Source: a virus. From it: 44,555 nucleotides of DNA. The stretch lies in the IMG/VR virus record IMGVR_UViG_3300042922_000211, positions 1 to 44,555 of that record; one strand, 5' to 3'. This document shows, piece by piece, positions 1-44,555 of this stretch. The notes under the pieces are model-generated. The model made no database searches and was not told where the DNA came from. It saw only the letters and a list, made by a program, of their open reading frames with translations. Position numbers and translations under genes: made by a program. Each line of letters opens with the position of its first letter. Position 1 is the stretch's first letter.

Positions 1-149
1 ATGATAAAACTAAAGCCTACTTATCAGTTATAGATGGGAAAAATGTTTTAGTGTTAAATTCTCCAAATTCGACTTTTTTTACATCATTAAAACCTAACAC
101 ACAGTACACATTTAAAGCTAGTTGTATAAAAGCATTAGATAATGCTAAT
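1..149. repeat. Terminal overlap, left copy
   Basis: These bases match 44407-44555 except for one position (T at 127, G at 44533). The repeat lies inside the fibre reading frame and both copies keep that frame. I read it as the overlap left when a circular or circularly permuted genome is linearised, not as a functional terminal repeat. Confidence 0.93.
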
Positions 150-1265
150 ATATCAGGCGGTATTTATATAGCATATACTGATGATACTGTGGGTTATGCA
201 CTAATACCAATTACTACTACATGGGAAACCCTGACTTTCACTTCTTCTGCTGTAAAAAGCATCAAGGAGTTAAGAGCGACCTACGGAACTAGCGGTAATC
301 AAGCTTATTTGGATATAGATACAATCCAAATTGAAGAGGGTACAGTTGCCACAGAATATGAGTCATATGTTGAAAGCATAAGTCCTTTACCTGATTTAAG
401 AAGTGTTCCAAATGGGAGCAAAGATGAAATAATTGATGGTAAGTTAACTAAAAAGACTATTGAATACATTATACAGCCAAGCGATATTACTACTTTATCT
501 ACTGGTAGTATAAATAATGATATAGTTGGATTGATGAAAAAGTCAGATTACAAAAATTATAATGTAACTGGTAATACTCTTGCTTTATCACAATCAGTAT
601 TAATGGATAATTTTAATAGTGGAGTTTATGCAGATACACTTGATTCAGTAGGTAAACACTATAACTTAGACGGTACAAGAATTGGTTTAATAGTTGCAAA
701 AGGAGCATACGCAAACTTAGCGTCAGCACAAACCGCACTTGCAGGTACTAAAATAATTTATGAATTGGCACAACCAATAGTCGAAGATTTAGTAAATCCA
801 TTAACAGTATTTCCTAAGGGTACAATTAGTATCGAATCAGACATAGAGACAACAATACCTGAGTTGACACTAAGTTATCCAATAAACACAGCGGGCGTTA
901 TTGATGAAGTTGTGGATGGAGTTAATCAGTTAGCTAAGATTATATATGAAGACGTACATTGGGATACTGCGACGTTACAAAATGGGTGGACAGGTACATT
1001 ACAATATAGGAAAAACCAAATAGGGCAATTAGAAATAAAAGCAAACATAACTGCTGGCACAGTGACCAATGGTACTACCATATCACAATTACCTACTGGT
1101 TATTATCCTGCTGAAAATTGCGCTATACCAACATTTAATGCAGTACCAAATAGTGTATCTCCTACATCTTTAATGCTAACAAGCACAGGTATTTTATCTG
1201 TAAGAATAACTAACTTAGTTGCGGGAAGTATTCTACGATTTTGTACTGTAATACCAATGAACTAA
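1..1265 (+). CDS. Tail fibre / receptor-binding protein, C-terminal part (gene continues from the window end)
   Basis: The frame is open from base 3 and joins in frame to the gene starting at 43629, giving a 680-residue protein across the circular junction. This part holds a jelly-roll, carbohydrate-binding-like module ending in the typical QIEEGTVATEYE string, then a region with LPDLRSVPNGSKDEIIDGKL and KIIYELAQPIVE. Both are familiar from Firmicutes phage tail and baseplate fibres. The end is a small beta domain beginning near ATLQNGWTGTLQYRKNQIGQ. The role, binding to a host surface glycan, is inferred. It lies 12 bp before the propeller-like structural gene. The GTG at 51 is internal and not a real start. 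The single mismatch between the terminal copies changes Ile to Arg in this protein. Confidence 0.85.
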   Translation, partial: DKTKAYLSVIDGKNVLVLNSPNSTFFTSLKPNTQYTFKASCIKALDNANISGGIYIAYTDDTVGYALIPITTTWETLTFTSSAVKSIKELRATYGTSGNQAYLDIDTIQIEEGTVATEYESYVESISPLPDLRSVPNGSKDEIIDGKLTKKTIEYIIQPSDITTLSTGSINNDIVGLMKKSDYKNYNVTGNTLALSQSVLMDNFNSGVYADTLDSVGKHYNLDGTRIGLIVAKGAYANLASAQTALAGTKIIYELAQPIVEDLVNPLTVFPKGTISIESDIETTIPELTLSYPINTAGVIDEVVDGVNQLAKIIYEDVHWDTATLQNGWTGTLQYRKNQIGQLEIKANITAGTVTNGTTISQLPTGYYPAENCAIPTFNAVPNSVSPTSLMLTSTGILSVRITNLVAGSILRFCTVIPMN

Positions 1266-1277
1266 GGAGGTAACTAA

Positions 1278-3320
1278 ATGCCTTTAACACTTAATGAATT
1301 AAACACAGGTACTATAACAGGTGTACGTGAATCTCCTGTTATAGACCTATCAACAATAAAACGAATAAAAACAGCAGTAATTAATTTTACAGTTGATACA
1401 CCGACAGATACAGCTATTGTTGTGGAAACAAATGTAGCGCTAGATGGTGTTACATGGATAGGGTGGAAAGCTGTTACTAATGGAGCTGCAATCCCTGACC
1501 TACCTTTAGGAGTTGTGGTTAAAACTGCTAAACTAAAAATACGTCATACACTTACTACCACAAGTCTCAACTTACCGTATGTGCTAACAACTACGTTATC
1601 GTTTACTCCTGCTTATTTAGACGCAGAATGGGTAAGTAAAGAATTTGTTTTGGAAGATATGAACGTATTATCATCTAACGTAGTGATGACTGAAACGTTA
1701 AATAGCGGAACAGTAAATCTATTCACACGTTCAAGGCTTAAAGATGGTGTGTGGACAGCATGGCAAGCACAGACTGATGGCGCCGCTCTTGTTACTAAAA
1801 ATTCAAGTATTCAGTTTAAAATAGAGCTAAAACCTAACGCTACAATGACTACTACACCTAGCGTAGCGTCGCTTATAACAAACGTTGTACCTGAAGAAAA
1901 AATGGGTATATGGACGTCAAATATAGTGGATGTATCTCAAGCTGTAGATAAAGCCACAGGTAAAATAAGCATAGATTCAAGTATAATTGATGGTAAGGTT
2001 GTAATCTACAGTAGGTCAAGAGCGGGCTCAACAGGAGATTTCAGCGCATGGTTTGTGGCTTTAGCTGATGGAACACTAATGCACCCCGCTAACAGTTTTG
2101 TTCAAATAATGCTTGTACTTACAGGAAGTAACGTTACTATTAAAGATATTACAATGGTAATGGACGGAGCAGCTCAAACAACGTTAATAGGCTCCGAACT
2201 AACACCAGGAGCTCAATACAAGTTTACTACACTAAGAGATAAACTAATCATAGCAAATGGTAAAGACCCTATTAAAAAATGGGATGGTATAACAGCAACA
2301 ATAGAGGACATACCTTTAGTTGGAAACCCTCCTGTACTAACAACAATCACCACACACCATAATAGAGTTTGGGGTGTAGACGCTGAGAACAAATCACGTG
2401 TACGCTATTCAAATATATTAGACCCTGAAACTTGGGGAGCATTTGACTTTATAGATTTCAACCCTGAAGACGGGGACTATATAACCGCGTTACTAAGATA
2501 TGGACAAAACCTTGTGGTGTCAAAGCAACGGTCACAGGCTCTACTTACAGGTAATAAAGCTAGTAACTATAATGTATCTTGGCTTGATTCAGAGGCAGGT
2601 GTATCGGGTATAAATGCTATATGCCATGCAGATAAGTACGTAACATATGTATCTCAGGACGGTATAAGATTTACAGATTTAGCAAATAGCGTTGTGGCAA
2701 CAGAACGTATGCTACCTGACTGGGGAGAGATAAATCATAGGCGTCTTAACCAAGCGTGTATGGTACATTGGAAAAATCATTTATATGTAGCCTTGCCTAG
2801 CAAGGATAGCCTAGAGAACGACACAGTATGGTCTTACGACTTCTTAAGAAATGCATGGGCTATATATAAAGGTTGGAATGTATCACAATGGCTGAAATTT
2901 CATCAATATGGTGAAGACATACTGCTAGCCGCAGATAGTAGAACAGGTCAGATATATGAGGTATTTATTAGTGAGTATGATGACGAAGTACCTGTAGAGT
3001 ATAAATGGAGAAGTAAAGACTTTAACTTCAAATATCCTGAACGATATAAATTGTTTAGAAATATATTCCTTGACATTGAGGGTGTTACAGAGGCGTCAAC
3101 ATTAGACGTTGTACTGTACGTAGACGGTATAGAAGTAGGTACTTATACAGCAGAAATACCCGCAGGAGAGGGAGTTAAGCATACTAGAAGAATACTTCCA
3201 CCTTTATATGGAGCTGTACTTGGACGTATGTTGACAATAGAATTAAGAGGTCGTTGTGGTGTACAAGGCGTTGCAATAGAATATGTTGTAAGAGGCGCAG
3301 TACCAGGGGAGGATTTATAA
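1278..3320 (+). CDS. Propeller-like virion structural protein (C-terminal part of a stabilisation/tail-hub family)
   Basis: A 680-residue protein with an AGGAGG site 5' of the ATG. The first 300 residues contain repeated beta modules with a recurring W-x-A/G-W-x-A pattern (TWIGWKAVTNGAA, VWTAWQAQTDGAA, DFSAWFVALADG). From about residue 310 the pattern is TPGAQYKFTTLRDKLIIANG, KKWDGI, HHNRVWGV, RVRYSNILDPETW. That order of sites is typical of beta-propeller-type tail or stabilisation proteins of short-tailed phages. The N-terminal signature usual for that family (DFSGGLNT, then NV, then G-x-RKG) is missing here but present in the gene at 42494. The two may therefore be halves of one ancestral protein, separated by the fibre gene. 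The stop overlaps the next ATG by one base. Confidence 0.7.
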   Translation: MPLTLNELNTGTITGVRESPVIDLSTIKRIKTAVINFTVDTPTDTAIVVETNVALDGVTWIGWKAVTNGAAIPDLPLGVVVKTAKLKIRHTLTTTSLNLPYVLTTTLSFTPAYLDAEWVSKEFVLEDMNVLSSNVVMTETLNSGTVNLFTRSRLKDGVWTAWQAQTDGAALVTKNSSIQFKIELKPNATMTTTPSVASLITNVVPEEKMGIWTSNIVDVSQAVDKATGKISIDSSIIDGKVVIYSRSRAGSTGDFSAWFVALADGTLMHPANSFVQIMLVLTGSNVTIKDITMVMDGAAQTTLIGSELTPGAQYKFTTLRDKLIIANGKDPIKKWDGITATIEDIPLVGNPPVLTTITTHHNRVWGVDAENKSRVRYSNILDPETWGAFDFIDFNPEDGDYITALLRYGQNLVVSKQRSQALLTGNKASNYNVSWLDSEAGVSGINAICHADKYVTYVSQDGIRFTDLANSVVATERMLPDWGEINHRRLNQACMVHWKNHLYVALPSKDSLENDTVWSYDFLRNAWAIYKGWNVSQWLKFHQYGEDILLAADSRTGQIYEVFISEYDDEVPVEYKWRSKDFNFKYPERYKLFRNIFLDIEGVTEASTLDVVLYVDGIEVGTYTAEIPAGEGVKHTRRILPPLYGAVLGRMLTIELRGRCGVQGVAIEYVVRGAVPGEDL

Positions 3321-3895
3321 TGGGTTGGTTAAATTCTGAAAAGCCTCCGTCAAAATGGAGCCCCGCATACTTTATGACATTCGTTGAGCGTCTTAGAACA
3401 GCAGTAAATGCCCTTGATTCAAATAATTTTCCTGAGGGGCTAAGTGGGGTATTGCTAAGTGATAGCTCTGTGGGGTATAATAAACTATCAGGCATGGGAT
3501 TTTTAACCAAGTTGAAAGACCTAGCAGGGCTAGAAATACCTAACATAGCATTTGCAGTAGCAGAGCCTTTTGTGGTAAATTCAACTACTTTAGTAAATGT
3601 GGGGGGCTATATATTTTATGATGATGTGTTACTAATTAGTGAACATATAAAATTAATATTCGAGGTAACAGGTGCTAGTTATGACGCAACGTCAACAGCT
3701 ACATTTGAGTTACATGGTGTAGACGGAAAACTAGCAGAAGTTACTACAAATACAGGACAATTAGAATGGAAAAGGTCAGAGCCCTTTGTGGCTCCCACAG
3801 GTAGTCAGACGCTCTTGGTCAAAGCTAAGACTAGCGACGCACTTAAACCCGCAGGTGTTCTTTCTGCAAAACTTATTATAAAAATAGGAGGTTAA
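3320..3895 (+). CDS. Small virion-associated protein, function unknown
   Basis: 191 residues starting at the ATG that overlaps the previous TAA, with GGGGAGG at 3306-3312; a longer frame upstream lacks a better ribosome site. The N-terminus (MGWLNSEKPPSKWSPAYF) is polar. The last 120 residues alternate beta-type segments (IFYDDVLLISEHIKLIFEV and FVAPTGSQTLLVKAKT) and look like one beta-sandwich. I recognise no family. Its position between the propeller-like protein and the ejection-type proteins suggests a minor tail or head-tail component. Confidence 0.65.
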   Translation: MGWLNSEKPPSKWSPAYFMTFVERLRTAVNALDSNNFPEGLSGVLLSDSSVGYNKLSGMGFLTKLKDLAGLEIPNIAFAVAEPFVVNSTTLVNVGGYIFYDDVLLISEHIKLIFEVTGASYDATSTATFELHGVDGKLAEVTTNTGQLEWKRSEPFVAPTGSQTLLVKAKTSDALKPAGVLSAKLIIKIGG

Positions 3896-3902
3896 TATTC
3901 TT

Positions 3903-6068
3903 ATGGCAAAAGTAAAAGATGATTTATACGGTAGCACCAGTACAAAAAATAAAAAGGCAGAGATAACAAGTAGAAATAGTGGGTCTATGGGCTCATTATT
4001 AAAAGAGTCTGCTAAGGGTAATACTAAGATATTACCTGCAACACCTAATAAATCAGGTACTCCGACTACTAAAAATGCAGGTACTACTCCTGCTAAGTCA
4101 GCAGTACAAAACTCAAGCGCGTCATCTTACAAGTCAGGTACAAACGTATCTAATGAAAGAGCGTACTTAGAGAGCGTAGCAAAACAAGGCGGAGGTAGCG
4201 CTACATGGGCTAAACAGCAGATGGCTGAATTGGATAAGTATGAAAAATCCCAACCTGCGTCTTCATACACTCCTACAGCTAGTGGCTCGTCCTATGCACC
4301 TAATACAAGTAAGACACCTACTGCTGCAACAACATCTAATGGAAAGAGCATTGCAACGTCAAATACATCAAGTAGCAAGCCCTCACCATACGCAAGCAAT
4401 AGTAAATTAGCAACGTCTGAAAGATACCCAAGCGCGTCAAACATGGCTCAGTCTTATAATACTAACCAAAATGGAGCGTCTTATAGAAATAATAGTCCTA
4501 TAGCGAGCCCTGCTATGGCTGCCCAACAAGCGGCTCAGATGTTTGCACAACAGCAAGCTCAACAAACAGCTAGGTCTACTGCTAATTTACAGGGCGCACC
4601 TATGGCTAATAAATTACCTGTTCAGGGTGGAACGCCTCCTATATCAGAGCTCCTACCACAACAACAGCAACCTAGTGGACAAACACCTGCACAACCTTGG
4701 TCTCCTACAGTTATGGAATGGATGAGGAATCAGGCTAGTCAGTACACGCCATCAACGCAACAAACGTCTGCAAGCCCATATACTCCTACAGGAAGTAGTG
4801 GAGCACCCGCTATTGGAAGTAGCCCGTCACAATCGGGGCAACCAGTACCAGGAATGGAACAGCAACAACCAGGACAGCAACCGTTTGGTGAAATGCCTGC
4901 GTTCCAACCTCCTCAAATGCAACAACAAAACCCTTGGGCTAATATGGCTCCTCAGCAACAAATACAGCAATCGGCGCAGAGCGTTGGTAGCATAGTAGAC
5001 CAAATGAGTGCTGTGGGACAACAATTTGCGGGACAGAGTAATGAACATGCTGCGGCAGTTGCGGCTCAATATACTCAGATGGTTGACTTGTTAGACCAAT
5101 TAGAGGCTCAAATAATAGGGCAAATAAAAGGTCAAATGGGCGGAGACGACCCAGGACTACAAGCTGCGTTAGGCGTAATAAAAGAGGAGGCTGCTCGTAT
5201 GAGAGACGCCTCATTAGAGGACTTAAACGCACGTGGGCTTGTTCAATCAGGTGTATATGCAGAGGCATTAGATAGATTGAACAAGAACGAATTAACAAGC
5301 ATACAGCAGACTGTAGCAGGACAATTCAGCGATTTACAGAGTCAGTTAAACAATGCGTTAATGTCGCTTGCACAGGCTAGAATTGGAGCGTTAAGCGGAA
5401 ATCAAAGTCAGCTTAATAACATGCTTATTAGTGATAGACAAACTCAAGCTAACATAGGCTTACAGGGGATTGGATATGGACTTGAAGAACGAAATCAGAA
5501 CATGCAGAATCAGCAGTATTATGCAGGTCTTGGACAACAATGGAATATAGCCAACATGCAAAATTCTACTGATTTATATGGTATGAATTTAGGAGCGGCT
5601 ACAGACGTTTATGGTAAAAATGTTGGAGCCTATACTGACATATATAAGACTAATACTGATAGAGACTTAACACAACAGCAGATAAATAATAACTATGCTG
5701 TGGGTATGGCTAACGCAAAAAATTCAGGTGGCGGTAATTCATCAGCTATGCTGAACTACGGACTGGATAGAGATATGTTCGAATATAATAAATCTCAACA
5801 GCAAGCGGCTCAAATAGAGGGTTATTATAGTCAAATGTCTCAAGAATTACAGGGACTTACAAGTAATAATCAAATATCCCCTGAACAAAAAAGAGCTATG
5901 GTAAGTAACTCTAGATATCCTGATGAAGTTAAGCAATGGGCATTAAATCAATTAAACGTTTTATACCCTGCACAGCAACAAACACAGACTCAAAATAATC
6001 AATCTAGTCGTAGCTTAAGGGAAATTTATACGCCTACATCGTTCTATGGTAATGGTGGAGTAAGATAG
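3903..6068 (+). CDS. Gln/Ser/Thr-rich internal virion (ejection-type) protein
   Basis: 721 residues, with AGGAGG at 3886-3891. The first 330 residues are low-complexity Ser/Thr/Pro/Gln/Asn. The rest is helical with LEDLNARGLVQSGVYAEALD near residue 440, a motif context I associate with podovirus ejection proteins. Asn/Gln-rich repeats follow (DLYGMNLGAATDVYGKNVGA). The composition, low in Cys and Trp and rich in Gln, fits a protein that must unfold to leave the capsid. The gene sits directly before a 1356-residue partner. Function is inferred from context and composition. Confidence 0.65.
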   Translation: MAKVKDDLYGSTSTKNKKAEITSRNSGSMGSLLKESAKGNTKILPATPNKSGTPTTKNAGTTPAKSAVQNSSASSYKSGTNVSNERAYLESVAKQGGGSATWAKQQMAELDKYEKSQPASSYTPTASGSSYAPNTSKTPTAATTSNGKSIATSNTSSSKPSPYASNSKLATSERYPSASNMAQSYNTNQNGASYRNNSPIASPAMAAQQAAQMFAQQQAQQTARSTANLQGAPMANKLPVQGGTPPISELLPQQQQPSGQTPAQPWSPTVMEWMRNQASQYTPSTQQTSASPYTPTGSSGAPAIGSSPSQSGQPVPGMEQQQPGQQPFGEMPAFQPPQMQQQNPWANMAPQQQIQQSAQSVGSIVDQMSAVGQQFAGQSNEHAAAVAAQYTQMVDLLDQLEAQIIGQIKGQMGGDDPGLQAALGVIKEEAARMRDASLEDLNARGLVQSGVYAEALDRLNKNELTSIQQTVAGQFSDLQSQLNNALMSLAQARIGALSGNQSQLNNMLISDRQTQANIGLQGIGYGLEERNQNMQNQQYYAGLGQQWNIANMQNSTDLYGMNLGAATDVYGKNVGAYTDIYKTNTDRDLTQQQINNNYAVGMANAKNSGGGNSSAMLNYGLDRDMFEYNKSQQQAAQIEGYYSQMSQELQGLTSNNQISPEQKRAMVSNSRYPDEVKQWALNQLNVLYPAQQQTQTQNNQSSRSLREIYTPTSFYGNGGVR

Positions 6069-6088
6069 AAAAAGGGAGGTAATAGCTT

Positions 6089-9000
6089 ATGGCTATGATA
6101 CGCAGAGGACAATTTAATAGCACAACAGACCGAGTTATGACATCACTAAGTATGACTCCTGAGCCTGTGGAATATAAACCAATTAAACGAAATCAGGTAA
6201 TGGACTACTCAAGCTATTATCAACCACAACAGCGTAACCCTTTGATACCTGAAAATGACCCATTTAAGGCTGTGGATAGAGCACAAACGCGCCTTGCAAT
6301 GGGTGGTCAGCAAGTACCTGAACGAAAGAACACGTCATTAGGCAATGTCCTAATGACTGCTCTTGACGTTATGCAACGCCCTCAATATGCTGTTACTAAC
6401 GTATTACAAGACTTAACTGATAGTAAGCGTGATAGTGTAGGAAGTGTTATTCGTGGTGGTTGGCAAGGTTTAACAGGTGAACGTAAATCAAGTATTACAG
6501 ACACCTTTGATAATATGGGTTGGAAGAATGACAACAGTAAAAAATGGTATCAAGGTGGAAACTTAGCTAGAAATGTAGCAGGATTTATAGGAGACGTTGC
6601 TTTAGACCCTACAACTTATATATCCTTTGGTGGGACGTCGGCTGCTAAAATCGCAGGAAAAGGCGCAACCAAAGAGGCACTTGAGGGTGTGGTTAAAAAG
6701 AGTGCAGGGAGCATAGATGATGTTACAACAAGACTAGCGGGAGCACTTGGTACCACAGCAGATGATATTATGCAAAAGGCGTCTAAACATGGGGCTCAAA
6801 GCGAGATAGTTATGAGAATAGCCGACTCACTTGGAGGTAAACCTGTATATAAAGGTCTTGATGACAAAGTTAAAAGTGACGTTGTGGACTACATGAATGA
6901 CTCTGATAGAATACGAAGTATACTAGATAACGGTTTAGATTATGTTAATAAGGATATATTGTCAGACTATACTAAAGAGTCTGCTAAAGTTATGACTGAG
7001 CTAGATAGCACCCTTAAGGGTAAAAAAGGACTAACAGGTAGACGTAATCAAAGTTTAAATTCTTTCTTCGGTGAAGACCTTATGAAAGGTGACTACAACG
7101 TTAAGAAAATACTTGATACTAACTTCTCTGAGGGTCAAGATATAGTAAAAGAGCTTAATAACGCTTTTCAAAATCCTAGACGTGTTACGCAGGATGAAAA
7201 ATACGCTCTACTTGATAAGATATATGCAGGTAAAAATTCAGAGGACTTAGCATATCGTTACTATGGATATTCCACAGATACAGAGTTTAACGTACTTGAA
7301 ACATTAGTTAAACATTTTGGTGTGGATAAATCAACTCCATTAACAGACGTATCGAGTAGGATAATGGAAAAAATGTCTAGTAAGAAAACAGGTTGGAGAA
7401 ATGCAGACAGCTTGTTAGGTAAATTAGACGTTGAGGGTCAAGTACGTGGAGCAATTACAAAGATTGACGGAGGTGTTGAATTTGCTAATGGGCTACAACG
7501 TGTGTATGATGACATAGGCAAAAAATTCATGTTTAGGTATGACAACCCCTTTACTGGAACAGTTAAACCTTTAGCAGATTTAACAAACGTTATAGAACCT
7601 GTAAGAGAAAAAGCCTCAGCCTTTGTTACAAATAACAAGCCAATTAGGACTGTGGTAGACGCTATCAGTCATGTATTCAATCCTGAACATGTAAGTCTTA
7701 AGTGGAAAGCGGCTAACAACACAGTTTATAACGCGGGTAAGAACATAGCTAGTAAAGTAACAGGAGCTCTACATAGAGAAACAGGAATACCACAGAAAGC
7801 GCTTGAGGCGTCTGTAGGACTATTCAAAAGTATGCCTGAGTTTTTAAATAATGACAAATTGCGTAAAGCCGCTGCGTTCTATATAGAACGTGACAACGAT
7901 ACTTGGGCTAAACTAGCATGGGACTATTTAAGTGGTGACATTGACAAAGTTGCTACTGTATGGTCGGCAGATATGGCTAAAGCGTACAAACAAATGGTTG
8001 ACAACGGTGTATTTAAGTACTTGGATAACCTAAAAATAAAAGACCCTGAACAACTAGCCATGCTTGAAAAAGTCGGTACGCAAGTGAAAATGTTTAATGA
8101 AGAACGCTTTAGAACAGACATAGCAAAAGGTATAAAATTTGGTGATGGTGATGAGAACGCTATATTTGACACTCAAGGCTATTTAAAGCACGTTTATGAG
8201 GGAGACCCTGAGGATATAGCACTAGCTATGACTAATACATCATCAATAGACGCGGCTAATATGGCTATGAATACAAGACTCGGCTCAGCCAATAAACGTA
8301 AATTACAATCACTAGCTATGCAAAAGGCTACGCGTCCTGACTTAAAAGCAGTAGATGACATTGTGGCGTCAATGGCTCTACGTGAACAAGAAAGTTTAAG
8401 AGTAGAGCTTAATAAACAACTATATCATGGCATAGCAGATTCACTAACTGGAGCCAATGGTATAGAAAAAATAGAGGGTTTAGACACACTATTTTCTGTA
8501 AACGAACCACGCAATAATGCTTTAGGAATGAGACGTATTGATATAGGTACGGATGAAAGCGGTAGAGCAATGGCATTGTGGGCTGTACCTGACATGGTTA
8601 ATCAACTTAATAGAGTAGCTCAGACGTTCTCCACAAATGCAGGAGCTAAGAAAATGTTAGAGTGGTTTGACCAGGCAACTAACGCAATGAAGACCTTACA
8701 GACTTCAGCTAACCCTGCGTTTACACTTAGAAACTTTCTTGGTGAGACAATGATGAACTGGTTTGCGGGTGTGGACATACCAACGCATAACCAAGCAGCC
8801 AAAATTTTAAAAGAAATAAATCAGGTACAAGACGTTGTTCAAGCAGGGGATGGCTTTTTCTACAAAGGCAAGCCTATGTATCGTATGATTAAAAAAGATT
8901 TTACTGACCCAGTTACAGGACAAGTATTTAAGGATATAGACTCAATAGAGTTTATACGTAAGTCAACTAGGGATTCATTAGGAGACGCTGTAACATGGGC

Positions 9001-10159
9001 TGACGCTGATACCATACCACTTAAAGCCACAAGTAATCTGACAAGCGTTACTAAAGACATAAACAGAGATTACGGAATTAAGCTTTATAAAATAGGCGAG
9101 AATGAGTTTTCAGCACACGACTTAATGAGTATGTTTAGAGAAAAAGGGCTGGGTTGGTCGGGTATAACAAAAGGTAACTTAATAAGAAATACTCAATCCG
9201 CTATACAGTCTGAGATTAAGGGTGTTACTGGAAATGTGGGAGAACAAGCACTTGAGTCTCTTAAAAATTCAGGTGACTACGTGGAAACATGGACACGATT
9301 TAGTCACTTTATGGATAGACTTAATAAGGGTATGAGTGTAGATGACGCAGTAGCAGACGTTAGGGCTTATCACGTAGACTATAGAAATCTTACTAACGTT
9401 GAGCGTAATACATTTAGACGTATAATGCCTTACTACACGTATATGCGAAAAAATTTACCGATACAAATGAATACTTTGTTATCAGCATTTAATAAAGTAG
9501 GCATGGTTACCCACTTAGTAGACAGCTCTTATCAGACCCTTGAAAGAGACAACAATGGACAGCCTTTGGTTGTGGATGACTATTTAAAAGAGGGTATGGC
9601 ATTACCTTTAGCAGTAGACGACGCAGGAAATATAACATACTTAAACTGGAATTTACCGATAACAGACTTAGCACGTCTTAAATATAATATGGGTGACTTC
9701 GTAGACGCAAATATAATGGACATGTTACACCCGTTCTTACGTTCAAGCTTTGAGTTAAACGCAAATACTAATATGCGATTTGGTACTCAAATTGAAAAGT
9801 ACGAGGGTGAAATGGTGCCATCTATACAAAACGTAGAGGGCTCACCACAAATACCGAGATACGTAGACTATATGATTCAGCAGTTGGGTGTGGTTAATAC
9901 AGGAAGACAAGTAGCAGGTCAACTACTTAATAGAAATAACCCTGACCCATTAAACCCAACAAATCCCGCAGGCTATCTAGGCTTAAAAAGTGTACTACCG
10001 ACTAGAAATCAACAAAACGCAGCTAACAATCAGGCGTATGACTACCGAGACCAATTACAAGACCACATAAAGAAACTTAAGGCTCAAGGTAAATATGTAC
10101 CTGATTACTCAGAAGACCTTACTAAACGTGCCTCTCTGTATAACAGATATACACCATAG
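6089..10159 (+). CDS. Large internal virion / ejection protein
   Basis: 1356 residues, the largest gene here, with GGGAGG ahead of the ATG. It is mostly alpha-helical. Near residues 870-900 is NPAFTLRNFLGETMMNWFAG, and near residues 1110-1130 is FRRIMPYYTYMRKNLPIQMN. These are the most conserved stretches I recognise from very large internal proteins of Firmicutes podophages and related elements. I see no lytic transglycosylase or peptidase motif. The likely role is to leave the capsid with the DNA and help cross the envelope. Start choice is clear: the ATG lies 20 bp after the previous stop. Confidence 0.7.
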   Translation: MAMIRRGQFNSTTDRVMTSLSMTPEPVEYKPIKRNQVMDYSSYYQPQQRNPLIPENDPFKAVDRAQTRLAMGGQQVPERKNTSLGNVLMTALDVMQRPQYAVTNVLQDLTDSKRDSVGSVIRGGWQGLTGERKSSITDTFDNMGWKNDNSKKWYQGGNLARNVAGFIGDVALDPTTYISFGGTSAAKIAGKGATKEALEGVVKKSAGSIDDVTTRLAGALGTTADDIMQKASKHGAQSEIVMRIADSLGGKPVYKGLDDKVKSDVVDYMNDSDRIRSILDNGLDYVNKDILSDYTKESAKVMTELDSTLKGKKGLTGRRNQSLNSFFGEDLMKGDYNVKKILDTNFSEGQDIVKELNNAFQNPRRVTQDEKYALLDKIYAGKNSEDLAYRYYGYSTDTEFNVLETLVKHFGVDKSTPLTDVSSRIMEKMSSKKTGWRNADSLLGKLDVEGQVRGAITKIDGGVEFANGLQRVYDDIGKKFMFRYDNPFTGTVKPLADLTNVIEPVREKASAFVTNNKPIRTVVDAISHVFNPEHVSLKWKAANNTVYNAGKNIASKVTGALHRETGIPQKALEASVGLFKSMPEFLNNDKLRKAAAFYIERDNDTWAKLAWDYLSGDIDKVATVWSADMAKAYKQMVDNGVFKYLDNLKIKDPEQLAMLEKVGTQVKMFNEERFRTDIAKGIKFGDGDENAIFDTQGYLKHVYEGDPEDIALAMTNTSSIDAANMAMNTRLGSANKRKLQSLAMQKATRPDLKAVDDIVASMALREQESLRVELNKQLYHGIADSLTGANGIEKIEGLDTLFSVNEPRNNALGMRRIDIGTDESGRAMALWAVPDMVNQLNRVAQTFSTNAGAKKMLEWFDQATNAMKTLQTSANPAFTLRNFLGETMMNWFAGVDIPTHNQAAKILKEINQVQDVVQAGDGFFYKGKPMYRMIKKDFTDPVTGQVFKDIDSIEFIRKSTRDSLGDAVTWADADTIPLKATSNLTSVTKDINRDYGIKLYKIGENEFSAHDLMSMFREKGLGWSGITKGNLIRNTQSAIQSEIKGVTGNVGEQALESLKNSGDYVETWTRFSHFMDRLNKGMSVDDAVADVRAYHVDYRNLTNVERNTFRRIMPYYTYMRKNLPIQMNTLLSAFNKVGMVTHLVDSSYQTLERDNNGQPLVVDDYLKEGMALPLAVDDAGNITYLNWNLPITDLARLKYNMGDFVDANIMDMLHPFLRSSFELNANTNMRFGTQIEKYEGEMVPSIQNVEGSPQIPRYVDYMIQQLGVVNTGRQVAGQLLNRNNPDPLNPTNPAGYLGLKSVLPTRNQQNAANNQAYDYRDQLQDHIKKLKAQGKYVPDYSEDLTKRASLYNRYTP

Positions 10160-10172
10160 GAGGGTAAACAAG

Positions 10173-10475
10173 ATGGATTGGGTGAATACAGATTTAGGTA
10201 TTGCAGGGCTTGTCATAATAGGGGCGGTATATGTAGCGACAAAGTTTATAGACAAGCAAGACAAAAGTAAAAATGAGAACGTCTCAGATTGTCTCATAGA
10301 CTTCACAAAGGCTAACACCGAGTTAGTAAATGTTATAAAGTCTCAACAGGATGAGTTTAGACGTTCTAGTGAAAAACAACAAGAGGCTATGCAAGGTATG
10401 ATACTTGCAATAAACAATCTAGTGTCATTGTCTAAGGAAACGTTAGACAGAGTAAAAGATATTGATAGGAGGTAA
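10173..10475 (+). CDS. Membrane-anchored coiled-coil protein, lysis-cassette candidate
   Basis: 100 residues from the ATG at 10173, placed by GGAGGG overlapping the previous TAG; an upstream in-frame extension inside the ejection gene is unlikely. There is one membrane segment at about residues 8-26 (GIAGLVIIGAVYVATKF). A charged helix rich in heptad-like Leu/Ile/Val continues to the C-terminus. The shape recalls BhlA/UviB- or XhlA-type holin accessories of Firmicutes phages. The neighbours, a 51-residue holin-like protein and an amidase, support a lysis role, but the family assignment is not certain. Confidence 0.6.
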   Translation: MDWVNTDLGIAGLVIIGAVYVATKFIDKQDKSKNENVSDCLIDFTKANTELVNVIKSQQDEFRRSSEKQQEAMQGMILAINNLVSLSKETLDRVKDIDRR

Positions 10476-10479
10476 GCAT

Positions 10480-10635
10480 ATGTTCGAAAAATTTAATAAT
10501 GACTCATTGGCTATGTTACTGTTAGCAATACTAGGTGGATTTGGATTGTGGTTAAACCAATCTGAAGTAGCCTATACAGCAGTCGGAGCTATTGGCGGAT
10601 TTATTGGAGCACAATACTTTACGTCAAGTAAATAA
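10480..10635 (+). CDS. Small holin candidate
   Basis: 51 residues: ATG at 10480, TAA at 10633-10635, with AGGAGG at 10468-10473. Two hydrophobic helices (LAMLLLAILGGFGLWL and TAVGAIGGFIGAQYF) are joined by a short polar turn. Gly is frequent in both, as in class II holins. It stands directly before the endolysin gene, the usual holin position. I recognise no specific family, so the call rests on topology and order. Confidence 0.65.
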   Translation: MFEKFNNDSLAMLLLAILGGFGLWLNQSEVAYTAVGAIGGFIGAQYFTSSK

Positions 10636-10652
10636 AAAAGGAGGTGTAGGTA

Positions 10653-11900
10653 TTGCTAGGCTTTATATTAAACGCAAATAAGATGCACTTAACAACAAGC
10701 GGGAGCAATCCTACACTCCCGTTAAGATTTTCTGCTAGTCCCTATAAAGACAATGGACTACCTTACGGTTTGGTCGCTGTAAATGGTCTAGTCTACACGT
10801 CTATGCCCGAGGGTTTGCCTAGCTTGATAGTATATAAAGATGGTGGCGTTGAAATTAGGTCAGATTTTAACGTTAAGAATGTATCTAAAGCCCGCTTTGT
10901 ATTTTCAGGCAGCAAACTCTTAGTAGAAGACGGGAAGAAAGTTGATAAATCAGTTATACCCACAAAGGACAATAAAACTTTAGAACGTTTAGGTGTAGGT
11001 ATACTTAAAGATGGACGTGTATTATTTCTTTCTAATGAGTGTACCACAGAGGAATTACAGTTAGCTTTCTATAAATATGGTTGTGTGGACGCTATGATGA
11101 CATCATTTGACGACGTATTTATAGACTATCCGAGAGGAGGTATTAAAATGGGGAAAGTCCCTGTAACGGTGCTTGAGGCACTAGAATTTAAAGAATTACC
11201 ACGTCCAATAGTTGTGATAGACCCTGGACATGGCGGAATAGACCCTGGTGCAATAGGGTTTGACTTAAGAGAAAAGGACATAAACTTAGTAGGGGCGCGT
11301 ATCGTTTATGATTACCTTGTTGAGAATTTTGAGGGTACATTTTTAATGACACGTGACAAAGACGTTACATTGGAATTAGAAGATAGACCTAAATTAGTTA
11401 ATGCTATCGGGGCAGACTTTTTCTTGTCTCTGCACGTTAATGGCTCAACTAATGGAGGAACAGGATTTGAGACGTTTACCTATCCTGCTAACAAGGAAGT
11501 CAATAAAGTAGAGCAACAGATACAGCAAGACGTTCACAATGAAATTATGACAATGCTTGCGTCATATGGGTTTGTGGATAGAGGGGCTAAACAAGCTAAT
11601 TTTTGCGTATTAAGAGAAACTAAGTGTCCTGCTTTATTAATCGAACAACTGTTCATAAATATACCTAAAGATAATGAATTTTTAAGAAATCCTGCATTAC
11701 TTAAAAACTTATATTTAGTAACCGCAAAGGCTTATGCACGCGCACTAGGTTTGCAACCAAAGGTTACTGCTGATGATGTTGCCCCTGATGGGGAGCTTTA
11801 TAGAGTACAAGTTGGTGCCTATAGATTCAGAAAAAACGCAGAGGTCATGCAAGCACGTCTGAAAGATTCAGGATATGACGCATATATAAAAAGAGAATAA
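10653..11900 (+). CDS. Endolysin: NAGPA-like domain, N-acetylmuramoyl-L-alanine amidase (Amidase_3), SPOR domain
   Basis: 415 residues from a TTG start, chosen because AGGAGG at 10639-10644 is well spaced from it. Residues 1-165 resemble the phosphodiester glycosidase (NAGPA/DUF2233) fold: VNG, then RLGVGILKDGRVLFL, then YGCVDAMM. The usual LDGGGS motif is replaced by TSFDD, so this domain may bind rather than cut. Residues 183-360 are Amidase_3: VVIDPGHGGIDPGA with the first zinc His, RDKD, LSLHVN with a later zinc His, and LIEQLFI with the catalytic Glu. The C-terminus (YRVQVGAYRFRKNAEVMQARL) is a SPOR domain that binds denuded glycan. The enzyme should cleave the stem peptide from muramic acid at lysis. 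Confidence 0.85.
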   Translation: MLGFILNANKMHLTTSGSNPTLPLRFSASPYKDNGLPYGLVAVNGLVYTSMPEGLPSLIVYKDGGVEIRSDFNVKNVSKARFVFSGSKLLVEDGKKVDKSVIPTKDNKTLERLGVGILKDGRVLFLSNECTTEELQLAFYKYGCVDAMMTSFDDVFIDYPRGGIKMGKVPVTVLEALEFKELPRPIVVIDPGHGGIDPGAIGFDLREKDINLVGARIVYDYLVENFEGTFLMTRDKDVTLELEDRPKLVNAIGADFFLSLHVNGSTNGGTGFETFTYPANKEVNKVEQQIQQDVHNEIMTMLASYGFVDRGAKQANFCVLRETKCPALLIEQLFINIPKDNEFLRNPALLKNLYLVTAKAYARALGLQPKVTADDVAPDGELYRVQVGAYRFRKNAEVMQARLKDSGYDAYIKRE

Positions 11901-11903
11901 AAA

Positions 11904-11927
11904 AGACGCCATTAGGCGTCTCTTTTG
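11904..11927. terminator. Bidirectional intrinsic terminator between endolysin and VRR-NUC genes
   Basis: AGACGCC (11904-11910), loop ATTA, GGCGTCT (11915-11921), followed by CTTTTG on the plus strand and by a T run on the minus strand. The TAA of the minus-strand nuclease gene (11914-11912) lies in the loop, so that gene's last codons form one stem arm. Confidence 0.85.
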
Positions 11928-12325
11928 TTATTATTAAATTGCATAGGGTGTTTAATACTCTCTAAGCTTAAAACGTCACCTATAATTTTTAAGTAAGTCT
12001 CTGTACTCTCTGCTGTACCACAGTAAATGCCTAGTGCTTTAAAGTTTTCAAGGTTTGACTTCTGTAACGCTGTGGTATCCGCCCCAGGGCGTTTAAATTC
12101 TACCCATATATTTATTCCACCTGCAAGTGCTAAATATACGTCAGGCAATCCTGCACGTTGATAACTTCCACCACTTATTTTACGTTGATATATTGCTTTT
12201 TTATATTTTTTTCCTGCTGCTCTTACAGCCATGTCTACAATATTGCTCTCTTTACGTTCATTGGGTGTGGCAGGGGAATAATTCCCCGTACCGTTCCCAA
12301 ATTCCCACAAGCCATACCTACTCAT
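11912..12325 (-). CDS. VRR-NUC domain nuclease
   Basis: 137 residues. The PD-(D/E)XK-type core is visible: G-LPD-VY near residue 59, then INIWVEFKRPGAD with E-x-K near residue 76, then a Gln (TALQKSN) near residue 87. These match the VRR-NUC family of phage nucleases, which act like Holliday-junction or flap nucleases. It is the last gene of the replication operon, 2 bp after the SSB-like gene, so it likely processes replication or recombination intermediates. The length is normal for stand-alone phage VRR-NUC proteins. Confidence 0.85.
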   Translation of the reverse strand: MSRYGLWEFGNGTGNYSPATPNERKESNIVDMAVRAAGKKYKKAIYQRKISGGSYQRAGLPDVYLALAGGINIWVEFKRPGADTTALQKSNLENFKALGIYCGTAESTETYLKIIGDVLSLESIKHPMQFNNNKRDA

Positions 12326-12327
12326 TT

Positions 12328-12792
12328 TTATAGGTCTTCGTCAGTTAACACCATAACGTCTTCTTCTTCTTCGTAGCTCACCGCTGTAGGTGTAACTGTT
12401 TCAGGTTTAGTAACTTCGCTTACTGGAAATACCTTTTTAACGTTAGCATATTCATTTCCGTCTTGAGCTTTCATGAATGTCTCAATACCTAACTGCTTAC
12501 CTATAAGCTTAGCAGGGTCTACGTTTACTGCTGATTTAGGCACTTTCAAGCCTATTGCTTGTAAGGTATCTCTTAAGTTAAACAATCCCGCAGGGTTTAA
12601 AGTTGTTATGTGGTTAATGTGTAAGCCCTTAGCTGAGCCTGTGAGTATAGTTAACTCCCATTTTAAGTAAGGGTATTCTCCACCCTCTTTCTTTTGTTGC
12701 GTAATTTTGTCTACCTTTGCGATATACTTTCCTGGTGCTATACTACCTTTGCTGTCGTCCACTCCACTAAAATCAAATTTCCATGTTGCCAT
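12328..12792 (-). CDS. DUF669-type single-stranded DNA-binding-like protein
   Basis: 154 residues. The start (ATWKFDFSGVDDSKGSIAPG) followed by YIAKVDKI and PYLKWELTILTGSAKG matches DUF669 phage proteins, commonly found beside Sak4/RecA-like ATPases. The C-terminus is acidic (EEEEDVMVLTDEDL), as in SSBs that recruit partner enzymes. It lies directly downstream of the Sak4-like ATPase. Its role in coating ssDNA is inferred from family and neighbours. Confidence 0.75.
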   Translation of the reverse strand: MATWKFDFSGVDDSKGSIAPGKYIAKVDKITQQKKEGGEYPYLKWELTILTGSAKGLHINHITTLNPAGLFNLRDTLQAIGLKVPKSAVNVDPAKLIGKQLGIETFMKAQDGNEYANVKKVFPVSEVTKPETVTPTAVSYEEEEDVMVLTDEDL

Positions 12793-12814
12793 TTTTTACT
12801 TCCTCCTTAGATTT

Positions 12815-13795
12815 TTAAATTTCTTTGCCAAACACTAATTTATATATACTCGATAAGCTCGGGTTGGCTACTATTTTAAGTTTGTTTGTTCTATCTTTTG
12901 TAACGTACTTATCATTCGGTGCCGCGCTTAGTCTAAACTGAATACCTGTAGCTACCTTAGCTATGTACGTTCTAGCGATTACGTCTGCCTCACTCATTGC
13001 ATACGCCCTTAAGCTTTTATTTACTTGTGGGAATATGTTAAATTCTTCAGAGTCAACGTCTTCTGAGTTAGTACCCTCTTGGAATAACCATATTTTCTGA
13101 ATCGGGAAGTCTTGGAACATCTGCAACCAGTACTTCATCTTCTCACTCATATCACCCCAATTTTTCATAGTTTTCTTGAGTATGTCTTTGCTAGGGTCAG
13201 TCTCTTTTTCACCTAAAACGACGTTTCTCATGCATATGTCTGCAAGCTTTGTTATTGTATCAAACGCTATTGACTTAACTAAAAAGCTACCGTCTTTAGT
13301 CTGTATACGAATACCTGCTATGCTACCATCCGTATTCTTTTCCACAGGTGAGTTTTTAAGTAACCAATAAACGCCCTCTATTACTTCCCACTTGTTAACT
13401 GCTATTTTCTTAGCCTTGCCCTTTGCTTTGTCCTTAATACTCAGCGTGCCATCTTCTGCCGCTAGTATTAACGTGCCCTCTACTGTGGATAGCAACGTTG
13501 TTTTACCCGTACCATTTTTACCATATATAAGCCACGTTAAAAATTCTACACTATCATCAATGTCTGTTATAAGCGCCTCTATATCCGATAAGTTAACACC
13601 TACGCTTGGCTGTGGGTTTTCAAAAGGGTTTGTTTCTATTTGCTCCTCTGAAAGTAATTCCAGCCCATCATCCTCGTCCCCATCTTCCACAATATTAAGT
13701 GTGTCAAACGCTACTGTGCTACCCTCATCAGGTATCTCTAACGCAGTATCGTCTACGTCAAACGTCAGCTCCATTTCTGCTTTTTTACTCGGCAT
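12815..13795 (-). CDS. Sak4-like RecA-family ATPase (AAA_24), recombination
   Basis: 326 residues from the ATG at 13795. That start is chosen because GAGGAGG lies 10 bases upstream; an extension to 13831 overlaps the previous gene and has no site. After an acidic N-terminus of about 85 residues comes Walker A IYGKNGTGKTTL, a Walker B-like strand VKSIAFDTIT, and NEEIWLF-like and RLSAAPND segments. This is the pattern of phage Sak4/AAA_24 ATPases that promote single-strand annealing together with an SSB. The gene is flanked by the SSB-like protein and the RecB-like nuclease, a typical recombination trio. Confidence 0.75.
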   Translation of the reverse strand: MPSKKAEMELTFDVDDTALEIPDEGSTVAFDTLNIVEDGDEDDGLELLSEEQIETNPFENPQPSVGVNLSDIEALITDIDDSVEFLTWLIYGKNGTGKTTLLSTVEGTLILAAEDGTLSIKDKAKGKAKKIAVNKWEVIEGVYWLLKNSPVEKNTDGSIAGIRIQTKDGSFLVKSIAFDTITKLADICMRNVVLGEKETDPSKDILKKTMKNWGDMSEKMKYWLQMFQDFPIQKIWLFQEGTNSEDVDSEEFNIFPQVNKSLRAYAMSEADVIARTYIAKVATGIQFRLSAAPNDKYVTKDRTNKLKIVANPSLSSIYKLVFGKEI

Positions 13796-14798
13796 TTGCT
13801 TGTTCCTCCTCTCTAGTTGTACGTTTCTCATAGTGTTCTGCTATTATGTTTTCTGTATTCATTCCTGCAAGCTCTGCGTAACAAAGGTCTCTATATTCAC
13901 AATCCCAATCACAACGTTGTTTAAGTGGTGTTCTGTAAAACATAGGTTTTATACAATCACCTAGTCTATCATGCTTATCCTTTAGTCTATCTATTTCATC
14001 AAGCGTTTCAACTATCTCATCCTTAATTGTATAAAGTGTCTTTTCATTTACAGGTATCTTAGTACGTCTAAAGAACACATTACCTTTGAGCTTATCAACC
14101 ATTTCTGCATAATCCTCAACGTTAAGTCCGTTTCTACGTACTGTTTCAAAGTACGTTGCTATATCTGTATCACAGGCTGCTTTAGATATTCCGCCGTTTT
14201 TTAATACTTGCGGTTCTCTTGGTGCCTTAGTCCTGATGTGGTTGAACACCACACCCATAAGCTTTTTACCTTGTAATAACTTGATTAAGTTAGGGTCTGT
14301 TCTGCATGCCTCAAAGTACATAAACGTCTGTAAGTCCATATATAACTCAGTTTCTTTCGGTAACGTCTTAACTGTTTTGTGGTCTGCTACCCATACTCCT
14401 CTGTCATCCTCATATATCCAGTCAATATATCCTGTATAAGTATGTCCATTCGGTAATTGAATTTCAAACGGTACCTCTGTGGCTAGGGTTTTAATGTTCA
14501 CGTCTATTGACTTGTAAGCCAGTAAGTAACCACGTACTATACGGTATAATTCTTTAGGCATTTCAGCCCATTCAGCACGTTCCTCATCAAATACTTTATC
14601 AAGGTCTAGCTGAAGATTAACTATTGGTTTTGTCCAATCCCCGCCATTATAATGTGCTTGTAAGCAATCATGTATTAAGTTACCACGTGCGGGAGCTATT
14701 GACTTTGCTACACGTTGTAATTCAAGTATGTCTGAATAATAAAATGCATGTCTACAACGTCTTACTCTTCCTATTTTGCTTGCTGACCCTCTTGCCAT
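13785..14798 (-). CDS. PD-(D/E)XK exonuclease, RecB/Cas4-like with Fe-S cysteines
   Basis: 337 residues from the ATG at 14798, preceded by GGAGG with 7-base spacing; an upstream extension lacks a site. Nuclease core: GYIDWIYEDD (metal Asp), VWVADHKT (D-x-K), then a Q-x3-Y motif in DLQTFMYFEA. One Cys near the N-terminus (RRCRH) and three near the C-terminus (RCDWDCEYRDLC) match the four-Cys Fe-S cluster of Cas4/AddB-type nucleases. It probably resects DNA ends for the Sak4-SSB pair, whose genes follow directly with an 11-bp overlap. Confidence 0.85.
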   Translation of the reverse strand: MARGSASKIGRVRRCRHAFYYSDILELQRVAKSIAPARGNLIHDCLQAHYNGGDWTKPIVNLQLDLDKVFDEERAEWAEMPKELYRIVRGYLLAYKSIDVNIKTLATEVPFEIQLPNGHTYTGYIDWIYEDDRGVWVADHKTVKTLPKETELYMDLQTFMYFEACRTDPNLIKLLQGKKLMGVVFNHIRTKAPREPQVLKNGGISKAACDTDIATYFETVRRNGLNVEDYAEMVDKLKGNVFFRRTKIPVNEKTLYTIKDEIVETLDEIDRLKDKHDRLGDCIKPMFYRTPLKQRCDWDCEYRDLCYAELAGMNTENIIAEHYEKRTTREEEQANAE

Positions 14799-14934
14799 TT
14801 TTCTTCCTCCATTTCTTCCACTTGTTTTTAGCGTCTTCAAAAACTACTGTTACAGTTGCTAGTACAAAGATAATTAACCATACAGCTACGAATATAAAAG
14901 TCAATATATCCCATGGGGTTATTACAAATCTCAT
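14752..14934 (-). CDS. Small membrane protein
   Basis: 60 residues. It has one strong membrane helix (ILTFIFVAVWLIIFVLATVTVVF) and a very basic C-terminus (KNKWKKWRKKNGKRVSKQNRK). AAGGGG lies 7 bases before the ATG, and the upstream gene ends one base before it. It overlaps the nuclease start by 47 bp. No family recognised. Overlap and shortness keep the confidence moderate. Confidence 0.55.
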   Translation of the reverse strand: MRFVITPWDILTFIFVAVWLIIFVLATVTVVFEDAKNKWKKWRKKNGKRVSKQNRKSKTL

Positions 14935-14935
14935 A

Positions 14936-15136
14936 TTATATCCCCTTTCTCACTAAAGGTTTATCTGTATATAACATTAGTTTACCATTATCCCAATCAA
15001 TACCTATACTCACAGACCTTACACCTACACAGGGTGTACCTCCTACTATACTACCGTCTTTTACAACTACAACAACATCATTATCATCTTTAATGTTCTC
15101 TAGTTGTTTCTTTAGTTCTCCTACGTTCATTTTCAT
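14936..15136 (-). CDS. Small conserved-type phage protein, unknown function
   Basis: 66 residues: MKMNVGELKKQLENIKDDND, then beta strands VVVVVKDGSIVGG and VRSVSIGIDWDNGKLMLYTD. The shape (N-terminal helix, then strands with V-x-V-x-V) is common among small unknown phage proteins. It sits between two other small genes in the operon driven from 15494-15522. Confidence 0.65.
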   Translation of the reverse strand: MKMNVGELKKQLENIKDDNDVVVVVKDGSIVGGTPCVGVRSVSIGIDWDNGKLMLYTDKPLVRKGI

Positions 15137-15142
15137 GCCCCC

Positions 15143-15436
15143 TTAAAATTTAGGTGCTACAATACCTTTAGCGATTTCGTCTTCATAGTCCCATGTAGGG
15201 TCATTGTAATGAAGTCTCCATCTATTCATGAAGTCTACTAAGGGCTCTGTAACGTGTATAACTTTATCTGTCACTAAGTCTGATAAATATAGGTCGGTTA
15301 TATTATGCTTATTATTTGCGTATTGTAAACCACCATGACTTAGACCTGTGTGTAACATGCTGTCGCTTACTGCTAAGAAAAAGTATCTTACTCTTTCGGG
15401 TCTACGTCTTAATCTGTCTGCTCTTTCTGCTTTCAC
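15143..15436 (-). CDS. Unknown protein, first gene after the 15.5 kb promoter
   Basis: 97 residues from the second GTG (15436). The first GTG (15445) overlaps the AAAGGAG site, while the second has an 8-base gap and is preferred. The N-terminus is strongly basic (VKAERADRLRRRPERVRYFF); the rest is mixed. No motif recognised. It is the promoter-proximal gene of the recombination operon ending at 11912. Confidence 0.65.
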   Translation of the reverse strand: MKAERADRLRRRPERVRYFFLAVSDSMLHTGLSHGGLQYANNKHNITDLYLSDLVTDKVIHVTEPLVDFMNRWRLHYNDPTWDYEDEIAKGIVAPKF

Positions 15437-15493
15437 TTTTATCACTCCTTTGATAATATTGTTTAGGCTGTTGTGTTCCTCAACCCTGCTATT

Positions 15494-15522
15494 ATTCTAT
15501 CATGCCTTGATAATCTTGTCAA
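15494..15522 (-). promoter_or_regulatory. Sigma-A-type promoter for the recombination operon
   Basis: Minus strand: TTGACA at 15522-15517, 17-bp spacer, TAGAAT at 15499-15494. An A/T tract (AAAAAATTTTTTAAAAAA type, about 15525-15545) lies just upstream of the -35, like an UP element. The leader is about 50 nt. Confidence 0.85.
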
Positions 15523-15548
15523 GAGATTTTTTAAAAAATTTTTTATGG

Positions 15549-16835
15549 CTAAATTCCAATGATTTTTCCGATTCCCCATGCTGAGCCAAGCTCTACCTCT
15601 GCCACAAGAGGAACATCAAAATGTACCCCAAAATATTTTCTTAACAAGACTGGTACATTCTCCATGACCCTTTTAATCATTAAGGCTACTTCCATACTTA
15701 TGTCCTTATCCGCCTCTGCCATTATAGCGTCATGTACCTGACCTACTAAACAAGCTTTACCCTTATATTTACGTTCTATCTCCTGGTCTATAACTATCAT
15801 AGCCATTAACGTTATATCACTACCGAACGATTGTACGGGTGTATTTATAGCTTTACGTTCTTCACCATTTCGTATGTCTTTATCTGGACTATCTATGTCA
15901 GGTAAATGTCGTATACGCCCTGTAGGTGTCCTAACGCTCTTAAATTGGTGAGCCTCTTGCTTTTGACGTTCGTGCCATGGTAATAATTCAGGATACGTTT
16001 GAAAGTATATATTTCTTGATTCTTCTGCCTCTTTATCCGTTACCACAATGCCATAGTTGTCAAACGCATAAGGTTTATATGACTTCCACCACATACCATA
16101 TAAATATCCGAAGTTAACAGGCTTTGCTTTTGTTCTCATGTCCTTAGTTACTTTTGAAATGTCTACCCTAGCCATTTGAGAGGCTGTTTTTGTGTGGAGG
16201 TCTATACCCGCTCTGTAGGAGTTTTTCATTGATTCAGCGCCCGCTACAAAAGCTGCTACCCTTAATTCAAGTTGGGAGTAGTCTGCCTCTATAAAGTCAC
16301 GTCCAGGAGTACAACTAATTAAGTTACGTACTTTAGGGTCACGCGGTACCTGTTGTAAGTTGGGCTCTGACGCACACAGGCGTCCTGTAGCAGTCTTTGC
16401 TATATCATATGTGGAGTGTAGACGCCCGTCATCTTTTAAGAAATCCACCCATGGTAGAAGAAATCCGTTTAAAGCTTTCTCATATCTACGCCTATCAAGG
16501 ATAAGTCGTGGTAATTCGTTAAAGTCCACAAGTCTAAGAAGTGCGGGTTTACCCGTAGAGGGCTCACCCGTAGCTGTGGTAACAAGTACTGGCAACCCTA
16601 AATCGGTGTATAGTAATTCAGCCAACTGTTTAGGTGAATTAAGATTAATAATACCTTGCCACTTCTTAGGTAGTTTGTCTGATATTTCGTCATCAAGTCT
16701 ATCGCGTTCACACTCATACTCATCTGTAACATTTCTTAATATGTCTTGGTCTATATAAACGCCTTTGTTTTCAATCTTTTGTAATACACGTTCACCAGGC
16801 ATTGCTATATATTTGAATACATCATATAATGACAC
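15549..16835 (-). CDS. Family A DNA polymerase, polymerase domain (C-terminal half of a split PolA)
   Basis: 428 residues from a GTG that has GAAAGGAG 7 bases upstream. Motif A is DYSQLELRVAAF near residue 180, motif B (O-helix) RTKAKPVNFGYLYG near residue 232, motif C QVHDAIMAE near residue 370. All catalytic acidic residues are present. The beginning (MPGERVLQKIENKGVYID) is where a PolA polymerase domain normally starts after the exonuclease domain. The exonuclease is encoded by the preceding gene, which overlaps by 14 bp in another frame. The replicative role is inferred; no other polymerase is present. Confidence 0.93.
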   Translation of the reverse strand: MSLYDVFKYIAMPGERVLQKIENKGVYIDQDILRNVTDEYECERDRLDDEISDKLPKKWQGIINLNSPKQLAELLYTDLGLPVLVTTATGEPSTGKPALLRLVDFNELPRLILDRRRYEKALNGFLLPWVDFLKDDGRLHSTYDIAKTATGRLCASEPNLQQVPRDPKVRNLISCTPGRDFIEADYSQLELRVAAFVAGAESMKNSYRAGIDLHTKTASQMARVDISKVTKDMRTKAKPVNFGYLYGMWWKSYKPYAFDNYGIVVTDKEAEESRNIYFQTYPELLPWHERQKQEAHQFKSVRTPTGRIRHLPDIDSPDKDIRNGEERKAINTPVQSFGSDITLMAMIVIDQEIERKYKGKACLVGQVHDAIMAEADKDISMEVALMIKRVMENVPVLLRKYFGVHFDVPLVAEVELGSAWGIGKIIGI

Positions 16836-17922
16836 TTTGTTCTCCTTTCATAGCGTCTAAAAGTATAGGGTGTAGCTTAAGCGTATAATAACAGTCTAAG
16901 CAACAGTACTTAGCCATAGCCTCAAACTCTGCTTGTGTAAGATTTTCTTTAAACTCAATTCCGTCGTTGTAATCAGCAGCTCCTAGATACGTTTTAGCCA
17001 TGTATTTCAAACCATGAGGTGTATTAACGTTAAGTAAATAGGACGCTATATACGTATCAAAATCTACACGTGGTTCTATGTCTCTACTACGTAACCATCT
17101 GTTATCAAACTTAGCATTCTGAGCTACTCTTATAAGTCCTTTTTGTGTAAACATATCATTTAATATTTGTTTTTGATTTACATGAAATAACTTATTAAAG
17201 GGTGTCTCCAAAGGCATACAATAGCACATATTTGGTGTGGCTATACCTATCATAAGTAACTTTCCATTTTTGTAGTCTTTTAATGACGTTGTTTCTATAT
17301 CATAAGACGCAACATTTGAATTTTGTATATCTTTAATCATATCAAATAGCTTAGCCTCGGTATCAACTATACACCATTTAAAGTCACTAGGGGGCTCCCA
17401 TTTACCCTCACACATTCTTGAGAAATAATTAAGGTCTGACCTAAATTCCCATGCGTTCCCAGGTTGACGTATAACCACAGCAGGATGATACGTCGGTATT
17501 ACTTGGGCTCCATGCCACTCAAATGCATTACCTCTATACTTAGATAACGTAGACTTACCTATCATAACGTCTAATGACGTTGCACCTAAAGCAAGAATAT
17601 ACTTAGGCTTTACCCTATCAACTTCTTCTATAAGTAGTTGTCTACATGACTTTATTATACTTTTTGTGGGCTTAGTAGGTATATAACATTTAATAGCCTT
17701 AGTAAGATAACATTTAGCCATGTCTATACCTACATTCATGAGTTCCCTATATAACCACTTACCTACCGCCCCACCGAACATTTGTGCTGTTTGGTCTTCA
17801 TTATACGTTACTGCGTCACCTAGTATCATTATTCCCCCAGGGTCACCTATACCCTCAAGAAATGGGTTTAAAGCGCTACAATGTCCTCCGCACGTCTGAC
17901 ACGCTCCTCGTATAGTAGTCAT
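16822..17922 (-). CDS. Uracil-DNA glycosylase-like domain fused to DEDD 3'-5' exonuclease (N-terminal half of a split PolA)
   Basis: 366 residues from the ATG at 17922 (GGAGG close upstream; longer frames overlap the previous gene more). Residues 1-190 are family-4 UDG-like: CQTC near the start and two later Cys about 14 residues apart for an Fe-S cluster, YILALGATSLDVMIG, and the PTYHPAVVIR motif. Motif I reads GDAVTYNED rather than the usual GEAPG-x-x-ED, so glycosylase activity is doubtful. Residues 220-360 are a proofreading exonuclease: SYDIETTSL (D-x-E), AQNAKFDNRW (N-x3-D), YCCLDCYYT (Y-x3-D). UDG-Exo-Pol fusions are known in SPO1-like polymerases; here the polymerase is a separate gene. 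Confidence 0.85.
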   Translation of the reverse strand: MTTIRGACQTCGGHCSALNPFLEGIGDPGGIMILGDAVTYNEDQTAQMFGGAVGKWLYRELMNVGIDMAKCYLTKAIKCYIPTKPTKSIIKSCRQLLIEEVDRVKPKYILALGATSLDVMIGKSTLSKYRGNAFEWHGAQVIPTYHPAVVIRQPGNAWEFRSDLNYFSRMCEGKWEPPSDFKWCIVDTEAKLFDMIKDIQNSNVASYDIETTSLKDYKNGKLLMIGIATPNMCYCMPLETPFNKLFHVNQKQILNDMFTQKGLIRVAQNAKFDNRWLRSRDIEPRVDFDTYIASYLLNVNTPHGLKYMAKTYLGAADYNDGIEFKENLTQAEFEAMAKYCCLDCYYTLKLHPILLDAMKGEQSVII

Positions 17923-18310
17923 TTCCTCCCATCCTCTCCTGTAGTTTTCTATAATAGTCATATGTTGCTGCTGCGTCCTGTTGTGCGTAATCAGCATAAT
18001 TTACTTTAGCAGGTGTATATAAACCTAAACTATCAGTACTCGCTAAAGCCTCTACTTCTGCGTCTTTATACTTATCATACCATGGCGCCTTTGCAGGTTG
18101 TTTAAAAAAATCAGGATATTGCACCTTAAGACGTTCCATATCTTTTATTAGATTTTGTGTGTAAGTATCTTGTAATGTAGGACTTTCCATATTTTTTACT
18201 AATGTTTGTACATAAGTATGTTGAAATTTAGGACTTTCTTCTTCCACTTCTATTTCCACAAATATGTCATCTATGCCTTTATTTTTAGTCATCTTTTTTA
18301 TTCCAAACAC
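17876..18310 (-). CDS. Unknown protein with a 17-residue tandem repeat
   Basis: 144 residues from the GTG at 18310, with AGGAGG 8 bases upstream; it follows the previous TAG by one base. Two adjacent 17-residue units, ESPKFQHTYVQTLVKNM and ESPTLQDTYTQNLIKDM, are encoded at 18238-18188 and 18187-18137. The remainder is acidic and aromatic with no recognised motif. Its end overlaps the UDG-exonuclease start, suggesting translational coupling. Confidence 0.6.
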   Translation of the reverse strand: MFGIKKMTKNKGIDDIFVEIEVEEESPKFQHTYVQTLVKNMESPTLQDTYTQNLIKDMERLKVQYPDFFKQPAKAPWYDKYKDAEVEALASTDSLGLYTPAKVNYADYAQQDAAATYDYYRKLQERMGGNDYYTRSVSDVRRTL

Positions 18311-18311
18311 T

Positions 18312-18644
18312 CTATACACCTCCTGTAAATCTGTATTCACTTTTTAGTTTTGACCCTCTATTAGCCCAACTGTATATGTTCTTTGTTAGTACCGTTTTTA
18401 GTGCGTTGTCTTCTGTTACTATTCCGCATACATCCTCTTTTATGTTTCCGTCATGCCAAATTAAATATCTGTCACCTTTAAACTGTTTGACTATTGTAAA
18501 ACCTTGATTTGTAGCCTCTTTAAACGATACGACTTTTGCGCTATCAAGAGCATTCATTAAGCTAAATATAGTATCTAATGAATTGCGCCCTGTCCTTGAT
18601 TCATATTGTTTTAGTGCATGACTTGTTACTTTAATATTACTCAT
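18312..18644 (-). CDS. Unknown 110-residue protein
   Basis: Starts MSNIKVTSHALKQYESRTGR with a strong AAAGGAGG site. It is mixed alpha/beta with DRYLIWHDGNIKEDVCGIV in the middle. The H-x3-Q/R-x2-R start vaguely recalls small RelE/DUF4258-like folds, but I would not assign that. It lies in the operon between a membrane protein and the repeat protein that precedes the split polymerase. Confidence 0.6.
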   Translation of the reverse strand: MSNIKVTSHALKQYESRTGRNSLDTIFSLMNALDSAKVVSFKEATNQGFTIVKQFKGDRYLIWHDGNIKEDVCGIVTEDNALKTVLTKNIYSWANRGSKLKSEYRFTGGV

Positions 18645-18658
18645 TTTTCACCCCTCCT

Positions 18659-18928
18659 TTATAAAAGGTCTTTTAGTTTTTTATAAACGTCTTCATCTGT
18701 AAATATACTGTCGTATCCCCACTCCCATATGCTAAATGCTAAAGTATGCTTATTAACTACACATATTGGGGGTTTTATTTTATCACGAGACTTAATGCAA
18801 ACTTTATTGTTATAAAAACGCGCTGCATTTAATATTCTGTCATATGAATAAAATACGTATGCATATCTTATAAATATAAATATAAGCAACGATAAAAATA
18901 TACTGTATGATAAAATAAAGTTATTCAT
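18659..18928 (-). CDS. Small membrane protein
   Basis: 89 residues. One N-terminal hydrophobic segment (FILSYSIFLSLLIFIFIRYAYVFYSY) is followed by a soluble tail ending in EDVYKKLKDLL. GGAGGG precedes the ATG, and the gene overlaps the helicase gene by 8 bp. No family recognised. Confidence 0.6.
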   Translation of the reverse strand: MNNFILSYSIFLSLLIFIFIRYAYVFYSYDRILNAARFYNNKVCIKSRDKIKPPICVVNKHTLAFSIWEWGYDSIFTDEDVYKKLKDLL

Positions 18929-20330
18929 TAAATATCACCCTCCATTTATCAGATATACTACTTGCAATGTCTTCGTCCTTTTTCAGAGTGTCCATAATTT
19001 TTTTATCCACAGTTTTATCCACAGCTAACATATAATTTGTAACGTCGTCGTGTTGATTACGCCCCATTACTCTGTCACGTGCCTGTTGAAAGTTAGATAA
19101 GCTAAAGTCTAAGCTATAGAATATGTTTATGTGGGCTTTGTCTAGTGTGATACCCATAGCCCCTGTTGCTATCTGAATAACCATAACATCTAATTGCCCA
19201 TCTTGGAATTGGTCTCTGTAATACTTCCTATAACGTTCTGTTATTTCTCCATTTATTCTACCGCAACGTATGCCCTTACCAACAAGCGCATTATATATTC
19301 CTTGACCCTCTGCGGTGAATCTGTGGAATATAACTACTTGTTCCCCACCATCTATCTTAGTTTGTACTAAATCCTTAAGTATATCTAGCTTAGCTGTACT
19401 AACTTCAATAACGTCACCCTCATCTGTTGTGGTAAATCCTCCACAAAGCTGTTGTAATCTCATAAGTCGTGTAACTGCCATGTCTGCTGTAACAATTTGT
19501 GCGTCGCTTAGCTCTAATACAAACTGTTTCTTAAGCTCGTCGTACATTTTTTTAGCCTTAGGCTCAAGTTGTATGGGTATAGTTACGTACTCAACTTTAG
19601 GCTCCTCAAACACGTCTTTACGTAGTACTCTTATAGAGTGTCTAGCTATTGTGTCTGATATAGCCTCGTAGTCAGTACACCCTATTATTTCTTTACCCAT
19701 GTAACCCCCCATAATAGCGTACTTATCTCTAAACGTCGTCCATTTACTACCGAATATATGTTCGTTAAGTACTCTAAATTGACTGAACACATCATACCAA
19801 TGCTTAGGTATCGGAGTACCTGTAAGCAATAACACATTCTCACAATTCTTAGCTAACTTATGCGCTTGCTTTGAACGCTTGCTATTATGGTTTTTGAGTA
19901 GGTGACTCTCATCGAATATTATAACCTCGGGTTTCCACTTCATAAGTAGCTCTGTTTGTGTAATCAACTTGTCATAATTTATAATAACTACGTTCATTAT
20001 ATGACCGTCACACGCATATAAGTGGTCAAACATTTGTTTTTGTTTAACTGTGGTCTCAGGGTATGTCCATAAAAGTCTACTTACTTGCCTTGGCAAGTGT
20101 TCTTGTATTTGCTCCCACCACTCACTCCGTACTGATAGCGGACAAACTATCAGTACACGTCTTACTTTATCTGAACTATATTTCACACCACAGAAATCTA
20201 TAGCTACTTTGGTTTTGCCTACGCGTTGCTGAAAAAATATTCCAAAGCGCTTAGCCTTTAGTGCCTGTTTTAAAGCCAATGTTTGATGTGGGTCAGGTGG
20301 TGTCTTAAACTTGTATTCCCATTTCCCCAT
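18921..20330 (-). CDS. SNF2-type superfamily 2 helicase
   Basis: 469 residues. Motif I QQRVGKTKVA near residue 34, Ia VLIVCPLSV, motif II FDESHLLKN (DESH) near residue 145, motif III LLTGTPIP near residue 170, then the C-terminal RecA lobe with VVIFHRFTAEG, ATGAMGITLDKA and QARDRVMGRNQ. The last resembles the SNF2 motif VI (Q-x-x-R-x-x-R-x-x-Q). It is a lean phage version without accessory domains. DNA translocation for replication or recombination is the likely role. Its start overlaps the end of the primase-helicase gene. Confidence 0.9.
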   Translation of the reverse strand: MGKWEYKFKTPPDPHQTLALKQALKAKRFGIFFQQRVGKTKVAIDFCGVKYSSDKVRRVLIVCPLSVRSEWWEQIQEHLPRQVSRLLWTYPETTVKQKQMFDHLYACDGHIMNVVIINYDKLITQTELLMKWKPEVIIFDESHLLKNHNSKRSKQAHKLAKNCENVLLLTGTPIPKHWYDVFSQFRVLNEHIFGSKWTTFRDKYAIMGGYMGKEIIGCTDYEAISDTIARHSIRVLRKDVFEEPKVEYVTIPIQLEPKAKKMYDELKKQFVLELSDAQIVTADMAVTRLMRLQQLCGGFTTTDEGDVIEVSTAKLDILKDLVQTKIDGGEQVVIFHRFTAEGQGIYNALVGKGIRCGRINGEITERYRKYYRDQFQDGQLDVMVIQIATGAMGITLDKAHINIFYSLDFSLSNFQQARDRVMGRNQHDDVTNYMLAVDKTVDKKIMDTLKKDEDIASSISDKWRVIFNE

Positions 20331-22296
20331 TTTCTTCTATTTCCTCCCCTATACTTATTAGTCTATATTGTGTTCTATTTCCACGTCCTATTCCTGATTC
20401 TTTAATAACTTTACCATCTACAACAAGACATTCTATTGCTTTGTCAATTCCATTACTACTCATGCCTGTAGCGTTTAATAATTCTTCTTTTGTACGTGGC
20501 ATTATAGATAATGCGTCCATTAGTTTGTTCGTTCTGAGTTCATCCGCTGCTGATTGCGTCGGTGATGGTAACTTAATACCACCCGACCCTGCGGATATTT
20601 CTACTGTGGTGTTATAATAAAGCTCACCTGTTTTACCTAATTCAACTTTTACTTTGTAATCAGGCATTTTCTGTGCTCCTCTAAACTCACGTTCAACGTC
20701 TACTGTATATAATTCTTGTGTTACTTTAACATACAATGCTGATTCTACCCAACCATGAAATGCAGAGCTACCACGAACACGCTGACCTCCTCTTGTACTA
20801 GCTCCTGTACCTTTATTATAGTGGTGACATACTACTATCGTACAATTATATTGATTACGTATGTATGTAAGCCAACGTAATACTCCACCAACTTCTTTTG
20901 CAGAGTTTTCATCTGCGTCGCCTAACATCATATATAACGGGTCTAGTACCACGAGTATAGGGTTAATCTTTTGTATGGTCTCCTCTATAAGATTTCTACT
21001 ATCCTCGTCTGTTAGATTAATTCCATAGTTATTAGAGAAGTATATTGGTAAACTAGGAGGCAACGCCCCATTGATTAACAAGCCTTTAGCCGCAGCTATT
21101 TTATTAATTCTGTCCTGGACAATGTTTTCACCGTTCTCCTCTTGTATGTACAAAACGTTGCCTACTGTACGTACAGGAAAGAAATTAAGAAATGGACGTC
21201 CACTAGCTACTGATAGTGCTAAGTCTGTAGCTTGAACAGATTTATAGGTTTTTGGCTCACCTGCTATCATTCCATACGTTCCCTTTTGCCATATTCCCTC
21301 TACTAACCAACTTGGAGGCTCTATCTTTTTAGAAGATAAGGTCTCAAATGGTACTGCCCACAACTGCTCTTTAAGTTTCTTAGCCTCGGGGTCAAGCTCT
21401 TTGTGCGTACTTAAACCCTTTGAACGTTGTTTAACATGTACGTCAGCCTTAGTTACTTCTTTGTAAATTTGATTCATTTCATCACGACGACCCTTAAACT
21501 TGTTAAATGGGCATTTTGCAATTATTTCGACTACCGTGAGTAAGGGCAATCCCGCCTCTACTAGAGACGTCTCTATCTCCCACAACCTATCTGAACGTTC
21601 TCCTACTTCTACTTCAGAGTCATCCGCAAATAATAAATCTTTTGCTCGCTGTGATATTTTCCATCCATCCAGTAAATCCTCGATTGTATCGGATGACGTT
21701 GTTCCGCTTACACTACCTGTAGACGCACCATCTACGACTGTTTTAACTTTTTCTAGTACAAATAAGCGCTTTTCTGCCCATAACATTTTACCTTGTTGAG
21801 GAGGGTCATACTTAAAATTAGGAGTGCCTGGAACACGTAGTACCTGAGTAACGTCCCAACCGCCTTTGTCAGCTCCTATATGATAAGTAAGGTCTCTATT
21901 AACGCTCTCTATATCTCCAATATTTGATACTCCATCTAATGCCCATAGTCCTTGATAACGTGTATCTGAACTCGCCCATGCTATTGAGGGTCTTAATGCT
22001 CCAAGTGTTGTAGGGTCTACAAAGTCTAAGTCTGCCCACAGTAAAGATTGTTGTGGTTTTGCGTTCTCTTTAAGACGTGCAGGCTTATCGAAAACTAAAG
22101 GACACCAATATGTGTCCCAACCAGTTTTTGCAGACGTTTCTATCCTTTGTTTTACTTTATCCCATTCTTCAGGATACTTGTAAGCTTTACCCTCATCCCA
22201 CGTATCTTTTTCTCCACTATTCCCATGTTGTCTACGTGGTACGAATACATAACCTGATTGAGTCCCCCACACAGCTTTTAATACGCTAGTGTTCAA
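20305..22296 (-). CDS. Primase-helicase fusion: AEP-like primase, RepA/AAA_25 ATPase, C-terminal winged helix
   Basis: 663 residues from a TTG (GGGGTGAG upstream, 11 bp after the RHH stop). N-terminal primase-like region: SLLWADLDF (D-x-D) near residue 86 and TQVLRVPGTPNFKYD near residue 155, matching RepB/AEP primases. The middle is a RecA-like ATPase: WLVEGIWQKGTYGMIAGEPK, then TYKS (Walker A), ILVVLDPLYMM (Walker B), CTIVVCHHYNKG. The last 80 residues look like a winged helix (MPRTKEELLNATGMSSNGID). It probably primes and unwinds DNA for the split polymerase. Confidence 0.85.
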   Translation of the reverse strand: MNTSVLKAVWGTQSGYVFVPRRQHGNSGEKDTWDEGKAYKYPEEWDKVKQRIETSAKTGWDTYWCPLVFDKPARLKENAKPQQSLLWADLDFVDPTTLGALRPSIAWASSDTRYQGLWALDGVSNIGDIESVNRDLTYHIGADKGGWDVTQVLRVPGTPNFKYDPPQQGKMLWAEKRLFVLEKVKTVVDGASTGSVSGTTSSDTIEDLLDGWKISQRAKDLLFADDSEVEVGERSDRLWEIETSLVEAGLPLLTVVEIIAKCPFNKFKGRRDEMNQIYKEVTKADVHVKQRSKGLSTHKELDPEAKKLKEQLWAVPFETLSSKKIEPPSWLVEGIWQKGTYGMIAGEPKTYKSVQATDLALSVASGRPFLNFFPVRTVGNVLYIQEENGENIVQDRINKIAAAKGLLINGALPPSLPIYFSNNYGINLTDEDSRNLIEETIQKINPILVVLDPLYMMLGDADENSAKEVGGVLRWLTYIRNQYNCTIVVCHHYNKGTGASTRGGQRVRGSSAFHGWVESALYVKVTQELYTVDVEREFRGAQKMPDYKVKVELGKTGELYYNTTVEISAGSGGIKLPSPTQSAADELRTNKLMDALSIMPRTKEELLNATGMSSNGIDKAIECLVVDGKVIKESGIGRGNRTQYRLISIGEEIEENGEMGIQV

Positions 22297-22307
22297 TCAA
22301 CTCACCC

Positions 22308-22472
22308 CTACTTTTTACTATAGTGCTTTTTTAGAATCTCATTCACTATGTCAGCCATTGTGGTTTTACTACGGTCTGCATCTTCTATTAACTTTTCTTT
22401 TACGTCTTTTTCTAACCTAATGTTCGTAGGCTCTTTTTCGTCATAACTTGCTGTATTATTTATTAATGGCAT
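22308..22472 (-). CDS. Ribbon-helix-helix (Arc/CopG-like) regulator
   Basis: 54 residues: ATG at 22472, TAG at 22310-22308, with AAGGAGGG upstream. The ribbon strand PTNIRLEKDVKEKLIEDA is followed by two helices (KTTMADIVNEILKKHY), the standard RHH plan. It is the first gene behind the strong promoter at 22505-22533, so it is likely autoregulatory and may also act at the other phage promoters with related sites. It is the only evident DNA-binding regulator besides the wHTH-like protein at 29418. Confidence 0.8.
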   Translation of the reverse strand: MPLINNTASYDEKEPTNIRLEKDVKEKLIEDADRSKTTMADIVNEILKKHYSKK

Positions 22473-22504
22473 ATGTGTCTGCCCTCCTTTTAAAGTGTAT
22501 TTTC

Positions 22505-22533
22505 ATTATAACAGGGGTCAACTAAATTGTCAA
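22505..22533 (-). promoter_or_regulatory. Consensus promoter with embedded operator, RHH/primase operon
   Basis: Minus strand: TTGACA at 22533-22528, 17-bp spacer, TATAAT at 22510-22505. GTTGAC is repeated 12 bases apart, and outer GGGGT...ACCCC arms make an imperfect palindrome spanning the spacer. An AACATATGTT palindrome lies at 22539-22548. Confidence 0.92.
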
Positions 22534-22538
22534 CCCCG

Positions 22539-22548
22539 AACATATGTT
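22539..22548. promoter_or_regulatory. AACATATGTT palindrome upstream of the -35
   Basis: A perfect 10-bp palindrome five bases upstream of the -35. The same core is inside the 16-bp palindrome at 31635-31650 upstream of another leftward promoter. Probable regulator site. Confidence 0.5.
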
Positions 22549-22550
22549 TT

Positions 22551-22934
22551 TTATTCTTTGTAGGGCTCAGGTAATGGTTGCCATGCTATAATTTCATATT
22601 GATGTGTGTTAAGCCACGTGTTATTGTGTTTACTTCCATTACCGTTGTCACACCAAAAGAAATCAGTATGTATATTACCACCCTTGCATGACACAAGATA
22701 ATAACCATCTTCACTAGGCAATCTCTCACTTACAGGAATCCAGTCACTCTTTTTTACTTTTTCATACTTAAGACGCTCATCAATTAGAGCGTCATCGGCT
22801 ATTGAAAACTTATAGCCCTCGTTAATAAGCATAGTACTTATTTTATTAGTAACAAGTTGCTCATCTAATACGTCATGTAGTATCGTTCCACCTTTATACA
22901 TCACTGTTACTAATAAATTAAACGTTTTATTCAT
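22551..22934 (-). CDS. DUF551-domain protein
   Basis: 127 residues. The C-terminal half (DWIPVSERLPSEDGYYLVS ... EIIAWQPLPEPYKE) is the DUF551 signature, common in phages and of unknown function. The N-terminal 60 residues are unrelated to it. It is the last gene of the MoxR/VWA operon, 13 bp after the VWA gene. Confidence 0.8.
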   Translation of the reverse strand: MNKTFNLLVTVMYKGGTILHDVLDEQLVTNKISTMLINEGYKFSIADDALIDERLKYEKVKKSDWIPVSERLPSEDGYYLVSCKGGNIHTDFFWCDNGNGSKHNNTWLNTHQYEIIAWQPLPEPYKE

Positions 22935-22947
22935 TCCTCTACCTCCA

Positions 22948-24894
22948 CTAAAACTTTAATATTTGTTTGTGTAGATATTCCCATACTTTAGGTACAAACG
23001 TGTCCATGTCTTGAATATACGCGAAGTCATTCCCGTACATTGTTTTTTCATCATTGAGAGCATGTCTAGTTCCTACATAAATACCCATAAGTGCAATGCC
23101 TTTATCACGCAGCTTACGCACAGTATTAGCTACGTCCATTACTCCTGATAGATTACCTCCATTATATTTTTGTTTTGTTCTACCATAAGAGCCTAAACCT
23201 CCCAAAGCTTGCGCATTACCACACCCACCCGCAGGGCTACCATCTGATAGCACTATAAGTATTTTATTCTCCTCGGGGCGTTCACTCAATTCATATGCTG
23301 TGGTTAAAATAGAAAGTCCATCTCTGTTTGAATGGTCAGCTGAGTACTTAAACACCTCAAGGTCACTACTTATTGGGTCGTCATAATCTCTAAGTCTTAA
23401 CTTAATATCTATTGGGTCATCCCAAAAGAATGTCGTTACTCTACAAGGTATTCCTGCTAAACTACATGCTCTTGCAATTATAAAAGCTTGTCTACGTATA
23501 CTTTCCTCTCTTTGGTCTTGAGACCCACTTGCGTCTAATAGTAAATCTACAACATATCCGCCAACGTCATTAAAAGTTTTCTTTGTAAATATGTGACTAT
23601 CACTTACTTTAGGGGCTCTGTAAGCTATGTTTGCTTGCACACTCCCATTATCAGATGTATAGCTATCCTCATCTTTAGCCGCTCGCATATCTTCCTGTAA
23701 TTTTTTAGCTATGTGCTTAGCCTTGCCTATTAAATTTTCATCTGCAATTATTTGATGTTTCTTATTATAATCTTCATTGTCGTAATTTACATACCCCTTG
23801 CAATATAACAAGCCTGTTCCTGCGTGAACGTCTTTGCATACTTCACGTTCAATACGTTCATGCTGTTCTTTTGTCCATAAGCATGACCCATATCTACCTT
23901 TATGCATTGCTTTTTCTTCAGCAATAACTCTTTTTATGCCATTAGTTACTCCACTACCTGCCATTGCTTGTTTTTTACCATATTCTAATTTTGTTTCACC
24001 TGTTTTATCTAGCATATTTTTCATAGTATTCATGGCATTTTTAACGTGTTGCTTAGCCACGTCTTGAGACATTCCAGGTTTACCACTTTGAGGTTGATTA
24101 CTTTTCTGTTGAGTGTCTTTCTGATTAGAATTATTATCACCTTTGTCAGTTGCTTTGTTTTTATCATTACTCTTACCATTATTATTTTCACTATTATTAT
24201 TTTCACTATTTTTATCTTTACTGTTTGACTCAGCGTCCTCGTACTCATAATATTCTGAGTATAATTTATCTGCTATATTCGCGGAGTCTTTACTTGATTT
24301 AGCTTTCTTAGCCTCGTCCATAATGGCATTGCCTATATTTTCAATCTTGTTCCAATCCAAATCTGCCCATTTATTAGTGTAAAATGGTTCATCAAATTGT
24401 CGCATGTCTGTTCCATACGTCCAAGCAGAAATAGCTTTTGTGGTATCTTGTGTAGTGTCTCCGCTACGTTCTTTACCGAACAACTTAATAAATGCACCCA
24501 TTGATTTACGTCTTAAATCATCATACCCAGGGCGCTTTTTAGTTATAGTATAGTCAACTCTGTAGTCCTCTGTGGCTTGCATAATTCCGTTAAGAGTCTT
24601 TATGTCCGCACCTTTTTTCGACCCCTCCTGTAATAACGTTGCTAAATCTTCTACTTTAGAGTGCTTAACGTGAGCGCCCTCATGAGCTGCTGAGTATAAG
24701 CTAGAATCTATAGCGGTATCTTCATCTACCCCTGAGGATATTAACGTATCAAAATCTGCTATATTTGCGTTATTTGTATCTGTATAACTATTCATACCGC
24801 CAATATTTACACCTACACCATAATTCTCTGATGTGTTCCACACCATATTTTTTATACGTCTTCCTGCATTACTAAGTGAATTATATTTACCCAT
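22948..24894 (-). CDS. VWA-domain protein with N-terminal HExxH motif (CobT / DUF2201-like), MoxR partner
   Basis: 648 residues. Near residues 69-78 is SAAHEGAHVKHS, an HExxH zinc-peptidase-type motif, with KTLNGIMQATEDYRVDYTI after it. Residues about 215-275 are a low-complexity Asn/Ser/Lys linker. The C-terminal VWA domain has the MIDAS sites LLLDASGSQ (D-x-S-x-S) near residue 449 and ILIVLSDGSPAG near residue 541. Metallopeptidase-like plus VWA is the layout of CobT-like and DUF2201-type proteins, which pair with MoxR AAA+ ATPases. Such an ATPase lies three genes upstream at 25468. Whether it cleaves, chelates or remodels a target is unknown. Confidence 0.8.
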   Translation of the reverse strand: MGKYNSLSNAGRRIKNMVWNTSENYGVGVNIGGMNSYTDTNNANIADFDTLISSGVDEDTAIDSSLYSAAHEGAHVKHSKVEDLATLLQEGSKKGADIKTLNGIMQATEDYRVDYTITKKRPGYDDLRRKSMGAFIKLFGKERSGDTTQDTTKAISAWTYGTDMRQFDEPFYTNKWADLDWNKIENIGNAIMDEAKKAKSSKDSANIADKLYSEYYEYEDAESNSKDKNSENNNSENNNGKSNDKNKATDKGDNNSNQKDTQQKSNQPQSGKPGMSQDVAKQHVKNAMNTMKNMLDKTGETKLEYGKKQAMAGSGVTNGIKRVIAEEKAMHKGRYGSCLWTKEQHERIEREVCKDVHAGTGLLYCKGYVNYDNEDYNKKHQIIADENLIGKAKHIAKKLQEDMRAAKDEDSYTSDNGSVQANIAYRAPKVSDSHIFTKKTFNDVGGYVVDLLLDASGSQDQREESIRRQAFIIARACSLAGIPCRVTTFFWDDPIDIKLRLRDYDDPISSDLEVFKYSADHSNRDGLSILTTAYELSERPEENKILIVLSDGSPAGGCGNAQALGGLGSYGRTKQKYNGGNLSGVMDVANTVRKLRDKGIALMGIYVGTRHALNDEKTMYGNDFAYIQDMDTFVPKVWEYLHKQILKF

Positions 24895-24897
24895 TCA

Positions 24898-25293
24898 CTA
24901 CACCACCCTTTCTAATTTTCCAAAATTCAAAACACTTATTTTATCACGTTCAAGCCTTATTTCTTTTCCATTGCTATCTCTAACTACAATGTCAAATGGA
25001 CAACAATTTTTAATATATAAGTAATCACTAGACCATATATCATAGTAATTAGTGTCAAAGACTCTTAGCGTATCAAAGTCTATAGCATATACAAGTGGGT
25101 CGTCATTATATTCAAAATTGTTATTATTAAACCCCGCTACCATCTGTTTAAAGCCCTCTTCTGAAGAAATAAGTTTAAATATAGAGCATATTTCTTCACC
25201 ATACCCACCGTCATAATACATATCCCCATTAAACTCAATACTGGATAACACCTTAAATAAAGGTGTTATCAGTACCATCTTACCACGTGTCAT
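24898..25293 (-). CDS. Unknown protein in the MoxR/VWA operon
   Basis: 131 residues, beta-rich and aromatic (YYDGGYGEEICSIFKLISSEEG, FDTNYYDIWSSDYLYI, CCPFDIVVRDSNGKEI). Its start overlaps the previous stop (ATGA) and its end is 3 bp from the VWA gene. No motif recognised. The tight coupling suggests it works with that module. Confidence 0.65.
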   Translation of the reverse strand: MTRGKMVLITPLFKVLSSIEFNGDMYYDGGYGEEICSIFKLISSEEGFKQMVAGFNNNNFEYNDDPLVYAIDFDTLRVFDTNYYDIWSSDYLYIKNCCPFDIVVRDSNGKEIRLERDKISVLNFGKLERVV

Positions 25294-25466
25294 TTTGTAT
25301 CCCCCTTTAACAATTTATTATATACTTCCTCACTTGTAAGCCAACGTCCATTTTCATCTTGAACATGCGGATTTCCTGTACATATAGCTTTATGAAGTTC
25401 TGCTATAGATTTTCTTTCAGCTCTTTTTTCTTCTTCGATAGCACGTTCAAAGTCTTCCCAACTCAT
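25290..25466 (-). CDS. Small acidic helical protein in the MoxR/VWA operon
   Basis: 58 residues from the ATG at 25466, with GGAGG 8 bases upstream; an in-frame TTG at 25481 overlaps that site and is rejected. Sequence: MSWEDFERAIEEEKRAERKS, then a polar helix. No family. It lies between the AAA+ ATPase and the next unknown gene. Confidence 0.65.
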   Translation of the reverse strand: MSWEDFERAIEEEKRAERKSIAELHKAICTGNPHVQDENGRWLTSEEVYNKLLKGDTK

Positions 25467-25467
25467 A

Positions 25468-27000
25468 TTATTTACCTCCAAAGTTTACTGTAAAACTGCC
25501 TGGATTTGTAAATACGTTTGATTTATCCCATGATTCAGGTATACGTGTTTTCACAAGGTCTGTTACAATTTCACGTTCATACTTTTCAAATGCCTTGTTT
25601 ATGATACATACTTCTAATGCGTCGAACGGTCTCATACCACGTTCAGTCATTTCAAGTGCTGCTGTTATACCTCTTAAGTCTATACATTTAGTGGATATTT
25701 CAGAGTTTAAAGCCTTTTCTTGTAAGTCATGAAACAATCCAACATATAACTCTAGTACCCCTTTGTCTGCTTTAGGAATTTTTCCACTAAGTAAAGTAGT
25801 TAACTCCTTATCCCCAAGAGCAGGTACATTTATTATTACAAATCTACTTGCAAGAGCCTCATTCAACTCACGAGTACCCGTATATCCATAATTCATAGTA
25901 CCTATGAATCTTGTGGAATCATTAAGTTTTATTTTGTCGTATCCAGGAACGTCTATAACACGTCTATCATCTAGTACACTATGAAGTACTGCACTAGCCT
26001 CGGGCTTAGCCATGTTAATTTCGTCTAGCACCCCAAACCCGCCATACATTGCACATTGATATACTGAGCCTGGTCTAAACTCAACTTGGTTATTTCGGAA
26101 TGTCTCAGCTCCAATCAAGCTACTTGCGTCCATATGTGTGTGGAAACTTATATCCCACATAGGTCTGCCAAATGCAAAACTCAAGTTGTCTGCTAACACA
26201 TTTTTACCTGTTGCCTTTTCACCCTCAAGTAGTATATGACGTCCAGTAAGTAATGCAGTTAACGCTGCTGTCCATATCTTACCACCTTGATACAAAGTCT
26301 TTGGAACAGCCACTCTATCTTTAACGCTATCATCTATATTTTGGTCTTTTCTAAATGCAGACAAATCGTCTAGTAATGAACTTGATACTCCTTGAGATTC
26401 TAAGTAACTTCTTAATGTAACTTTCTTTTTCATTGGCTGTGCCTCCATAGGGTTTGATTTTAAAATTTGTTGTTTAACTTCTTCTTTAGCTTGCTCAAAT
26501 TGTGTTTGATATGCTGTTGCAGATGACGGGGTTGTAAACGTATTAGACGCTACGGTTGTATTCTTTGTATTTACTGATTCCTCAGTTGCGACTGCTACAT
26601 TACTTTTCCCTGTTATTACTTCTGACGCACCTGACATTGATGACTGCATAGCTTGAAGTGCCTTTATATCATCATCTGAAACGGATATAACGTCGAAATT
26701 ACTTGCTGCGTATTTATTCCAACGCCCCTCATCACTTTTTACTCTTAATGTTCCTGTACTATCCAGTTTTGCAGAATACTCCGCTCCTTTAGTTAGTGAT
26801 TTAATTGTGTCCACCTTACATCTTAATTTCATATTACTTTCCTCCTTAAGTTCTATACACCAATTTTTAGTTATCGTATATGGTAATGTACTTTCAATAA
26901 AATCTTTTTCATAACCGTTACATGTATCTACCCATTTATCATTAGCAAATATGGGTTCTAACTTTCCAAGCGTTTCTTTATCAAATACAAGTATCCCCAT
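25468..27000 (-). CDS. MoxR/CobS-like AAA+ ATPase
   Basis: 510 residues. The AAA+ core begins near residue 245: HILLEGEKATGKNVLADNL (Walker A), FGVLDEINMA (Walker B), FIGTMNYGYTG (sensor 1), NEALASRFVIINVP (Arg finger). These are MoxR/AAA_5 features. The N-terminus holds a small SH3-like domain starting MKLRCKVDTIKSLTKGAEY. Two in-frame starts each have a strong site: ATG 27000 (AGGAGG, 5-base gap) and ATG 26832 (AAGGAGG, 8-base gap), the latter right before that domain. It is likely the motor partner of the VWA/HExxH protein at 22948. Confidence 0.88.
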   Translation of the reverse strand: MGILVFDKETLGKLEPIFANDKWVDTCNGYEKDFIESTLPYTITKNWCIELKEESNMKLRCKVDTIKSLTKGAEYSAKLDSTGTLRVKSDEGRWNKYAASNFDVISVSDDDIKALQAMQSSMSGASEVITGKSNVAVATEESVNTKNTTVASNTFTTPSSATAYQTQFEQAKEEVKQQILKSNPMEAQPMKKKVTLRSYLESQGVSSSLLDDLSAFRKDQNIDDSVKDRVAVPKTLYQGGKIWTAALTALLTGRHILLEGEKATGKNVLADNLSFAFGRPMWDISFHTHMDASSLIGAETFRNNQVEFRPGSVYQCAMYGGFGVLDEINMAKPEASAVLHSVLDDRRVIDVPGYDKIKLNDSTRFIGTMNYGYTGTRELNEALASRFVIINVPALGDKELTTLLSGKIPKADKGVLELYVGLFHDLQEKALNSEISTKCIDLRGITAALEMTERGMRPFDALEVCIINKAFEKYEREIVTDLVKTRIPESWDKSNVFTNPGSFTVNFGGK

Positions 27001-27039
27001 AATGTCCTCCTAGTGTTAAAAGGGGCAATTATGCCCCCG

Positions 27040-27399
27040 TTATTCCTTATGTTTATCTCTAACACGCTTAAGCCCATCCATTAATTCATCTGCAACACTT
27101 TCAAATCCATCACGTCTAGCCTTTTGCATAAGTAACGCAGACACTATGCCTGTACTAACATTCGTTATTGAGTCACCAGTTAAGTCAGCTATCTTTTCTA
27201 TAAGTGCCCCTGCAATAGCCGCCATTTCTAAGTTATTGCCACAACCAAGTAGTTTTGTGGTGCTTTCTTCATGAACAGCTACTATAACTGTCTTACGCTC
27301 ATTCAATCGGTTGTCAATAAACATTTGTTCCAACACCTTACCGTCGTCGTCAACCAAATTAACACCTTTAACTTTAAGCATTACTTCTTTTTTTAACAT
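27040..27399 (-). CDS. Unknown protein, possible paralogue of 28186
   Basis: 119 residues. The middle (MAAIAGALIEKIADLTGDS, then ITNVSTGIVSALL) parallels the 28186 protein (NLINEMADRKGMSS, then IHVATTAALG) in spacing and residues. No known family. It starts at an ATG overlapping the previous TAA by one base, with GGAGG 7 bases upstream, and sits directly before the AAA+ ATPase gene. Confidence 0.65.
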   Translation of the reverse strand: MLKKEVMLKVKGVNLVDDDGKVLEQMFIDNRLNERKTVIVAVHEESTTKLLGCGNNLEMAAIAGALIEKIADLTGDSITNVSTGIVSALLMQKARRDGFESVADELMDGLKRVRDKHKE

Positions 27400-27554
27400 T
27401 ATCTGACCTCCACGTCTCTGACTTGTCTCAAGTCTAAATTTAATTTTTGTAAAGCCTCTCTTAAACTATGCGCCCACTCTTTATATTCCACAAGATATTC
27501 ATAATCTTGTTCTGCTGTAATCACGAATAATACTTTGTTAGCATATCCATCCAT
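27399..27554 (-). CDS. Small unknown protein
   Basis: 51 residues from the ATG at 27554, which has GGAGG 6 bases upstream (the longer frame start has none). MDGYANKVLFVITAEQDYEY then a helix with LREALQKLNLDL. No family recognised; translationally coupled to its neighbours. Confidence 0.6.
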   Translation of the reverse strand: MDGYANKVLFVITAEQDYEYLVEYKEWAHSLREALQKLNLDLRQVRDVEVR

Positions 27555-27555
27555 G

Positions 27556-28173
27556 TTATTCCTCCACGTTATCTTTCCAGTCACTATTTAAGTCATCTGT
27601 GCCTACAGGGTTAACTTGTGCTTGTAAGCTCCTTATAAACTCAACGTCTACTGGGGCAAGTATCTCATTCACAACACGTTCATCAGGCTTTGGCATTGCT
27701 ATACCAATATTAAGTAAATAACCTAGTGCGTCGTCAGCTTTCATAGTGCTAATATTTCCAAGTATTTTGTTGAACTGGTCTCTTATTTTAGAATTACGCT
27801 CCTCTTTTGCTTGAACAGATTTAAGTTTCGTATTACCATTTCTACTGCAATTCTTAACTAAGTCCTCTATCACGTCATCTTTATAATTTAGAATTCTTGA
27901 AGCATGATTATTCAAATAACTTATGTCAGTACCATATATTTTTACGTACTTCTTATTTCTCTTATCATCATCATAAAAATCTTTAATTTTGGATACTTCA
28001 AATCTGATAGTCTCAATAGCTGTGAGTAACGCCACCATATCGACGTCTTTAGTAGCCTCTAATGCCACCTGTTTAAATTCTTCATGTAAGTCTTCAGTAT
28101 ATTGTTGGTTAGACTTAACAAGTGCGTCTTCTCTAAGTTCTTCAATAAATTTCTTAATCTCGCGTTTATTCAT
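27556..28173 (-). CDS. Unknown helical protein
   Basis: 205 residues from the second ATG (28173), chosen for its 8-base gap from AGGAGG; the first ATG is only 2 bases away. Highly charged and helical throughout (NKREIKKFIEELREDALVK, SKIKDFYDDDKRNKKYVKI). A C-terminal region around APVDVEFIRSLQAQVNPVG is less charged. No catalytic motif visible. It lies in the operon of the MoxR/VWA pair. Confidence 0.65.
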   Translation of the reverse strand: MNKREIKKFIEELREDALVKSNQQYTEDLHEEFKQVALEATKDVDMVALLTAIETIRFEVSKIKDFYDDDKRNKKYVKIYGTDISYLNNHASRILNYKDDVIEDLVKNCSRNGNTKLKSVQAKEERNSKIRDQFNKILGNISTMKADDALGYLLNIGIAMPKPDERVVNEILAPVDVEFIRSLQAQVNPVGTDDLNSDWKDNVEE

Positions 28174-28185
28174 CTTCATACCCTC

Positions 28186-28662
28186 CTAGTCTATCTGATT
28201 ATGAAAATCTGAGAAGTCATCATCTTCATCTTCATCATAATCATCACCATCATTAGTTTCGTCAAAATTCAACGGAAATATATCATCAAAAGCGTGTGCG
28301 TTATCGTTCTTATTACATGGGTGCTCACATGTTTCGCAGTCATGTCCCCCCTCATAAGTTCCAAGTGCAGCAGTTGTAGCAACGTGTATCGAGCTCATAC
28401 CTTTACGGTCAGCCATCTCGTTTATAAGGTTATTAAGCATAACCATTGTATCATACTCACTCATTCCACCAAGTATAGCAGCGTGTGAGTCAGCGTCAGG
28501 ATTTTTAATGTCTTCACTCTCTGTAAGTAATACCATAATTCCGAACGCAGGGTCACTTGAGTATAACTCTTGTTCGTATAATGCCTTGCCTTCTTTGTCC
28601 ACAAATACCATCTTTTCTACGTTGTCTTTCCCATCTTGCATAAATTGTTCTAACTTACTCAT
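28186..28662 (-). CDS. Unknown protein with CxxCxxxC and acidic tail, first gene of the MoxR/VWA operon
   Basis: 158 residues. A mixed alpha/beta body with HAAILGGMSEYDTMVMLNNL is followed by a small Cys motif (DCETCEHPCNK) and an Asp/Glu tail (DDGDDYDEDEDDDFSDF). The body parallels the 27040 protein, which lacks the Cys motif and tail. It is promoter-proximal, about 70 nt after the predicted start site of the 28739-28768 promoter. Function unknown; the tail could mimic DNA or dock a partner. Confidence 0.65.
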   Translation of the reverse strand: MSKLEQFMQDGKDNVEKMVFVDKEGKALYEQELYSSDPAFGIMVLLTESEDIKNPDADSHAAILGGMSEYDTMVMLNNLINEMADRKGMSSIHVATTAALGTYEGGHDCETCEHPCNKNDNAHAFDDIFPLNFDETNDGDDYDEDEDDDFSDFHNQID

Positions 28663-28703
28663 TTTCTCTTTCCTCCACTTTTATAGTTTAGATTTTTGCT
28701 GTT

Positions 28704-28722
28704 AGCTCATTGGTGCTGAGCT
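28704..28722. promoter_or_regulatory. Inverted repeat in the leader of the MoxR/VWA operon
   Basis: AGCTCA (28704-28709), 7-base spacer, TGAGCT (28717-28722), just downstream of the -10 at 28739-28744. It could be an operator or a 5' leader hairpin. Confidence 0.5.
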
Positions 28723-28738
28723 GTTTGTCAGCATAATT

Positions 28739-28768
28739 ATCATAGCACAGGGCTGATAGGTCTGTCAA
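28739..28768 (-). promoter_or_regulatory. Sigma-A-type promoter of the MoxR/VWA operon
   Basis: Minus strand: TTGACA at 28768-28763, 18-bp spacer, TATGAT at 28744-28739. An A/T tract at about 28771-28790 lies directly upstream of the -35 and resembles the tract at the 15.5 kb promoter. Confidence 0.82.
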
Positions 28769-28860
28769 GCATTTTTTTAAAAAAATTTTTTGCCTGCATT
28801 TTTCAACCCTTTCAGCCCTTATCATTTTGTTGGACAACCCAAACAAATGTTTGCTTTTTC

Positions 28861-29418
28861 TTACAAGTCGTACAAATTCTCAAGCAACGTTTTCTCATCT
28901 ACTATCCCGCCTGCGTCTTTAGGACGTCCATAATGTAAATAGTAAATAAATAAATCGTTAGCATAGTCAAACACCTGTCTATAACGGTCATTACTACTAT
29001 AGTCATATATATCACACTTCACAGCTACAGGAATGTCTGTGTGACTTTGCATGTATGTAAATGCTTTCTCTGCGTCCACAATCTCAAACCACACCAGTCT
29101 ATACCCAATCAGCGCCTCATCACCTCTAGTCGAAGTCGTCCATCTATTACCCTGACGTCTCTCCTGCCATTCATACTCAATCTTCTCGGGTATATCACGT
29201 GTCCCAACGCCATTGCCTACCCAAAACTTAAACCCGTTGTCCTCCCAATCTTTCACGACACTCACCAACTCTTTTATTGTGGTCTCATCTACCCACCACA
29301 GTTGACTTTGTGCTATGTGTGTATAATTATCTTGTGGACTATACACATACTCAGGCTCACTCCCGTCGTCACTTTTGTATACTCCATACATTATCACGTC
29401 ACCTATAGGTAATCTCAT
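28861..29418 (-). CDS. Unknown early protein
   Basis: 185 residues, unusually rich in Trp and Tyr (QSQLWWVDETTIKEL, FKFWVGNGVGTRDIPEKIEY, YDYSSNDRYRQVFDYANDLF). No motif recognised. AGGAGG precedes the ATG. It is the third gene of the operon from the 30353-30381 promoter and precedes the next promoter region. Confidence 0.65.
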   Translation of the reverse strand: MRLPIGDVIMYGVYKSDDGSEPEYVYSPQDNYTHIAQSQLWWVDETTIKELVSVVKDWEDNGFKFWVGNGVGTRDIPEKIEYEWQERRQGNRWTTSTRGDEALIGYRLVWFEIVDAEKAFTYMQSHTDIPVAVKCDIYDYSSNDRYRQVFDYANDLFIYYLHYGRPKDAGGIVDEKTLLENLYDL

Positions 29419-29621
29419 TATTTGACCTCCTCATACATAGTTCTTGTTCCACGTCCGCAGCCTTTAATTTCAACTATAAGACCCTTATCTATAGCTAATT
29501 TTAAATAGTCATCTATATATCTACGTGATATATTAGTTATCTCAACAAGCTCTATCTTACTACAGTTGCGCGCCCTAAGTGCTATGAGTATCTTCTCAAT
29601 TACTAAGTCATCTGTAACCAT
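29418..29621 (-). CDS. Winged-helix-like DNA-binding protein
   Basis: 67 residues. Helix, helix (SKIELVEITNISRRYIDDYL) and a wing-like turn (GLIVEIKGCGRGTRTMYEE) form the pattern of a small winged helix. GGAGG precedes the ATG. It is translationally coupled to both neighbours in the first early operon, so it is a candidate early regulator. Confidence 0.6.
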   Translation of the reverse strand: MVTDDLVIEKILIALRARNCSKIELVEITNISRRYIDDYLKLAIDKGLIVEIKGCGRGTRTMYEEVK

Positions 29622-30274
29622 TATCTTACCTCCACACTATAATATTTTTCTAAGTCTTTTATGCCAGTCATAGCTTGTCCATTCATAGCCATAATCGAAG
29701 TGTCATACATAGTCATATAAATGCATTGATAAATAGCATTACGTCTCATACCCTGTAGTTGTGGATAGCGTAAGCATTTTATCTCTTTACCCGACTCAAC
29801 TATGTGGACTATACCCAACACGTCTTTCTTTTTCTTGTCCCTAGTTTTACGTTTAGACTTCTCTTTTACGTAGTAATCTAAGAACTCCACCTCATCATCA
29901 CTTAAGTTAATAGTTATTTTACGTGTGTCCATCATGTCAATTACTCTTGTTGACCCCTCTAAATAAAACTCATTCATATCCCTAATCACGTCTCCTATAC
30001 GCGATTTAGGTAAGTCAAACCACTTGCTGCATAAGTACCTGTTAATATGTGCTATCTCATATGTGTTTTCAGGAAACTTAATACTGTATAAGTTAAACCT
30101 TTCATTATAAGACTTATCACGCGCCATGCAGTAGTCCACACAATATAGTATTGCTTTTGACATATTGCCATGAAAGTGTGTTGTGGATAAGGTCTCCACA
30201 AAGTCCTTTAGTGCTCCTCTTAGTGTGAGATTATATTTCACACCATTAACAATAATTGTTTTTACTCTTGCCAT
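29621..30274 (-). CDS. Unknown protein, first early gene
   Basis: 217 residues. The start (MARVKTIIVNGVKYNLTLRG) and the internal ITINLSDDEVEFLDYYVKEK are strand-plus-helix segments that could belong to DNA-binding folds, but no family is recognised. A basic stretch (KRKTRDKKKKD) lies in the middle. It is promoter-proximal behind a perfect -35/-10 pair, so it is likely expressed first after infection. Such positions often hold host-takeover proteins; that is inference only. Confidence 0.65.
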   Translation of the reverse strand: MARVKTIIVNGVKYNLTLRGALKDFVETLSTTHFHGNMSKAILYCVDYCMARDKSYNERFNLYSIKFPENTYEIAHINRYLCSKWFDLPKSRIGDVIRDMNEFYLEGSTRVIDMMDTRKITINLSDDEVEFLDYYVKEKSKRKTRDKKKKDVLGIVHIVESGKEIKCLRYPQLQGMRRNAIYQCIYMTMYDTSIMAMNGQAMTGIKDLEKYYSVEVR

Positions 30275-30352
30275 AATTTACCTCCTAAAATTGGTTTTTA
30301 GGGTGAAAGTTCCATCTGAAATGGGTACAAATGAAATGACACCTTTATAGCC

Positions 30353-30381
30353 ATTATAATCGTCCATTTCTAAGCTGTCAA
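30353..30381 (-). promoter_or_regulatory. Perfect-consensus promoter of the first early operon
   Basis: Minus strand: TTGACA at 30381-30376, 17-bp spacer, TATAAT at 30358-30353. The leader of about 70 nt ends in CTAAAA-ACCAA-TTTTAG, whose last bases run into the AGGAGG of the 29621 gene. Confidence 0.93.
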
Positions 30382-30433
30382 TAGAAATTTTTCCATTTGT
30401 ATTGCTTATTGGTTACAGGATACGGAATTTCAA

Positions 30434-30460
30434 TAAAAAAATGGCTTGTTTTAGCCATTT
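30434..30460 (-). terminator. Intrinsic terminator, minus strand
   Basis: AAATGGCT (30439-30446), loop of 6, AGCCATTT (30453-30460). On the minus strand the stem is followed by a T run (30440-30434). It insulates the early promoter from leftward transcription out of the control island. Confidence 0.65.
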
Positions 30461-30513
30461 AAAATGAGTACCCGTCAAATGAAATGGATATTTTTAAAGG
30501 AAAATTTCTGGAA

Positions 30514-30580
30514 GGTATATTACCACTTTCCACTCCATTTGCTTTATATATAAAGCAATGGATGGAAGTGGATGATATCC
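30514..30580. repeat. Long imperfect inverted repeat
   Basis: The arm 30523-30546 (CCACTTTCCACTCC...) pairs with 30551-30571 around a TATA centre, with three single-base bulges. A weaker extension reaches 30514-30580. No gene covers it. Confidence 0.65.
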
Positions 30581-30627
30581 TGTGATGAAAGAGGTGGATG
30601 AAAATGGGAATAAAAAGTGGGTAGAAA

Positions 30628-30657
30628 ATAAAAAAAGGGGAGGGGATGACTTCCCTC
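30628..30657. terminator. Hairpin with A/T tails, probable terminator
   Basis: GAGGGGA (30640-30646), loop TGAC, TTCCCTC (30651-30657), one G-T pair. Reading leftward the stem is followed by a long T run (30636-30628); reading rightward by TTTTAG. Confidence 0.6.
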
Positions 30658-30726
30658 TTTTAGTTGGCGCTCAAAATCTAATTTTAAAAAGTCCAAGCTT
30701 GTCAAACATCTTTGTGGACACAGACA

Positions 30727-30779
30727 AACGTCGACGTTAGCAACGACGTTTAACGTCACGCGACGTTTATTACGTGACG
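30727..30779. repeat. GACGTT/AACGTC repeat cluster
   Basis: Five copies of GACGTT or AACGTC lie within about 41 bp (30728-30767), forming overlapping perfect dyads: AACGTCG/CGACGTT (30727-30733 with 30744-30750), AACGTC/GACGTT (30752-30757 with 30762-30767) and CGTCACG/CGTGACG (30754-30760 with 30773-30779). Iteron- or operator-like. Confidence 0.7.
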
Positions 30780-30833
30780 GGCTACGGTGACACAGACGAA
30801 GGACTTTGTTGGTTGTATGTTGACCCTGTAGTT

Positions 30834-30923
30834 AAAGTATGGGTGGATAGTATGATAACGCTTTCCTATTCGATATGCATACTTTATACGTTAAAAGGGT
30901 ATTCATGCGTTTAAAAGGTATTT
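30834..30923. repeat. Inverted and direct repeats in the control island
   Basis: AAAGTATG (30834-30841) and CATACTTT (30878-30885) form an inverted repeat. TTAAAAGGGTATT (30891-30903) and TTAAAAGGTATTT (30911-30923) form a direct repeat with a 20-bp period, about two helical turns. Confidence 0.6.
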
Positions 30924-30982
30924 AAAGAGCTCTAGGGCTATGTTAAACAGCGCGCATATATGTGGACAAATAAAAAAGGGCA

Positions 30983-31006
30983 TAAAAAAAGACCCTTATC
31001 GGGTCT
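30983..31006 (-). terminator. Intrinsic terminator of the 31015 gene
   Basis: Minus strand: AGACCC-GATAA-GGGTCT stem-loop followed by seven T, 9 bp after the stop of the 31015 gene. Confidence 0.88.
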
Positions 31007-31014
31007 CTCTTTGC

Positions 31015-31482
31015 TTATTTCTTCTTGCCTGTGCTCTTGCCTTTGTTCATTGCGTTTAATAACTGATTTGCGAATTCGAGTGCAGGTTCGCTTGGTGTTT
31101 GTGGTGCGGGCGCTTGTGCCTGCCCTGTAAGTGCCATAAGTAAAGCGGTCTTTTGGTCTGCTGTGAGTGCGTTTAATGCGTTAATATCAAATCCGCCCTG
31201 TGGTTTGCTTGCTTTAGTTGAGTCGTACTTCTTGCTTGCCTCAAATCCTGCTTTCAAACCGTCTGTTATGAATTTTTCTAGCTCGTTTGTCATTGGGATA
31301 CGAATACCAGTTGCGCCCTGTGAACCTTTGTATGCCCAATCTCCATTTTGCGCTTTGTACTGTAACCATAATACTAAGTCATTCGGCTTGCCTGGTTGAC
31401 CCTCGTTAACTTCGATAATCAATCCTAGGTCATCTCTTAATGCTAATACTTTGCTCACTAAAATCTTATTATACTTCATCAT
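31015..31482 (-). CDS. Unknown abundant-type protein with Ala/Gln/Lys-rich tail
   Basis: 155 residues, AAAGGAG upstream of the ATG. The first 85 residues look like a beta-rich nucleic-acid-binding-type domain (NDLVLWLQYKAQNGDWAYKG, then GIRIPMTNELEKFI). A Pro/Gln/Ala linker and a Lys tail (NAMNKGKSTGKKK) follow. The single-gene operon has its own promoter, terminator and several upstream palindromes, and its GC is higher than the neighbours'. A DNA-binding or ssDNA-binding role is possible, but no family is recognised. Confidence 0.7.
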   Translation of the reverse strand: MMKYNKILVSKVLALRDDLGLIIEVNEGQPGKPNDLVLWLQYKAQNGDWAYKGSQGATGIRIPMTNELEKFITDGLKAGFEASKKYDSTKASKPQGGFDINALNALTADQKTALLMALTGQAQAPAPQTPSEPALEFANQLLNAMNKGKSTGKKK

Positions 31483-31555
31483 TTGTAAAAACTCCTTTGC
31501 GCACGTTCTGTAGTCCGCGTTGGGTGTCTATCGTGCTATTCACTTGTCTAAGTGC

Positions 31556-31573
31556 TGTCAACGTCTGTTGACA
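31556..31573. promoter_or_regulatory. Operator-like inverted repeat TGTCAAC-4-GTTGACA
   Basis: Perfect 7-bp arms (31556-31562, 31567-31573), just downstream of the -10 of the leftward promoter, where a repressor would block initiation. Confidence 0.65.
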
Positions 31574-31578
31574 TTAAC

Positions 31579-31607
31579 AGAATACTACATGCTGAATATA
31601 TTGTCAA
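31579..31607 (-). promoter_or_regulatory. Promoter of the 31015 gene
   Basis: Minus strand: TTGACA at 31607-31602, 17-bp spacer, TATTCT at 31584-31579. The leader is about 90 nt. Confidence 0.78.
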
Positions 31608-31634
31608 CATATTATTTTATATTCTTTTACAGTT

Positions 31635-31668
31635 TGTAACATATGTTACATAACGTATTCTGAATACG
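31635..31668. promoter_or_regulatory. Two perfect palindromes upstream of the 31.6 kb promoter
   Basis: TGTAACATATGTTACA (31635-31650, 16 bp) and CGTATTC-T-GAATACG (31654-31668, 15 bp), only 3 bp apart. The first contains the AACATATGTT core also present at 22539-22548. Confidence 0.7.
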
Positions 31669-31760
31669 CATATTTGATTAGTGCGTCGCATAGTATTAAA
31701 CAAGACGTCGCGCCCTTACTTTTTTCTTTGACGTGCTATCATGCCCACGTGAAATAGACC

Positions 31761-31779
31761 GATAATGATAATCATTATT
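31761..31779. promoter_or_regulatory. Near-consensus Fur box
   Basis: GATAATGATAATCATTATT matches the 19-bp Fur consensus GATAATGATAATCATTATC at 18 of 19 positions. It also matches the 7-1-7 form TGATAATNATTATCA at all but one position. A weak rightward -35 (TTGACG, about 31723-31728) lies upstream. The core is a perfect palindrome, ATAATGAT-A-ATCATTAT. Confidence 0.6.
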
Positions 31780-31868
31780 AGTCGGTACCTAATTCATTCG
31801 ACCCATGTTTTGTATGTTAGACCCCCACCCCCCAATGACTTCCTTCTCTAAGAAAATAATTCTATCAG

Positions 31869-31904
31869 CCCCCCATGATAGCCCTATCCCCCAAGACGTT
31901 CCCC
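31869..31904 (-). other. G-run cluster (possible G-quadruplex) on the minus strand
   Basis: G runs of 4, 5, 3 and 6 (31904-31901, 31892-31888, 31884-31882, 31874-31869) with loops of 8, 3 and 7. Two further runs of 6 and 5 occur at 31833-31822. Striking in AT-rich DNA. Confidence 0.55.
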
Positions 31905-31983
31905 TGCCTAAAAAATTTCCACCACTATTTTTAGCCTTTGACAAGCCTATCAAGAAATATTTGATAAAATTGTAAAATAATTC

Positions 31984-32013
31984 TTGACAAGCTAACATGG
32001 GTTGTGGTAATCT
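31984..32013 (+). promoter_or_regulatory. Probable rightward promoter of the small-gene operon
   Basis: TTGACA (31984-31989), 18-bp spacer, TAATCT (32008-32013) with an upstream TG. A second TTGACAAGC at 31938-31946 forms a direct repeat and may be a tandem weaker promoter. An inverted repeat TATCAA/TTGATA lies between them. Confidence 0.6.
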
Positions 32014-32078
32014 GTTTTTGGGACAAGGGTAGAGCTTATAAAATAAAATTATAAAAATATGAGGAGGAAATCTCTCAC

Positions 32079-32123
32079 TTGATTATGCTCTTTGTGGTGA
32101 TACTGCTCTTGTCTCCCCCCTGA
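32079..32123 (+). CDS. Hydrophobic micropeptide (14 codons)
   Basis: TTG (or the ATG at 32085) to TGA, product about MIMLFVVILLLSPP, with GAGGAGG at 32061-32067. It lies in the leader between the 31984 promoter and the 32210 gene. It may be a leader peptide or a tiny membrane peptide. The ribosome site is strong, but the length makes it uncertain. Confidence 0.35.
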   Translation: MIMLFVVILLLSPP

Positions 32124-32209
32124 TGATACTTTTATATTAAAATATACATATAAAAACTGAGGTGTTTGTATATAGGCACGTCGGGAGAATAAAACGAGGA
32201 TAGGATGGT

Positions 32210-32503
32210 GTGGTTATGGAACATTTGTACTCAGACGAGGCAAAGAAAAAAAGACAGGAAACATTAGCTAATAATCTTAGACAAGTTGCAGAGTTGGAAG
32301 AACAGGAGACAGACGTTGTGCTTGACTACAGAGAAAAGAAAATTATGCTGTATACGAATAGGGCAACAATTATGAACAGGCTTGAGCGGGCGGGCTACAA
32401 GTATGAGAAACAAGATACTGTGGATGGGGAGATTTACTCACGCAGCTATGTGTTTCCGCTTGAGGACGTTGGCAAGTTTATGAGAACAGGGATTTTTGGA
32501 TAA
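32210..32503 (+). CDS. Unknown small early protein
   Basis: Up to 97 residues. GTG 32210 has GAGGA 9 bases upstream; ATG 32216 is the alternative. The charged helix (MEHLYSDEAKKKRQETLANN) is followed by MLYTNRATIMNRLERAGYKY and strands ending in VFPLEDVGKFMRTG. No family assigned. It is the first full gene of the short rightward operon in the control island. Confidence 0.65.
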   Translation: MVMEHLYSDEAKKKRQETLANNLRQVAELEEQETDVVLDYREKKIMLYTNRATIMNRLERAGYKYEKQDTVDGEIYSRSYVFPLEDVGKFMRTGIFG

Positions 32504-32520
32504 AAAATAGGAGGACGAAG

Positions 32521-32802
32521 ATGAATAATTTAAGTAACATACAAAGCGTTAGTACACGCAATGAGGGGTGTGTGGCACCAAAAGAAGTGCTTAGAGTAAA
32601 AGAGCTATTAGAGATAATAGAGTGTCAGCAAGAGCAGCTTTTGTCGGGGACAGCAGAGATTAACTATAGGCTGACTAACACGACATTAGACGAGCCAAGT
32701 AATGGGTCAAATCCTGCGTCGTATTTGGAGAGACTAGACAAAATTGCTAGTACAAATCAACGCTTGATAGATAGACTTAATAACTTTATTAGCGAATTTT
32801 AG
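32521..32802 (+). CDS. Unknown helical protein
   Basis: 93 residues with AGGAGG upstream. Two helices (EVLRVKELLEIIECQQEQLL and SYLERLDKIASTNQRLIDRL) are joined by a polar linker, like a coiled-coil protein. No family recognised. It is 17 bp after the 32210 gene, so the two are cotranscribed. Confidence 0.65.
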   Translation: MNNLSNIQSVSTRNEGCVAPKEVLRVKELLEIIECQQEQLLSGTAEINYRLTNTTLDEPSNGSNPASYLERLDKIASTNQRLIDRLNNFISEF

Positions 32803-32810
32803 AGGCAATT

Positions 32811-32883
32811 ACGGGATGACAACCCGTTTGCATATATTTTTCTCCTTTCTCTGCATAGAGGGGGTGCTCTAACTCGCCCCCTC
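32811..32883 (+). terminator. Two hairpins after the small rightward operon
   Basis: ACGGG-7-CCCGT (32811-32827) is followed by an A/T stretch ending in TTTTT. GAGGGGGTG-8-CGCCCCCTC (32858-32883) is a 9-bp stem without a good T tail. Together they probably end or attenuate the transcript. No gene is seen between 32803 and 33017. Confidence 0.45.
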
Positions 32884-33017
32884 AATTAATTAGTATACAA
32901 TCATGTGCATATTTATAAGGCAATCCCAAGCTATTCCGTATGTGCATGTTGAGTATAAATAAAAATTTTATTGTAACATTATGCGGGTTTCCCACATAGC
33001 GACAGGAGGTGGTGCCA

Positions 33018-33188
33018 TTGGGTGCGGATAGCAAGATTGTGACGAGCAAAACCCTGATAGAATATAAAGATTTTCTTGAGGACTTAGGAGAGGACGCGAC
33101 AGTAGAGGATATTGTGGTAGCCTATAATAAGTTACTTGAGCAGTTGAGGGTGAGCGGGCACATTCGTAGGACAAGATTTAGTGATTAA
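33018..33188 (+). CDS. Small unknown protein, TTG start
   Basis: 56 residues: TTG at 33018, TAA at 33186-33188, with CAGGAGG 8 bases upstream. Product MGADSKIVTSKTLIEYKDFL, then EDLGEDATVEDIVVAYNKLL and a basic tail (HIRRTRFSD). The helical, strongly charged sequence and excellent ribosome site support it. No family recognised. It precedes the ncRNA promoter. Confidence 0.6.
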   Translation: MGADSKIVTSKTLIEYKDFLEDLGEDATVEDIVVAYNKLLEQLRVSGHIRRTRFSD

Positions 33189-33249
33189 TCTAATTGAATA
33201 TGTTATTGCAAGATATATAATAATAATAAAACAACAAAAATAGAGTAGT

Positions 33250-33298
33250 AAGAAAATCCCATAATTTTCTTGCATTTAGTTTTACAACGTAGTATAAT
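33250..33298 (+). promoter_or_regulatory. Promoter of the candidate ncRNA, with inverted repeat over the -35
   Basis: TTGCAT (33270-33275), 17-bp spacer, TATAAT (33293-33298). AAGAAAAT-6-ATTTTCTT (33250-33271) overlaps the -35 and could be an operator or the terminator of the preceding gene. Confidence 0.68.
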
Positions 33299-33303
33299 GT
33301 TCT

Positions 33304-33502
33304 TGTGGGAAATCATTATCCTACAAGGAATTTCGCAACCCTATGACTTTGTGAATTGACGCCTAGCTGATACCTACCACAGAGCTGTGACTCAAGGTGG
33401 TACTATCACAGGCGTCGCCCGTTGGGGCAAAGAGGAGGTGATGGGTGAGGTAGAACTCACCCTTTAGTGCGAAGTTAACGTCCGTAGGGGCGTTATTTTT
33501 TT
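33304..33502 (+). ncRNA. Candidate structured ncRNA of about 200 nt upstream of the terminase genes
   Basis: It has its own promoter (33270-33298) and an intrinsic terminator (33477-33502), with another promoter after it for the terminase operon. Predicted stems: 33302-33310 with 33319-33327 (9 bp, one G-U). A long arm closed by GACGCCT/AGGCGTC (33358-33364, 33410-33416) holds TGATA/TATCA and ACC-ACC/GGTGGT inside. Then GCCC/GGGC (33417-33428) and GGGTGAG/CTCACCC (33443-33462). No long reading frame fills it; one 8-codon frame (ATG 33441) is close behind GAGGAGG. It is placed like the packaging RNA of phi29 but I see no sequence likeness. The 5' end is an estimate. Confidence 0.6.
33477..33502 (+). 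terminator. Intrinsic terminator of the ncRNA unit
   Basis: AACGTCC-GTAG-GGGCGTT stem (7 bp, one G-T) followed by ATTTTTTT. It sits directly before the -35 of the terminase promoter. Confidence 0.85.
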
Positions 33503-33504
33503 AG

Positions 33505-33533
33505 TTGACTAAGTGCTGACAATATTGTATACT
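33505..33533 (+). promoter_or_regulatory. Promoter of the terminase/late operon
   Basis: TTGACT (33505-33510), 17-bp spacer, TATACT (33528-33533). GTTGAC and a related GCTGAC lie about 11 bases apart, as at the 22.5 and 39.2 kb promoters. The leader is about 15 nt to the ATG at 33554. Confidence 0.85.
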
Positions 33534-33553
33534 CTAGGTATGGAGGAGAACAT

Positions 33554-34174
33554 ATGAGCGAGATAAATTTTGATGATTTAGAAATAGAGATTGACGACGT
33601 TGAGCTTGAGTACCCACAAGGTAAAATAGCTAAGACCCTACCATTAAGTCACCCCTCAACAATAGCCCCTACAGAAAATATGGCTGTGGTACAACCTATT
33701 CCTTTACCTCCCGCGTTTAATGCAAAACAAGCGCTAAGTCTTATCGACGACCCTGACGATTTATTTGACTTTTCTACTACTAAGCTTTCCCCACAACAAC
33801 AACTCTACATAGTGTCTTACGCAGTACGAGGTACTAAGATGGGGGCGTGTAAGCTTGCGGGCATAAGCTATGGTGTGGTTGAGAAGTGGATGAAAGAGGC
33901 GGAGTTTTCACAAGCCTTACAAAATGCGGTGGACATAGTACAAGACAGTCTTGAGGAGGAGTTAATAAGACGTGCTATGAATGGCTCAGACCAGTTGCTT
34001 TTAGCAGCAATTAAAGCAGCCAAGCCTGACAAATACGCGGCTAAGTCTACGTCGAATGTTAATGTCAACGGGGAAATTACACATACTTGGGCAGACCTTG
34101 CTAAACAAGCAACGATTGACTTAGGTAATAATTTAGTTGAGACTACATACGAGGAGGTAGAAGATGGAGAGTAG
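33554..34174 (+). CDS. terS: Terminase small subunit
   Basis: 206 residues, GGAGGAG upstream. After an acidic, Pro-rich N-terminus of about 75 residues comes a helix-turn-helix (VRGTKMGACKLAGISYGVVE, KWMKEAEF). Then LEEELIRRAMNGSDQLLLAAIKAA-KPDKY follows, a pattern typical of small terminases just before their oligomerisation domain. It should recognise phage DNA and load the large subunit. It is unusual that three other genes separate it from the large subunit. Confidence 0.85.
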   Translation: MSEINFDDLEIEIDDVELEYPQGKIAKTLPLSHPSTIAPTENMAVVQPIPLPPAFNAKQALSLIDDPDDLFDFSTTKLSPQQQLYIVSYAVRGTKMGACKLAGISYGVVEKWMKEAEFSQALQNAVDIVQDSLEEELIRRAMNGSDQLLLAAIKAAKPDKYAAKSTSNVNVNGEITHTWADLAKQATIDLGNNLVETTYEEVEDGE

Positions 34175-34292
34175 TAAAGAGTATTGGTGTACCGATTGCT
34201 TATACTACAGCGACTCTGATTGCAGGTGCATGTGTACTAAACCATGTGAGAATGCGAGTCAGAGAGTAGAATACAATGAGGAGGACGAATAA
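34164..34292 (+). CDS. Cys-rich mini zinc-ribbon-like protein
   Basis: 42 residues: ATG at 34164, TAA at 34290-34292, with GAGGAGG upstream. It overlaps the terS end by 11 bp and the next ATG by one base. Six Cys in 17 residues (WCTDCLYYSDSDCRCMCTKPC) suggest metal binding, perhaps one zinc ribbon. The tail is acidic. Coupling on both sides supports a real gene. No family recognised. Confidence 0.65.
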   Translation: MESSKEYWCTDCLYYSDSDCRCMCTKPCENASQRVEYNEEDE

Positions 34293-34984
34293 TGGCAAAG
34301 TATTCAGTAACAAAAAACAAAACTCATATGCTTGAGGGGAGTCCACTAGACTTGATAGTCGACATTGTGGATAAGCCTATATGGGACATAATTAATTTTA
34401 CTAACTGTGTTAATGGAACATTTTATTGGTATAATCAAGATGGAACGACCTATCCAACAAGCATTTTAATAGCAAATGGTAAGATTTATCAGGATAAGGC
34501 TAATCACCTTTGGGATTTTGGTTGCCCTCAAGCAGTCTATATTGTATATAAAGATGGCGCTGTGGACATGAAAGTCATTAAAAACATAAATGAACTGGGT
34601 AGTGCAGAGTTTATAAAGGAATTTATACACGTTGCTATTGGTGGTGTAGGGCTAGTTAATAAATTAGACCCGTCCTTTAAGTACGACCCTGCAAGAGAGG
34701 GCTTTAAAGGTAAGTTTGCAGACGTTTTAGCTAAGCGTAATAAAACAGTCTTAGCTTATAGCAAAGCTGAGGGTAAATCTTATTTGTTAGTACGACCTAG
34801 TATATTTCATAAAGGACGTTTTATATGGGAGTATGACTTATTAAAATTATGTAAGGATTGTGGTTTTGATATTGCTATCTCTCTTGATGGTGGAGGAAGT
34901 ACATTTATGGACGCTCTATGGAGGTATGTATTCCAGGGTAGTAATTCAAGAAGAATAAACAATACTGTGAGGTTTGGAAAATGA
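34292..34984 (+). CDS. Phosphodiester glycosidase-like (NAGPA/DUF2233) protein
   Basis: 230 residues. The C-terminal ISLDGGGSTFMDALW matches the LDGGGS-T motif of NAGPA-type phosphodiester glycosidases, and NCVNGTFYWYNQDG near residue 38 matches their N-terminal NG-x-F site. KTVLAYSKAEGKSYLLVR fits the central strands. It shares the fold type with the N-terminus of the endolysin, whose DGG motif is lost. It has no signal peptide, so it may act as a virion part or on an intracellular sugar-phosphodiester. Its place between terS and terL is odd for such an enzyme. Confidence 0.7.
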   Translation: MAKYSVTKNKTHMLEGSPLDLIVDIVDKPIWDIINFTNCVNGTFYWYNQDGTTYPTSILIANGKIYQDKANHLWDFGCPQAVYIVYKDGAVDMKVIKNINELGSAEFIKEFIHVAIGGVGLVNKLDPSFKYDPAREGFKGKFADVLAKRNKTVLAYSKAEGKSYLLVRPSIFHKGRFIWEYDLLKLCKDCGFDIAISLDGGGSTFMDALWRYVFQGSNSRRINNTVRFGK

Positions 34985-35247
34985 AAACTGTAGGGGATAT
35001 AAAAAATAGTGTAGTAATAAAAGTTAAAGAAAAAAATACTCTAGGGTCGGATATTTATGACATTGCGGTAGCTGTACATAAAGAAATGCATGCAGAGCTA
35101 CTATTATACTATACAGATAATAGACAAGAGATACAGGATTCTCCTCAGTTTCATCTTAAAACAGCAGAGGCAGTCGAGCTACTAATGCAAGACGTTGACA
35201 TATGGATAAATAAGGAGTTGGGGCTTAATGGCGAAGTTATCGAGTAA
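34981..35247 (+). CDS. Unknown small protein between glycosidase-like and terL genes
   Basis: 88 residues. The start overlaps the previous stop (ATGA) and the end overlaps terL by 20 bp. KTVGDIKNSVVIKVKEKNTL is followed by a helical acidic region (TAEAVELLMQDVDIWINKEL). No family. Translational coupling to terL suggests a packaging-related role. Confidence 0.6.
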   Translation: MKTVGDIKNSVVIKVKEKNTLGSDIYDIAVAVHKEMHAELLLYYTDNRQEIQDSPQFHLKTAEAVELLMQDVDIWINKELGLNGEVIE

Positions 35248-36733
35248 TTTACTAAATCTTTTTCAAAAAGGACAGCAAGACCCTGTATTCTTTGTTGAGA
35301 ATGTTGTAGGAATGACTACATTGTGGGAAAAGCAAAGAGAAATAATGCACTCAGTACGCGATAATGCTAGGACTGCGGTTAGGTCATCAAACGGTGTTGG
35401 TAAAACTTTTACCACAGCTAATACTGTTACATGGTTTTTAACCACTCATCCAAATAGTGTTGTCGTATCAACAGCTCCGACCTCACGTCAGGTTAAAGAG
35501 CTTTTGTGGCAGGAAATAAACAACATACATGCTAATTCAAAATATCCTTTAGGCGGTCGTTGTCTTAACGTATCCTGGACACTAGGAGCTAAGTGGTTTG
35601 CAATAGGTATGTCCACAGATGACCCTAACAGATTTCAGGGTTTCCATGCTGACCATATTCTCGGTGTTATTGACGAGGCAGCGGGCGTTGAGCCTCCTAT
35701 TTGGGAGGGTATGGACGCTATACTAACGTCTCAAGGTGCCAGACTACTTGTTATAGGTAACCCGACAGAGCCCTCAGGACGATTTTATGACGCATTTTCA
35801 AGCCCTTTATATGATAAAATTCATATATCGGCGTTCGATACACCTAACTTTACTGAGAACGGGATAACATTAGATGACCTTAAGACAGGTGACTGGCAGA
35901 AAAAGTTTAAAACTATGGTTTATCCCGCACTTATAACACCTAAGTGGGCGTCGGAACGTTTGATTGAATGGGGTGAAGACTCACCTGCGTTTCAGTCACG
36001 TGTTCTAGGCAACTTCCCATCAATCGGTGATGACACAATGATTCCGCTTGGTTGGATAATGAGAGCTGTGGAAAGACCTATAGAAATTAAAAATACTGAC
36101 CGTTGCTTTATGGCAGTAGACGTAGCTAGATTTGGTAGTGACGAATCTGTTATAGGAATAAGACGTGGTAACAACTTCACTCGAAAAGAAGTATTTAATA
36201 ACATGGACGTTCATACGTTGTCTAAACAGGTACAACGTATGGCAGATGAAGAAAAGCCTGAGTTTATAAAAGTAGACGTAGTTGGTATAGGTGCAGGGGT
36301 AGCAGATAATTTAAGAGCTTGGGGTTACAAAGCTATTGATTATGTTGCTCAAGAGAGAGCATGGTCTACAGAAAGACATGTTAATAGACGTACGGAGTCT
36401 TGGTACAAGCTAAGAGAGAAGTTTAGAAAGAATGAAATAAATATAGAGAAAGATGACCTTTTGATAGGTCAATTATCATCCCCTAGATATGAATTTGACA
36501 CGTCAGGACGTTACAAGCTTGAATCAAAAGAAGATATGAAAAAGAGAGGGTTGCAATCACCTGATAGGGGAGACGTTGTGGCTATGTTATTTGAGTCAGA
36601 CGAAGACTTTACTACATCAATAGCGCAAGATTTTGTAGAAAAACAAGTTAAGCCTGGAACAGTCGAGGCTATTTTAAGAGAATTATCTCATGGTGAGGAG
36701 GAAGAAATACAATGGCATACAATGAAATTTTAA
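35228..36733 (+). CDS. terL: Terminase large subunit
   Basis: 501 residues, AAGGAG at 35212-35217. ATPase: Walker A VRSSNGVGKTFT near residue 55, Walker B ILGVIDEAAG near residue 143, coupling motif LLVIGNPTEPSGR. Nuclease: FMAVDVARFGSDES near residue 290, KVDVVGIGAGVAD (second acidic residue) and DRGDVVAMLF near the end. All expected catalytic residues are present. It drives DNA into the prohead through the portal at 37085. Confidence 0.95.
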   Translation: MAKLSSNLLNLFQKGQQDPVFFVENVVGMTTLWEKQREIMHSVRDNARTAVRSSNGVGKTFTTANTVTWFLTTHPNSVVVSTAPTSRQVKELLWQEINNIHANSKYPLGGRCLNVSWTLGAKWFAIGMSTDDPNRFQGFHADHILGVIDEAAGVEPPIWEGMDAILTSQGARLLVIGNPTEPSGRFYDAFSSPLYDKIHISAFDTPNFTENGITLDDLKTGDWQKKFKTMVYPALITPKWASERLIEWGEDSPAFQSRVLGNFPSIGDDTMIPLGWIMRAVERPIEIKNTDRCFMAVDVARFGSDESVIGIRRGNNFTRKEVFNNMDVHTLSKQVQRMADEEKPEFIKVDVVGIGAGVADNLRAWGYKAIDYVAQERAWSTERHVNRRTESWYKLREKFRKNEINIEKDDLLIGQLSSPRYEFDTSGRYKLESKEDMKKRGLQSPDRGDVVAMLFESDEDFTTSIAQDFVEKQVKPGTVEAILRELSHGEEEEIQWHTMKF

Positions 36734-37098
36734 TGCTGTTTTTATTAGCTACAGCATGTTTTATGGTAGGTATTTATGTAGGTCAAACTCAAGGTAAAAA
36801 AGAAGTAAGTGTTACTGACTACCAAGATGGCTACAAAGAGGGTTTTGAAACAGCTAAGAAAATGTTTTATGAAGACCCTAAAAAAGAGCGAGAGCTTGAA
36901 AAGCAAGCAGAACTAGAAAAAATAAAAGAACTAAACACTTTTCAACCAAAAGTAACACCTGAGCTATTAATGGCATACGGTGTAGCAAATACAGCGCATT
37001 TACCAAAAGACGTTAGAGAGTATTATAAGTTAAATGGTAAGCCCGCAGTAGATTTAGAATCTTTAATAGAGGAGGACAACGCATTTGATAGAGATTAA
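36712..37098 (+). CDS. Membrane-anchored helical protein between terL and portal
   Basis: 128 residues with GAGGAGG ahead of the ATG, overlapping terL by 22 bp and the portal by 14 bp. One N-terminal membrane helix (ILMLFLLATACFMVGIYVG) precedes a charged helical region (KKERELEKQAELEKIKELNT) and a C-terminal domain. No family recognised. A membrane protein fixed between two packaging genes is unusual. Confidence 0.65.
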   Translation: MAYNEILMLFLLATACFMVGIYVGQTQGKKEVSVTDYQDGYKEGFETAKKMFYEDPKKERELEKQAELEKIKELNTFQPKVTPELLMAYGVANTAHLPKDVREYYKLNGKPAVDLESLIEEDNAFDRD

Positions 37099-39091
37099 TG
37101 ACGAGGAATTAAAAGGCGTATATGAGGATGAGGATAAGAAACCCCAAGAGAAGACCCAAAAGAAGAAAGCACAAAAACCTACCAATACACTTTATGCAAA
37201 AATACAAAGAGACCCTATCGGTACCCTTAGAAACCTTATAGCTGTTACAGAAATGGCTATGCAAGAACGTGTTATGGTGTGGGATAGGTATAGACGAAAA
37301 TATAGACGTGGTATGTACTATTTACGTAATCTTACAAATGGTGTTCCTTTGTATTTTACTAACTATATTTATGCTAACGTTGAGTCTATCAAGGCTAACA
37401 TGACGCGTAATTTACCACAAATTAATGCCTCACCAAGAGGTACAAGAGACGACTTAGCAGCAGACTTAATGACTAGAGTTTTACATGACAGCTTAGAACG
37501 TGGAGGTATTCAGAAAGCTACAAAAGAGGTTGTTCATCATGGGCTTTTAGCTACAATGGCTTATTTTAAAACCGCTTATTCTGAGGTTAAGGATAGTCTT
37601 ACTGTAGAGGCATTAACACCTGAAAATGTACTTGTAGACCCTAAAGCAACATCTTTAGATGACGCTAGATGGATAATTCATAGGCGTAGAAATGTTCCAT
37701 CAGATGAAATATATGCTGAATATGGAGAAATGCCCACAGTAGCAAAGAAAGCAGACGAAACTTTAGAGGGTGTAGACCCCTTAAGTGAAAGAGACGGTTT
37801 ATATACTGCTATAGGTGAATTACAACCCGCTATTGACGTTACTAGCACTTTTGACGTATTTGAATGTTGGATAAGGTCATGGGAAGATGATAGAGAGAAT
37901 GACTGGTATATTGTTACTATAGCAGGAGGTACTGTATTAAGAAGTGAATATAGTGTTTATAACCATAATAGCCATCCGTTTACTTTGTGGTTTGCAGGAG
38001 AGGATTTTGGAGCAGATAACATATATCATAAGGGTATAGGAGCTATCGAAGAAATCGAGCCTTTACAGGATAGAGTTGACGCAGTTGACCTTAAGATTTA
38101 TAAGCATATAAGTCTTATGACAAATCGACAACGTTACATATCTTCACAATCAGGTCTTAACCAAAATACAGTAGATAATACAGCAGGACGTATTTATACT
38201 GTTAATGGAGACCCATCAAAGGCGGTTTATTATGACGCTCCACCTCAAATGCCCCTTGAAGTTTATACTTATAGAGATAATACAGAAATGCTTATCCAAA
38301 CAGTATCAGGTGTATTTGATGTTACGCAAGGACGTAGACCTACTGGTATAACAGCAGGACGAGCAATAGAGTCATTAAAGGACTCAGCGGAAACAAGACT
38401 TGCGTCTATGGTTGATACTATAGCATACTCTTTAGAGGACGTTGGAAATAAAGGGCTATCTATCATAATACAGTTTTATGATGGGGAAAAGCTAATAAAA
38501 TCAACAGATGGTGACAAAGACACCGATTTTGTGATTGTGGCAGACTATCCTGAGGAATTGCAACCACAACCTACACCTATACTCGGTGAAATGGGAGAGG
38601 CGCTTATCAATGAGGAAACAGGGGAATATCAATACGACCCTGAGGAAGAATTAGAAGTTGACGACCAACTCTTAGAGTTACGGGAGCAATGGAAACAGCA
38701 AAATAATATAGCACTTGTTTTAGCTGATGTGACCTACGAATGGGATATAAAAGCAAATACTGATTCAGCTTTACCATCAGCACGTGCAGAGCGTGGACAA
38801 ATAGCAGCAGACCTATTTAGAATAGGTGCAATAGATAGAGAGGCATTACTTGAATCTATGGACTTCCCTGGACGTCATAAAGTTTTACAGCGTCTAGCGG
38901 CTGAGGCTACAGGTAAATCGGCAGGAGACCCTAGCGTAGACGGAGACCCTGTAGGACAAATACTTGAAATGCTTACTCAGATGGGATTACCTCCTGAAAT
39001 GATAGACCAAATAGCTCAGGCTGTGGGTCAGGGAGGTCAACCCGCACAACCACCAGGAACGTCCACAGTACCTACACAAATGACAATGTAA
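37085..39091 (+). CDS. Portal protein (P22-like)
   Basis: 668 residues from a TTG with AGGAGG 9 bases upstream. Typical stretches: RRGMYYLRNLTNGVPLYFTN, YANVESIKANMTRNLPQINA, LTPENVLVDPKATSLDDARW and GIGAIEEIEPLQDRVDAVDL; then TGITAGRAIESLKDSAETRL and a Gln/Pro/Gly-rich tail. The length and middle region fit portals of short-tailed phages. It forms the dodecameric DNA entry ring. Confidence 0.88.
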   Translation: MIEINDEELKGVYEDEDKKPQEKTQKKKAQKPTNTLYAKIQRDPIGTLRNLIAVTEMAMQERVMVWDRYRRKYRRGMYYLRNLTNGVPLYFTNYIYANVESIKANMTRNLPQINASPRGTRDDLAADLMTRVLHDSLERGGIQKATKEVVHHGLLATMAYFKTAYSEVKDSLTVEALTPENVLVDPKATSLDDARWIIHRRRNVPSDEIYAEYGEMPTVAKKADETLEGVDPLSERDGLYTAIGELQPAIDVTSTFDVFECWIRSWEDDRENDWYIVTIAGGTVLRSEYSVYNHNSHPFTLWFAGEDFGADNIYHKGIGAIEEIEPLQDRVDAVDLKIYKHISLMTNRQRYISSQSGLNQNTVDNTAGRIYTVNGDPSKAVYYDAPPQMPLEVYTYRDNTEMLIQTVSGVFDVTQGRRPTGITAGRAIESLKDSAETRLASMVDTIAYSLEDVGNKGLSIIIQFYDGEKLIKSTDGDKDTDFVIVADYPEELQPQPTPILGEMGEALINEETGEYQYDPEEELEVDDQLLELREQWKQQNNIALVLADVTYEWDIKANTDSALPSARAERGQIAADLFRIGAIDREALLESMDFPGRHKVLQRLAAEATGKSAGDPSVDGDPVGQILEMLTQMGLPPEMIDQIAQAVGQGGQPAQPPGTSTVPTQMTM

Positions 39092-39097
39092 TCTAAG

Positions 39098-39126
39098 AAA
39101 CTCGCTTTAACAGGGCGAGTTTTTTT
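39098..39126 (+). terminator. Intrinsic terminator after the portal gene
   Basis: AAACTCGC (39098-39105), loop of 9, GCGAGTTT (39115-39122), then more T. It separates packaging genes from the capsid promoter. Confidence 0.88.
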
Positions 39127-39151
39127 ATCGAACAAATTTTCTAAAAGAATG

Positions 39152-39180
39152 TTGACAACGTTGACAGAATAAAGTATAAT
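39152..39180 (+). promoter_or_regulatory. Perfect-consensus promoter of the capsid operon
   Basis: TTGACA (39152-39157), 17-bp spacer, TATAAT (39175-39180). GTTGAC is duplicated 9 bases apart (39151, 39160). This should give the strong expression capsid genes need. Confidence 0.93.
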
Positions 39181-39238
39181 TATGGTAACGAGGCGTCGGT
39201 TAAACGTTGAGTCGACGGACTTTAAATGGAGGGTAAAA

Positions 39239-40090
39239 ATGCACAAATTAAATTTACAATTATTTGCTGAAAAGCAAGCTACTGTTTTGGATGATAATTA
39301 TGAAGACGTAGTTGTTGAAGAAAACGACGTGGATGAAGACGTTGTTGATGATGACACCGACGTTGATGATGAAGATGACGAAACAGATGATGACGTTGAA
39401 GATGATGACACCGAAGATATAGATGAGCCTGAAGATGAAGTTGATGATGAAGACGTAGACGACAACGATAAGTCGGTAAAATTTGATAATCAACAACAAA
39501 AAGAGCTCAATCGTATAGTAAAAACAAGATTAGAGAGACACGAGGGTAAACTTCTGAAAGACTTTAGTACTGTTGCAGGAACAGAGCTAAGTATGAATGA
39601 AGTTAGCAATGCGTCAAGACTGTGGGGACTTTTAAAGGAAAATCCTGATTTATCAAAGGCTGTTGACCGAGTGATTGACCAACACTTGAGCGAGGGCAAA
39701 GCTGTAGCTCCTGAATCTAAGCACGTTTCTTCAAAAGAAGTGGAGCTAGAAGTTAAAGAGGCTATAGTTGACTTAAAATTAATAGACAAAGCATTTAATA
39801 AAAATTCAGATAAAATATTAAAGTGGGCAGAAGACCAAGGATTTGAGGTTACTAATAAAAAGTCACTTCAATTAGCTTATATGGCATGGAAAGGCTCACA
39901 AGCAAAAGTAGTACAAGCAACTCAAAAACTTCAAGAACAGAAAAAGCAAGCCACTAAGAAAGCTGTACGTCAAAAAGCAGCAGTACAGAGTGGTAAGTCA
40001 AGTAAATCGAAAGGTAAACTAGACTATACTAGAATGTCTGACTCTGACGTTTTAGCCTCTGATGGTTTAAATCTGTTTATTGAAGATTAA
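39239..40090 (+). CDS. Scaffolding protein
   Basis: 283 residues from the ATG at 39239 with GGAGGG upstream. The start (MHKLNLQLFAE) is the signature start of many Firmicutes phage scaffold or capsid proteins. An Asp/Glu-only stretch covers residues 20-75. Helices with QKELNRIVKTRLERHEGKLL follow, and the tail is Lys-rich (KSSKSKGKLD). Acidic middle and basic end directly before the capsid gene are as expected for a scaffold. Confidence 0.82.
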   Translation: MHKLNLQLFAEKQATVLDDNYEDVVVEENDVDEDVVDDDTDVDDEDDETDDDVEDDDTEDIDEPEDEVDDEDVDDNDKSVKFDNQQQKELNRIVKTRLERHEGKLLKDFSTVAGTELSMNEVSNASRLWGLLKENPDLSKAVDRVIDQHLSEGKAVAPESKHVSSKEVELEVKEAIVDLKLIDKAFNKNSDKILKWAEDQGFEVTNKKSLQLAYMAWKGSQAKVVQATQKLQEQKKQATKKAVRQKAAVQSGKSSKSKGKLDYTRMSDSDVLASDGLNLFIED

Positions 40091-40113
40091 AAATCAATAT
40101 TCGGAGGTATATT

Positions 40114-40530
40114 ATGTTAATAAATGGTGACAAAATAGTTACAAGCCCTACACAATCCCCTGCTAATAGCTTTGTATTGTGTGGAAAATTAACAGCCGCT
40201 ACAACTACAGCAGTTGGCGGAGTGTTAAAATTGGAAAATACTTATGGTGTAGACCTATTAGTGCTTGATATGGTAGTACAAGTTACTACTAAATCCACAG
40301 GAGCAGCTACCGTAGACGTAGGTGTTGACGACGCAGGTGACACTTCAAACGACACATTGTTTGATGGTTTAGACGTTGGAACTGCCGCAGGAATCTTTGA
40401 CAATAGAATTGACAAGGGTACTAATGGTGGTATGGCTGTTTGGAAAAAAGGTGAATTTCTTGTTGCAACAGCGTCAGCTACTACAGCAGGGATGGTAGGC
40501 ACTTACAAAATCATAGCTATGGCTAACTAA
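40114..40530 (+). CDS. Capsid decoration / cement-like protein
   Basis: 138 residues, beta-rich and Gly/Ala/Thr/Val-rich (LTAATTTAVGGVLKLENTYG, ATVDVGVDDAGDTSNDTLFD, ATASATTAGMVGTYKI). It sits between scaffold and major capsid, a common place for decoration proteins. The sequence gives no exact family, so the call is contextual. Confidence 0.6.
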   Translation: MLINGDKIVTSPTQSPANSFVLCGKLTAATTTAVGGVLKLENTYGVDLLVLDMVVQVTTKSTGAATVDVGVDDAGDTSNDTLFDGLDVGTAAGIFDNRIDKGTNGGMAVWKKGEFLVATASATTAGMVGTYKIIAMAN

Positions 40531-40546
40531 TAGGAGGGAATAAACT

Positions 40547-41506
40547 ATGTTAAATTACGACGCACTTACTGCTCTTACGCAGAAAAAATATGTACCTAAG
40601 CTTGTGGATAACTTCTACAAGTCTAACCCGTTCTTAGTTTATTTAAAAGAACGTCAAAAAAGTTTCCCAGGTGGACACAAGATTGTTGAGCCATTAATTT
40701 ACGGAAACGTTACAGGTATCAAGTCATACAGCCTGTATGATACAATTACCTATGATACTGATATACCAATCAGTGCGGCTGAGTTTCAACCAAAAAATAT
40801 TGTTGCTCCAATCATAATTTCCACAGATGAAGAGTTAATGAACTCAGGCGAGACTCAAGTTATATCTATGCTTAAGTCCAAGATTCAGATAGTTGAAAAG
40901 ACTCTGAAAGACTCAGTTACTTCTCAATTATACGGAAATGGTACAGGCAATGGTGGAAAAGATATAACAGGACTTGGAGCAGCTATAGCTGCTACAGGAA
41001 CTTACGGTGGAATTGATAGAGATACTTATTCTTGGTGGAAAGCAAACATAATTACAAATAACCCAACAACTCCAGGAACAGCAGCAGCTTTGGATTTAAA
41101 CAACATGATGAGAACATTCTTGAAGATTTCAGATGGTAACGACCAACCTGACTTAATCTTGTGTGGTGTGGCTACATGGCACGAATATTTCAAGAAAGTT
41201 GAGGCTAAAGTTCAAATTAATACTACTATGGGTAAGAAAATGGCTGACTATGGTTTCCAAACTCTTGAGTTTATGGGTAAACCAATTATAGCAGACCCTA
41301 ACTGCCCTGAGGGTATTATGTACTTTTTAAACAGCAAGTACATGAATTGGAGAGTCCACAAGGACGCAAACTTCAAGACAACTAAATTCCACGTTGATGA
41401 TTCAAGACTTGCTAAGAAACAAGAAATTTTGTTAACAGCAAACTTAACAATCAACAACTGTAGAAGATTCGCAAAATTAACAGACATAGAGTACACAGCA
41501 ATATAA
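40547..41506 (+). CDS. Major capsid protein (HK97-fold type)
   Basis: 319 residues with GGAGGG upstream. The start (ALTQKKYVPKLVDNFYKSNP), the region IKSYSLYDTI, IVAPIIISTDEELMNSGETQ and the C-terminal GKPIIADPNCPEGIMYFLNS match capsid proteins of the HK97 fold in Firmicutes phages, with the spine helix around residues 100-130. There is no N-terminal delta domain; the separate scaffold fits that. A strong terminator follows. Confidence 0.85.
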   Translation: MLNYDALTALTQKKYVPKLVDNFYKSNPFLVYLKERQKSFPGGHKIVEPLIYGNVTGIKSYSLYDTITYDTDIPISAAEFQPKNIVAPIIISTDEELMNSGETQVISMLKSKIQIVEKTLKDSVTSQLYGNGTGNGGKDITGLGAAIAATGTYGGIDRDTYSWWKANIITNNPTTPGTAAALDLNNMMRTFLKISDGNDQPDLILCGVATWHEYFKKVEAKVQINTTMGKKMADYGFQTLEFMGKPIIADPNCPEGIMYFLNSKYMNWRVHKDANFKTTKFHVDDSRLAKKQEILLTANLTINNCRRFAKLTDIEYTAI

Positions 41507-41518
41507 CGTTGTGGTTTT

Positions 41519-41545
41519 AGGGGAGGCATAACGTCTCCCCTTTAT
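41519..41545 (+). terminator. Intrinsic terminator after the capsid gene
   Basis: AGGGGAGGC-ATAAC-GTCTCCCCT stem (9 bp, one G-T) followed by TTATTATT. Probably partial, so that capsid mRNA exceeds tail mRNA. Confidence 0.8.
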
Positions 41546-41564
41546 TATTGTTTAGGAGGAAGTT

Positions 41565-41858
41565 ATGAAAAAAACATATAAAAACTTAACAGGTCATTCA
41601 ATAAAGGCAGACATGTACGGAATAGGAATAGTAGTCATACCCGAGGGTATATCAGAACAAGAAGAACACATAATTAAGGCTTTTCAAGGTATGACCCCTG
41701 TCAAGCTATTTGAGGAGTGTGGGGAAGAAGAAATTATTCCTAAAAAGCTCGAAGAATTGACAAACAAAGAGTTAAGAGCTTTGTGTGTAGAGCAACATAT
41801 AGAGTGTAGTGATAAGGACACAAAGGGTGTGCTAATTTCAAAATTAAGGGGTGAATAA
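41565..41858 (+). CDS. Small head protein with C-terminal HeH/SAP-like motif
   Basis: 97 residues. A beta N-terminus (KADMYGIGIVVIPEGIS) is followed by EELTNKELRALCVEQHIECS and KDTKGVLISKLRGE, which look like a helix-extended-helix (SAP/Rho-N) motif common in small phage head-tail proteins. It lies between capsid and connector. Confidence 0.65.
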   Translation: MKKTYKNLTGHSIKADMYGIGIVVIPEGISEQEEHIIKAFQGMTPVKLFEECGEEEIIPKKLEELTNKELRALCVEQHIECSDKDTKGVLISKLRGE

Positions 41859-41860
41859 AC

Positions 41861-42481
41861 GTGGCTAATTTAAACAGAACGTTTAAGGAAATTCAAGACG
41901 CTGTTAAAACGGAAATGCAACTAGACCCAGGACTCATTAGTGATTTAGAACGACAAACATTTATAAATGACGCATTAGCGGACTTAGGGTCTTTATCATT
42001 ATTTGAAAAGTATGCGACTCTTACTATAGTTGACGGTAAAGCATACTTACCTGATGATTTAGTTGCGATAATAGACGTAAAATTTGATAACAGATATTTA
42101 ATTCCTGTGAAAAGAATGATTACTATGGATAGTGATAAGCCTATAGGTTACACATTAAATTATACAACTATAGAGGTATTTCCTAAGATACCCACAGGGA
42201 GTATTGATATATACTATGCTTATAGACCCTTAAGCTTAGTAAATGATGAGGATAAACCTGATATACCAAATGGGTTTGACAAAATGTTAGTTGATTGGGC
42301 TGTGGGTCATGCACATAGGAAAAATGGTAATATAGGGCTGTATAGAGAGTATGTGGGTGCGTACAATGAAAGCAAGATGATGTTGATGGCTGAGTTAACA
42401 AGACGACTTAACAGTAGAGTAGTAATGCAACATAATAGTGAGTATATGGAAATGCCTACAACACCTTGGGACTTTGTATAA
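41861..42481 (+). CDS. Head-tail connector / adaptor protein
   Basis: 206 residues from a GTG with AGGGG 9 bases upstream. It starts MANLNRTFKEIQDAVKTEMQ; FINDALADLGSLSLFEKYAT, LPDDLVAIIDVKFDNRYLIP and FDKMLVDWAVGHAHRKNG are typical of the gp6/gp4-like head completion proteins found after capsid genes in short-tailed phages. It should bind the portal from below. Confidence 0.72.
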   Translation: MANLNRTFKEIQDAVKTEMQLDPGLISDLERQTFINDALADLGSLSLFEKYATLTIVDGKAYLPDDLVAIIDVKFDNRYLIPVKRMITMDSDKPIGYTLNYTTIEVFPKIPTGSIDIYYAYRPLSLVNDEDKPDIPNGFDKMLVDWAVGHAHRKNGNIGLYREYVGAYNESKMMLMAELTRRLNSRVVMQHNSEYMEMPTTPWDFV

Positions 42482-42493
42482 GGAGGAGAGTAA

Positions 42494-43618
42494 ATGCCAC
42501 AAGCAGATAAAAAACCGCCTGTAAATAAGGCTAATACCGAATATATAAATGACTTTTCAGGTGGACTAAACACCACAATAAGCGGGTCGCTATTAACTGA
42601 AAAAGAGGCGCAAGTGGCAGAGAATGTGTCCTTTGAACAAAAAGGTACGATAGTACCACGTAAAGGACGACGTAAGAGGTACTCTGCTCCTTTTGTTAAT
42701 GAGCCAATTTCAGGGCTAGGACAACTCTATAAGCAGGATGGAACAGCTAGATTAGTTATATCCGCAGGTACAAATATGTATTCAGACAAACCTAATCTGT
42801 CTACTAAGTGGACGTCTAAAGCAGATTTTGACGTTACAGGAGCTAGTAAGACTAAGTACATAGACACTACATCAGATGAGACAGCAATGTCACTAGCACG
42901 TAATTACTTACCTAGAGCTGTAGCAGACTGCAAAGATAAGACGCTTTTTATAGCAACAGACGTTACTTTAGCTGACGAAACCTCTGTGGTTAAGTTTAAT
43001 GGTAACGCAATAAAAGCTACACTTAATGCAAGCAAGACTGTAGGCTTTGCAAAGGCTACACCAAGCATAGACAGGACTAAATTATGGGTGGTAAGTGCAT
43101 ATATATGTAACGGAAACGCTGCGTCAGGAGTACGAATAGTAGGACTAAAAACTGATGGTACTGTGGTAAAAGGGTCAGATTACGTTACTTCAACGTCATA
43201 CACTAAAGCTACAATTAAGTTTAAAGTAGATGAGATTAAGGACGTTACTACGATAGGACTAGAAGTAAAGGGTGCTGCTACTCAATATGGTTACATTGAT
43301 GGGTTGATATTAAGACCTATTACACAAACTGATTACGACAACGCAAGTTATATATCACCTGAATTTACTGATTTTGAACCTATTAACACTACTCTTACAA
43401 TAGACACGACCGCACAATGGAATGAGGGTACAAAAACTGATTTGGTTGTGGAAGAAAGCATAAGTGGAGCAATAGGTAGTAACTTAAACAGCACTCAGAA
43501 TTTATCTCAAGGTATACTAATAGGCGCTTATATTGTGGAAGATAAATTAACAATAGATACAAATTTAACGTGGGAGCCCTACGCAGCTATAACGTGGGAC
43601 GCCATGATACTTTTATAG
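42494..43618 (+). CDS. Stabilisation-like tail protein, N-terminal part, with carbohydrate-binding-like insert
   Basis: 374 residues, AGGAGGAG upstream. Residues 17-90 (NDFSGGLNTTISGSLLTEKE, AQVAENVSFEQKG, IVPRKGRRKRY, GLGQLYKQDG, LVISAGTNMYSD) form the typical N-terminus of gp10-like stabilisation or tail-hub proteins. Residues 110-280 are a jelly-roll module (KTKYIDTTSD ... YGYIDGLILRPITQTDYDNA) related in style to the fibre. The propeller that usually follows is absent; its signature lies in the gene at 1278, after the fibre gene. Confidence 0.7.
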   Translation: MPQADKKPPVNKANTEYINDFSGGLNTTISGSLLTEKEAQVAENVSFEQKGTIVPRKGRRKRYSAPFVNEPISGLGQLYKQDGTARLVISAGTNMYSDKPNLSTKWTSKADFDVTGASKTKYIDTTSDETAMSLARNYLPRAVADCKDKTLFIATDVTLADETSVVKFNGNAIKATLNASKTVGFAKATPSIDRTKLWVVSAYICNGNAASGVRIVGLKTDGTVVKGSDYVTSTSYTKATIKFKVDEIKDVTTIGLEVKGAATQYGYIDGLILRPITQTDYDNASYISPEFTDFEPINTTLTIDTTAQWNEGTKTDLVVEESISGAIGSNLNSTQNLSQGILIGAYIVEDKLTIDTNLTWEPYAAITWDAMILL

Positions 43619-43628
43619 GAGGTAACTT

Positions 43629-44555
43629 ATGGCAGATACATCAAGGGGATTTAAAAAAACATCTACAACCAATAACATAGCGGATGACATAAACGTTAAC
43701 TTACCATTTAACTTTGATAAGTTAGATGAAGAATTAAATAATATAGATAAACCACAATACTCAACAGTAACAAAACAAGAGCCTGTCTTTAGTCTAGGAG
43801 CAGATGCAATAAAAGGTCAAGTGCCTATAAATGCAAATGGTTTGAGTGCCGTAAATTCAGTTAAAAATGGCAATTTTAATGGTACAACTAATTGGCTTGC
43901 AAACTATTCCACTATATCCGCTAATAACGGTGTATTAACAAACACAGGTGATGGAACAAATAGCAGTCCTTTCTTTAGACAAAGTACGGCACAGTTACAA
44001 AAAGATAGTAGAAAATATTATTTTCAAGGAAAAGTTAGAGTTACAAATGCAAATTGTACAGTGATTACTATAAATGATGGATTTGGTAGTGGTGCTGTTC
44101 AAAATAGTCCTGAATCAAATAAATGGTACACTGTGTCAGGTATTAAAACCATAACTCAAGGTACAATCGTTTATGTTAGTCATGTCTATGCAGACGCAGC
44201 AACAGCAAACGGAAAAGTCATGGAAGTTAAAGAAGTTATGGCAATCGACCTAACAACTATTTTCGGTGCAGGAAATGAGCCAACAAAAGAACAATGCGAC
44301 TTAATGTTTGCTAATTACTTTGATGGCATAGGTAGTGTAAATGATGTTAAGATTAAGAGTGTTGGGAAGAATTTGTTTGATGTGAATGATGTTATAAATG
44401 CTGTTAATGATAAAACTAAAGCCTACTTATCAGTTATAGATGGGAAAAATGTTTTAGTGTTAAATTCTCCAAATTCGACTTTTTTTACATCATTAAAACC
44501 TAACACACAGTACACATTTAAAGCTAGTTGTAGAAAAGCATTAGATAATGCTAAT
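43629..44555 (+). CDS. Tail fibre / receptor-binding protein, N-terminal part (continues at base 1)
   Basis: ATG at 43629 with AGGAGG upstream; open to the window end and in frame with 3-1265, giving 680 residues in all. The N-terminal 60 residues (DDINVNLPFNFDKLDEELNN) probably attach to the tail. Two jelly-roll modules follow: SVKNGNFNGTTNWLANYSTI ending in VMAIDLTTIFGAGNEPTKEQ, then SVGKNLFDVNDVI. The GAGNEPTKE and GKNLFDV strings are hallmarks of Firmicutes phage fibre modules that resemble carbohydrate-binding domains. Glycan binding is inferred. Confidence 0.85.
   Translation, partial: MADTSRGFKKTSTTNNIADDINVNLPFNFDKLDEELNNIDKPQYSTVTKQEPVFSLGADAIKGQVPINANGLSAVNSVKNGNFNGTTNWLANYSTISANNGVLTNTGDGTNSSPFFRQSTAQLQKDSRKYYFQGKVRVTNANCTVITINDGFGSGAVQNSPESNKWYTVSGIKTITQGTIVYVSHVYADAATANGKVMEVKEVMAIDLTTIFGAGNEPTKEQCDLMFANYFDGIGSVNDVKIKSVGKNLFDVNDVINAVNDKTKAYLSVIDGKNVLVLNSPNSTFFTSLKPNTQYTFKASCRKALDNAN
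44407..44555. repeat. Terminal overlap, right copy
   Basis: Repeats bases 1-149 with one substitution at 44533 (G for T at 127). See the left copy. Confidence 0.93.

Follow-up and report, generated by a model that had tools for sequence, protein, structure and literature searches.

A predicted structured RNA gene upstream of terS in a phage genome and its candidate pairing with 16S rRNA

The pRNA of phi29 is a small structured phage RNA that forms part of a DNA-packaging motor. The 6S RNA of phage lambda, the leader that runs from pR' to tR', is a short RNA that starts at a phage promoter and is terminated just ahead of a phage operon, and StxS of the Shiga-toxin phages is of the same type. 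In staphylococcal phages, terS and terL give rise to the structured cabRNA, the sequence of which varies between phages (PMC10686824). RyeG, a prophage small RNA that associates with 30S subunits, codes for the 48-aa protein YodE (PMC8058203).

We analyzed a stretch of 44,555 nucleotides of phage DNA, hereafter the window, in which an RNA of about 200 nt is predicted to be encoded upstream of terS. That this is an independently transcribed, non-coding phage RNA of a new and narrow family is well supported at the level of the sequence, as the putative gene is provided with promoter and terminator signals of its own, shows compensatory changes in a homologue, contains no conserved long reading frame and matches no Rfam family. 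On this point, an earlier sequence-only reading of the locus, which had suggested a structured RNA that is made independently and belongs to a new family, has held up. The RNA is similar in size to the phi29 pRNA but differs from it in lacking an Rfam match, in lying beside a TerS/TerL system and in being absent from close relatives. As a short terminated RNA directly 5' of a phage operon it is like lambda 6S RNA and StxS, whereas its second promoter past the terminator and its conserved multi-arm fold set it apart; we know of no sequence relation between these RNAs. Like cabRNA, it would be a structured phage RNA of the terminase region (PMC10686824), but it lies between genes, is framed by a promoter and a terminator of its own and ends at ~33502, ahead of the start of terS at 33554, rather than being transcribed from the terS/terL coding sequence. 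With RyeG it would share a phage origin and a strong link to the ribosome, the 30S link being predicted from sequence in our case, but its reading frames are of 26 aa at most and none is conserved.

The locus and its predicted fold

The two ends of the window overlap directly over ~147 bases (positions 1-147 and about 44408-44555, with one mismatch), which indicates that the record is a circular assembly of a genome of ~44.4 kb. Besides TerS, TerL and replication proteins, it encodes a P22-like portal, an internal virion protein and a major head protein. A NAGPA (phosphodiester glycosidase-like) gene lies between terS and terL (34292-34984, + strand) and is present in the homologue as well. 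On the - strand, two neighbouring frames at 15549-17997 match successive portions of a single family of phage DNA polymerases (phrog_17), so that either the polymerase is split or the frame is broken, and a MoxR-like ATPase of the AAA type (AAA_5; 25468-27000) is encoded close to a protein whose end is CobT VWA-like (22948-24894). The non-coding stretch 30350-30970, in which there are short repeats and in which T-runs follow hairpins, may be an origin of replication or a control region. The sequence CTAAGTGCTGWCAA occurs in exactly two copies, one intergenic and near early genes (31548-31561) and one in the spacer of the terS promoter (33509-33522), the latter also being found in the homologue; it is possibly a regulatory site common to both places.

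The features of the RNA gene and of its immediate surroundings are as follows:

33018-33188 (+): small ORF of 56 aa with a TTG start, directly 5' of the RNA gene; its Shine-Dalgarno is very strong (-18.2 kcal/mol)
33270..33298 (+): promoter of the RNA gene, TTGCAT-17-TATAAT, read from the sequence; predicted start at about 33304-33305
33304..33502 (+): structured RNA of ~199 nt, from the predicted start to the end of the terminator U-tract, based on the fold and the homologue
33304..33325 (+): 5' hairpin H1, UGUGGGA/UCCUACA; pairing probability 0.75-1.0
33329..33476 (+): helix P1, which closes a multi-arm junction, AAUUUCGC (33329-33336) with GCGAAGUU (33469-33476); pairing probability 0.36-0.78
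33358..33416 (+): 59-nt arm closed by GACGCCU/AGGCGUC; base pairing probability 0.98-1.0
33417..33428 (+): hairpin H3, GCCC-GUUG-GGGC; in the homologue, the stem is identical and the loop is UUUU
33432..33442 (+): junction stretch GAGGAGGUGAU, immediately 5' of H4 and complementary over an extended length to the 3' tail of 16S rRNA; GAGGAGG occupies 33432-33438
33443..33462 (+): hairpin H4, GGGUGAG-GUAGAA-CUCACCC; pairing probability 0.98-1.0
33476..33502 (+): intrinsic terminator, TAACGTCC-GTAG-GGGGCGTTA followed by T7, from a terminator scan; stem at 33476-33495
33505..33533 (+): separate promoter of the terS operon, TTGACT-17-TATACT, from a promoter scan, 2 nt past the terminator
33554..34174 (+): terS, terminase small subunit, 206 aa (phrog_4044, E = 1.7e-16)

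The promoter, the 59-nt arm, the terminator and the separate terS promoter are thus all present where the sequence-only reading had placed them. The -35 box of the RNA promoter matches TTGACA at 3/6 positions, and the promoter was therefore missed by a consensus scan. In the homologue, TTTCTTGCAT and the -10 box are kept (TTGCAT-17-TATACT, with a TG before the -10 box), and the spacer differs. The probability of terminator formation is ~0.79 in the window and ~1.0 in the homologue. For the small ORF at 33018-33188, no counterpart frame was noticed at the same place in the homologue.

The stretch 33250-33533 folds with -99.8 kcal/mol and z = -6.70 (200 shuffles, none as good), and the opposite strand folds more weakly (z = -4.93). 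The RNA proper (33304-33504) has z = -4.78 and retains z = -4.3 when the terminator is removed, so the fold signal is not due to the terminator alone. The homologous RNA (about 2720-2952 of its contig) folds alike, with z = -4.44, or -3.75 without its terminator. Window copies that were randomly mutated to the divergence of the conserved core lost the fold signal (mean z -0.05, sd 1.08). A DNA cruciform or a packaging-site repeat was judged unlikely, as folding is better on the + strand, H1 conserves a G-U wobble that can be formed by + strand RNA only, and the promoter and terminator frame the fold.

Conservation in one homologue and in the terS cassette

One homologue of the RNA was found, upstream of terS in IMGVR_UViG_3300029822_000749 (L001/L004), whose TerS and TerL are 75% and 86% identical to those of the window. 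It shares the promoter boxes, the 5' hairpin, the closing helix, the position of the arm, the GCCC hairpin, the GGGUGAG hairpin and the terminator. The core is identical at 98/125 aligned positions (~22% divergence), and the long arm is wholly different. The H1 stem is identical, with 3/8 loop bases changed, while H4 and the GGUGAU that precedes it lie inside a 26-nt block that is identical in the two sequences. P1 reads AAUUUUGC/GCAAAAUU in the homologue, with a double change from C-G to U-A and a change from U-G to U-A, and its pairing probability there is 0.99-1.0. The counterpart of the 59-nt arm is an equivalent arm of unrelated sequence (z about -3.0 each), and at the arm base C-G is replaced by U-A and A-U by G-U.

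In a hand-made structural alignment, which leans towards structure and holds two sequences (too few for R-scape), 36 of the 40 alignable pairs are unchanged, two are changed on one side, two are changed on both sides and none is broken; when the same 6 substitutions were placed at random, zero broken pairs were obtained in 0.018% of trials. This should be considered good evidence, limited by the number of sequences, that the RNA fold is under selection. In this one homologue it is thus the stems, rather than a reading frame, that appear to be conserved. The longest ORF is of 26 aa in the window RNA and of 49 aa in its homologue, and the two are unrelated; a longer coding function was rejected on these grounds, in agreement with the earlier statement that the RNA codes for no long protein. 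We consider it very probable that this is a genuine structured RNA gene.

The distribution of the RNA appears narrow. No Rfam family, that of the phi29 pRNA included, was matched at gathering scores in the window, and the window RNA and its homologue gave weak matches only, far under the gathering scores (E 1.8-7.3). A scan of IMG/VR with DNA patterns for H1, for the P1 region and for the block that contains H4 returned the same homologue only, distant blastn searches of phage and plasmid collections gave chance matches only, and one genome scan yielded one distant terminase from a Chloroflexi MAG. Searches with TerL, TerS and capsid proteins led to three further relatives (L007, L010 and L029) and to no additional homologue of the RNA. 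The sequence-only reading had suggested searching related phages with a covariance model built from the stems; such a model was built and run, but among the loci searched it found two copies only, those of the window and of the homologue, with no copy in L010 (TerL 67% identical, 44.8-kb record) or L007 (TerL 73%). In a literature search, such an RNA was not found to be reported.

Nonetheless, L010 and L007 carry, at the same place upstream of terS, a promoter, a leader of 70-90 nt, a terminator and a promoter that adjoins the U-tract, although their leaders are unrelated in sequence to the window RNA. Terminators that contain GGGCGT are found at the equivalent place in the homologue, L010 and L007, and a promoter lies directly past the terminator in all four phages. 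In L029, whose terS is more distantly related, there are a promoter-like site, a leader and a terminator, without the second promoter. As L010 and L007 keep the cassette without the RNA, the cassette looks older than the structured RNA, which would then be a lineage-specific filling. The short leader RNA of L010 (7022-7096) contains a single-stranded CUCCUUUU; this sequence looks like the 16S tail, whereas the window RNA has the complement of that tail.

The 16S rRNA complement and possible functions

With the common bacterial form of the 16S rRNA 3' tail, which was taken from general knowledge because the window is not tied to a host and which may not be that of the host, the stretch 33432-33442 gives a duplex of -19.2 kcal/mol, the strongest on either strand of the 44.5-kb window, and the homologous stretch GGAAGGUGGUGAU (n = 2 homologous sites), with its changed sequence, gives -18.4 kcal/mol, the strongest of that contig. 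As a reference, the ribosome-binding sites of four genes (two other window ORFs and terS of both phages) gave -10.0 to -11.5 kcal/mol, and that of the small ORF with the TTG start gave -18.2 kcal/mol. Random editing to the extent seen in the homologue keeps such strength in 0.5% of trials, or in 2.8% when the editing is purine-biased. The complement ends exactly where H4 starts, and the H4 stem holds GUG 33445, the only well-spaced start codon. In the window, the complement is predicted to be only partly open, and in the homologue part of it (AAGGU) is predicted to be paired with ACCUU at a probability of ~0.8, so that binding would need displacement. The short leaders of the next relatives do not contain the complement.

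We favour, at a probability of roughly one in three, a mechanism in which the RNA binds 30S subunits without productive initiation, because the strong complement is kept and abuts a hairpin that holds the start codon, the last step being the one that we infer. The RNA would work in trans, with the junction stretch (GAGGAGGUGAU here, GGAAGGUGGUGAU in the homologue) as its active site. Its pairing would involve 11-13 bases of the 3' tail of 16S rRNA and would capture free 30S subunits, and H4, directly 3' of it, would lock the well-spaced start codon and leave no useful translation start. Withheld from mRNAs, the captured subunits would alter the choice of the messages that are translated. The earlier suggestion that GAGGAGG titrates ribosomes has accordingly gained its best footing in the complement, which is kept despite sequence change and is the best-supported functional lead, while the capture itself is predicted. 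Its fullest form, in which a phage RNA that is not an mRNA would take over translation by capturing host 30S subunits through an 11-13 bp 16S duplex in a rigid junction beside an initiation-blocking hairpin, is at present doubtful. Alternatively, the purine-rich stretch may serve as a ribosome-binding site or merely as the partner of ACC in the junction.

Other readings should be considered alongside 30S capture. It is possible, if somewhat doubtful, that the RNA acts in trans, as a small RNA or a protein-binding RNA, on a target other than the ribosome (an mRNA of the host or of the phage, a nuclease, RNA polymerase or a defence sensor), in which case the purine-rich stretch would be incidental or belong to the junction fold. 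An independent unit with a conserved fold is consistent with this, the invariant H4 loop GUAGAA and the H1 region could contact protein or RNA, and the unrelated short terminated RNAs at the same place in relatives are as expected of fast-evolving host-directed RNAs; however, such a target does not account for the fact that, in both sequences, the strongest 16S complement sits here and is kept despite sequence change. A packaging RNA like the phi29 pRNA, a part of the DNA-packaging motor, had also been proposed, and we now regard it as very improbable: its position beside the terminase genes is all that speaks for it, whereas TerS, TerL and a P22-like portal are all encoded in this phage, no Rfam match was obtained with the pRNA family included, and the RNA is missing in two close relatives with homologous terminases (TerL 67-73% identical).

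A cis-acting leader of the late operon, at whose terminator polymerase would stop until an antitermination signal released it into terS, would follow the lambda pR'-6S RNA-tR' type. The leader that gives lambda 6S RNA is similar in length to the window RNA, and a promoter, a leader and an intrinsic terminator directly 5' of terS are found in the window and three relatives, with a similar arrangement in the more distant L029. The second promoter, however, bypasses the terminator in all four phages, so the operon is not dependent on read-through, and no antiterminator protein was recognised among the scanned proteins. Nor is there a conserved, mutually exclusive antiterminator, as the alternative fold of the window is missing from the homologue, which also led us to reject a riboswitch or attenuator of that kind. 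We thus find a late leader unlikely. A minute mRNA or minigene, in which the Shine-Dalgarno would serve AUG 33441 (MGEVELTL) or GUG 33445 (GUG AGG UAG, two codons), has a precedent in RyeG, a prophage RNA that was reclassified as a small mRNA after its association with ribosomes had been found (PMC8058203). The strong Shine-Dalgarno, the GUG spacing of 6 nt and the identity of both start codons in the homologue agree with it, but AUG 33441 overlaps the complement and GUG 33445 and its codons lie within the stem and loop of H4. Moreover, the frames end differently (8 vs 12 aa), no synonymous changes point to coding, and MGEVELT is common to the two only as identical H4 nucleotides rather than as a conserved translated frame, all of which makes a minigene quite unlikely.

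Implications for phage RNAs

Phages are known to target host ribosomes by means of proteins. If 30S capture is true, the direct pairing of an RNA with the 16S tail would give them another route to the same target and a simple means of tuning translation, and among the readings of the function of this RNA, the ribosome lead appears the most testable. As the promoter-leader-terminator-promoter position before terS recurs in relatives, it can be searched for in other phages. The 30S reading aside, the locus would add one more RNA family of conserved structure to the few phage RNAs that are known.
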